Shown here: piece after piece, positions 1 to 64,000 of the stretch
Position numbering within the stretch: the first letter of the stretch is position 1
Layout of the letters: each line of letters opens with the position of its first letter
NCBI RefSeq assembly: GCF_032854445.1
Contig: NC_088302.1
Span: forward strand, 33,573,979-33,637,978
Origin: Liolophura sinensis
Taxonomy: Eukaryota; Mollusca; Polyplacophora; Chitonida; Chitonidae
Direction: 5' to 3'
Length of the DNA: 64,000 nt
Translations under genes and position numbers: made by a program
The notes under the pieces: generated by a model
Databases searched by the model: none
What the model was told of the DNA's origin: nothing
Seen by the model: the letters and a program-made list of their open reading frames with translations, nothing else

Positions 1-1287
1 TTTTTTTCGATTTTGTTAGCAGCAGAACTCCAACACCGTTCAACATAGAAGTTCAAAATTTTGCACACATAATCTAGCGGAAATTTTCTAGGGGTATATT
101 TTTTTTTTTTTTGCTATGTCACGTGGTTCGGCCACCATATTGGATTTTGTGTATAATCTTTAAAAATCTTCTTCTCCAGAACAACTGAACCGATCATTGT
201 CAAATTTAACATGCAACTAGTAGGTCATGAGTTCTTTAAAGTTTGCGAAAATGGTTTACTTCCGATCAAAACTCTGGAAGCTCGCCATTGGTCGAATTTA
301 TGACGTCACAAAAAGTTCTCAAAGTTCATTTGTTCTGAACGAATTCTGATGTATCTTGAGCTGCTGATTCCGAATCTGGTTGTATTTTTTGCATATCTGT
401 GTAACTTTTTGAGATATGAGCAAAAAACTAAAAAAATTACGTAATTTCAATGGCGTTTTAATCGAGAACTATGGCAGCTAGAAATGTGCAAATTGCATGA
501 AAATGTAGTTCAAGACACGCTCTTTCGATCATTCGTCAACGGATTTGAGCTCCGATCAATAGTTTTCTCGCTAGAAGCGTTTAAAAAACAACACCGTTTT
601 TGTTTAGAAAAAGATGGGAATCCTATTGCTTTAACATGGAGTTAGATGGGGAATGGACTGGATTTGCAGTATTTGACCTGATGCTTTCGGCTACACTGTC
701 CGTGATCTCCCGAAACGGTTGTAGGATGACATTCAGCTATACAGTACTATATTAGATGGCGTAGAGATCTAACTACAACAGTAAACGGCATGCAACTGTA
801 AAAGTTAGCTTTGTTTTGCGTAGACCTCGTCCTCTTTACTATACGTTAAACAGACCAGGGTGATTGACAGATATGGACATGTGCCCTGGTATAACTGCTG
901 ACTTTCTAACGATGGCCGAGCTATCAGTGGAGCTGTGAGTCTGTGCATGGCAGGTCGTAGATTGAGATGTGAATCTTCAAACTTGCTGTTACACTGGTCG
1001 TGTTTTTGCCTTATTTCTTACAATTAGCGGGCTAAGTCTGCCAAGAAACGACCGTTTTTCACTAGGCATAGCGTAGCATCATCAAGGTCTCCGATCTATT
1101 CGAGGGAATGCAAATGACTGGCCGACTGCCTCAGTGACAAACGGTGTAAGGTCGCATGGAAACTTTAAAAGCCGTGTATGTGGCGCATGTATCCTTCGAA
1201 TTCGAACTTCGAAACATGAAGGAGAAAACGTCACCGATCCGATCCGGGATCCCGGCCTAGGATCTGCTATTCGCAGATCCATTCTAG
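1..1287 (+). mobile_element. Helitron-like repeat, copy A (5' end cut by window)
   Basis: First of three tandemly placed copies of a ~1.3 kb AT-rich repeat. The same text (for example the stretch after TTGTTAGCAGCAG) recurs at offsets of about 1304 and 1316 bp. The copy ends in an 8-bp perfect stem GGATCTGC/GCAGATCC (1260-1267 and 1273-1280, loop TATTC), then ATT and CTAG (1284-1287). A 3' hairpin a few bases before a terminal CTRR is the classical Helitron 3' signature, but no Rep/helicase ORF is present. It would therefore be non-autonomous. An ordinary tandem satellite is the main alternative. Confidence 0.55.
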
Positions 1288-1290
1288 TTA
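1240..1290 (+). repeat. Conserved palindromic 3' terminus (copy A)
   Basis: Two adjacent palindromes, CCGGGATCCCGG and the hairpin GGATCTGC-TATTC-GCAGATCC, precede CTAG. The same block occurs at 2557-2603 and 4728-4775 and is the best conserved part of the repeat. Confidence 0.8.
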
Positions 1291-1307
1291 TTATTATTAT
1301 TTTTTTT

Positions 1308-2600
1308 TCACCGACCTTGTTAGCAGCAGAACTCAAACACCATTCAATATATAGATCTCAAATTTTGTACACACAATCTGGCGGAGATTTTCTAGACATA
1401 TAATTTTTTTTTTTTTCTCATGTCACGTGGTTCGGCCGCCATATTGGATTTTGTGTAAAATCTTTAAAAATCTTCTTCTCCAGAACCACTGAACCGATCG
1501 TTTTCAAATTTGACATGCAGCTAGTAGGTCACGAGTTCTTTAAAGTTTGCGAAAATGGTTCACTTCCGGTCAAAATTCTGGAAGCTCGCTATTGGTCGAA
1601 TTTGTGACGTCACAAAAAGTTCTCAAGGTTCAAATGTTCTGAACGTATTCTGATGTATCTTGAGCTGCTGATTCTGAATCTGCTTGTATTTTTTTGGTAT
1701 CTGCAAAACTTTTTGAGATATAAGCAAAAAACTCAAAAAAGTTACGTAAGTTCAATGACCTGTAACTCGAGAACTATGGCAGCTAGAAATGTGCAACCTG
1801 CACCAAATTGTAGCCCAAGACATGCTCTTTCGAGCATTCGTCAACGGATTTGAACTCCGATCAAAAGTTTTTTCGCTACAAGCGTTTAAATGACAACACC
1901 GTTTTTTGTTTAGAAAAAGACGGGAATCCCATTGATTTAACATGGAGTTAGAAGGGGACTGGACTGGGATTGTAGTATTTAACCTGATGCTTTCGCCTAC
2001 ACTGTCCGTGATCTTACGAAACGGTTGTAGGATGACATTGATTCCAGTTCCCATCTAACTCCAGTACTCTATTAGATGGCGTAAAGATCTAACTACAACA
2101 GCCAACGACGTGGACCTGTAAAAGTTAGCTTTGTTTTGCGCAGACCTTGTCCTCTTTACTATACGTTAAACAGGCCAGGGAGATTGACAGATATATATAT
2201 GTGCCCTGGTCGAAGTGCTGACTTTCTAACGATGGCCGAGCTATCAGTGGAGCAGTGAGTCCGTGCATGGCAGGTCGTGGATTGAGATGTGAATGTACAA
2301 ACTTGCTGTTACACTGGTCGTGTTTTTGCCTTATTTCTTACAAATAGCGGGCTAAATCTGCCAAGAAACGACCGTTTTTCACTGGGCATAGCGTAGCATC
2401 ATTAGGGTCGCCGATCTATTCGAGGGAATACAAATGACCGGCCGACTGCCTCAGTGATAAACGGTGTAAGGTCGCATGGAAACTTTGAAAGCCGTGTATG
2501 TGGAACATGTGTCCTTCGAACACAGAACATGAAGGGGAAAACCTCATCGATCCGATCCGGGATCCCGGCCTAGGATCTGCTATTCGCAGATCCATTCTAG
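1308..2600 (+). mobile_element. Helitron-like repeat, copy B
   Basis: A full-length-looking copy of about 1293 bp starting at TCACCGACC (5' TC, as expected for Helitrons) and ending at CTAG (2597-2600). The 3' hairpin is at 2573-2593. It is separated from copy A by a short T/TTA-rich spacer (1288-1307). It is closely similar to copy A over its whole length with scattered substitutions. Short ORFs inside are broken and unsupported. Confidence 0.55.
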
Positions 2601-2623
2601 TTCTTATTATTATTATTTTTTTT

Positions 2624-2778
2624 TCACCGACCTTGTTAGCAGCAGTTACTCAAACACCGTTCAACATAGAGGTCTCAAATTTTGTACACACAATCTGGCG
2701 GAGATTTTCCAGGGGTACATTTTTTGTTTTTTTCTTATGTCACGTGGTTCGGCCGCCATATTGGATTTTGTTTAAAAC

Positions 2779-2809
<31 letters not shown>

Positions 2810-4772
2810 ACCGATCGTTTGCAAATTTGACATGCAGCTAGTAAGTCACGAGTTCTTTAAAGTTTGCGAAAATGGTTCACTTCCGGTCAAAACTCTGGAA
2901 GCTCGCCATTGGTCGAATTTGTGACGTCACAAAAAGTTCTCAAAGTTCAATTGTTCTCAGCGTATTCTGATGTATCTTGAGCTGTCGATTTCGAATCTGG
3001 TTGTATTTTTTGCATATCTGTGTAACTTTTTGAGATATTAGCAAAAAACTCAAAAAAGTTACGTAACTTCAAGGACCTGTAACTCAAGAACTAAGGCAGC
3101 TAGAAATGTGCAACCTGCACCAAAGTGTAGCCCAAGACATGCTCTTTCGAGCATTCGTCAACAGATTTGAGCTCCGATCAATAGTTTTCTCGCTAGGAGC
3201 ATTTAAATGACAACACCGTTTTTTGTTTAGAAAAAGATGGGAATCCTGTTGCTTTAACATGGAGTTAGATGGGGACTGCACTGGGTTTGTAGTATTTGAC
3301 CTGATGCTTTCGGCTACACTGTCCGTGATCTCCAGAAACGGTTGTGCTATGACATTCAGTCCAGTTCCCATCTAACTCCAGTACTCTATTAGATGGCGTA
3401 GAGATCTAACTACAACAGCAAACGACGTGGACCTGTAAAAGTTAGCTTTGTTTTGCCCAGACCTTGTTTTCTTTACTATACGCTAACCAGGCCAGGGTGA
3501 TTGACAGATATGGACATGTGCCGTGGTCCAGGTGTTGACTTTCTGACAACAGCCGAGCTATGAGTAGAGCTGTGAGTCTGTGCATGGCAGGTCGTGGATT
3601 GAGACGTGGAAGTTCAAATTTGCTGTTACACGGGCTGTGTTTTTGCATTATTCCTTACATAAAGCCAGCCAAGTCTGCCAAGGAATAACCGTTTTTTCAC
3701 TGGGCATAGTGTCGCATAGGGAATGATCGGCCGACTGCCTCAGTGACAAACGGTGTAAGGTCGCATTTAGACATTAAAAGCCGTGTAGCTAGTTATGTGT
3801 TGATTTTCGACCAATAACTTATGTTCTCATATAAAAGATGAAAGCATAAAGAAAATTTGTATGTAGACTTGAAGTGAGGTTTGCGACTTCCTTGGGGACT
3901 ACGTGAGATATACAATAGTGTGGGTGGTAGGGGAGATGCTGGCGAAATTTTCTAAGACTTGACCTAATTACACAAGGATTTAAACGCTAACCGTCTTCCG
4001 TCTGCGTGGTGTGACGCCTGTCAGTCATGTCAGAGTTCGATCCCAGCTTAGCCAATTTGTCAGGGGATAAAAATGTTGTGAATTTTAAGGTTTCAAGTAG
4101 GCTGCTAGGCGTAGTTCGATGTTCTGATGACGAATTTGGTTGTTTTTCCTTTGTCCGACGCATGGTTTTGTCGCCAATTGCCATCAAAGTGCGAAAAAGT
4201 GCAATTTTTGCCCATGTTTGGCCGTCACGTGACACAAAACTGCTGCAGCTGTGGAGCTGAAAATCACTGAGTACAAAGGGCAATATGCGCACTGTAGGCG
4301 TGCGTAAAATCATGGAAGTGTGTCAATAAATGTGGGAGTTGCAATGCTTCAAATATTGTCCAAGGGCCGATTGGCTATATTTGGCACTTTGACGTCCCCA
4401 TGTTATATGATGCATTTTAAATGCATTTGCGACTGGGATAAAGGCACGAACAATGTAAGCATGCTACCCGACGTAGTTTAACGTCCTGATCATGAATCTG
4501 GAATTATTTCTTTCCGGAGACGCATAGTTTTGCTGCAAATGGCGATGAAAACGCGAAAAAGCGCAATTTTTCACCATATTTGGAGATCTATTGCGAGGAA
4601 ACCGTAACAGCCGTAAAGCTGAAAATCACCGAGTGCAAAGCGCTAAATACGTACACTATGTGTGCCGAAAATCTTTGATCTGTGTCAACAACCACAGGAC
4701 ATGCAGGGGAAAATGTCATCGATCCGATCCGGGATCCCGGCCTAGGATCTGCTATTCGCAGATCCATTCTAG
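2624..4772 (+). mobile_element. Helitron-like repeat, copy C, with a different 3' interior
   Basis: The left ~1.15 kb (2624 to about 3790) is homologous to copies A and B. It then departs into ~930 bp of different sequence before ending in the identical hairpin (4745-4765) and CTAG (4769-4772). The private segment contains two diverged direct repeats of ~362 bp period: GACGCATGGTTTTG near 4157 and GACGCATAGTTTTG near 4519. A shared terminus with an exchanged interior is typical of rolling-circle elements that acquire sequence. Confidence 0.5.
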
Positions 4773-4814
4773 TTATTATTGTTTTTGTATTGAGACTTTG
4801 TCATTTTGACATCA

Positions 4815-4985
4815 CGCATTCTGTGGGCTAGTGGTTGGTTTCCTAGTGAAGCACAGTGACCCAGGAGCCTCCCACCAGTGTGGTTGCTGTGAATGGGCAC
4901 GCACTGGTTTCTTCTAGCCATACACCTGATGTGGGTAATTTAAGAGAAAAATTCTTAAGTACAGCATTCAAGTAACTTGGAGAGC
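4815..4985 (+). mobile_element. Diverged SINE, family 1
   Basis: Recognisable blocks of the family 1 SINE: GTGACCCAGGAGCCTCCCACC, a degenerate middle, and the tail AAATTCTTAAGTACAGC. It is heavily diverged and so an old copy. Confidence 0.5.
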
Positions 4986-5770
4986 ATGGGACTTGGCCAA
5001 TTGGGTACGATGTTTGTCTTTCATTGGCTAAGTCAAACTCATTTCAAACTTGTTCTCGGGCACAGAATTTTCAAGTTTCCTCTAGCTTTCATTGCTTTCG
5101 GTGTCATGGAGCCGTGGAGGTAATAATCGATTGATGGTATTGTCTTGTTTAATCTTACACAAAGTTGGCTGGTGAGACCACTTGCCTTTCATCATACAGG
5201 CCTCGGGTATACCGTGTCAAAAGCCAATGTCAGTCAGTGGTTTATTCTGGTTTTCTGAACAATTGCCTTATTTATTCAACCTTTTCAACCACCTAAGTTA
5301 CCAGTATTTCTTGAAAAGTTCTGAGAGAACTGTAGGGTGTAGAGAAATAATCTGCTTTTATGAAAACTTTCATCTTTAGTGACACAAACAAATCATTTTT
5401 GGTGTTATTTTCATAATTGTGTGCATAAATTACACCGAAAAAAGTGCTTTAGCAGTTGAAAAGGTTGTATATTTATGGTAATATTCTGCCCCATATTATA
5501 TGAGTGAAAAATACCCGAGTATGGCATTAAACAACAACAACAACAAAAAATCCTTTTTGGTATAAGTTATTTCCCCTTATAAATGGAGCCATTCTCATGG
5601 AAATAGATACTGGAAAGAAATTCACTTTATTACGGTTTCATGACCCAATCAGATTCCACCCTGGTTAATGATGGCAGATAAATCTTTGCTCTATTAATGA
5701 TGGATGAGCCTGTATATGTAAATACATGGTCTTCAAGTTTAACTGAAAAGGAATATATTGTTGGTTATAG

Positions 5771-5908
5771 GTTCTGCACATGGTTTGCCTATCACTTGAG
5801 TAACTTTCAGTTTCGCTGGAGCTGGGAAGACTGGACTATAGCAACACAGTTAGACCCAGAGTTACCAAAACCCAAGTTTGTCCGAGAAGTCTTACATCGT
5901 TGTCTGAG
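5771..5908 (+). CDS. NCBP1: NCBP1 exon a
   Basis: Acceptor TTATAG before 5771, donor GTAGGT at 5909. Encodes [17 protein letters not shown] and [14 protein letters not shown] of the middle MIF4G-like region. It begins with the last base of a split codon. First NCBP1 exon recognisable in the window. Confidence 0.93.
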
Positions 5909-8900
5909 GTAGGTGTCACATACTACTTGTTATGTCAACGATAATCATTTTTCTGTGTAGTTTAGTGAAATATTCTTGAGTACAGTGTAACACACCAGTC
6001 AAATAAATAAAAATATTCTGTTGAGTTCACGTTTCCAGGCTGCTCACTTGTGCTGTTTTCCAGTATTTTGCAGCAGTATATATTTAGTATAGCATACCTA
6101 ACCGCTCTTCCTACAGGTGGCTAGTCGGCACAAGCATTGTTTCTTACGCTTATTTCAAAGACATCATAGCCTGGAATTATGGAAAATTATGTTATTCCTG
6201 GAAGTTGCTTTTTTTTTTTTTTTTTTTTGTAAAGAGGCCTGACCCGCTAAGTCCTGTGGCTGAAACTTGCTCATAAATGTATGTCTGACTGCATTGTGGG
6301 ATGTTGTATAAAGTGATATTATTCTGGAGCCACTTTCACACAGCGTCAAGTGCATTTGCAATTGCTGCTTAAAGCTTAGCTACGTTTCCCTATATGCTCA
6401 GTATATAACTTTTTTCTAAAACAGGGCCTAGTGTATGGTAAAAAAAAAAAAAACAACAAAAAAAAAAATGAACCAAAAAATAAAGGCCATCATCAAGTAC
6501 AACTAAAAATGCCTTTTTAAAGGCATATAAATGTTAAAAGATATTATTTTCGGTGCTGAAACGTACAAGTTTCCAGTAGAATGTCATCCCATGTTCCAAG
6601 TAAACTTCAAAACACCTTTCTAAAATCAGAACTCACAGAATCAGGAAAAATGGGCAAGGTAGTCATGGACGATATTTATGGTATATGTGGAAAAAAACTA
6701 TTGGTCCTCTCATCGCAGGTTATCTTATCATCAGAGACTGGTAGACACCTGTCCAGAGAGCTTCTCCAGCCTTCTGCCCATCAAGCCTGCAGCATTTTAC
6801 AAGTACGACAGAGAGGGTGCAGGTGTGTACACATGTAAAAGTATTTGAGGTTAAAAGAAAAAATAAAATATGAAATGCATGCATTTAACTGGAGCTCTGT
6901 AAGCATGCTACATTTTCAGTTTGGTAAGAATGAGTATGAGTGATATATCCATGTATTCTAATTTCAGCAGGTCTCCTTAACTTCTGGGTTCTTCCACCTA
7001 TAAACTTGGCTGCCATCACATGAGTGAACAGTTATTGAGCATGGCATTGAACAGCAATCAGATAACTAAATGAATTTAATTAAGCACATATTTTTGATGA
7101 AGTGAAGATTGTATCAGGAAATTAAGATGTGAGAGCTGCTTTTGTGGCTTAACATCATAATCTTTCATTTTGCCTCTAATATATCGGCCATGTCAGCATG
7201 GGAATATCGAAGTTCAGTGGTCTCTCAGCTGCTCCAGCAGGTAGACGGTATGAAATTAGTGTGTTGAAGAATCTGCTTCTCTCAAGAAACATGAGAGAGT
7301 CAGGTCTGAACAATTCCTGCAGACCACTAGTATTTGCTTTTCCTCCAAAACTTGGAGATCTCTCATCCATTCTAGGTATTTTGGGGGAAAGGCCTGACTC
7401 TGGGTAAGTACAGATCATCTCTGATTGTGTTTGTAGGAGAGTTACCTGGCACGATGGTGGCTCACAAACTCATGCAGGCCATCAAATCCAAATGTTCTCC
7501 GGAGGAAGCAGCTGAAATACTGAAGGAATTACCCAACCCATTAGCAGAGGAAGAACGTGAGTATAGGGAGAAAGTAGCAGAGAGCTACTAAAAATAAGTT
7601 GCATTAAACCAATAGCGTTTAGATACACTGTCATAGGGCATATGCAACTCGGGTAAGACCACAAAAGAGCATCTCCTTGGCAGACAGAAGACCAAGGTTC
7701 AATCCTGAATTAGATCAAGTGTCAGACATCAAAATCCGCAATCCTCATCACATGGCACTCAGCATAATCAGTGGTCAAAATAATCTGCCTGTCTCAGAAA
7801 GGTAACTTTTTTTTCATCTTTCACTTAGAAAAATACCTTTCTGAGACAGGTGAATTTAAGATGACTGTTCTTGGATTTTTTTTTTTTTTTTTTTGATTGT
7901 TGTTTTGTGCCGTACTCAAGAATATTTCACTTATGCGACGGCGGCCAGCATTATGGTGGGTGGAAAACGGGCGGAGCCCAGGGGGAAACCCAAGACCATC
8001 CCACAAAGTTTTGAGAAAGTGTCACTACGTACCTCTGGCACATCTGTGTAATCGAACAGCCTGAAGACGACACTGGGGAGAGGGTACTGGACATCCTCAT
8101 GGTGCCCGGGGGGAATGATCTGAGGTAAGGTGTGCTGTAAATCCTCACTGAGCACGCTGTCAAACGCCAGGTACGGTCGTAACACCTGCTTCTCCAGCCA
8201 CTTGTTGTTCCGCAGGTTGGTGATTTGTGCCCACAATGAGTCCAGGTACTGTAGGACGAACGCAGGCAAAAATACATACATCACGTTTTTTCATCTGTCA
8301 CTTAGAAAAATACCTTTCGGAGACAGGTGAATTTAAGATGACTTTTTTTTTTTTTTTGATTGTTGTTTTATGCCATACTTAAGAATATTTCACTTATGCG
8401 ACGGCGGCCAGCATTATGGTGGGTGGAAACCAGGCAGAGCCCGGGGGATACCCACGACCATCCGCAGGTTGCTGACAGACCTTCCCACGTACAGCCGGAG
8501 AGGAAGCCAGCATAAGCTGGTCTTGAACTCACAGCGACCGCATTGGTGAGAGGCTTTTGGGTCACTACGCTGCGCTAGTGCGCTAACCGACTGAGCCACG
8601 GAGGCCCCTGACCATTCTTGGAAGTTTCTGAAATATTTTGGGACAAAATTCAGTATATTCATCTTAGAACTTAAGAATTTTCTTTTCAGTTTTGACACCA
8701 TCTGTTTTTTGGCCATTCTCTGTATTGAAAGTGCTGCATTTTTTTTCTATGGTAGGATTAAACTCATGACAATTATTGTTATCTTTACTTTGAAATGTAT
8801 GCAACAGTATCATGTAAATTAGGGATGAAAGGACCTGGCATGGTCATGACGGTAAGGCGAAGAATCAGACCCAGAAACGGATTATAAGAAAGTGCAAATT

Positions 8901-11900
8901 TCAAAATGCCAGCTCAGTTCTGTAAATTTTATAGAAGAGATGGTTGCTTAGTAATAACTGGCCAAATATGTACTCTCGATCAAAAACACCAAGTGTCGAA
9001 ATTTGAAAGACATCCTTCATGATACAGTGAACTAACAAAGTCACTGTGGAGAACGCGTAGCACTTGGAGAAAGAGTTCAAAAGAAGTGGTTTATTTCTCT
9101 TTCACTGGAAACATTTTTTTGTGTGAGTGAAGTGATAAGCTAACATTTATAAAATACATGAACGTGTTTTCATGAATCAGAATTAAGATACAGCTGTAAT
9201 TGTAAAAGCATGCTAATACATGTGGTAACTAAATCAAAATCATACGTCAGTCAGGCTGGACAGCACATGTGGTCGCCTATCATGACCTTACCATGCTACA
9301 GTATGTGTGATATGTACTATAATTGTAAGGCTGAAAGTTACATTTGTTATATATTTGTTTATAACTGGAAAAGAGAATTAAGGCAGAGCTGAAAACACAA
9401 GAGGCTTTACATTGCTATAGTCATTTTTGCTTTTTGAGGGGCACATTTTTTTGCACTTGGCCTGATTCCACCACACATCCCCTACCCCACCCGTATCATA
9501 CCAGGTCCTTTGCACCACATCAAAAAAGATCCTACAGTCGTTCACACAGTGACTTGTAATTTGTATTTTAAATCAAAGCAATACTGCAAGGATATTCTGT
9601 TTATGTTTTGCAGATGAGCCGTCCCATCATCCGCTGAAGATTGATGTTTTTGTGTCCACGTTACTTCATTTGGCTCAGAAGTCCTTCAGTCATTCCTTCG
9701 CAGCTATAGCCAAGTAAGCATGCTGTCTTGTCTGTAGGGAAGGAGGGGTATTTTACCAAACTGAGGTTATTAATAAAATAGTGGTTATTAATGAAAAAAG
9801 GACAGATGGTCTGGATGGTTGCCATGTATTATTAGCAATTGGGTGCTTTACATAGGTCCCTGGTTCGACACCCAGTATGTTTTGAGTCCGTGTTCTTCAC
9901 TAGAACCTGACTGTGCTGTACCCCGAACGTGTAAGTTCTAAACAGCGATAATGCTTCTACCAAAACTGCAACAACTGGTTGACTCATATCAGTATAATGG
10001 ATCGGCCCGCGCGGCTTGCTCACCTTCGGTAAGGTGTCTGAGTGAAGCAGCACTAGATAAAAGAGCGGTGGAAATCCGTCCTGTAACAAGGAGGCACATT
10101 ACATATGACTGAAAAATTTTTAAGTACAACACTAAACCCCAAGTACCCACACACTCACTCAATCTACCAAGACTGTTTTTAAATAACATTCACAAAACTG
10201 ATATGTTCATCTATGAAAGCTGTGTCATTACTGATCTTCCAGAGAAGTAATGCATAATCAACCAGTCAACTACCACCTATTTTTGGGAGACGCCTGTTGA
10301 CTGATTATTATTAGTTCGTTGACATGTGATTAGGTGTTTGACTTTGAGGTGGCTGGTTCCTGCAGTGGTTAGGTATATGTAATTTACAGCGTTATAACCT
10401 GCGGTTTACCCATGAAGTATCAATTCCAAATAGCAGTAAGATCACACCAATTTATATTTTTCTTATATGGGCAGAATAATTTTTTTTTAAATGTCAGAAG
10501 AAGGTTTCACAATAAAAATAAAACTGGAAAATCATCTTGTATGCGAGAAATGTGAAGTCATTAGGCCTCTTGAAGCCATATTTTCATGATCAGAAAACCT
10601 TGCACAAACAACACCCAAGATCAGATAAAATAAAAAGGTAGACCTTAATTTTTTTTTTTTTTCATTTTTGCCAGGAAATGTTGTTAGAACTCAACTTGCA
10701 TTTGAAAAGAAATTTGTCGAGTCGTACAGAACCCATACAAATCCATGATAACGTGTCGTTTTCTCTGACAAGATACAAACACCTTCAGCTTGCCCAGCTG
10801 TGAGATCAGTTGGGGTGACATCACCTGAAACTGTGATATTTACAGTCATTAAGGAGTTCTCAACTCCATTGCCTTAGTCTTTTCTTGGGTAGCCATGTAT
10901 GAATTCAGATGTTTTCCTACAGTTACATTTTGTGTTATACACCTGTTGATCCTCTGATAATTTGACTAGATTTGGTAAAGGTTGTGTTGATCTGTAAAAA
11001 AAGTAAAATAACCTACAACTAAACTCGTGATTTAAATTTTCAGATTTCACTTTCTGCTGAAAAGTCTGGCGGAATCAGAAGATGGTCAAATCTGCATTTT
11101 AAAAACAATGTTTGAAGTTTGGGAAACTCATCCACAGGTTTGTCGAACTTTTTGATACTTATTTGGATAAAAATCTTTCGGCAGATTTCACTTTTTGTTG
11201 AATAATTGTGGGCCAGAAAGCTTAAAGGCAAAGCCACATTTTTGTGGCAAAGTCATTGTGATATGTTTGTGTTAATGAGACTGAAGAATTATAATTATTT
11301 TCTTTGTTTTAGATGATGGTGGTGTTGGTGGACAAAATGCTGAAGACACAGATTGTGGAATGTTCTGCTGTGGCTAATTGGCTATTCTCAAATGAAATGC
11401 AGCCACAGTTTACCAGGTATGAGAGCAGGATCTGTCTCAATCTCAAATCTGTGATCTGTGTAATGATATAGAAACATTGTGGTCTCTGAGCACAGTGATG
11501 CAATGGAACTTGCCAACACCAACACTTCTGAAAACCGACATTGAGTCAATACAAACCATCTCACCTGGCCTACTTTTATCTCAATTTACCACCCGTGTTA
11601 TTTTTATTGAATAAACCACCGCTTGTGTATTGTGAATACCAATTGGCAGGGTTCTGCCCACAATCTTCGAGCGCACCCGGCACTAGGGTTGAGTGCCCAA
11701 TGTCAGACACAAAATCTTGATGTGCCCAGCACGCCCATAAAGTGTAATCATGTTAAAACGAACATTTTTTTGTGCTACCAGGCAGGATTGGTTTACACAA
11801 ATTTTATTTTATGAACTTTATGATCTCTGATTGTGATGGTATAAACTTTGTGATCCATGATTGTAATGGTAAAAACTTTGTAATCCATGATTGTAGTGAT

Positions 11901-14900
11901 ATAAACTTCGTGATCCGTGATTGTAATGGTATAAACTTTGTGCTCCATGATTGTAATGATATAAACTTTGTGATCCCTGATGGTGATGGTATAAACCTTG
12001 TGATCCATGATTGTAGTGATATAAACTTTGTGATCCCTGATTGTAATGGTATAAACTTTGTGATCCCTGATTGTAATGGTATAAACTTTGTGACCCATGA
12101 TTGTTATGGTATAAACTTTGTGACCCATGATTGTAGTGATATAAAGTTTGTGATCCCGGATTGTAATGGTATGAACTTTGTGACCCATGATTGTAATGAT
12201 ATAAACTTTGTGATCCCTGATAATGATGACACAGTGCCTCTTGTTATAGGTTCTATGTGTGGGAGATCATGCACAGCACAATTAAGAAGATGAGCCGTCA
12301 TGTGGAGAAGTTACAGGCTGAGGTGGATGATGCCCGGGACAGGCTAGAAGTGGCCCAGAGGAGGGTATGGCTTTATGCTGTCCAGTTGTTTCAGAGCTGT
12401 AGATTTTCTGTTTGTTGTATGTTACATGTATTTTTTTGAGTGTTGTACCTTTTTCAGCATCGCGTGATATGAGCGCTGCACCTTGTCAGTGATTTGAGTT
12501 TCACTGTTGTAGCTGAATATCTGTGTTCATATATTTCTTTGTTTTTCCTCAGAATTGTAAAATGTCATATCTGACCTTATCTTACATATGGTGTGTTTTC
12601 ATTCTGTATCTCATCTGCACTTGTTCTTAGCTTCTGTTGTCCGTCTCTTGTTCAGTTTTATTTTCAGTTTTCTTTTTAGTTCCTCATCCTGTGATGGTTT
12701 TTTCGGTCCACCATCTCATCCTCTGATGATTATTTTAGTTCTGTCCCATCTTCTGCTGTTTGTTTCAGTTTTCTGTCACACCCTTTGATATTTGTTTCAG
12801 TTTTCTGTTTCATCCTCTGATGCTTGTTTCAGTTTTCTGTCTCATCCTCTGATGCTTGTTTCAGTTTTCTGTCTCATCCTCTGATGCTTGTTTCAGTTTT
12901 CTGTCTCATCCTCTGATGCTTGTTTCATTTTTCTGTCTCATCCTCTGATATTTGTTTCAGTTTTCTGTCTCATCCTCTGATGCTTGTTTCAGTTTTCTGT
13001 CTCATCCTCTGATATTTGTTTCAGTTTTCTGTCTCATCCTCTGATGCTTGTTTCAGTTTTCTGTCTCATCCTCTGATATTTGTTTCAGTTTTCTGTCTCA
13101 TCCTCTGATATTTGTTTCAGTTTTCTGTCTCATCCTCTGATATTTGTTTCAGTTCTCTCAGATGATCTGTGTTTAAGCTATCTCGTCTCATCCTAAAATC
13201 TCTTAAAATCTGTGTCAGTTCTCTCATCTTTTTCTTGGTTATCGTGTCCTCTATGATCTGTGTCTCGGTTATCTCCTCCTCTTATGATCTGTCTTGGTTA
13301 TCTCCTCCTCTTATGATCTGTGTCATGGTTATCTCCTCCTCTTATGATCTGTGTCATGGTTATCTCATCCTCTTATGATCTGTCTTGGTTATCTCCTCCT
13401 CTTATTATCTGTCTAGGTTATCTCATCCTCTTATGATCTGTGTCATGGTTATCTCATCCTCTTATGATCTGTCTTGGTTATCTCCTCCTCTTATGATCTG
13501 CCTTGGTTATCTCATCCTCTTATGATCTGTGTCTTGGTTATCTCATCCTCTTATGATCTGTGTCTTGGTTATCTCATCCTCTTATGATCTGTCTTGATTA
13601 TCTCCTCCTCTTGTGATCTATGTCCTTGTTATCTTATTCTCCTATGATCTCTGTTTCCATTACATGTATCTCACTCACCTGTGATGCGTGTTTCAGGGAG
13701 AGGACATGGAGTACCGTGATGCAGACATGCCCACAGAGGAGATGATAGAAAGGATGGAGGAGAGACTGGAGACAGCGCAGACAGAGCAGAAGGGACTCTT
13801 CCTCATCATCTTCCAGGTTAGCCTTCACATGTTAAACCACAGTCCTGTGACTAATTGATGTTGTGAAAATGATCTATGTTGATTAGGTTAACAAAAAGAC
13901 ACTTGAATGTTAGCAAAGAATGTTAAAAGACAGTTTCACAAAGTAATTTAGAGTAGATGAATGATGAAGAAAGTTGAGGAGTTAGACATTGTGAACTGGA
14001 GAAGTTTCTAAAGAAAAGAGGTGTCATTTGTGTCACTGGAGCACAGCGAGACAGGTGATGGATAATTAATATTCACAACGATTTGCCTATCATATTTCAC
14101 AAGTCACGTGATAGAGTAGGACTGTTTATACCTTTACTCTCAGAAGAGTTCGATGTCAAAACTCCCCAATTAGATAGAAAACCTATTTACTACGGCATAC
14201 ATGCATACCTTTATGACAACTGTTTTGTGTGTTGATTTCAGCGATTCATCATCATCTTGACGAATCACCTGGCTCGCTGTGAGGGGGAGGGGATTGATTA
14301 CAACACACCCTGGTACAAGTGGGTTAGTGAGAGACTCCAGCAAATCTTCTTACAGGTGAATGGACATAACATCAGTATCTTATATACTGTGAAGTACATA
14401 TGGAACTAATTTTCGCAAATTTCACAGTCAGGAATTTACCGCGTGTAAACGAATTCCAGTGTAAACGAATTACAGTGTTGAGTCGTATATTACAAGCAGT
14501 AGTATCAATAAAGCTGGCAGGAGTGTGGAGAAGAAAACCTGGCAGGCCAGGTAAAGTTTAACAGCAGAGAGGGAAGATTAGGCTTCAAATATATGTATAA
14601 AAAATCAGATTACGAGGATTAGCGGCACTGCAGGAAACAAAAGAGGATTAGAGCCACCCTTGATTATACCTGTTTAACATCTGCTTTAGTAATTTTCAGG
14701 CCATTTTATTGCTAGGGCAGTTATACAGTTTTACTATTTTTTTCAGTAATGCCTTGATTAAATACACAAAAATTAATTCCTGCACCCATGTTTGAAGTAA
14801 ATCTGGGAAAATGAATTCCAGCGAATAATAAGTACTTAACATAAAATCTTTGGATTTCCCCTTGTGGCTTTCCCCTTGGGTTCTGCTCAGTTTCCTCCCA

Positions 14901-15586
14901 CCATACTGGTGGCTTCCATCGTATAAGTGAAATATTCTTGAGTACAGAGTAGAACTGCAGTTAAATAAAATAAATAAATATTGCTTCATAAGGCTGTAAG
15001 TCGGCAGGTTTGTCAGAATTGTGGAGGAGGTGGTCATGGGTTTGCTCAGGTCGCTCTTTATTTTTCCCCAGCCAGAAGTCTTCTTGCTCAAGTGTGAGTC
15101 AAAAATGCTTGAGTATGGTATTAAACACCAATCAAATAAATACATAAATTGTTCTTCCTTCTGGAGGACCTTAGCAGGGCAATAGTTGTTCATGCGTTCA
15201 TGAAGGTTACACTTTCAAAATGAAAAGTCTATCTTGGCTGACGTGTGCTGTATCATGTATAAATTGGAAGTTTGGAATGTATAGTGCCCATTGGATTTAG
15301 GGATTATGTGATTTTTTTATTTGATGGCATAATTTGTCATAATTTTAATGGTAGAGTTGTTAATCTATATCACAGCTCAACAAAATTCATTTGTTGTTTT
15401 TTTTTTTTGTTGTTTGAAATTTTTCTGTTTCATGAAAGATTTCAAAAGCTTATTTTTCTCTTTCCTTTTCAGCACCATGAGCTTGTGTTCAAGTACATCA
15501 GCACTTTGGAGACGTTGTTGTTTACCAGTGATATAGACATTCACATCCTGATAACCTTCCAACAGTTCTGTGCCCTTAGATCTTGA
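5771..15586 (+). CDS. NCBP1: NCBP1 (CBP80) C-terminal half, ten exons
   Basis: Nuclear cap-binding protein subunit 1, the large subunit that with NCBP2 (CBP20) binds the m7G cap of nuclear RNA. It is built of three MIF4G-like helical domains. Spliced exons: 5771-5908, 6719-6822, 7437-7556, 9614-9713, 11044-11137, 11313-11416, 12250-12364, 13697-13816, 14242-14355 and 15473-15586. All have AG/GT borders and the joined frame is open for 373 codons plus TGA. Recognised conserved blocks include [75 protein letters not shown] and FQQFCALRS. The human protein is 790 residues, so the N-terminal half should lie left of the window; I found none of it in 1-5770. Identification is secure; exact borders were read by eye. 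Confidence 0.95.
6719..6822 (+). CDS. NCBP1: NCBP1 exon b
   Basis: Acceptor CGCAG, donor GTGTGT at 6823. Encodes [20 protein letters not shown], aligning with the LSYHQRILDIVPPTFSALCP region of vertebrate CBP80. Confidence 0.92.
7437..7556 (+). CDS. NCBP1: NCBP1 exon c
   Basis: Acceptor TTTGTAG, donor GTGAGT at 7557. Encodes [31 protein letters not shown] and an acidic LAEEE run, matching the loop after DVPNP in vertebrates. The following intron (7557-9613) holds the inverted exon. Confidence 0.92.
7788..7850. repeat. Perfect 17-bp hairpin at rearrangement border
   Basis: Left arm CCTGTCTCAGAAAGGTA (7788-7804) and its exact reverse complement TACCTTTCTGAGACAGG (7834-7850) flank a 29-nt T-rich loop. 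The duplicated flank that recurs at about 8285 begins inside this loop. Confidence 0.85.
7860..8006 (-). mobile_element. Truncated SINE, family 1 (3' part)
   Basis: Minus-strand 3' part of the family 1 SINE (GGATGGTCTTGGGTTTCCCC to the TTGAGTACGGC tail and poly-A). The 5' half is missing; homology stops about 25 bp outside the donor site of the inverted exon. With its flank it duplicates 8285-8490 at an offset of about 477 bp. Confidence 0.8.
8033..8248 (-). pseudogene. NCBP1: Inverted, splice-competent NCBP1 exon inside an NCBP1 intron
   Basis: On the minus strand, acceptor TCCTACAG precedes 8248 and donor GTACGT follows 8033. The 216 bp between are an open, phase 0-0 exon of 72 codons with [31 protein letters not shown] and [12 protein letters not shown]. 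These align with the [35 protein letters not shown] region of CBP80, roughly residues 230-300 of the human protein. That is upstream of every other NCBP1 exon seen here. It lies antisense to its own gene, between exons c and d, so it cannot be included in the sense transcript. It may be an inverted duplicate, or the only copy displaced by inversion or misassembly. The window cannot tell which. Confidence 0.85.
8285..8340. repeat. Second copy of the flank beside the hairpin
   Basis: Matches 7809-7868 (TTTTTCATC...CACTTAGAAAAATACCTTT...GAGACAGGTGAATTTAAGATGACT) with a few substitutions. It forms the right-hand duplicate around the inverted exon. Confidence 0.8.
8341..8608 (-). mobile_element. 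SINE, family 1, near full length
   Basis: Minus-strand copy from GGGGCCTCCGTGGCTCAGTCG to the A-rich tail. It includes a tRNA-like A box (TGGCTCAGTCGGTTAGCGC) and B box region (GAGTTCAAGACC). Confidence 0.9.
9614..9713 (+). CDS. NCBP1: NCBP1 exon d
   Basis: Acceptor TTTTGCAG, donor GTAAGC at 9714. Encodes [20 protein letters not shown] and SHSFAAIA, almost identical to the vertebrate NPLKIEVFVQTLLHLAAKSFSHSF region. Confidence 0.94.
9835..10165 (+). mobile_element. SINE, family 2 (5' part diverged)
   Basis: The 3' two-thirds match the family 2 copies at 27197 and 31710: GAAGCAGCACTAGATAAAAG, GTGGAAATCCGTCCTG, GGAGGCACATTACAT and a CTCACTCAATC end. The tRNA-like head is degenerate. Confidence 0.75.
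11044..11137 (+). CDS. NCBP1: NCBP1 exon e
   Basis: Acceptor TTTTCAG, donor GTTTGT at 11138. Encodes [15 protein letters not shown] and [10 protein letters not shown], matching KFHEVFKTLAESDEGK and MFEVWRNHPQ of vertebrate CBP80. Confidence 0.94.
11313..11416 (+). CDS. NCBP1: NCBP1 exon f
   Basis: Acceptor TGTTTTAG, donor GTATGA at 11417. Encodes [20 protein letters not shown] and WLFSNEM, matching VLVDKMIRTQIVDCAAVANWIFS. The preceding intron is only 175 bp. Confidence 0.94.
11811..12230. repeat. 30-bp minisatellite, about 14 copies (NCBP1 intron)
   Basis: Tandem units of the form GTGATCCATGATTGTAATGG plus TATAAACTTT with scattered substitutions. The unit length is divisible by three, so the array is open in frames on both strands and gives a spurious 173-codon repeat ORF. 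It lies just upstream of the exon at 12250. Confidence 0.93.
12250..12364 (+). CDS. NCBP1: NCBP1 exon g
   Basis: Acceptor TTATAG, donor GTATGG at 12365. Encodes [20 protein letters not shown] followed by a charged helix ([15 protein letters not shown]), corresponding to WEILHSTIRKMNKHV and the coiled-coil-like linker. Confidence 0.94.
12755..13160. repeat. 32-bp minisatellite carrying repeated 3' splice-site sequence
   Basis: About twelve tandem units containing TGATGCTTGTTTCAG or TGATATTTGTTTCAG followed by TTTTCTGTCTCATCCTC. Each unit looks like a polypyrimidine tract plus CAG acceptor. It resembles the true acceptor of the next exon (TGATGCGTGTTTCAG, ending at 13696). Confidence 0.9.
13235..13640. 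repeat. 29-31 bp minisatellite (NCBP1 intron)
   Basis: Units of CTTGGTTATCTCCTCC plus TCTTATGATCTGTGT with small length variation, about 13 copies. The motif differs from the neighbouring 32-bp array but is also pyrimidine-rich. Confidence 0.88.
13697..13816 (+). CDS. NCBP1: NCBP1 exon h
   Basis: Acceptor TGTTTCAG, donor GTTAGC at 13817. Encodes the acidic linker [12 protein letters not shown], the helix [20 protein letters not shown] and LFLIIFQ, matching EQIERLQEKVESAQSEQKNLFLVIFQ. Confidence 0.94.
14242..14355 (+). CDS. NCBP1: NCBP1 exon i
   Basis: Acceptor GATTTCAG, donor GTGAAT at 14356. Encodes [17 protein letters not shown] and [17 protein letters not shown] of the last MIF4G-like domain. 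Confidence 0.95.
14835..14985 (+). mobile_element. SINE, family 1, 3' fragment
   Basis: Shows GTTTCCTCCCACCAT, GTATAAGTGAAATATTCTTG and an AAATAAATAAAT tail; the tRNA-like head is absent. A further degraded tail fragment follows at 15030-15150. Confidence 0.75.
15473..15586 (+). CDS. NCBP1: NCBP1 terminal coding exon
   Basis: Acceptor CTTTTCAG. Encodes [20 protein letters not shown], ending FQQFCALRS and TGA (15584-15586); vertebrate CBP80 ends FQQFCALQA. The true C-terminus is therefore present. Confidence 0.95.
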
Positions 15587-15680
15587 GTCAACCACCAGGG
15601 GACACACACATGAAAAGGAGGAAAACAGTTGTCCAGCAAAACTTTACCTGAGCTTAACTAGCAGTGTTTTGATGTTGTTC

Positions 15681-15686
15681 AATAAA
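15681..15686 (+). terminator. Candidate NCBP1 polyadenylation signal
   Basis: AATAAA 95 bp past the stop codon. Another AATAAA near 16892 could give a longer 3' UTR. Confidence 0.5.
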
Positions 15687-16919
15687 AAGTTAAAGAGGGC
15701 ATTTTAGCTGTGACATTGTGATTTTTTTCTACATGTAAGTGCTTGTAAACCATTGGTAATGTTAGATGGAAATTTCTTTGTTTTGCCCGTGTTTGCCCAC
15801 AGCATGTTGTAGCCCAAATCATAGAGCACTATAAAGGGAAAGAATCAACAAAATATGATGTGTCAAAATGCATGTTGAAAGTGACCTGCACATGTTGAAT
15901 GAATTTCTGGAAAAAATCACATGAAAGTCTTATTAGAAGTCTTAAGAGATCGTTGCTTTTTTGATTTCATGCATCAGGTTTATCTCTGAACTAATTTTGC
16001 ATATCCCATACCCAACTAAGTCTTAATATTTTTCTTTACATCAACAGGTTCGTGTTGCAGTATTTGCATTGTGGAAGCTACATGTAGAGTACAATGTAAG
16101 GGTGCTAATTGCTGCACACCACCTTCTGATTTAGAAAGACAGGTTGTAGTTAGGTCTACTAGTTATAGTTTCAATTCTCCTTCATAAGTACGTGTCATAC
16201 AGGAAATTTTGAGTGTGTGGAGTATGGACCCTAGTTGTTAACTTCGAAGAGAGCTGTACTCTTACTATCAGTATGAATTTAGTCTGCATGAAAAGTTCAG
16301 GCTTGATTTTACATAGTAACTGCAGAGGAGAAATATGATTATAATGTTAAATGTTTTATCAAAAAAAAAAATTCTTCTGTTAGACTTAAAACGTATGCAG
16401 TACATGTACGAGTCTTCACAGTTGCATGCTTGACCATACATGAAGGCGGAACATATGAAGACACTGCTTAAACGTTATGTGTTTATCCATAGGCACATCA
16501 GATAATTTTCCTTTGATGTTGTATCAATTTAATCTACATGGAAATGTATGTGTCATGCTTGAGTGTATATGATAATTGCAGAAAATATGAAGATAAATTA
16601 CTTCAAAATGTGTATCAGTCAGCAGAATTAATTTTCTCCTGTTTTTCCTTGTAATTAAGATTATTAACACTACTGATGTCAAGATTTTCTTGTGATGGTA
16701 CACTGTGGAGTACATGTATATTTCATGAGCTCAGTATGTATTTTTGCGGACGTGGCTATATGTATTTGTTCAGTTTCAAATTTCAAAGATTTCAGATGAA
16801 GTTTCATACATAGCCATACTGGTAAGAAGTGGTATCAAAGTCAAAATGATAATTAAATGAAACTGTAAATGTTGTGGAATATCATTTCCAAAATAAACAT
16901 TTTATTTGTAGAAAAAAAA

Positions 16920-19700
16920 AAAGAGAACATTTTGCCAGTGTTGGGTCTTTAAATCTGTTCAAATGGAAGTGACACAATGGAAAATAAAGAACAAGAAACC
17001 TTTTATGCTTTACCTCTTCATTGGTAACAGAAATCTTGATTGTTGATACATACTGGGGAGTTGAAATGGAAAGCGGCAAAACTAAAATTTCCATGAGTGA
17101 GCACACTAAAATACATGCAAGTAGAGGAATTGTAGAAACATAGTGACTAAAGGTGGATTTGAACTTTCGATTGTGAGAGGTTTTCTGCTGAAAGTTTCAG
17201 TGTAAGTTAACCTTGAAACTAAATGTAAGCTGGAAGAATTTACTCATCAGCCAGTCACCCTCACGAGCATTGCCATGGATTGGTGGAGTCTAGTTCGAAC
17301 TAAATAAAGATTGGTGTGATGATAACGGCATGTACAAGTATCCTGCAGGATTTTTATCCCACATATGGAACCCATTTTCCTCAAGCCAGATAACCCTATC
17401 TTTTCACAATCCTTTTAGCCAAAGTATTCAAGTTATCAAAAGCCTTTAAGGAGCAGGCATGTCCCCCCAAATGCAACAAAGAGCCATGGAAAGGTGATTT
17501 TTGGTCCACCACTTGCTTAGTAATTAATACCAGAACATCAGCAGACTTAGTACTAGCTTCCATCAGCCTTTATCTGGTGAGGGTTATTGAATTGCTTATA
17601 CAATCAATACTTAGACAACACATGCACCTCAGGCAAGCAAGTTTGTTGCACATGAGCACAGGTCTAGCTTACACTGGTTTGTACACTGTCGGCAGTGGTC
17701 AAGAGGTTAGAGTGTAAATTCAATCCCGAGTCTGACAACGCTAAAAAATAATCAGTTAAAATGTTGCACTCTTGGTACTTGTTTGCCAGGTGCTCAGCAA
17801 ATTGTGAGTCTTAGTCCTCCCAATGTTTGCTTTCTAAGACTGTTTAGGACATTATGTCCAGCATCTTTGACAAGGCATTCCAGTGAAGCAGCAAAAATAC
17901 ACGTACACGTATGTCAGCATTAGGAATGATCTGCTGCAGTGCAACATTGTAGCAACATTAAACAGTACAACTGTCAGCAAACCAAATCTGCAATGTGCAG
18001 GTAACAATTCAGTTACCTTCATGTCATCAAATCAGATTTCAAATTGGTTGGGCCTACATGAAATTGTTTTCATTTCAGACTAAATCTAGCTATGTAGACA
18101 TTCTAGTAAGGTGATTTGTGTGCCGAGAATAAAAAAAGAAACCTTTAGGTCACTATTAAATTAAAAGAATTACATTTCTCATCCGCTGTCTTTTTCCAAC
18201 AAATGCCAAGACGACAAACATGACAAAAACTTAAGCAAGCGGACATGTCTCAGCCATCGTCAAGAATTTTGAATTAATTAGGGGCATGCTAAGAGACTGG
18301 TCAATGTTCTGTAAATAGTCTGAATGAAACCCGCATTCTCTTAGAATTAACATCGAACTGTAAAGGCCTTCTGGCCCAGCAAATAGGCTGTGGCTCTTCA
18401 GGTATGTACAGTCTAATCCCTGGCTTTATTGGCATATATAACCTGATCCCAGATTACGACTTACAGCCAAATATTATGGGTTATATGAATACGCTGGACT
18501 GCACTGGTGGCAGTTTTTACAACAAAAGGCTTACATTAATGGAAGTGGTCACTTTGTGACCTTATTATACATTTATGACAGAACTGGAAATGTGCCAGAG
18601 AGGTGAAGCCTGGACTTCTTTCTCACACTATCCATGACTGACCATACTGATATTTAAGAAGGGACGAAAAAAACGTAAAACTATGGTTTTTATAAATTTT
18701 TTTACTTCAGTGGCAAATTTAAATATAACCTAGCAACAGAAACAAAGGATGTGGACATCTCATTCAGGTCCAATAATGGAAGTGCATATAAATTGTTATA
18801 CACAGAATGGCTTTAATAAGAAGTCCACTGGCCAAAATCTGGCATAGGCACAAAGTAAACTGATCAATGGACTTTTTCTTCCAGCCTTAACACACTTGCT
18901 GAAGTCAAGGAAGATCACCATTATCACAAAAGTTGTCTCGTATACATTTACTAAAAATGAGTTTCCAAAACTGATCTTTGCTATAAATTAGTTCAACAAT
19001 TATACTTTGCATTATAAGTAATAACATGTTGATTTTCACACCAATTTCAACTCAAAAGAGAGCTATCCTAAATATATGTTACAAGCTATACAGCTGGACT
19101 CACACATGAAGACAACTCTTTAGCTGTGACAAGTAGCTGTGTCTGTCAATCAGACAGTCATATCCTTCAATTTTTAACATGAGATTCATTCACAATGAGG
19201 GGCCTGGGTGTAAGATAACATGGCTTTTTTACGGGATGTCGAGGCCACTACAAATCTACGCTTGTTATATTCACACAAGGGACATGCACACAACCGTTAC
19301 TGAAATAAATGTACAGTACATGACTTTTTGGCATGACAACCCCAAACGAAACCTGGAGGAAACCATATATCCCTTTGTCTGGTACCAGTGGCAAGCCTCC
19401 TAACTTAAGGCTACAGTCTTAACCACTATTGAACACATGCTACAGGATGTTTTGCAAAAGTCCTTGACATCACTGAGTACTGGTATATTAAAAAGAGAAT
19501 CTGTTCCCTAAAACAGATTGTTCCAAGATGCCTTAACTCATGCAGTGTCCTTTCTTTACAAATCCATCATCCCATTTCTGGCGACTTCTGCTTTGTGCGA
19601 CCAGTATTCATTCACCACTGTATGTCTGGTCACATGACAGGCACAACTCAGACTATAATTAATATAGAAATACTCGATCCACAAGTAGTTTGTGTCATAA
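16920..19700. other. Intergenic or UTR sequence without recognisable genes
   Basis: Between NCBP1 and SDHAF4, which converge. No open frame here looks coding. The right part may be SDHAF4 3' UTR; a minus-strand AATAAA lies at 18425-18430. Confidence 0.5.
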
Positions 19701-19718
19701 ATGACATCAGGTGGGATG

Positions 19719-20020
19719 TCAAAAGTCTGTCACTCTGCCCTTTCTCTCCCAGTCTCCATATCGCGTTGGTTCGGGACCTCTAGGGCCACCGATTTCACCA
19801 GTTTTCGGGTTAACGTCATTAGGAAATCTTTCTAACGGTTCCTTCTCTTGGTTAGGATGGATATATTCCTGAGTGGCTGTTTCCACTTTGTCATCCAGTT
19901 TACCTGCTGGTGTCTTTCCCTTCTTCCTCTGTGTTTTAGAGTCCTCAGAATGGTGTCTTCGATTAACGGTGATCTCTGGTCTGACAGTAAGTAGGCTGCC
20001 TTCAGGAGATGGCCCGGTCA
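19719..20020 (-). CDS. SDHAF4: SDHAF4 exon 2
   Basis: Acceptor TTTTGTGCAG on the minus strand. Carries the variable basic linker and the whole conserved C-terminal domain to the stop codon. Confidence 0.95.
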
Positions 20021-20537
20021 CTGCACAAAAAAGCATTAGATGAAGACATCTCAGAAAAAAGAATGTACACAAAAGCTTTCATAATCAAAACCAAAATTGC
20101 AAAGCTGAAAAAAGTTTTCTTTTTTTTTAAATTTTTTTTAGAAGTTTGCATATTAAATAGGCCTACACGTACAAGTATCAAGATTTGGTTCCTTACTAGG
20201 CGAGCTTTATTCCAGGTAATGTTTTTGTGACTTTTGCCAAGATTTCCTTAAACTTCAGAAAGAGTTCTATGCTGATATTTTACATCAAATCAGTGTTAAA
20301 ATTCATCATTGTTGACGTTTTGACCTATGCCGTTATAGCAAGTACAGTTTTATGTCAAACTAGGCCTCGTTATCTTGGCAAATTGTTTCATTTTTAACCA
20401 TACATAGTTTATTAATTTTAAACAACAAAGCAACGCTTTAGTCGCAAAACCACACTTTGTTACAAATTATGTTACATACCAGAGACCGAAAATTTAGATC
20501 GCAAATTGTTACACAGCATCCTGAAGAAGGTTGACAT
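19719..20537 (-). CDS. SDHAF4: SDHAF4, succinate dehydrogenase assembly factor 4
   Basis: A small mitochondrial matrix chaperone (Sdh8 family) that binds flavinylated SDHA and promotes its assembly with SDHB in complex II. Two coding exons: 20480-20537 (58 bp, ATG at 20535-20537, donor GTATGT) and 19719-20020 (302 bp, acceptor TTGTGCAG). Together they encode 119 residues plus TGA; the human protein is 108. The N-terminus [19 protein letters not shown] is basic and lacks acidic residues, as expected for a mitochondrial presequence. The C-terminus carries the family hallmark [14 protein letters not shown], then [19 protein letters not shown] and a final DF. Transcribed divergently from ETFA, with 447 bp between start codons. 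Confidence 0.95.
20480..20537 (-). CDS. SDHAF4: SDHAF4 exon 1
   Basis: Start codon and presequence [19 protein letters not shown]; donor GTATGT on the minus strand at 20479. Splits a Val codon after its first base. Confidence 0.85.
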
Positions 20538-20984
20538 CGTGATCTACGAAAAATCGTCTGCAATGACTACCCTCGCATAAAGTACCCGATTAAAGATGAA
20601 CCGCAAATTGTCTTACGTCATGGATATCCGTGTACGTTGAAATTGTTGCTTTTTTTAATGGAAAGTAATCCAGAATATTGCGATTTATTCCAAGAACTGG
20701 CATGAGCGCGTCAAACTACGGATCCATGAGGCGGTTAATTGAAGTCAAGTAAAAACAAGCGTAAATTACAAAATTTTTATATTAGGTCCTCGGTTGGAAT
20801 GAGCACCAGTAATGATGACGTTGCAAATACTGCACTTCACTATGGGGGCATTAAAGCGGTATATATTTTGACGGGGTAAACATTGGAGTTTGCCCATGTG
20901 AGCGTATCTGTTACCCAACAAGAGGTTATAAAACTTGTTTACTGGAAAGGGACGGGTCATTTAGCCAGGAGAACTCGAACGAAG
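20538..20984. promoter_or_regulatory. Head-to-head SDHAF4/ETFA intergenic region
   Basis: The 447 bp between two divergent start codons must hold both 5' UTRs and promoters. CRE/ATF-like sites TTACGTCA (20613-20620) and TGACGTTG (20816-20823) are visible. There is no obvious TATA box at a sensible distance for either gene. Promoter function is inferred from geometry. Confidence 0.6.
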
Positions 20985-29438
<8,454 letters not shown>

Positions 29439-30429
29439 TGGCAGCACATGAAGTAACTGCAGGAGATTTTTCTATTATTGCATCATTGCTAGTTTATTCA
29501 GGGAGATAAAATGTCTGGTCTGCAGGATACTCAGGCTACGGGCCTACAGGGATATAAGTCCTCGGTATCAAAAGGCTAGATGATTGGTGGAAGAAAAATG
29601 GAAACTAAACACTTCAGATCTACCACAGTTTAGAACACTTGTTATTAAGCAATGTTGACGGACAGAGCATTGAAAGTAACCCGTACAGAAATGAAAAGAA
29701 GGGAGCCATCAAACATTTTGAAAATTGTGTGATGACTTCAAATGAACAATTGACCATCAGATAAATCTTTCGATCACAAATTAATGCAATTGTGTACATA
29801 AATTTGTTTGTATCAGATTTCTGAGTTACATTGTAGCTTGTAATTGACATCAAATACATTGAGATAGATACATATTTAATCTCCTTGTGTTTGTGTTTTT
29901 ATAATCCACTCTTCAACATATTGACCATGGTAATGTCTGGAAACATCTTGCCAGTGTTTGTACTTTATTACATACATTGAAGTCATTTGTTGAAATTACT
30001 CAAAGTACAGTGTAGTGGAAGATGTTAATTTTCAAGGTTCACCTACATTTTACAAATATCGCTAACTATTTAATAGGAGGAAATTGATTGGGGAGGGCAC
30101 AACTGTATTTTAAGCCACTACCTGACAAATGCACTCTGGAATTACCTTGAGCATTGAGACAAGTATCTATGTGGTGTTATACGGTCTTAATTACACGTAG
30201 AAAGAAGAAAAAAAATCAACATTGAAGCCTCATATGCCCTCCTCTGGGATTCCCTCCTTCTAGAATTCTGCACAGGGTTTTGCGAAATATCCTTCAGGGA
30301 TTCCCTTTTTTCCAGCATTCTGCAGAAGCTTTTGCTGATAGTCTTTCTTGATTCAGTAATTCATACTGAGGGAAATTTCATACCAAAAATTCAGCTATTA
30401 CAAATACTTGTGTAAATATTAAAGCCCTA

Positions 30430-31690
30430 ATTCACCCACTATCACATATCATTAAGAACAAAAGTGAGACATAGGGTTTTGAACTTGAATGGACTAAAAC
30501 GTAGTTAACTGGAGGTTTATGTAAGGTCTTTAGACTGACATTGGCGGAGGATACCCAGGTTTTAGCGATTTAGCCGTAAGACAAGGTTCTGGTCTGGTGT
30601 GCTTTGGGTCTCCTCTGAGGAGAACAGGCCTGTGGGTGTGGGTGCCTATGGCCAAGTAGCGTGAGACTGATGGTTCTCGGGGAGCCTGACGGCATTGGTG
30701 GTGCAACCTCTTGGATGAAAGATTCTGGAACCTCGTGGATGTACATGTGTGCACTTTTACAAGTTATGGCGTAGGCCTATACGTAATCTCTCGCACGCAG
30801 CGCATTGAGAAAACCTTCCCTTTCAGTTATGCCTATTTTTTTATGCATCTGCAGAGTTGGACTTCAAACTGAGTCGCCAACTTATAATACGAATGTAAAG
30901 TTTGGTACTTATCGAACAAGTAAATAATGGGCAGTATGCTTTATCTCAGTGAAGTTCAGGCAAACTAGGAAGAACATCCACGTTTTATCTCAATTATAAA
31001 ACTTGATATAGTCTAAAGAGTTAAGGTTTCATCCAATAAATATCTGAACTTAAATAAGAGATGCCGATTATATGTCACGTTTGTTAATAATTTATCGACA
31101 GTACGGAATGACACTGTGTGAGTATACAACCCTAGTCAAAAGCAGCGGAACACATACTTTCTGCACTATTACTATAGATTTGGAAATTTAAGAGCATGCA
31201 TTGCCAAGAGCATTTTTTAAAGTTTACACAGATGGTATAATACGTTAAGTTCCTTTCATTTGGTTAAACTGTTATGCGCATATGGTCAGGTAATCCTTTC
31301 CTGCAGACCGTTTTTTTTCTTTCCATCATCCACATTTCTCCTATTTGGCTTGAATAAGTCAGTTCGATTTTAATACTTATAAGAACTTATTTTTTATGTT
31401 TTATATCAAAAAATTAACCTACCGCGTTGTGGATTGTGAACTTCTTAAATGTGGATATCAGGGGAAATAACTCTAATAAGATAAATTAACAGTTATGTTT
31501 CCAACAGATCAAAGAAAGGCATCATAACTGAATGCTTTAAGATATAGTACATATATATTCAAACGGCGGGCATGAATTAGGAAGAGAAAGCAACAAGCGA
31601 AATCGCCATCGTATAAGTGAAAATTCCTGATTACAGCGTTAAGTAACATTCAGGTTAGGAATAAAAACATGAGTAAATGAAATTATTCAT
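30430..31690. other. Intergenic, nothing recognised
   Basis: AT-rich sequence downstream of ETFA. Only short chance ORFs and no recognised repeat. Confidence 0.5.
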
Positions 31691-31709
31691 CAAGGCAATC
31701 AACAGACCA

Positions 31710-32066
31710 TACTGCCCCCGATTGCACAGTTGGTCGAGCGTCAGTTTCGGGAGCGGTAGATCCACGGTCAACCCTGCGTCGAGTCACACCTAAGACTTTA
31801 AAAGAGAAAGTTGTAACTTCGTATCTTGGCGTTCAGCATGAAGGAGATAGTGCAACGACTGGTTGACCCATATCAGTATAATGGCTCGGGCAGGGCTACC
31901 TTATTTGCACTCGGTAAGGCGTCTCCGTGAAGCAGCACTAGATAAAAGGGTGGTGGAAATCCGCCCTGCAACAAGGTGGCACATTACATGCACTCTAAGA
32001 ATTCCTTCGTCGTCATATGACTGAAAAATTGTTAAATACGACGTTAAACACCAAGCTCTCACTCAC
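31710..32066 (+). mobile_element. SINE, family 2, with target-site duplication
   Basis: About 357 bp, the same family as 27197-27562. Flanked by the 11-bp repeat TCAACAGACCA at 31699-31709 and 32067-32077. Starts with a GC-rich tRNA-like head and ends CTCACTCAC. Confidence 0.9.
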
Positions 32067-32354
32067 TCAACAGACCACACATGTAAGTCAAGAAAGGTTA
32101 ATACGTGTCATACGAATGTTGGAACTGGTAATAGGTGTCGATGAATGCAGTAACGGTTGATAAGTGCCATTCGAATGTTGGAACTGGTGATGAATGTCAA
32201 CTGTATTTGGATTCTTAACTGAAAACGGATCACTGAAAACCTAGGCGCACAAATACACGTAACGAACGAGGACATTTGCACTTGTGATTTCTATACTTTC
32301 TAAACTATTATTACTATTTAAAAAGATTTATTTGATAGATTCTCATTACTAATT

Positions 32355-33445
32355 GTGTATAGTAAAACGTGTCACCCCACCAAAGCATTCTTGTGGGATG
32401 TCTTGTTCACTGAGTGGCTTGAAGTTATCATTGATAACATCTATGTGAAATTAGGGGAAACCATATATCAACAGTGTATAGGCATTCCGTTGGGTACAGT
32501 TTGTGCTCCAGCTTTGACTCACCTATGCTTGTTCTCGTATGAATACGACTACATTATGTAGTGGATAAAGCACGAGAAACTGTGGATTGTTTGAAAATAA
32601 TCCACGAGGCGCGAAAATGCATTCACTTTCTAACCCCGACAATACCAGGACTCATCTCCATGTTACAAGGGAAGACTTAGTTCGTGTCGCTTTATATAAA
32701 GAACATCTTCAGGCACACCGACTTCCATTCACTTGAAGTGCTGGGATAATGCATGGCGATGCGAATAAGGTACCGCTGTATATAAGCCGAGCGAATGAGA
32801 CGCTTCATTCGATACATGGCATACACTGAGTGACTCGGTCTATGATTAATTATGCTGGAAAGTAACTCTGAATTGATTGAAGCTTACATGTAATCCGGGG
32901 AAGTCTGATAATAGATTATACAATTTCTGTCACAATTTCTGTATTTTCATAGAAAATAAATTTCACATTGATCAGAAAGGAATGGACCCTTCATATATAA
33001 CATTCTATGATCGGTTAGACAAAGGATTGACCTCATAGCAAACGTTTAAAGTCATCTAAAGGGAGAAAGTTGTGTGGTGTTTGTTCCCGGATAACTCAGT
33101 GGGATATTGGAATGTTTTAAAGCTTTGTGTTCGTGGGTTCGAATCCCACTCTGCCATACACTACTCGAAGGGGCACTCATGTTATACAAGCCCTTACCTT
33201 TCACCACTCAAACGACTAACTCGCAAGTGTGGATTCCCGAAAAATAATCAACTGCGCAGACAATAGCCTGATGTCACGCTTTATTATTTTTGATCAAGAG
33301 TATTCTTCATCCGGCTCGAACTTTCTCATTCACTAAATGGCATATTGAAGATTTGCTAGCTTTAAACATCCCATATATAGCTAATGTTGTGAAAGATATA
33401 TATCCACCTTTAAAGGAAACAACAGACCTTCCTGATGCATCTTAA
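32355..33445 (+). pseudogene. Fragmented reverse transcriptase ORF (Penelope-like or related)
   Basis: 32355-32561 encodes IDNIYVKLGETIYQQCIGIP followed by LGTVCAPALTHLCLFSYEYD. This is the GIPMGTNCAPLLADLFL-type RT core with LG for MG. 33335-33445 encodes DLLALNIPYIANVVKDIYPP and KETTDLPDAS, a downstream part of the same RT type. The ~770 bp between is not RT-like and includes a tRNA-like remnant. The YIDD catalytic region and the rest of the protein are not visible. A dead copy; the subclass is from memory and uncertain. Confidence 0.6.
33085..33157 (+). pseudogene. tRNA-like pseudogene
   Basis: Perfect T-arm GTGGG-TTCGAAT-CCCAC and a degenerate D-arm (ATAACTCAGTGGG) at about the right spacing, but the acceptor-stem ends do not pair. 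Probably a SINE head remnant. Confidence 0.4.
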
Positions 33446-34316
33446 ATGAACTTACCCTTACTTTGACAACAACGTTCCGCATTCATGTTGTGGGTACATA
33501 TCTCGGCTTGCTAGCATTTGTTAGACTGTGTGTTTAGTGAGGGGTTTAATCAGCGTCACAAGTTATTGATGTAAAACTGGTAGAAAGACTACTATTCTCT
33601 TGTAAACAAATATGGACAGGTTATCCAGAATCTCTGACACTCCGTTTCATAATTTTGTCTAATTCCGCTTAATCCAGAGTTTGAGGCCGTACATCATTCA
33701 TCGTGTTGAATCTGATCACCAGGTTGGCTATACCGGTATGAATAGTTGCAATGAAAAACAAGATACTTTTTATATTGTCATAATTGGTATTTTACGGCCA
33801 TCATGAGCTGGTGTCAATGTGCTATACCAGAACGCTGACCACCATGCCTCGGAAGCCCCCCCCCCCAACCCCCCCACCCCAACTAAGATGTATATGCTTC
33901 TTTTTGCTTGAATCCGTCCTGATTTCTAACTTTATATACGGCCTTAATTCTCTGATGGCTTGTGTTGAACGTTGTTTTGGAAATTGGTCTTACCATTAAT
34001 GGCCCGGAACGTCCAGTTTGGTTGACGAAAGTATTATTTCGACGCCTAGATTCCTACGAATGTTGAATTGGTTGATGCCTTGTGAGTGAGTGCTGAGTTT
34101 CTTTAACATGGCCCCTCCTTGCAAATGACGTTGAGCATCAATAACACAAGTAATTCCGTAATAGAATTAACTGTCCAAGAAAGTTGAGAACAGCTTATTA
34201 TCGCTTCTAGCACGTAAACAGTCAGAATAACATAATTACCAGATTCGGTTGTGTGAAAGAAAGCATTACATTTTATGACGTAAATAGGTCGGTTTCCCGT
34301 CGTGGACCCAAGCGGT

Positions 34317-34430
34317 ATCAGTCCAAATGCAAGGAATGGAAAGATATGTGTTATACTCACTGCTTTAGCCAATCAGTCCAAATGCAAGGAATGGAAAGAT
34401 ATGTGTTATACTCACTGCTTTAGCCAACCC
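34317..34430 (+). repeat. 57-bp tandem duplication
   Basis: TCAGTCCAAATGCAAGGAATGG through TTTAGCCA occurs twice head to tail with no visible differences, so it is recent. Confidence 0.85.
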
Positions 34431-34615
34431 CTGGAAGATATTTGGATTAAATAATTTCCCAGTAACTTGCATAAACATTTTAATTGTGTTTGTGTGCTAA
34501 TTGTGATGACAACACAGCATTTCGAGTAATTCTGGACCAGTGTTGTAAGTAACATCACTGCATTTTTACACTGTCCTCGATGCTCTAGTTTTACTCTCTA
34601 GGTAGTAAATCTTCT

Positions 34616-34617
<2 letters not shown>

Positions 34618-34693
<76 letters not shown>
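34618..34693. repeat. (TA)n microsatellite
   Basis: About 75 bp of nearly pure TA, interrupted once by ACAT. Confidence 0.97.
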
Positions 34694-37600
34694 CACTGTG
34701 TCAATGTCGCCAAAGTGCTCCTAGTGCTAAGCGTCAAGAGAGAGAGTTGTTATAATGTATATAATGGAACAATGTGACTCCAGATGTAGCACTTGTTTAT
34801 TATCATGGTTAATATTATCGATCTTCTACCATTTATTTATTTAACTATTTATTAATTTTTTTTTTGATGCCCTCTCGGAATATTTCGTCAATGCAGTTGT
34901 CCATACCACAAGTAACATATATATATTTAATGCATTGAAAAGGCAATATTTTTGTTATCTAAGTATCTAAATTGAAAAGTTGGCTTAAATGGAAAGACAA
35001 CACCAGACAACATGTACGCATTCATCGATAAAGCATCTCAAATAAAGCTTAAATCGAAATATTGCAACTTTTGCAGTTCAAAGTGAGCAAAATCGAGCAG
35101 ATTGAGAATATCGGAAGCGGCGCCATGCTATCAATTTTAACCTATCAGGTGTAAGTTATGTGTGTAACCCGACAGCACACCTGTTTCCGTTTACGTCACG
35201 TGGACAGCGTTTTGCCTTTTACCCATATGAGTTTGCGGCAGTAATACGACCTAGTGTTTCTGGTTTCTCTAACATGACTCAGTATCTCATGACCTCGTAA
35301 GAATTCCAGATTAAGAGTTGATTTTTAGAGTTAGCGAGCACGTCTGAACAAAATGGGTGTGGTCGTTTATAATATAATTAAAGATGTACAATATAATTAA
35401 AGACGTACTGTATAGAGAGCAAGACCAGACCATTTATGTCTGTTTTACCCCACTTCCTGATAGTTATATTATCTGTTTTCTATTCTTTAAAGATTCGAAC
35501 ACAACCCAGCAGCCAAGGTCGTTGTCCAGATGACATGTATCATAGCTGCAGAATTCATATTTATAGTACAATTCATATTTCATATTCTAATACAGAATGA
35601 TTTTTGGGCCAAGTTCAGTAATAAAGACTTGGCGATGTTAAATCTGGTATGAAGTCTTAAGACATGTTTGAACAACAGGGCACTGTAATCGGAAAGCCCA
35701 TTTGTTGTTGATCATATCAGAACAATTAATTAAGACCGACACTGGAGGATATGAAATATAGAGATTAAAACCACGCTGGTGAACGTGTCAAATTGCACCC
35801 ATTATTTCACATCGAAGTGTTAATCTTTGGAACAAAACTACGTGTTGTCTACAGTGGACACGCAGTATTCGCCTGGACTCACGTTTGTATTAAGATCACG
35901 GTCATCAAAATGAGGCCGATTTTCCTGCCATTGGTTAAATAGCCTACCTTGTTTGCGGCATGGCGCAGAATGAAAACTGATGAGGTTGGCGTCCTGTCGG
36001 AGATGCCTGGAGATCGATATCCTGACCGAAGCACATTTAAGGACTGGTGGAATTTCCGTGATTGTATTCCACACTTTCTTCCTTCTCTCGGACTATACCC
36101 CTCCCCCGCCCGTAACGCCCACCCCTGGAGCAGGGCAATGGTCACGCCGCGCCGAGCACATTTGTCATGGTGAAGTAAGTCTTCACTGACTGTTGTAATG
36201 TACATTTATCAGACACAAGTTATGGTTTCCATGAAAAAGAGAACCCCAGGGTTCGATTTTACGTAGCTGCAGATTAGTATGTGTGCCTATAATCACATCA
36301 ATGACAGCATGTACTTGTTTGCTTATGAGAGCGTTCCGTGGCCTATTGGTTACAGGTGGATGCTTTCAGTCGCTATAGGACACACGTCGAGTGCAGGTTC
36401 AACACCGGCCTTAGACAGAGAATTTGCAGATTCCTTGGCTCTCGCCACTTGTCAGGCATTGGAGATTACAAATGGGTGAGGAGTGCTTGCGCCGTCAAAC
36501 GTTGGGTGAAGGGCGCTCGTCTTCCATCGGTGTGGTGTACATATTTGTGAGAAGGTTAATCAGTAACTTCCTAAAGTGTGGTATTTTTATCCGGTTATTC
36601 TGGTTTTCTCCACAATAACACTGGGTGCCACTGTATCCGTAAAAAATTCTTAAGCGAAGGGTTAAACATCAAAAGACACAGGGTCAGGGTAGAGCGTGTG
36701 GTATGGTATTGACAACCTTATGTCACATGGATTCGCTGTGTGCAAGATTTCCTTCCCCCAAACCCAACACACAGACTCTTGTTTGGAGGGGAAGAGGGGG
36801 TGTATTGATATGGACTTATCAAGCCACGTGCTTATTCGCAACTTTCTGAGGTGCTAACGTTTATGCCTTACTTGTGGCCAGTTTTCTCAACGCCCATAAA
36901 CGTCTTAAACAAGCCTATTTCTATTACACCAAGTAAATAACACGTGTATATCACTAATTTCCGGTTTATTACTTATTTCAGACCCGAGAAACGCCACCTG
37001 CAAGAGACATCGAGCATATGGTTGCCTCGTTGTATTGTCATATTGCCAGCTATCCTTGAATCTAAATTATACCGTTGATTAAAGGCGTTCCCAGTCTCAA
37101 ATATTGTAGTTATAATTTATGGTGTAACTCTAAGGACCAAAGGGTGTATGTAAAATCTGGTTTGGATGGATACAGGGTCATAGCCATCGTCTTATTGTTT
37201 GGGGTAAGTATCAATCTTCACTAGTTCTAAACAGAAGCCATGATTAAAATCATGAGTTTGTATTTAACGCCTTCTCAAAACGGAAGTGGTCCAGTGTCTA
37301 TAACCCTTTCATCTCTGGGCATCCACTAGCTCGTTTTCCCAAGCACGGCATGTCCAGCACTAGCCGCGGTGGCATCGCTAAGCTTTATTCATGCAGAAGA
37401 AAGCTGGGGAAACTTATCTCAATGACGTCAAGCATGAAACCCTTGTCAACCGCGATTACATCTGATAAGTGACTATGCCTATCAGCCTGATGTTAATGAA
37501 TGATCTGTTAGCATCTCTCAGTTGCAGTGATTTGGTGGTATGCAAAGCCATATGGCAGGCGCTGTTGAAGTCACCTTGACATCTCAGAGCGTTTGATTGT

Positions 37601-38000
37601 CGTTGTAGGGACAGACGCCTTTAGCCGGTTTGCTAGTCTGACTTAATTCCACTGAGACCTGGACGTGTTGGTAAATGCTGACTGCTAAAGCCATCAGGTC
37701 GGTTAGAAAGAGCAAATAGCCCTTATAGAAGATCGGTAGATTCAAGGCTACTGACTCGGACGAGGTGTTGTATCGATATGACTATTTCGCGATACCAATT
37801 GAGGTTGGAGCTCAGGGAAAGCTCTTGTGGATTGCATAAGCACGGCCGGTAAAGCAGTCGACTCCAGGTTGGTGGCGGTGTATTTGGGATCGAATAAGGG
37901 AAGTTTGTCCCTTCTAGGTTTATACCCAGTGCAATCTTGTCTTATATCGATACCTGTGGACATTAGCAGATGGCTTTGGAGAAGCCGTGAAACAGTCACA

Positions 38001-38106
<106 letters not shown>

Positions 38107-38336
38107 AAAAGACAATAGTTTGCAATGTGTACTATTATTCACTATCCTGTTTGCAGTTGTGCTCTCTCTGTCCGATCGTTGTGATCATGGAAGTCTAGGC
38201 GGTAATAAAGACCAAAAGCAGCGGCCCGAGACTGCGGGGAAATTCATTGGCGCAGACGACCGTCTTGGGAGCCAGAGCAGGCCATAGGTGCGCAGGCTTG
38301 CACCGAGAAACAGTTCTGTGAGGAAGCGCTAGGAAT

Positions 38337-38416
38337 ATGGCCGACGAGGACTCCACCGAACAGACATCTTTACAGATTGACCCAGACACGGAGGAAGAAA
38401 CCCCGGAACCAAAAAC
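38337..38416 (+). CDS. Probable first coding exon of an unidentified gene
   Basis: ATG with good context (AGGAATATGG) opens 26 codons and two bases of an acidic, Thr/Glu/Pro-rich N-terminus (MADEDSTEQTSLQIDPDTEE...), followed by a strong donor AC|GTAAGT at 38417. The preceding ~150 bp is locally GC-richer with several CpGs, like a 5' UTR and promoter. I do not recognise the protein and found no convincing second exon in the next 20 kb. Its first intron may be long and contain the satellite array. No signal peptide or domain is visible. Confidence 0.5.
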
Positions 38417-39559
38417 GTAAGTGATTAGCTTTTACTTTTGATGCTAACTGTTTTTCATTCTCTTTAAAAGCTTTCAGGAAATTGTTACCAACAAACTGCC
38501 AACACCATGTGTTTTTTCCCTTCTCTATCTCTGCAAGTCCAAATACATGCCATTTGTTTTAAACTAGTGGGCTAACCCAGAGAGCGGATTGCATAATGTG
38601 TGATTTGTCAATAGGTCGAAGTCTTTGATACCTACAGCCTACCATGTAGTAGCGTAGAGAGGAACTGTATCTATTACACTTAAGCTTACTTAATGTATAC
38701 ATATATCATGGTCAAGCTTTGGTGATGATCTTTTTGTCTGAGCGTGCAATCAAACGAAAATGAAACCTTTATGTCGTATTTATATTCTGGGCCATATTTC
38801 GATATTGATCAAGCCTGAACTGTTTTAACCCAGTTAAAAATGTAAGCATTATTATGTGTGAAATCCATGTGTCTGTCTGTGGCTGAATTTTTCGTCTGTG
38901 GAAATCGCTGAACCCTTTTCAATTCAACTTAGTGTTGTACAGTATTTGTAGAAATAGATAGTAAAAGTCCATTTTCACAAGGGATATATTTGGCCTGCAA
39001 AGCAATATTTCTTTTAATCATTCTCTTTTGGGGCGATTTTCATTACTCCGAGGACAATGTACGACGAAATGGACGGGAGCTTAAACGCTAACATTGCATT
39101 AATTATCTCTTACCAACGTACCGGGTGATTGTGGTTATGTTGGCCCCACTAACCTGGTTATTGTAGCTCCACTAAGGAATGTCAAGGGACAATATTTAGG
39201 TAACAGACTTAGGTACAGAACTGTTTGTTGTTCTAAATTTGTGAGTAATCATTGAACTGATTGCTTTGGCATAAGTTGTAGGTGAAAACGGTTACGACAA
39301 AGATGAAACTTAGTACTTAAAATCAGGAATATGGCCAAAAGTTAAGACTAAATCCGTGCTAAGCTTAAGGCAGGATGAACTGATATTATACAGCAAGCAA
39401 ACGTATATCATGTAAACCGAACGATCATGAAGCAGAGCCAATCGAATATCATGTTGCACCAAACCTATATCAAATTAAACCAAATGTATGTCAAGTAAAA
39501 CCACACGCACTACAGCGCAAAACCATTGAAAACGTGTTCCTTGTACAACTACGCCTATA

Positions 39560-39744
39560 TTAAAGGGATACAGAATCGACGCTGATTGGCTGACAATGGA
39601 GTTTGAATTCCCTGGGTTAAACCCTACAACCTTGGTCACGCTTGAATAAATCCTCCATACCTGAAAGTCAGCTTAGGCTAGGCATATTCTGGACTTGTCT
39701 ATCTCTCACAGCACCCAATCAGAATCGATTCTTTATCCCTTTAA
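39560..39744. mobile_element. 185-bp MITE with TTAA ends
   Basis: Terminal inverted repeats of about 33 bp: TTAAAGGGATACAGAATCGA at the left, and at the right TCGATTCTTTATCCCTTTAA. Homology continues inward (GCTGATTGGCTG against CACCCAATCAG). TTAA at both ends is the piggyBac-type target site. No transposase inside. Confidence 0.8.
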
Positions 39745-40369
39745 GCAAACCCAAACGTCTGTCTGGTAAAACCACGCGTATTGTAAGGGAAACCAATCAT
39801 CCACGAAGTAAAACCAATGAAAACGTGTACCATGTGTAACCAAACCTGTATCAAGTAAAGCCAGGTACATACAAAGTAAAAGCCCATGTACAAAGATATA
39901 TACGTAAGAAGCAAAGGTGACCAGGTATTGCAAGATACATGGAATCAGAGAAGACAAGACATACTGGATGGCTGGTATAAGGTGACCTGGGGTGAACGAT
40001 GTATTGATATTTCACTTTTGTTAGGCTTTTACTCCAACAGTGCGTTGATGGTTATGGTTCCGCGATGCTTTGCATCATCACGAGAAAAAACGCTGTATTC
40101 ATTAAGCACAGACGCAGTAGAGTAAATGTTACATCCATCCCTAGACGAAGAGCGTAAGCTTGAACAACTGATGTGTGTCAAGGAAGAGTTGATTAAAATT
40201 TATTTTTTGTTGGCCTTTGGTTTCAATATCCAATTTGCAGCAGATTGGTCTAAGTTGGTCTGTGTTTTTTCCAACAGATATAGATATGATCGCAAAAAGT
40301 GATTAAATTAGGTGGAAAACTGAAAGCGTTATTCAATACAGTTGAAACTTTAATGATGAAGATGAAATT

Positions 40370-40745
40370 GGTTCATACTGTGTGTGCGAAGACGAAACAA
40401 CAAATTGTAGTTGGTGATACTTGTAAGTACGTCTTCAAGCCGTAAGTGTGTGGAAGTACAACCCAAGAGGTGGGTGAAGAAATTGACAGGTGACTCAAAC
40501 TGTAAGTGAAGCGGAGCACTAGCCAAATTGTAAGTGAGAAAACCGAGAGGGGGTGGGGGTCTCGGGGGGGATGGAGGTGTTGAAGTTCCAAGTGAAGTGA
40601 AAGCACCATCCAAACTTTTAGTGGTTGAAAAATAATAGAAAATTCAAGATAAAAATGAAGAGGAAATGCCAAGTTGTAGATGGAAATCCAAGTTGTAGAT
40701 GGTGAGTCTGCGGGTTCAAGCTGTATGCGAAGTTTAAGCACCATC
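40370..40745. repeat. Degenerate GTGAAG/TTGTAAGT-rich repeats
   Basis: Loose repetition of CAAGTTGTAGATGG, AAACTGTAAGTGAA and GAAGTTCCAAGTGAAG. It leaves a long minus-strand frame with internally similar text, which I read as low-complexity and not coding. A similar degenerate AAACC...TATCAAGTAAA pattern lies at 39400-39560 and 39745-39880, around the MITE. Confidence 0.5.
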
Positions 40746-40799
40746 TAATCTACAGGGGCAAATCCCATACAAGATTGTAAGCTGTAAAACTGAAGACGT

Positions 40800-43700
40800 A
40801 CAGCACAGAGAGATCAGAGCAGCGACTACAGTGTTATAGCTGGCAAATGGTTACACGTAGCCGGTGAAATACGGTCTCTTGTCAATCAAGGTGTTAATCT
40901 GACTGTTAATATAAATGTATAAATAGTAGCAATTTACAGCAGAGTTAGGTGAAAAAAATGCAGTGACGTTGATTTAGTATACGTCAATTTAGTATACGTC
41001 ATTGGTGGCTGCAGGCAAACCTATGAATGATGACAGTGTCTTTGGTCAACACAAGAAACATATCGTAAAACTGTTAATTGCTAAAGCTGAAGAAATTTTC
41101 TGAATCATTAAACAAGCAGCCAAACCAGTGAATGACTCCACACGCAGGCTTGTTTGCCACGAGAATGGTTAACGGTACGAGTTGATGACAAAGTTGGCAA
41201 AGTTCGATATTCCATCGCGACGACTAACGGTGTGTTTCCACAAGAACTTATGTGACAAGCCTACAGAGCCTCTGGACCTTCATGTACCGTTATTTGTCGG
41301 ATTCACAGGGAGCTTTATTTGTCCTGTCCGCGGGCCCTTCCGCCACTACCCGAAGCGCCTGGCTCTTTCTCTCATTTTCTCGGATTGAAATTGTTCTCTA
41401 CGTCCGGACCACCATACACTTGCTGATCCCGCGTCACGCAGTTAACGTGGTTACTGGTGTTTGCGTGATGGCAGCCAATTGGACTGCATGTAACTATGAT
41501 GGCTTGATAACCGGACTAAGGGCTTGTCCACGCTGTGTTCCTTGTTTCCGGCTGTCACCGGAGAGACACGAAGTCTGGCCGAGAAGTTTTGATGACCTTG
41601 ATATATCTGCAGAAGTGACTCGGATCTCAATCTCAGTACATGTGGCGCATTAAAGCACTGCACCAATTACGTTTTAAAACAATAGTTTAATTGCAGAATA
41701 GTCGTTTTTGGACCCGTAAAATTTTTAAATGATACAACACACTTGGTTATTTTTCGCCGAGAATACCAGTAAAGATATAGCTGTTTTTTTGTTTTTTGTT
41801 TTCTTTTTTGTTTGTTTTCCTCTTCATTTTAATAAATTCATATTTACTTTTCCAGAATATATTGTTTTACTTCGAAAAACAAAACAAAACATATCGTGAC
41901 CAGTAGAAAACTGTCTCAAGTAAGACCTTAACTTGATTCAACGTTCATCTTATTCAACCTCTTTTAACAAAACGAAATGTATTTCATCCCTTGCATCTTA
42001 CGGTTGGCTTTCTACACCATGTTTGTATTGTTGAACATGAATGATGTCACAAGAACTTTCATTATTTTATATTTGGATATTTACAAAATTCTTGTGACGT
42101 AAATTCTATTATTGTCAAAAATATAAAGAGATGTTGAAAGTTGTATAGAGACAGCCATGACATGGATGGCGTCCAACATTTTCAGCTTGATTATGAAGCT
42201 CACCGTAGAATGAAAATATTAAAAAGCATGCTTATAATAATATTCAAGAAATATTTAAAACCATAATAATTATATGCACTAATAGATACAGTTTCCAGTG
42301 GGGCAACTGATGTTGATGACTGTTGCGATTTTGTTTTTGTTCCATGCATGAAGGACGTTTTATCGCATAAAGTATTTGCAAACAGGCCAGTCCGGTTTTC
42401 CACGTGGTTTCTGTTTTGTTCCCTGGGACGGATATAACAAATGTATAACAAGATTTATACAACAAATCTTCTATACATTACACTTTTCGTTCTTATCAAG
42501 TTTAGCTTTACCACATGGCTTCCAGCTTTGTTATTTACACTTAAGGCATTTCTTTTGACATTCACTACACCGGTTTTAAGGAAAACTAGATGGGATTGCC
42601 GGATTGCCCGCCCATTAACTATAATTTTCTTTTGCTCACGTGTTGCCGTTTTTGCAGACTTCACCATTTCCATGGCAACAATTTGAATTGGTGTGGTATC
42701 GATCGGAAACAGTTTATTAAATTGACATTCGCTTACTTTGCATCCTCCTTTTGCCATTTTCTTTTTTGGACAGAAAATTTCAAAGGATCAAATATCAGTT
42801 TCTTGCCGGTACTTCCGTCTTGAAATCTGTTTCCATTGGCGAAGACTTCCCAAGGTCACTTTTTGTAAGGGTCAAGGTCAAATACGTTATATAACGGTTA
42901 CTATAATGTCTGAAGGTCCATTATTTCATCTTATACGCACAATGAACGTTTTAAACTTTGGACAAAACACATGTATAATGTCGTTGAGTTTTTTACTACA
43001 AATGTATTTTAACATTAACGTATACCTGTATTTGCGCGCTCGTATTTCTTACGTTTGCTAGGTTGTCCTTAACTTTACGGTAACTGAACGGAGTGTAAAT
43101 AAATTATTGGGGTTAAGAGAATACAGCAGAACTATTTATTGTATTACGTTGTGCAGCATCGAAGTAAGGTGAATACTGTAAAGCTATTTAATGTGTTATG
43201 TTAATTGTGTTGCCATGTAGTAAAGTCATCGAAGTATAATATCTGTACTGGTATTATTTAGATTCTGTAGAAGTATTATTTATTGCATTAATGGACAAAA
43301 CAAAGTGAATAAACACGAGCTATTAAATGTGTTACGTTTTGTAGTCTCTACGTAAAATTGAATAGCCTCCATCTTGCCTGTACGGAGGATGATCTCGTTT
43401 GAAACACTTACACGACGCGATAACAGTAATAATCCAGTCTTCTACGAAATAACATACTGTTGAGTCAGCCGGGCTTTAATCCGTTGGTCCGAGCAGTAAT
43501 TCGAGGCCTAGGCACTCATTTCAGTGTGGACATCTTGTTAGCTTAAAAAGTCCAGGGCTGAAGTTCGTCCTGTGTATGTTATTGACACACCGCGAGGCCA
43601 GTGTATTGAGAAAGCTGGGTTTAGTGCTAACCTTTTCGACATTGATTAGGAACGATTCGCTGTAAAAAAAATCGATGGGAACCTTGATTTGGGGGCCTGC

Positions 43701-45600
43701 CATTGCCTGGTGGTATTTCTCGCATCGCACCACAACCCTGTCTGAGGGACAGGTGATGGCAACGAAACTGTGTGGTTCAGGCTTTATCTGACCCACGGTC
43801 TGGCTGGCAAATGATTGATACAGAACCGACGGTGTGTCCCTACCGCGTGTACTTTATGCCGAAGACTTTTGTACATATCATATTTATTTCTGCCTATACC
43901 GGTAATTATATGTCTAGCCATCCTTTTATAACCAAGCAATTGTTGCTTTTAGTGTATCCCATCATTTGTAATTTTATAGACCACAACATTTCGACACGTA
44001 TATTCTAGCTGTGTCTTTGATGTTTATACGGCCAGGTGTACCTTGTCACTCGGGTACTTTAGGAACGGTTGCGGGGTTCAAAGTATCTGTCCTTGATACG
44101 CAAGTGAAGGTTAGCCAGTGTCTGGGTTCTTTCCTCGGGGAGAGATGAATCCACTAGTTTTGATGGTCCTATCTTATGGATATAGAGGGAAAGTCGCCAT
44201 TTATCCTGTACGGCTGTACCCGCATGCCCTGGGATGAGATGGCTTTGGTAAATTTGCCAAAGTAGGGTATAGGGTATAGCTCCCGAGTTAATTTCCTAAA
44301 TACTGCTATCTCGTGTCTCAATTTCTGTCTGCATTTCACATTACTTTCTCCAGTATCAGTCGATCATTGAATTTCAATGAGGCAGCAACCCACCCGATTC
44401 ACATCAATTCCCCGTTCTTTTCACCTTTCAACAGTAGGTTTTAAATATTTAGATGCCAGCGTGTGCTATATTCCTGAGTATGGGTGTAATTCATTAGAAT
44501 ACGTCTAGTATTTTCGGCTGTTTGGTTTGTGTTTTTCTCTCCCCCCCCCCCAACCTCTGTAATATTCAACTTGTGAGAATGCTGTCAGGTAGTGTATATC
44601 TATATTTGATAAATGCTTATTAATAAAGCCTTACTCACAAATGTTTCACTTACATGTATCGATTACGCTGAAGTTTATGGGTGGGAGAAACTCAAGTTTA
44701 TGGGTGGGATTTCCCGGGTAAACCACAGGGCCTAGTTGTTCCAATGTGTTTTAGCTAATACTCGTATTAAGTCATATTTTATATTTAAAGGGACTGGTAT
44801 GGTAAAGCGGGGAATGGGCCCAGTGCAAGAAACTGTGCTCCCCAGGAATCGAAACTGACTATAGCTGTGAGTGGCAACTGCTGACACACTCGTAAAGCTA
44901 TTTCTTTTTTCAGTTCTGTTTTACTTTTCTTTTCCTGTAATATGGCAAGAATGCATTCAAGCAATGTATAGTTCATAAAAGTATTTTTGCAAAAAATTGG
45001 CACCAGTCACACTGAAATGTCTTTTTTTTGCATTAGACACTGTAGAATGAGGACAATCACTGCACCACAAATGTAACATTCTGAAAAATTCTTGAGCACG
45101 CAGTTATGCACCAATCAATTAAATACGTATGCAACAAATGTTCAGCCTTATCCGCTACTCATAACATGTTAATGTTAATGATAGCTAGAGTACCCCATAG
45201 TCTCATACAGGATTCACGTACGATTTGCTATATTTGCCACACCTTACGTAATGCCGTGGCTTAACAATTATCCATTCTAGTTCATGATAACACTTATTTA
45301 ATGCACAGCCTATATCTTTACTCACACAAAAAGTATGTTGCCAAAGAAAAACCTGTTCTCCAAAGTCACTTCGTAAATTCACTGTACTATGAAGGATGCC
45401 TGACAGACTATACAGATTTTAATGTTGCCAAAGTATGACAAAACAGATCACATTATAAAGTTTATTTTCTACATATGAAGAGGTTAACGAAAACGAAACT
45501 TTAACAGCATGTAGAACAATTCACGGGAAAGTTTTAGTAAAGATATTTTCCGATTAACGTTGATCTTACGTTAAATAAAAAACACTGTGCCTCTTTGGGT
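40800..45600. other. Gene-poor stretch, nothing firmly recognised
   Basis: Several chance ORFs of 70-133 codons, with no splice context or family similarity that I can see. There is a poly-C run near 44541. Confidence 0.4.
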
Positions 45601-45649
45601 GCATTTTTGGAGGGTTATTACTAAGCAACCATGTCTTTAAGGCATTAGC

Positions 45650-45915
45650 GGGGCCTCCGTGGCTCAGTCGGTTAGCGCGCTAGCGCAGCGTAATGACCCA
45701 GGAGCCTCTCACCAATGCGGTCGCTGTGAGTTCAAGTCCAGCTCATGCTGGCTTCCTCTCCGGCCGTACGTGGGAAGGTCTTTCAGCAACCTGCGGATGG
45801 TCGTGGATTTCCCCCGGGCTGTGCCCGGTTTCCACCCACCATAATGCTGGCCGCCGTCGTATAAGTGAAATATTCTTGAGTACGGCGTAAAACACCAATC
45901 AAATAAATAAATAAA
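45650..45915 (+). mobile_element. SINE, family 1, full length with 12-bp target-site duplication
   Basis: The best preserved copy. GGGGCCTCCGTGGCTCAGTCG head, A box TGGCTCAGTCGGTTAGCGC, B box GAGTTCAAGTCC, TCCTCTCCGGCCGTACGTGG middle and TTGAGTACGGCGTAAAACAC tail with AAATAAAT repeats. TTTAAGGCATTA occurs at 45636-45647 and 45916-45927. Confidence 0.97.
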
Positions 45916-45929
45916 TTTAAGGCATTATA

Positions 45930-48250
45930 ACTTTCATCAGTGCTTCAAACTAGTTTTATACTTCTGATTCGGAAATTTACAGAATTGTGCTGGGAATTTG
46001 AAATTTTCACTTTTTTTAATCCTACCTCTCAGGGGCCGATTCTCCGCCTTACCGTATAAGGTCCTTTTTAGCAAAGTCCAGCAGCCAATTCAGTTCTCCA
46101 AAGTCCTGATGTTTTGCAAGTAAACTACATGCTTTCTCTCATGTAAAGAACAGATTTGCACATCACATCTGCGGAAGACAAATCTTATAAATCAGCCAGG
46201 CTGCGCATGCGGCCATACCAAGCAGCTTCGCCGAGTGGATCTACAGGTTCCTTGCCCAAGACTGCGTTAGAACCCGCACTCCAAGTGTCCTTGCGATTGA
46301 AAGACAAGCACCTCTAATCACTCACACAAAAAACACTTGTGTAAAAATCTAACACAACACGTTGTGCTGTTTTCATTCAACACAGGTGTCACCCAAAACA
46401 AACATCTGTTAAATAAATGTGAAGTACACTTGTTTGTGTTACAAAATAATAAAACACACACCAAAAATGCGAACCAAAACCAGTATTATGTTAAATTTAT
46501 TGTGTATAACATCCAACACATCTTGTGTTAAATTCTTTCAACAAAAAACGTTGTTTTAATTCAGTACAAGATAGAGTTGTGTAAGGCCACTACAGGCCAC
46601 AATGGAAAACCACTTTACTCGGTTGGAACAATTCATTAAAAAAAATCAAGCCGTTTTCCCGGACAGTGGTCAATCTAATATATACTTTGTTGGTGTTTTC
46701 TTTGCCTTTATAAATATGACACAAAGCTTTTGTTGGAAAGAACACAATATTGTGTTCATACAGCACAAATGATGTGTGTGTGCTATGTCACCATCCGCTC
46801 CCAATCAGGTTTATGGGTGGAGGAACCGGACAGAGCTGAAAGAAACGACAGCACCTTGACCAGGTGTCTTACAGCAACATGACGAATGGTCGCATCCAGT
46901 TCAGTGCTTTATTGAGTAGTTAAGAGATCTACAGTATCAAAATGAATAACTTGGCCGGCGACAAAAGAATTATCCAAATCTTTTAATCTTATTCGTGCCG
47001 ATTTCACTGAAAATAAATTGATTTGAAACGCTTGGTTTTTCTCAGTACCATCTACACATCCAACACCATGATCTTAGCTGACATAATCAAAAGTAAAATT
47101 GTCACGACATCGCAGGTTTGAGGCTGATAATTTGTGAGGACCGCAATTCTTCATTCAATCGGATGGAAACAAATTTTAATGACGTTGGTTTGTTAGAAAC
47201 CAAAATGGAACCTAAATTACTGTTTCGTTCAGTTATCGATTTCCAAGATCACTGCCTCACACATTATGAGCTAACATGGAATCTGTTTCTTGGCTGGGGA
47301 CTTGGAATTGTAGTTTACCTCTACTCTCTGTGGTCTTCGGGACGATAATCTCACTAGCGAACGATAAACGGGCAAACAACCACGCGGACTTCGTTCCCGG
47401 CCGCTTGCCTTCCGCCAGTATGACGAGCATACCTGCATGTAACATGTGGGCAAAATCGTCAGTAAATTCCGAAAGGCAGATGGTTTACCCCAGGCTTTCT
47501 CCACCCATAAATGTTAACGCTATCGTAGAAGTGAATATACCCCACGCCATCGTGGATAATAACAACGTTGATTGCAGAGCTATCTATACATTATGCGATG
47601 ACCCATCTATACATAATGGCATGACCTATCTATACATTATGCGATGACCTATCTATACATTACTGCATGGCCTATCTGTACGGGTACATTTGAATTTGAA
47701 GTCTTCGATGTTGTCCAAAAAGACCTACACATGTAGGCACAGAGGCTACCGCGAGATTCTTGAATACATCAATCTTCTATTGCTCTGAGGGTCGAAGATT
47801 GGCTGATGAGCAGTGCCCTCGATCAGACAATGAATGTCGGCTGGAATGAAAAACGTTATGGAGGGTAAGCTGACATCGACATGCTATAACTGCGTACAGA
47901 CTTTCCTTGTCTGCGTAAATGTATACAAACATTAAACGAACCAATTCTGTGTATTCAGCATAGAATTTTAATGTCCTTTTGCTGGTCTCTGGTATGAATG
48001 TCGTGTTCTTGAGCGCGTATAGAAGTGATTAGGGCGTGGTAAATAATGAAGTTGTAGAATTATCTCACCACCTGCCCTATATAGATTGCCATTCTCACTC
48101 TCTCTCACGAACGAATGCCATCATGCAACTAGTTGTCATGCATCAGTTGAAAAGAAATCTGTGTGTGGTATGAAAAACGTTACCGATGGTGTACATTTAT
48201 CTAGTTCCCCTTACAATAATGGCATATGTATAGTTGTGTAGTGTTGGGCA
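45930..48250. other. Gene-poor stretch before the satellite
   Basis: 46320-46760 is rich in ACACAA/TTGTGTT motifs and may be a degraded repeat. At 47590-47690 TGACCTATCTATACAT recurs three to four times, a motif seen again just beyond the array near 54297. No coding evidence. Confidence 0.45.
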
Positions 48251-48251
48251 A

Positions 48252-51200
48252 AATATGACCCCTGAACGCTATTCCCATAATCACAAATGCCAGTGTAATG
48301 GTCTTTGCCCGTTGTATCAGTCGATGTACATGTATATAAGCAGTTAAATATGACTCCTGAACGCTATTCCCATAATCACAAATGCCAGTGTAATGGTCCT
48401 TACCCGTTGTATCGGTCGATGTACATGTATATAAGCAGTTAAATATGACTCCTGAACGCTATTCCCATAATCACAAATGCCAGTGCAATGGTCCTTACCC
48501 GTTGTATCAGTCGATGTACATGTATATAAGCAGTTAAATATGACTCCTGAACGCTATTCCCATAATCACAAATGCCAGTGCAATGGTCCTTACCCGTTGT
48601 ATCAGTCGATGTACATGTATATAAGCAGTTAAATATGACTCCTGAACGCTATTCCCATAATCACAAATGCCAGTGCAATGGTCCTTACCCGTTGTATCAG
48701 TCGATGTACATGTATATAAGCAGTTAAATATGACTCCTGAACGCTATTCCCATAATCACAAATGCCAGTGCAATGGTCCTTACCCGTTGTATCAGTCGAT
48801 GTACATGTATATAAGCAGTTAAATGTGACTCCTGAACGCTATTCCCATAATCACAAATGCCAGTGTAATGGTCCTTACCCGTTGTATCAGTCGATGTACA
48901 TGTATATAAGCAGTTAAATAGGACTCCTGAACGCTATTCCCATAATCACAAATGCCAGTGTAATGGTCCTTGCCCGTTGTATCAGTCGATGTACATGTAT
49001 ATAAGCAGTTAAATATGACTCCTGAACGCTATTCCCATAACCACAAATGCCAGTGCAATGGTCCTTACCCGTTGTATCAGTCGATGTACATGTATATAAG
49101 CAGTTAAATATGACTCCTGAACGCTATTCCCATAACCACAAATGCCAGTGTAATGGTCCTTGCCCGTTGTATCAGTCGATGTACATGTATATAAGCAGTT
49201 AAATATGACTCCTGAACGCTATTCCCATAATCACAAATGCCAGTGTAATGGTCCTTACCCGTTGTATCAGTCGATGTACATGTATATAAGCAGTTAAATA
49301 TGACTCCTGAACGCTATTCCCATAACCACAAATGCCAGTGTAATGGTCCTTGCCCGTTGTATCAGTCGATGTACATGTATATAAGCAGTTAAATATGACC
49401 CCTAAACGCTATTCCCATAATCACAAATGCCAGTGCAATGGTCCTTACCCGTTGTATCAGTCGATGTACATGTATATAAGCAGTTAAATATGACTCCTGA
49501 ACGCTATTCCCATAATCACAAATGCCAGTGTAATGGTCCTTACCCGTTGTATCAGTCGATGTACATGTATATAAGCAGTTAAATATGACTCCTGAACGCT
49601 ATTCCCATAATCACAAATGCCAGTGTAATGGTCCTTACCTGTTGTATCGGTCGATGTACATGTATATAAGCAGTTAAATATGACTCCTGAACGCTATTCC
49701 CATAATCACAAATGCCAGTGTAATGGTCCTTACCCGTTGTATCAGTCGATGTACATGTATATAAGCAGTTAAATATGACTCCTGAACGCTATTCCCATAA
49801 CCACAAATGCCAGTGCAATGGTCCTTACCCGTTGTATCAGTCGATGTACATGTATATAAGCAGTTAAATATGACTCCTGAACGCTATTCCCATAATCACA
49901 AATGCCAGTGTAATGGTCCTTACCCGTTGTATCAGTCGATGTACATGTATATAAGCAGTTAAATATGACTCCTGAACGCTATTCCCATAACCACAAATGC
50001 CAGTGCAATGGTCCTTACCCGTTGTATCAGTCGATGTACATGTATATAAGCAGTTAAATATGACTCCTGAACGCTATTCCCATAATCACAAATGCCAGTG
50101 TAATGGTCCTTACCCGTTGTATCAGTCGATGTACATGTATATAAGCAGTTAAATATGACTCCTGAACGCTATTCCCATAATCACAAATGCCAGTGTAATG
50201 GTCCTTACCTGTTGTATCAGTCGATATACATGTATATAAGCAGTTAAATATGACTCCTGAACGCTATTCCCATAATCACAAATGCCAGTGCAATGGTCCT
50301 TACCCGTTGTATCAGTCGATGTACATGTATATAAGCAGTTAAATATGACTCCTGAACGCTATTCCCATAATCACAAATGCCATTGTAATGGTCCTTACCC
50401 GTTGTATCAGTCGATGTACATGTATAGAAGCAGTTAAATATGACCCCTGAACGCTATTCCCATAATCACAAATGCCAGTGTAATGGTCCTTACCCGTTGT
50501 ATCAGTCGATGTACATATATATAAGCAGTTAAATATGACTCCTGAACGCTATTCCCATAACCACAAATGCCAGTGCAATGGTCCTTACCCGTTGTATCAG
50601 TCGATGTACATGTATATAAGCAGTTAAATATGACTCCTGAACGCTATTCCCATAACCACAAATGCCAGTGCAATGGTCCTTACCCGTTGTATCAGTCGAT
50701 GTACATGTATATAAGCAGTTAAATATGACTCCTGAACGCTATTCCCATAACCACAAATGCCAGTGCAATGGTCCTTACCCGTTGTATCAGTCGATGTACA
50801 TGTATATAAGCAGTTAAATATGACTCCTGAACGCTATTCCCATAATCACAAATGCCAGTGTAATGGTCCTTGCCCGTTGTATCAATCGATGTACATGTAT
50901 ATAAGCAGTTAAATATGACCCCTGAACGCTATTCCCATAACCACAAATGCCAGTGTAATGGTCCTTGCCCGTTGTATCAGTCGATGTACATGTATATAAG
51001 CAGTTAAATATGACCCCTGAACGCTATTCCCATAACCACAAATGCCAGTGTAATGGTCCTTGCCCGTTGTATCAGTCGATGTACATGTATATAAGCAGTT
51101 AAATATGGCTCCTGAACGCTATTCCCATAATCACAAATGCCAGTGCAATGGTCCTTACCCGTTGTATCAGTCGATGTACATGTATATAAGCAGTTAAATA

Positions 51201-54172
51201 TGACCCCTAAACGCTATTCCCATAATCACAAATGCCAGTGCAATGGTCCTTACCCGTTGTATCAGTCGATGTACATGTATATAAGCAGTTAAATATGACT
51301 CCTGAACGCTATTCCCATAATCACAAATGCCAGTGTAATGGTCCTTACCCGTTGTATCAGTCGATGTACATGTATATAAGCAGTTAAATATGACTCCTGA
51401 ACGCTATTCCCATAATCACAAATGCCAGTGTAATGGTCCTTACCTGTTGTATCGGTCGATGTACATGTATATAAGCAGTTAAATATGACTCCTGAACGCT
51501 ATTCCCATAATCACAAATGCCATTGTAATGGTCCTTACCCGTTGTATCAGTCGATGTACATGTATATAAGCAGTTAAATATGACCCCTGAACGCTATTCC
51601 CATAATCACAAATGCCAGTGTAATGGTCCTTACCCGTTGTATCAGTCGATGTACATGTATATAAGCAGTTAAATATGACTCCTGAACGCTATTCCCATAA
51701 CTACAAATGCCAGTGCAATGGTCCTTACCCGTTGTATCAGTCGATGTACATGTATATAAGCAGTTAAATATGACTCCTGAACGCTATTCCCATAATCACA
51801 AATGCCAGTGTAATGGTCCTTACCCGTTGTATCAGTCGATGTACATGTATATAAGCAGTTAAATATGACTCCTGAACGCTATTCCCATAACCACAAATGC
51901 CAGTGCAATGGTCCTTACCCGTTGTATCAGTCGATGTACATGTATATAAGCAGTTAAATATGACTCCTGAACGCTATTCCCATAATCACAAATGCCAGTG
52001 TAATGGTCCTTACCCGTTGTATCAGTCGATGTACATGTATATAAGCAGTTAAATATGACTCCTGAACGCTATTCCCATAATCACAAATGCCAGTGTAATG
52101 GTCCTTACCCGTTGTATCAGTCGATGTACATGTATATAAGCAGTTAAATATGACTCCTGAACGCTATTCCCATAATCACAAATGCCATTGTAATGGTCCT
52201 TACCCGTTGTATCAGTCGATGTACATGTATATAAGCAGTTAAATATGACCCCTGAACGCTATTCCCATAATCACAAATGCCAGTGTAATGGTCCTTACCC
52301 GTTGTATCAGTCGATGTACATATATATAAGCAGTTAAATATGACTCCTGAACGCTATTCCCATAACCACAAATGCCAGTGTAATGGTCCTTACCCGTTGT
52401 ATCAGTCGATGTACATGTATATAAGCAGTTAAATATGACTCCTGAACGCTATTCCCATAACCACAAATGCCAGTGCAATGGTCCTTACCCGTTGTATCAG
52501 TCGATGTACATGTATATAAGCAGTTAAATATGACTCCTGAACGCTATTCCCATAATCACAAATGCCAGTGCAATGGTCCTTACCCGTTGTATCAGTCGAT
52601 GTACATGTATATAAGCAGTTAAATATGACTCCTGAACGCTATTCCCATAATCACAAATGCCAGTGTAATGGTCCTTGCCCGTTGTATCAATCGATGTACA
52701 TGTATATAAGCAGTTAAATATGACCCCTGAACGCTATTCCCATAACCACAAATGCCAGTGTAATGGTCCTTGCCCGTTGTATCAGTCGATGTACATGTAT
52801 ATAAGCAGTTAAATATGACCCCTGAACGCTATTCCCATAACCACAAATGCCAGTGTAATGGTCCTTGCCCGTTGTATCAGTCGATGTACATGTATATAAG
52901 CAGTTAAATATGACCCCTGAACGCTATTCCCATAACCACAAATGCCAGTGTAATGGTCCTTGCCCGTTGTATCAGTCGATGTACATGTATATAAGCAGTT
53001 AAATATGGCTCCTGAACGCTATTCCCATAATCACAAATGCCAGTGCAATGGTCCTTACCCGTTGTATCAGTCGATGTACATGTATATAAGCAGTTAAATA
53101 TGACTCCTGGACGCTATTCCCATAATCACAAATGCCAGTGTAATGGTCCTTACCCGTTGTATCAGTCGATGTACATGTATATAAGCAGTTAAATATGACT
53201 CCTGAACGCTATTCCCATAATCACAAATGCCAGTGCAATGGTCCTTACCCGTTGTATCAGTCGATGTACATGTATATAAGCAGTTAAATATGACCCCTGA
53301 ACGCTATTCCCATAACCACAAATGCCAGTGTAATGGTCCTTGCCCGTTGTATCAGTCGATGTACATGTATATAAGCAGTTAAATATGACTCCTGAACGCT
53401 ATTCCCATAACCACAAATGCCAGTGCAATGGCCCTTACCCGTTGTATCAGTCGATGTACATGTATATAAGCAGTTAAATATGACTCCTGAACGCTATTCC
53501 CATAATCACAAATGCCAGTGCAATGGTCCTTACCCGTTGTATCAGTCGATGTACATGTATATAAGCAGTTAAATATGACTCCTGAACGCTATTCCCATAA
53601 TCACAAATGCCAGTGTAATGGTCCTTACCCGTTGTATCGGTCGATGTACATGTATATAAGCAGTTAAATACGACTCCTGAACGCTATTCCCATAATCACA
53701 AATGCCATTGTAATGGTCCTTACCTGTTGTATCGGTCGATGTACATGTATATAAGCAGTTAAATATGACTCCTGAACGCTATTCCCATAATCACAAATGC
53801 CAGTGTAATGGTCCTTACCCGTTGTATCAGTCGATGTACATGTATATAAGCAGTTAAATATGACTCCTGAACGCTATTCCCATAATCACAAATGCCAGTG
53901 CAATGGTCCTTACCCGTTGTATCAGTCGATGTACATGTATATAAGCAGTTAAATATGACTCCTGAACGCTATTCCCATAATCACAAATGCCAGTGCAATG
54001 GTCCTTACCCGTTGTATCAGTCGATGTACATGTATATAAGCAGTTAAATATGACTCCTGAACGCTATTCCCATAATCACAAATGCCAGTGCAATGGTCCT
54101 TACCCGTTGTATCAGTCGATGTACATGTATATAAGCAGTTAAATATGACTCCTGAACGCTATTCCCATAACC
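48252..54172 (+). repeat. Satellite array of 95-bp monomers, about 62 copies
   Basis: Monomer: GACTCCTGAACGCTATTCCC, ATAATCACAAATGCCAGTGT, AATGGTCCTTACCCGTTGTA, TCAGTCGATGTACATGTATA and TAAGCAGTTAAATAT. Exactly 95 bp (for example TGTATATAAG at 48331 and 48426). No indels were seen in the array, and monomers differ by only a few substitutions. Diagnostic variants recur 1805 bp (19 monomers) apart. Each unit contains stop codons in the frames examined, so it is not coding. Confidence 0.97.
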
Positions 54173-55410
54173 AGAATATGAACCATCATACATATATTGT
54201 TGGCGTGAAACATTAGCCATGCTAGTGGTAAATGTCATGCAGTTGGCCTGGGCATTTTCTCCACAGGAGTTTAATATGATTGAGATGACATCACACCATG
54301 ACCTATCTATACCTGTTTTGTGAGATGATGATTTTGATGATTCTGTTGCAGTGAAGATGACAATAGTAATGGCCCAGTGTTCTGCAACTTTCTTAATCGT
54401 TGTCTTTTGGATAATGGTGAAGGAATGATAATAGTGATGATGATAATGGCATTGGTAGTGAAGTGTCTAGACACTTTCAATGTTGTTGACATTCGGAAGG
54501 GTACTGATATTACATTTATTTAAATTCGGATAATGCTGATTTGTTGATGGGGATGATGCTGATGATGAAATGTTCGGGCGCATTCCACATGGCTGACATT
54601 CAGAGAAGTAATTATGTGATGATAGTTATACTTAGGACAATGTTGATCAGCTATACTTTTAGTACTGTTGACATTTGGAAGTGGTGATAACTATTTTGAC
54701 AGGGATGATACTAAAGTAATGATGGTGTCGATGTTGATGTTTAGGTAAGTTTACTGTCAGTATCGCTGAAATAGCATTGTTTTGATGACTGTTTGAATAT
54801 TTCATTTTGATGCCGACGTGTTGATCGTGGTAATGTTAATTACGAAGCCAAGTGGTCGAGCATTTCCCCTTCTTTCTAGCTTTCCATCAGGCACTCGTGA
54901 AGGCGGGGGCGTATATTAATATCAATCAGGGTAGTCAGAGCGATGCTGTCGTGCTACCAGACTTCATTAGGAATCAGATTTGCTTTGCCCCGTCCACGGA
55001 TCTCATGTTACATAGCAGCTATTTTTAAAGACATATGATGTGACTGGCTATGCACTTGGTTTATCAGGACATGACAAATGTTAACTCTTCTCCCCAATAT
55101 GTTGTGGTATATGCAGTCCTTTCTGATTGGTATCGCGGAACACATGATCTCAGATCCACAGAAGAGTGAGATCCGTATCATCATTGTGTATCTGATGCAT
55201 GCAATACTTGAGCTGTGGATTTTGCTTTGCTTATTGGTTCCTTTGCATGGTTTTCATGTGATTGTTAGTTAAATGTGATTGTTAGTTAAATGTGATGACA
55301 ACACAGCATTTGGAGCTTTTCTAGACCGATGACGTCAAATAAATTTCAATTAGTGCCTCTGTATTTTTTTACCTAATTTTCCTTAAGCTGTGGTGCTAAG
55401 GGACGTGTAA
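54173..55410. other. Satellite flank with degenerate GATGAT-rich sequence
   Basis: Irregular TGATGATGAT/ATAATG repeats up to about 54860, then unremarkable sequence. GTGATGACAACACAGCATTT near 55283 matches 34504-34523 and is an unnamed dispersed repeat. Confidence 0.5.
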
Positions 55411-55527
55411 GTTGCTACGCAGTATGCATTTACATGAACAGTTAGAACAAAACCCTAATGGGGCTAAACTGAAAAGACTGGATTTCAGTGCTTACGCGAG
55501 AGCATTTGTAAACTGGGGGGGGGGGGG

Positions 55528-55795
55528 CTCCGTGGTTCAGTTGGTTACCGCGCTAGCGCAGCGTAATGACACAGGAGCCTCTCTCCAGTGCGGTCGCTGT
55601 GAGTTCAAGTCCAGCTCATGCTGGCTGCCTCTCCGGCCGTAAGTGGGAAGGTCTGACAGCAACATGCGGATGGTCGTGGGTTTCCCCCGGGCTCTGCCCG
55701 GTTTCCTTTCGCCATAATGCTGGCCGCCGTCGTATAAGTGAAATATTCTTGAGTATACCGTAAAAAATCAAATAAATAAATAAATAAATAAATTT
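55528..55795 (+). mobile_element. SINE, family 1, preceded by a G run
   Basis: CTCCGTGGTTCAGTTGG head and full body to an AAATAAAT tail. The usual GGGGCC start is replaced by about 14 consecutive G. Confidence 0.93.
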
Positions 55796-57887
55796 CTCAA
55801 CTGTCATCGCTCGTCTTGGCTTACTCACTATTATGCTGTAGTCTTTTTTATTGCATGGTGAGATGTTTAGCGTGGCCATCCAGACTACCTTTGTGTACTC
55901 TCCAGTGTGACATTTTCCTTGCCTAAGACCCCAGATTAAGATTTACACAAAAGTTACTCTGCATCTTTAATCAAGTTTTTTAGCTTACATTACCATTATC
56001 TTCTGCCAGAAAGTCTGTAATAAAGTGAAACGTTTGGTGTAATAAAACACTACACGAAACAATTGTCCAGATACTTAGCGGCTCGCAAAGGATGTCGTTA
56101 ATTCTTAAAGCCTTTTCGGTGCCGAGCTAAATCTGCTGTTGTGGTCCTTTTCCGTATTCAGTACAAGTACCGTTGTAAATTAGCATCAACCGAACTGCCC
56201 CATCGTATTATCGCTTTTCACGACCAATTCCGCATCAGACAACGACTCTAGGGAAACATTATTTGCTAGGCGAACGTTTACCAGGTCAAACATTTCACAT
56301 CGACCAACGGCTGAAGTAAAATTTTGAACTTAGAATACTGCTGGGAAAAACCGCAGCAGTTTACGCACTTCAGATGCAGTCGTTAATCAGACTCGGAAGA
56401 GTCGTACCTTTGCGAGGGCTGTTCAATATTTTACAAGTAAACCCGATCATTTAGTGCTTCTAAACACTTAGAAGTTGCTCCAATGGGCTATTTCCAGTCA
56501 AACTGAAAAAAATATGGGGACTTAAGCCGATGTCTTGTTCGATGTTCAGTGTCAAACATGTTATAAATATCTTTTTCCTCAAGCAGTGATCAATTGGCAC
56601 GTAAAGTATTTTTAATTCAACTTTCTTATAAAGCTGGAAGGAGGAGGTGGCTGAAAAAGTTCGATTCAGCAGCTGGACAAAAAGCTTATCAATACCAAAG
56701 TGTACTCTGAATTAGTGATACGTTCACCAGGCTCCATAATCTCACAGAAAGTGGCCAAGTCTTGTTTGGTATTTACATCGCTGTCATCAAAACTAATTTA
56801 CGCACTGACCTGAAAAGAAACCATCCTTTCTGCTGACCTTCCTGTTAGCTCTTCTGTGCCTCCAACTTCAGACAATGTCCACACTCAGCTTGTGTCTACT
56901 ATACCAATCTATAGGGATAGTCAACACCCAAAAGGTTCTTGGTTCCAGACTGTCTGACCAGATGACCATCGCCAGGTTACGGCATTCCGCTGTACTGGAC
57001 TGAACAAAGGATCTCATTGACCGCCTGTAAATGAATAAGTCTTGCCAGGCGGACTAAATTATGGGAAGCCTTGTGCAGGCACAGGTTCTGTGCCATTCAA
57101 GACGCTGGCATTTGACTCGTGCCTGGTGTTTGGTACTGACCAATAGAAAGGCCATGTATTATGGAACGTGTATTAAGGCCATATTTGGGCAGTACAACAA
57201 TATTGTATCTCGAAGAGTGGTTCTTGGTTTTCATTGGTCAATACACGGTCACATGATATTCAAAGATAACGCAGGATGTACAACGATAACGCGCTCAAGC
57301 AAAGCAACGTCAGGCGCACAAGACGTCTAACGTTTGCGTGGCAAGATCCATCGATCTCGCGCTCAGTAATATCCAACGATCACGTGCGTTTATTCCACTA
57401 CAGTTACCTCCCTTCGTGTGCTCACCGACGGCTACTTGTTTGTAAAGTGAACAACCGGATGGTTGCTAGCTCCGAACGTCCAAACTCAGTGACTTAATGT
57501 GTCAACGGAGCAATTATGCCGTTTCTGTATAATAAAACACATAGTGCATGCTTGGGGATGGGAAAACAGCAATGCCCAGATCTCGACAAGTGATATATTC
57601 TCTTGAACTTACAGTTCCTGATAGGGATATGCACTGTCTGTATAATGTATATATCTTGATAAAGGCAAATTACCAGCTGTTGACAATTCGACATATGATC
57701 CGTAAAATGCAGTAAAAAGGCATCCTGTGTGGTGACCCCGCAGGTTCTAGAAGTGTGAATATATTTTTTTTATAAGGAATAAAACATAGGTTAATCTGAT
57801 ATAGCAGTGTTGTAAATTATATAACATGGCTACTTCATGGGATGTAGGTTATTTGTAGCTCCACGAACCTCTGCACCTTCGCTAACA

Positions 57888-58265
57888 CTACGAGGTACAG
57901 CTACACAACGTTCTGTTTGATTTTAAGTGGAGTAGTGCTAGAGTTCTGCAAACTCGCACCTCAGGCACTTTTCTCATGCCTCCTGCGTAAGTACAGACCA
58001 AGGCAAATATGCGCGCTACAATTTCGGCGGCCTCACCTTCATTCCTTAGGAGATTGACGGCCTCGAAGATCACCACCCCGTGATAAAACAAGGCCTGCAC
58101 GTCATGATGGCCGTTCTGAGTGTAAACAATGTCGCCTCCTGTGTGTGGAGAGTTCCCACCGAAGTCGCCTTCAGCTAGTTCATTTTGAAGCCTCCAACTG
58201 CTGCAATATTTCACTGACACCTGTGTGGTCACTAATTCAGGTCTGCAAAATTTTAAAGGGGCCAA
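57888..58265 (-). other. Unidentified 125-codon open frame, possible gene fragment
   Basis: Reads ...ALFYHGVVIFEAVNLLRNE..., AAEIVARIFALVCTYAGGMR and KVPEVRV. The composition looks protein-like and an acceptor-like TTTAAAATTTTGCAG lies at its start. I do not recognise it. Part of it (57991-58077) is repeated in inverted orientation at 58354-58441, where the frame is broken by TGA. It could be an exon, a gene fragment or part of an element. Confidence 0.3.
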
Positions 58266-58441
58266 ATGCTACGAAAGTCACTAGTCATTGCTAACACATT
58301 GCCTACGGCAGGTCGCCGTCGCCATTACAGGTTGGTTTTGTTTTAACACGCGACAATGATCTTTGAGGCCGGCAATCTCCTAAGGAATGAAGATGAGGCC
58401 GTCGAAATTGTAGCGTGAATACTTGAGTTGGTCTGTACTTG
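57991..58441. repeat. Inverted repeat with ~87-bp arms
   Basis: Arms 57991-58077 and 58354-58441 share GAGGCC-TCAATCTCC/GGCAATCTCC, CTAAGGAATGAAG-TGAGGCCG and CGAAATTGTAGCG at roughly 85% identity. The spacer is about 276 bp. Confidence 0.8.
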
Positions 58442-60495
58442 TGCTAATGAGCGGATGTTCGTGTGTCACACCTAAGGAACGTCAGTTACGTACCAAAGGA
58501 TGGTATTTTATCGGTATTTGTTTTCTTTAGGTTGCCACCACCGACAAAATGAAGACATCGTATAAATGAAGTAAGGTTTTGAGTTAAACAACAATGAAAT
58601 AAATAATTGAATGAATAAATAAATAAATAAATTTCTTTTCAAATTTTTTTTTTAAAATGTTGGATATCTTAAAATGGGAAACACACTAGTCTTGATTCTC
58701 CACCTACTTGGTGCACATGTTTCACAGTCACCTCGTGTCCTTCTCGTGTGTTAGCTGGATGCATGTGATCAACGTCCCGTTATTAATTTTGGCTATATGC
58801 TGCTGATGGATTAACTGCTGGATTAAGCTTGAATACTTGTGAATTTCAACATTAATTTCGATCAGTGGCAATTTTGGGGAATTTCTCAGCTCAATGTCGT
58901 GCTCTATGTAAAGAGCTACCTCACAGGTACATACGAATGAACTACTACTGAGCAGTTGCCATGGCAACTGTTACTTTCACCAGCTTTATCAAAATTGTTT
59001 ATTTCTGCATCATACTATAGAAAAGGAGTTTCTTAGATAAGTTAGTTGATTTAACGGAGCTATTTATAGGAAAAGAAGTGTCATTTTCCTTCGACGACGT
59101 CGTAGCTCAGTTGCAGACATTTTGGCATGCGTAAGAAGCGCTTTTATCTTGTAATATCTTCGAAACCAGCTGCGTAAATATTTTAATGAAGAAGGTACCC
59201 ATTTTGTCTTTTCAGTGAAATTTGATTTCTCAGTAGGGGTGAGGTTTTTTAAAAGCATATTGTGTTTTTCAGTTGCAATAAAAACATGTACTTTTTTTAG
59301 CGAATCTTTGAAGTAACGTCAAGTGATGTGTTATTGCGTGTCATTACGCTATGGTTTATGCCTACTCTAGATTACACCCACTCAAGATGTGCACTGAAAT
59401 ATATTTCCGCAAAGATCAAAAGCAGCTAAGAAGCTCTTATCGATATTTTTGTCTCATAACTCTAATAACCACAATGACCGTAAATATTTAGAATTAATAT
59501 CACGTCCTGTATTGTTACTTCCGATATACCCGCCGTTTTAGGTAGCACTAAATAAACTGTGTCAAATTATTCCCATGTCCTGTGGATATCAGAAAGACGG
59601 AAATGTCAATATGTAAAGCAAGAACTTTGTTGACGTCATGTACATTCAATCAGTGCGATCAATGGGGAATAATACTCTCGTCCTCACAAGGTGCATTAAG
59701 AAGGCACAGCTTTGTTACCAGGCGGATAACAGAGAGATTAGCGTTGTATCTTGGCGCTCTGTAGTAGAGTGAATCAAAACAAACACAAGTAAATGATCAA
59801 TGCCTTAAAAACCAGCTCCTTTGTTAAAACCGTCCATTTACGCTGAGTTACAAAATCCCGTTGTTAAAACCCATGACTTATTGCGTTCAGCAGAGTTCTG
59901 GCCAATCTCATATTCCAGGATTTTCCTAAAATTGCTTCTGGGAATCCCATCCCTTCTGCCGGGTCAATGAATAACATGGACGTTCGACCAACTGCTGTTA
60001 TGTATATATTCCCTTTGCGTGTCACCGCCTTCTATAGAACTGGCTACTTAGAAAAACAAGCACCTCTGAAAGAATTGATAAAATAAATCTGGTCAGAAAT
60101 GTTAAATGTTTGCTGGGTATTGATGCAGGTTACATGAAAAATGCCATTCGGTTACTACAGAGTGGTTGTGATATGGCGGAGTCAAGCAAATCAGTTTGTG
60201 CCGATGAAAGCATCCGCTGTGCTAGTTATAAAATTGACTACACTGAAAATTGGAGGCATTAGCACGTTTCACAAGTGAATAGTACAAATATTCGAAATCA
60301 GTTGCGCTGATTTATTTGACATTTAAATAATCCACACCATTCAGTATACGACATCTCAAAAAAGAGCACTTCCGTCAGTTATTAGCAATATTAGCGTTAG
60401 CGAACCCAAGCATGCGTGATTTTAGTCCATCAAACAAAACTTTATGTTATTCTTGACCTTCGGTCACGTGACCTGAGCCTACACATCTGTCTGCA

Positions 60496-60810
60496 TTGTG
60501 GCGTAAACTGACCCATGTCAGAAAAGCAATAAACCGAGCAGGATTGCATGACGTCATAGCCTTGAAGCAGTGGGTGGTGTTACTGTATTTGAAACACGTC
60601 CGTGATAGCGTTGCCAGACTGTCCGCTGGACCCTCAGGAAGCACGAAACAAGATGATGTTCCCCTAAGACCAACTGATCGACTGCACAAGATGTTGCGTT
60701 ACACGTATGCAATGCAGATTGAGGCGTCTTTTCTCCTGCTAATCATGTTGATCGCCTTTATTCTATTAATCATCAAATCGGGGATGAAAGTTCACTGTAA
60801 TCGGGACTGA
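60496..60810 (+). CDS. Possible terminal exon encoding a C-terminal membrane anchor
   Basis: An open frame closes at TGA (60808-60810). Its last third is a hydrophilic, Asp/Arg-containing stretch (QDDVPLRPTDRLHKMLRYTY), then a convincing transmembrane helix ASFLLLIMLIAFILLIIKSG and a short tail KVHCNRD. AATAAA follows at 60926-60931. The frame begins with no ATG, so it would be a 3' exon; AAACCGAGCAG and TTGAAGCAG are possible acceptors. Whether it belongs with the exon at 38337 is unknown. Confidence 0.35.
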   Translation: MWRKLTHVRKAINRAGLHDVIALKQWVVLLYLKHVRDSVARLSAGPSGSTKQDDVPLRPTDRLHKMLRYTYAMQIEASFLLLIMLIAFILLIIKSGMKVHCNRD

Positions 60811-60925
60811 AAAAATAATTAGTACAGTCCCTTGGTGCAATTACCAGGAAATTTATATTGTATGAACGGAAACTAAACATTTTGTGCATAAATATTTATT
60901 TCATTGAGACGTTTAAATGAATCTG

Positions 60926-60931
60926 AATAAA
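60926..60931 (+). terminator. Candidate polyadenylation signal
   Basis: AATAAA 116 bp after the stop of the possible terminal exon. Confidence 0.35.
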
Positions 60932-61193
60932 GACAAAAAGTTTAGCCGGTCTTGTTTTTATTAAAAATATCTCGTGGATACGTACACAAATAAATGGAAC
61001 AAGAAAACAGCGTGTAAGACTTTAGGCATTTTTTGAGAATTAAACAATAGTTTTATTCACTAGGAAAATTAGTCAGTTGCATATATACACATGTTGGGAA
61101 TGTCAAAGGAAATTGACGGTTCAATAACCCGTTTTATAAATCAGTCATAACTCGCACCTTGCGTAACATCCATGACAACACATATATGGCGAA

Positions 61194-61432
61194 TATACAG
61201 GGTGTCCCAGAAATCGCGCACCATCCAGGTTGAGGTTGAATGCTTGAGCTACAGAGCGGTGTGTTGCCCCATCTCTTCCAAACATGAAAAAACCAATTCA
61301 ACCCTTTCTGGTACTGTTAGTTTATTAGCCATAATTAACTCTGAAAGAGAGAGAGAGAAAAAATTAAAATCAGTAATAAATTGGAAACACAGAAAAACAA
61401 TTAAAAATCAGGATGGTGGGACACCCTGTATA
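61194..61432. mobile_element. 239-bp MITE, Tc1/mariner-like ends
   Basis: Inverted termini TATACAGGGTGTCCCA (61194-61209) and TGGGACACCCTGTATA (61417-61432), with inner CCATCC/GGATGG also matching. TA at both ends fits a TA target-site duplication. No transposase. Confidence 0.8.
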
Positions 61433-61459
61433 ACTCTCCATGTTAAATGCGCTTGACGC

Positions 61460-63680
61460 TGCCCTGTGACAGCTTAGGAAAACTGACACTTTAAGTATCA
61501 GTTTACTTTGTCTGGATTTATGGTTTACAGCTTACGTTTGTGAGAGGTTCTTGATAATCACGAGCTTTGGTTCAAGGCCCTTTTCAAGGTCAAAAATTGG
61601 CGAAAAGAAAGCAGACATCTTGACTGCAGTAACTCTTGTCTCGGACAAAAGACCATGGAAGTACATCTCATTGTCATGCTGCTGTTAAAACACACCTGAC
61701 TTTCTGGTGCATATGGCCTGTGTTGTTCTAGGAATGGATTCACACGTTTGTTTTGTCTGAAGGTTGTAGGACCATTATATTTCTGGAGTTGGGGATGTTG
61801 CGAATGCGTGAGACGGTTCTCTGATCAAACTAACCTGTCAAACGTCCTGACCACACAGATCAATATGATCCATTCACCAAACACGAATCACCAGTCGTTA
61901 CAAGCTTCACAATGTTCTGCATTGATTCGATTTGCTTTATCGCTAGTTTATGTCATCCTCATTACGTCTGATAGCCGGAAGATGCCGATTGAAGCTTGCC
62001 CACGCTTCTAATGGCCTATAAGCCACCAAAACGATGCAACAGCGGAAATAGACTTTCACGACTCACAATCGAATGATAATGGAATTAAAGTCAGTTCCGC
62101 TCAGAATCTTCCATCTGAAAGCTGAATATGGCATGCGAAATATAGTGGTTTATCTGGTGACATTCGAGTCAAAGGCTCCGGATTTATCTAATGACGTATA
62201 CCAACTTTTTTTATTACACCCGAAGGGCTTCCTGTGGACGAGTTATTCATTATCCTGGAAGACAACTAGATATTGACCAATGGAGACGCGTGTTTGCTGT
62301 CAGTTCACTTTGGTGTGGCTGTGGCTTTAAGTAGGGCGGTCAAGCTTTCTTGTCCGTTAAGGTGTTTTTTTGCGGGCTGTACGCGCTTTATGCCAATCAA
62401 ACAAATCTGACTGAAGTACTTTTGAGTGGGATTAAGATAACGATCAAACAAACAAGTAAAGCGTAGTCATAAATAACAGAACTATTTATATATTTGACAT
62501 CCACCTATTCTTACCTTTTATATATGCACCTTTTTAAAAAATCCTTAATGTTTCTTGATTCGTTTGTTTATGGAATGAGCCTACTGTTTCAGGTATTTAC
62601 ACTAAAAGTATGCTTTAAAATGGTTTGCATTATGTGGCTGGATAATTTCACTGTATTTCCAGACATGCAGAGTGGAGTGTAAATATGAAAATGGACATTG
62701 TCGAAACCATCGATTATGTATACAGAAACTTATTTGAATACGTGCTGAACATATTGCTGCTTGGGTGTCGGTCACTGACGTACTGTTCATTTTTTTTGCC
62801 CATCACTCGTCAGTCAGGAAAATTTTCTTAGGTAGAAAACTCGGAAGAAATCAGAGCGCTTCGCAATGTGTACCTTAAAAAAAACCTTAAGACCGCAGCC
62901 ACGCTGGGCAGAGTTTGATTCGAACATGCTACCTCGTTGGTGATAGGTAATTCTTTGTACTGAGGCAGTCCACACGGCTCGGTCATTATGATTGTGGTTT
63001 GAATGCATAACCACGTCAGTTATGTCATCTTGGCTGTAAAGTGTGGACCGAGACTTGTTTGTCTTTGGCGGGTTGAAGAGATTTCCATGTGAATCTTAGG
63101 GTCCGTGTGATGCTAATCGGTTCTTACTCACCGGCCCTCATAAATGTTCATGGTGAACGGATTGAATAATTCAGGGGTTTTCCGTCTACCGAGCTAGCCC
63201 GCCGATGGTGATCGTGGTGAGACACCAAGGGGCAGCGGGGTGTAACTACTAAATCCTACAACTTGCCATTTGGTGCGGTTGTCAGAATAATCCCCAAGAG
63301 GATTTGTAGGCTGGTTTTAACGGCATCCAGAATACATCAGTGTTCACATATGGAAAAGACTTTCCGCTCCAAAAATCAAACTTTACCTGCAGGACAGGGA
63401 TTAATCTATTTCTGAGAGTGGATCTAGATCTGGTCGTTTGTGAAGCCCGACTGATCTTTGTTAGTTGGTCAAGTCATTTACAGATTAACAGCTTAACAAC
63501 CATGCCTGTTTACTGTCCAAAAATGACGAAGATAAGCAGCGGCCCTCGCTGAAACAGTCGACTGAGCCTTTTTCTCTCGCTACAACCGATCAGCAACTGA
63601 CCACTGAGGTCATAGGTTTGAATCCATTTTCCGGTACAAGCTTTGACTGCAGATTTTTCTGTAAGGGCCACCGATAAAAT
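61460..63680. other. Gene-poor stretch, nothing firmly recognised
   Basis: Chance ORFs only. A tRNA-like remnant on the minus strand (TAGCATGTTCGAATCAAACTC) lies near 62900-62930. Confidence 0.4.
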
Positions 63681-63693
63681 CTGGGCGCTCTGG

Positions 63694-63893
63694 TTATTTA
63701 TTTATTTGTTCGATTGGTGTTTTACGCCGTACTCAAGAATATTTCACTTATACGACGGCGGCCAGCATTATGGTGGGAGAAAACCGGGCAGAGTCCGAGG
63801 GAAACCCACGACCATCCGCAAGTTGAGGGAAGACCTTCCCACGTACGGCATGAGAGGAAGCCAGCATGACCTGGCCTTGAACTCACGGCGACC
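63694..63893 (-). mobile_element. SINE, family 1, 5'-truncated
   Basis: Minus-strand tail (ATTTATTTATTTG...TACTCAAGAATATTTCACTT) through the conserved body to GGCCTTGAACTCACGGCGACC, then lost. A second tail fragment in + orientation follows at about 63910-63990. Confidence 0.9.
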
Positions 63894-64000
63894 TTAGCGC
63901 TCTGTTTACCCCAGCCACCAACCTGACGGCCGTCCTATTATGAAAAAAGTCACTTATTGTCGTGCAGCGTGAAACACCAATAAAATATACATGTGTCTAT

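What the first reader, a model, noticed from the sequence alone, without database searches (positions are those of the whole stretch)
7788..8610. An intact NCBP1 exon sits backwards inside an intron of NCBP1 itself
The minus-strand exon 8033-8248 keeps both splice sites, phase 0-0 and a full 72-codon frame clearly homologous to CBP80 residues ~230-300. It is antisense between exons c and d. If it is a recent duplicate, the sense pre-mRNA contains an antisense copy of its own upstream exon. It could pair with the authentic exon and influence splicing, circularisation or editing. If it is the only copy, the gene is inverted here or the assembly is wrong.
Basis: partly seen in the sequence, partly recalled or inferred. 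Interest (0 to 1): 0.78.

Follow-up and report, generated by a model that had tools for sequence, protein, structure and literature searches.

The report
Backwards copy of an NCBP1 exon
In a chiton, a DNA-copying or repair slip appears to have pasted a reversed copy of one exon of the cap-binding gene NCBP1 into a later intron of the same gene, while the real exon stays intact in its proper place, so the copy is most likely inert.

Summary
Window 8033-8248 (-) is an intact NCBP1/CBP80 exon (human residues 228-299) with both splice sites, phase 0-0, in the intron between + exons 7437-7556 and 9614-9713. The chiton assembly (Liolophura sinensis) settles the open alternatives. The real exon ("exon 9" in my numbering) lies 28.5 kb upstream on the + strand, in order within NCBP1. 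The window copy is an extra one (208 of 216 bases identical), the only extra NCBP1 exon a whole-genome search found. The gene is not inverted. An assembly error is unlikely: the copy differs at 15 of 303 bases, against 1.24% reported heterozygosity.

The junctions suggest its origin. One end joins the loop edge of a DNA hairpin to the donor at a shared AAA. At the other end the sequence changes, within a SINE-like element, from donor-like to resident-like. The hairpin-side flank and SINE 3' part are duplicated on both sides. This fits template switching or a templated insertion during break repair. The copy's one amino-acid change falls on a residue that is alanine in 203 of 203 listed relatives. 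I rate it an inert antisense pseudo-exon; a role through RNA self-pairing is possible but untested.

The parts
8033..8248 (-). Inverted copy of NCBP1 exon 9 (72 codons, phase 0-0, both splice sites intact)
   Evidence: 208 of 216 bases identical to C8:33553299-33553514
7986..8288 (-). Stretch taken as donor-derived: exon plus 40 nt of upstream and 47 nt of downstream intron, starting at the shared AAA
   Evidence: 288 of 303 bases identical to the donor site; alignment
7788..7850 (.). DNA hairpin (arms 7788-7809 and 7829-7850) whose loop edge is the start of the duplicated flank
   Evidence: pair I16; -20.9 kcal/mol, z -7.45, 0 of 200 shuffles as good; one of two such hairpins in 103,979 bases, the other a TA run
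7809..7866 (+). Flank F, left copy
   Evidence: 56 of 58 bases identical to 8286-8343; only these two places found genome-wide
7880..7985 (-). Left copy of the SINE-like 3' part; resembles the resident element from about 7978 downwards
   Evidence: 7880-7963 vs 8343-8426: 81 of 84 identical, T-run included; diagnostic sites
8286..8343 (+). Flank F, right copy; lacks the left hairpin arm
8343..8608 (-). Resident SINE-like element, about 266 nt with a T-run at its left end
   Evidence: similar full-length copies at window 45650 (92%) and 55523 (86%)
7862..7875 (+). Left half of the probable target-site duplication of the resident SINE-like element (right half at 8609-8622)
   Evidence: 12 of 14 bases identical (sequences printed)
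8609..8622 (+). Right half of that probable target-site duplication
7437..7556 (+). NCBP1 exon 16 (upstream neighbour of the host intron)
9614..9713 (+). NCBP1 exon 17 (downstream neighbour of the host intron)

Best explanation
It is an inverted partial duplication within one gene. About 300 bp carrying NCBP1 exon 9 was copied from 28.5 kb upstream and written backwards into intron 16 during break repair or replication restart. Inferred steps: (1) a break or stall at the loop of a hairpin in intron 16; (2) the free 3' end, ending in A's, primed at AAA 40 nt upstream of exon 9; (3) synthesis ran through exon 9 into a SINE-like element just downstream of it; (4) the new strand returned to the intron by pairing with the oppositely oriented resident SINE-like element, leaving flank F and the SINE 3' part on both sides of the insert. 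The copy has since drifted, is not part of the listed NCBP1 protein, and most likely does nothing. Shown: the duplicate, its orientation, the junctions and the flank duplication. Inferred: the break, the order of the steps, and the lack of function.
For: Second, plus-strand copy in order within the gene. Flank F is found at only two places in the genome search, both bordering the insert, and the second lacks the left hairpin arm. The hairpin is one of two of its kind in 103,979 bases and folds far better than shuffles. Donor homology runs into a SINE-like element beside exon 9. Between 7978 and 7900, 15 of 17 diagnostic bases match the resident element rather than the donor, while 7987 and 7980 match the donor. 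Local duplicates (5 of 142 bases different) and donor-derived sequence (15 of 303) are similarly diverged, p = 0.63, as one event predicts. The only amino-acid change hits a residue that is Ala in 203 of 203 listed relatives.
Against: No empty site from a related species was available, so the ancestral intron is inferred. Three of the 20 diagnostic sites break a single clean switch: 7994 is resident-like before the switch, 7969 and 7917 donor-like after it. The AAA overlap alone could be chance. The hairpin could be a product rather than the cause: the literature notes that template switching makes inverted repeats (PMC7954356, passages). The 6-of-8 synonymous share among exon differences is a little high for a neutral copy (P = 0.06).
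Confidence: 0.8

Rival explanations
1. RNA-templated patch: a fragment of unspliced NCBP1 pre-mRNA was reverse transcribed and inserted, by LINE-type retrotransposition or as a repair patch.
For: The donor is transcribed, the inserted piece is short, and a T-run plus direct repeats flank it. Class 1 insertions show duplicated recipient sequence and class 2 may use RNA patches (PMC5110952, passages).
Against: The piece is unspliced. Next to the T-run the sequence follows the resident element, not the donor (15 of 17 diagnostic bases from 7978 to 7900), so the tail is not a copy of the donor RNA's end. The donor's own AATAAA beyond the SINE-like part is not in the insert.
Confidence: 0.12
2. Functional self-antisense: the copy is kept because its RNA pairs with exon 9 and affects NCBP1 expression (small RNAs, editing or splicing).
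For: 288 of 303 bases could pair, with perfect runs up to 96 nt. Arms would be 1,176 nt apart if introns 9-15 are removed and intron 16 is kept. 6 of 8 exon differences are synonymous. Drosophila hairpin-RNA loci can arise beside their targets (PMC10317233, passages).
Against: Arms are 28,496 nt apart in the primary transcript. No transcript or small-RNA data were available. Changes on the authentic exon's own lineage can supply synonymous differences. The flanks (7 of 87) are not clearly more diverged than the exon (8 of 216), p = 0.14.
Confidence: 0.04
3. Assembly artefact: a chimeric or misjoined read placed exon 9 here.
For: HiFi coverage is only 14x (PMC11068029, passages), and I had no reads to map.
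Against: A chimera would be identical or differ at allelic level (heterozygosity 1.24%). The copy differs at 15 of 303 bases and the local flank copies at 5 of 142. The mean read of 8,347 bp could span the whole 0.8-kb structure.
Confidence: 0.03

Closest known systems
Template-switch insertions (FoSTeS/MMBIR type, and the short-range template switches described in great apes, PMC7954356)
   Same: An inverted piece copied from another template, microhomology at one junction, local duplication, secondary structure at the switch site
   Different: The donor is 28.5 kb away rather than local, and the return switch used similarity between two SINE-like elements
Templated sequence insertion polymorphisms, class 2 (PMC5110952)
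   Same: A patch copied from a distant genomic region, with microhomology, fitting break repair
   Different: Same gene rather than an apparently random donor; recipient sequence is duplicated at the junctions, which that paper lists for class 1; polymorphism was not tested
Hairpin-RNA loci of Drosophila (PMC10317233)
   Same: An antisense partial copy of a gene close to its source
   Different: Here both arms lie in one protein-coding transcription unit, far apart before splicing, and no siRNA evidence exists

Membership tests
Inverted duplication of an NCBP1 (CBP80) exon | A second, authentic copy in the same genome in normal order and orientation | tested here: met
Template-switch (FoSTeS/MMBIR-type) insertion | Microhomology at a junction | tested here: met
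   AAA shared at the right junction; only 3 nt, so weak
Template-switch (FoSTeS/MMBIR-type) insertion | Ancestral (empty) sequence shows that the insert arose by copying in one event | not testable with these tools
   No related chiton genome was available; the assembly tool reported no relatives for it
Class 2 templated sequence insertion | No duplication of recipient sequence at the junctions | tested here: not met
   Flank F and the SINE 3' part are present on both sides; hence not filed as class 2
Class 2 templated sequence insertion | Polymorphic in the population | not testable with these tools
   One assembly only
Class 1 / LINE-mediated retrocopy | Poly(A) added to the 3' end of the copied donor RNA | tested here: not met
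   Sequence next to the T-run follows the resident element, not the donor
Hairpin-RNA (endo-siRNA) locus | Dicer-dependent small RNAs from the duplex | not testable with these tools
Coding exon in use | Present in an annotated protein of the species | tested here: not met
   The listed L. sinensis protein P0122 holds the authentic Ala form and not the Asp form; other isoforms were not searched for

The most novel reading that the evidence does not exclude
The chiton NCBP1 pre-mRNA carries its own antisense. When introns 9-15 are removed and intron 16 is still present, exon 9 pairs with its copy 1.2 kb away into about 300 bp of nearly perfect double-stranded RNA, which Dicer or ADAR then act on. 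This would be a built-in feedback on a subunit of the nuclear cap-binding complex, which itself serves splicing and small-RNA processing (the latter from general knowledge).
Probability: 0.04. Interest if true: 0.7.

Novelty: new member of a known kind. Interest (0 to 1): 0.27.

Why it matters
It is a clear natural example of one exon being copied and flipped within its own gene, with a hairpin at one junction and a pair of oppositely oriented SINE-like elements at the other, both still readable. It shows how antisense exon copies inside introns can arise without a poly(A) retrocopy, and that an intact exon on the 'wrong' strand need not mean an inverted gene or a bad assembly. If the RNA pairing were real, it would be a simple route to self-regulation.

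Tried and rejected
Rejected: sole copy or inverted gene. A further NCBP1 exon copy elsewhere: 23 matches, of which 22 are the gene in + orientation and 1 the inverted copy (the tool calls counts lower bounds). Known RNA families at the gathering threshold and tRNA genes in the window: 0 and 0. A poly(A)-tailed retrocopy.

Mended on the way: a neutrality test run with a miscounted 7 of 9 was repeated with the true 6 of 8. The first control for low-copy inverted pairs used mean multiplicity and dropped the NCBP1 pair itself; it was repeated with the median. A first splice model for exons 12-13 was wrong and was corrected. The script stopped with an error after printing the exon table.

Literature: the search for 'inverted duplication, exon, intron, antisense, intragenic' found 21 papers, 15 listed; no listed title or abstract start describes an inverted self-exon in an intron. 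That is no proof of absence. The mollusc SINE search was seen as a listing only, and I did not assign the SINE-like element to a named family. Its genome-wide copy number was asked twice and never answered.

Full report
What was checked. The minus-strand stretch 8033-8248 is an open 72-codon exon that aligns end to end with CBP80, residues 228-299 of a 790-aa chain. It has an AG acceptor and a GT donor and phase 0 at both ends. It lies between + exons 7437-7556 and 9614-9713 of NCBP1.

Where it comes from. The window is C8:33573979-33637978 of a 609-Mb, 632-contig assembly. A protein search with the joined exons returned a 790-aa NCBP1 of Liolophura sinensis on a contig of 58,388,612 bases, the length of C8. 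Size and scaffold count agree with the published chiton genome (PMC11068029, passages; species name corrected in PMC12441733, text read). Exon numbers here count from the first exon I located (about residue 16), so true numbers may be one higher; residues 1-15 were not placed.

The second copy. The search with the 216-bp exon found two places: this one and C8:33553299-33553514 in + orientation, 96% identical. tblastn of five relatives on 103,979 joined bases placed NCBP1 exons in order on the + strand, with the window copy the only minus-strand match. Exons 9-23 join with AG/GT borders into exactly residues 233-790 of the listed protein. A whole-genome search with the 790-aa protein gave 23 matches: 22 are the gene on the + strand and one is the inverted copy. 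So the gene is not inverted and the real exon is not missing. No other exon has a spare copy that this search could find; very short exons could be missed.

Anatomy of the insert. Read on the minus strand, homology to the donor begins at AAA, 40 nt before the exon. It runs through the exon and its donor site into a SINE-like element that follows exon 9 in the same orientation. Of 303 bases taken as donor-derived (7986-8288), 288 are identical. Intron 16 carries a SINE-like element of about 266 nt on the minus strand (8343-8608), with full-length relatives at window 45650 (92%) and 55523 (86%) among 24 matches in the 104 kb. Its probable target-site duplication lies outside the whole structure, 7862-7875 and 8609-8622, 12 of 14 bases. 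The element was therefore there first, and the insert with the duplicated pieces came later.

The return junction. In the left SINE-like part, 89 of 97 bases match the resident element and 76 of 97 the donor. Of 20 sites where the two differ, 16 match the resident and 4 the donor. The donor-like bases are 7987, 7980, 7969 and 7917; from 7978 to 7900, 15 of 17 are resident-like. The simplest reading is one switch between 7980 and 7978. Sites 7994, 7969 and 7917 do not fit it and need later changes or a patchy switch.

The other end. Flank F (7788-7880) was found at two places: itself, and from 8286, where only its bases 22-93 match. Base 22 is 7809, the edge of the loop of a hairpin with 22-nt arms (pair I16). 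The hairpin folds at -20.9 kcal/mol, z = -7.45, with 0 of 200 shuffles as good. In 103,979 bases two hairpins met the same criteria (arms of 22 with at most 2 mismatches, loop 3-40), the other a TA run. The duplicated flank thus begins where a hairpin tip would break. Inverted repeats are known fragile sites (PMC3855049 and PMC7999016, search listings with abstract starts only). Because template switching can itself create inverted repeats (PMC7954356, passages), the hairpin may also be a product.

One event, and its age. Ungapped local duplicates differ at 5 of 142 bases and donor-derived sequence at 15 of 303, not different by Fisher's test (p = 0.63). The right copy also lacks about 10 nt beside the T-run. 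Both values exceed the reported heterozygosity of 1.24%, so the event is probably not very new, although the donor could have been a divergent allele. I give no date; no mutation rate was tested.

Is the copy alive? Eight bases differ in the exon: six synonymous codons and one double change, Ala to Asp. The site is alanine in 203 of 203 relatives of 700-880 aa taken from the two protein searches; these are best-scoring lists and many are close kin. If the copy were neutral and the real exon changed only synonymously, at least 6 of 8 synonymous has P = 0.06, or 6 of 7 events P = 0.023. If all changes fell on a neutral copy, P = 0.005. This leans against 'all changes on a neutral copy' but is met by changes on the parent's lineage or a different donor allele. 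Exon (8 of 216) and flanks (7 of 87) do not differ clearly, p = 0.14. An open frame is expected after so few changes: the chance of no stop is 0.65 for nine changes and 0.82 for four.

How unusual? With filters of 150 bp, 88% identity, 60 kb distance and low copy number by median, a separate 200-kb sample of C8 gave 3 pairs, all direct, and the 104-kb NCBP1 region gave 1 pair, this one. Without the copy-number filter, 0 of 19 pairs in the sample and 3 of 136 in the NCBP1 region are inverted. With looser limits, 4 further low-copy inverted pairs of 80-85% identity appear in the 104 kb, touching no exon that I mapped.

RNA pairing. Exon and copy could pair over 303 nt with perfect runs up to 96 nt. 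In the primary transcript they are 28,496 nt apart. With introns 9-15 gone and intron 16 kept they are 1,176 nt apart. Whether this happens cannot be tested here. The nearest precedent I read is Drosophila hairpin RNAs arising beside their targets (PMC10317233, passages).

Verdict. A known kind of mutation with an unusually readable history: an exon copied backwards into its own gene between a hairpin and oppositely oriented SINE-like elements, now most likely an inert antisense pseudo-exon. Copy, orientation and junctions are shown; the mechanism steps and the lack of function are inferred.

Noticed in passing
window 1-4800: Several copies of a unit of roughly 1.3 kb seem to follow one another in NCBP1 intron 13, which is 22,478 nt long. 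Seen by eye; the tandem finder, limited to periods of 500, did not list them.
   Followed up: no
window 11810-12221: Minisatellite of 30-bp units, 13.7 copies, in the intron just before NCBP1 exon 12250-12364.
   Followed up: partly
window 12714-13650: Two adjacent minisatellites (32-bp units, 14.0 copies; 31-bp units, 13.9 copies) before NCBP1 exon 13697-13816. The first has TTTGTTTCAG, a splice-acceptor-like string, in its consensus unit.
   Followed up: partly
L004:4614-5272 (C8:33548593-33549251): A 39-bp tandem array (17.5 copies) starts about 13 bases inside the mapped end of NCBP1 exon 4 and fills most of the following intron, so the exon end seems to be part of the repeat.
   Followed up: partly
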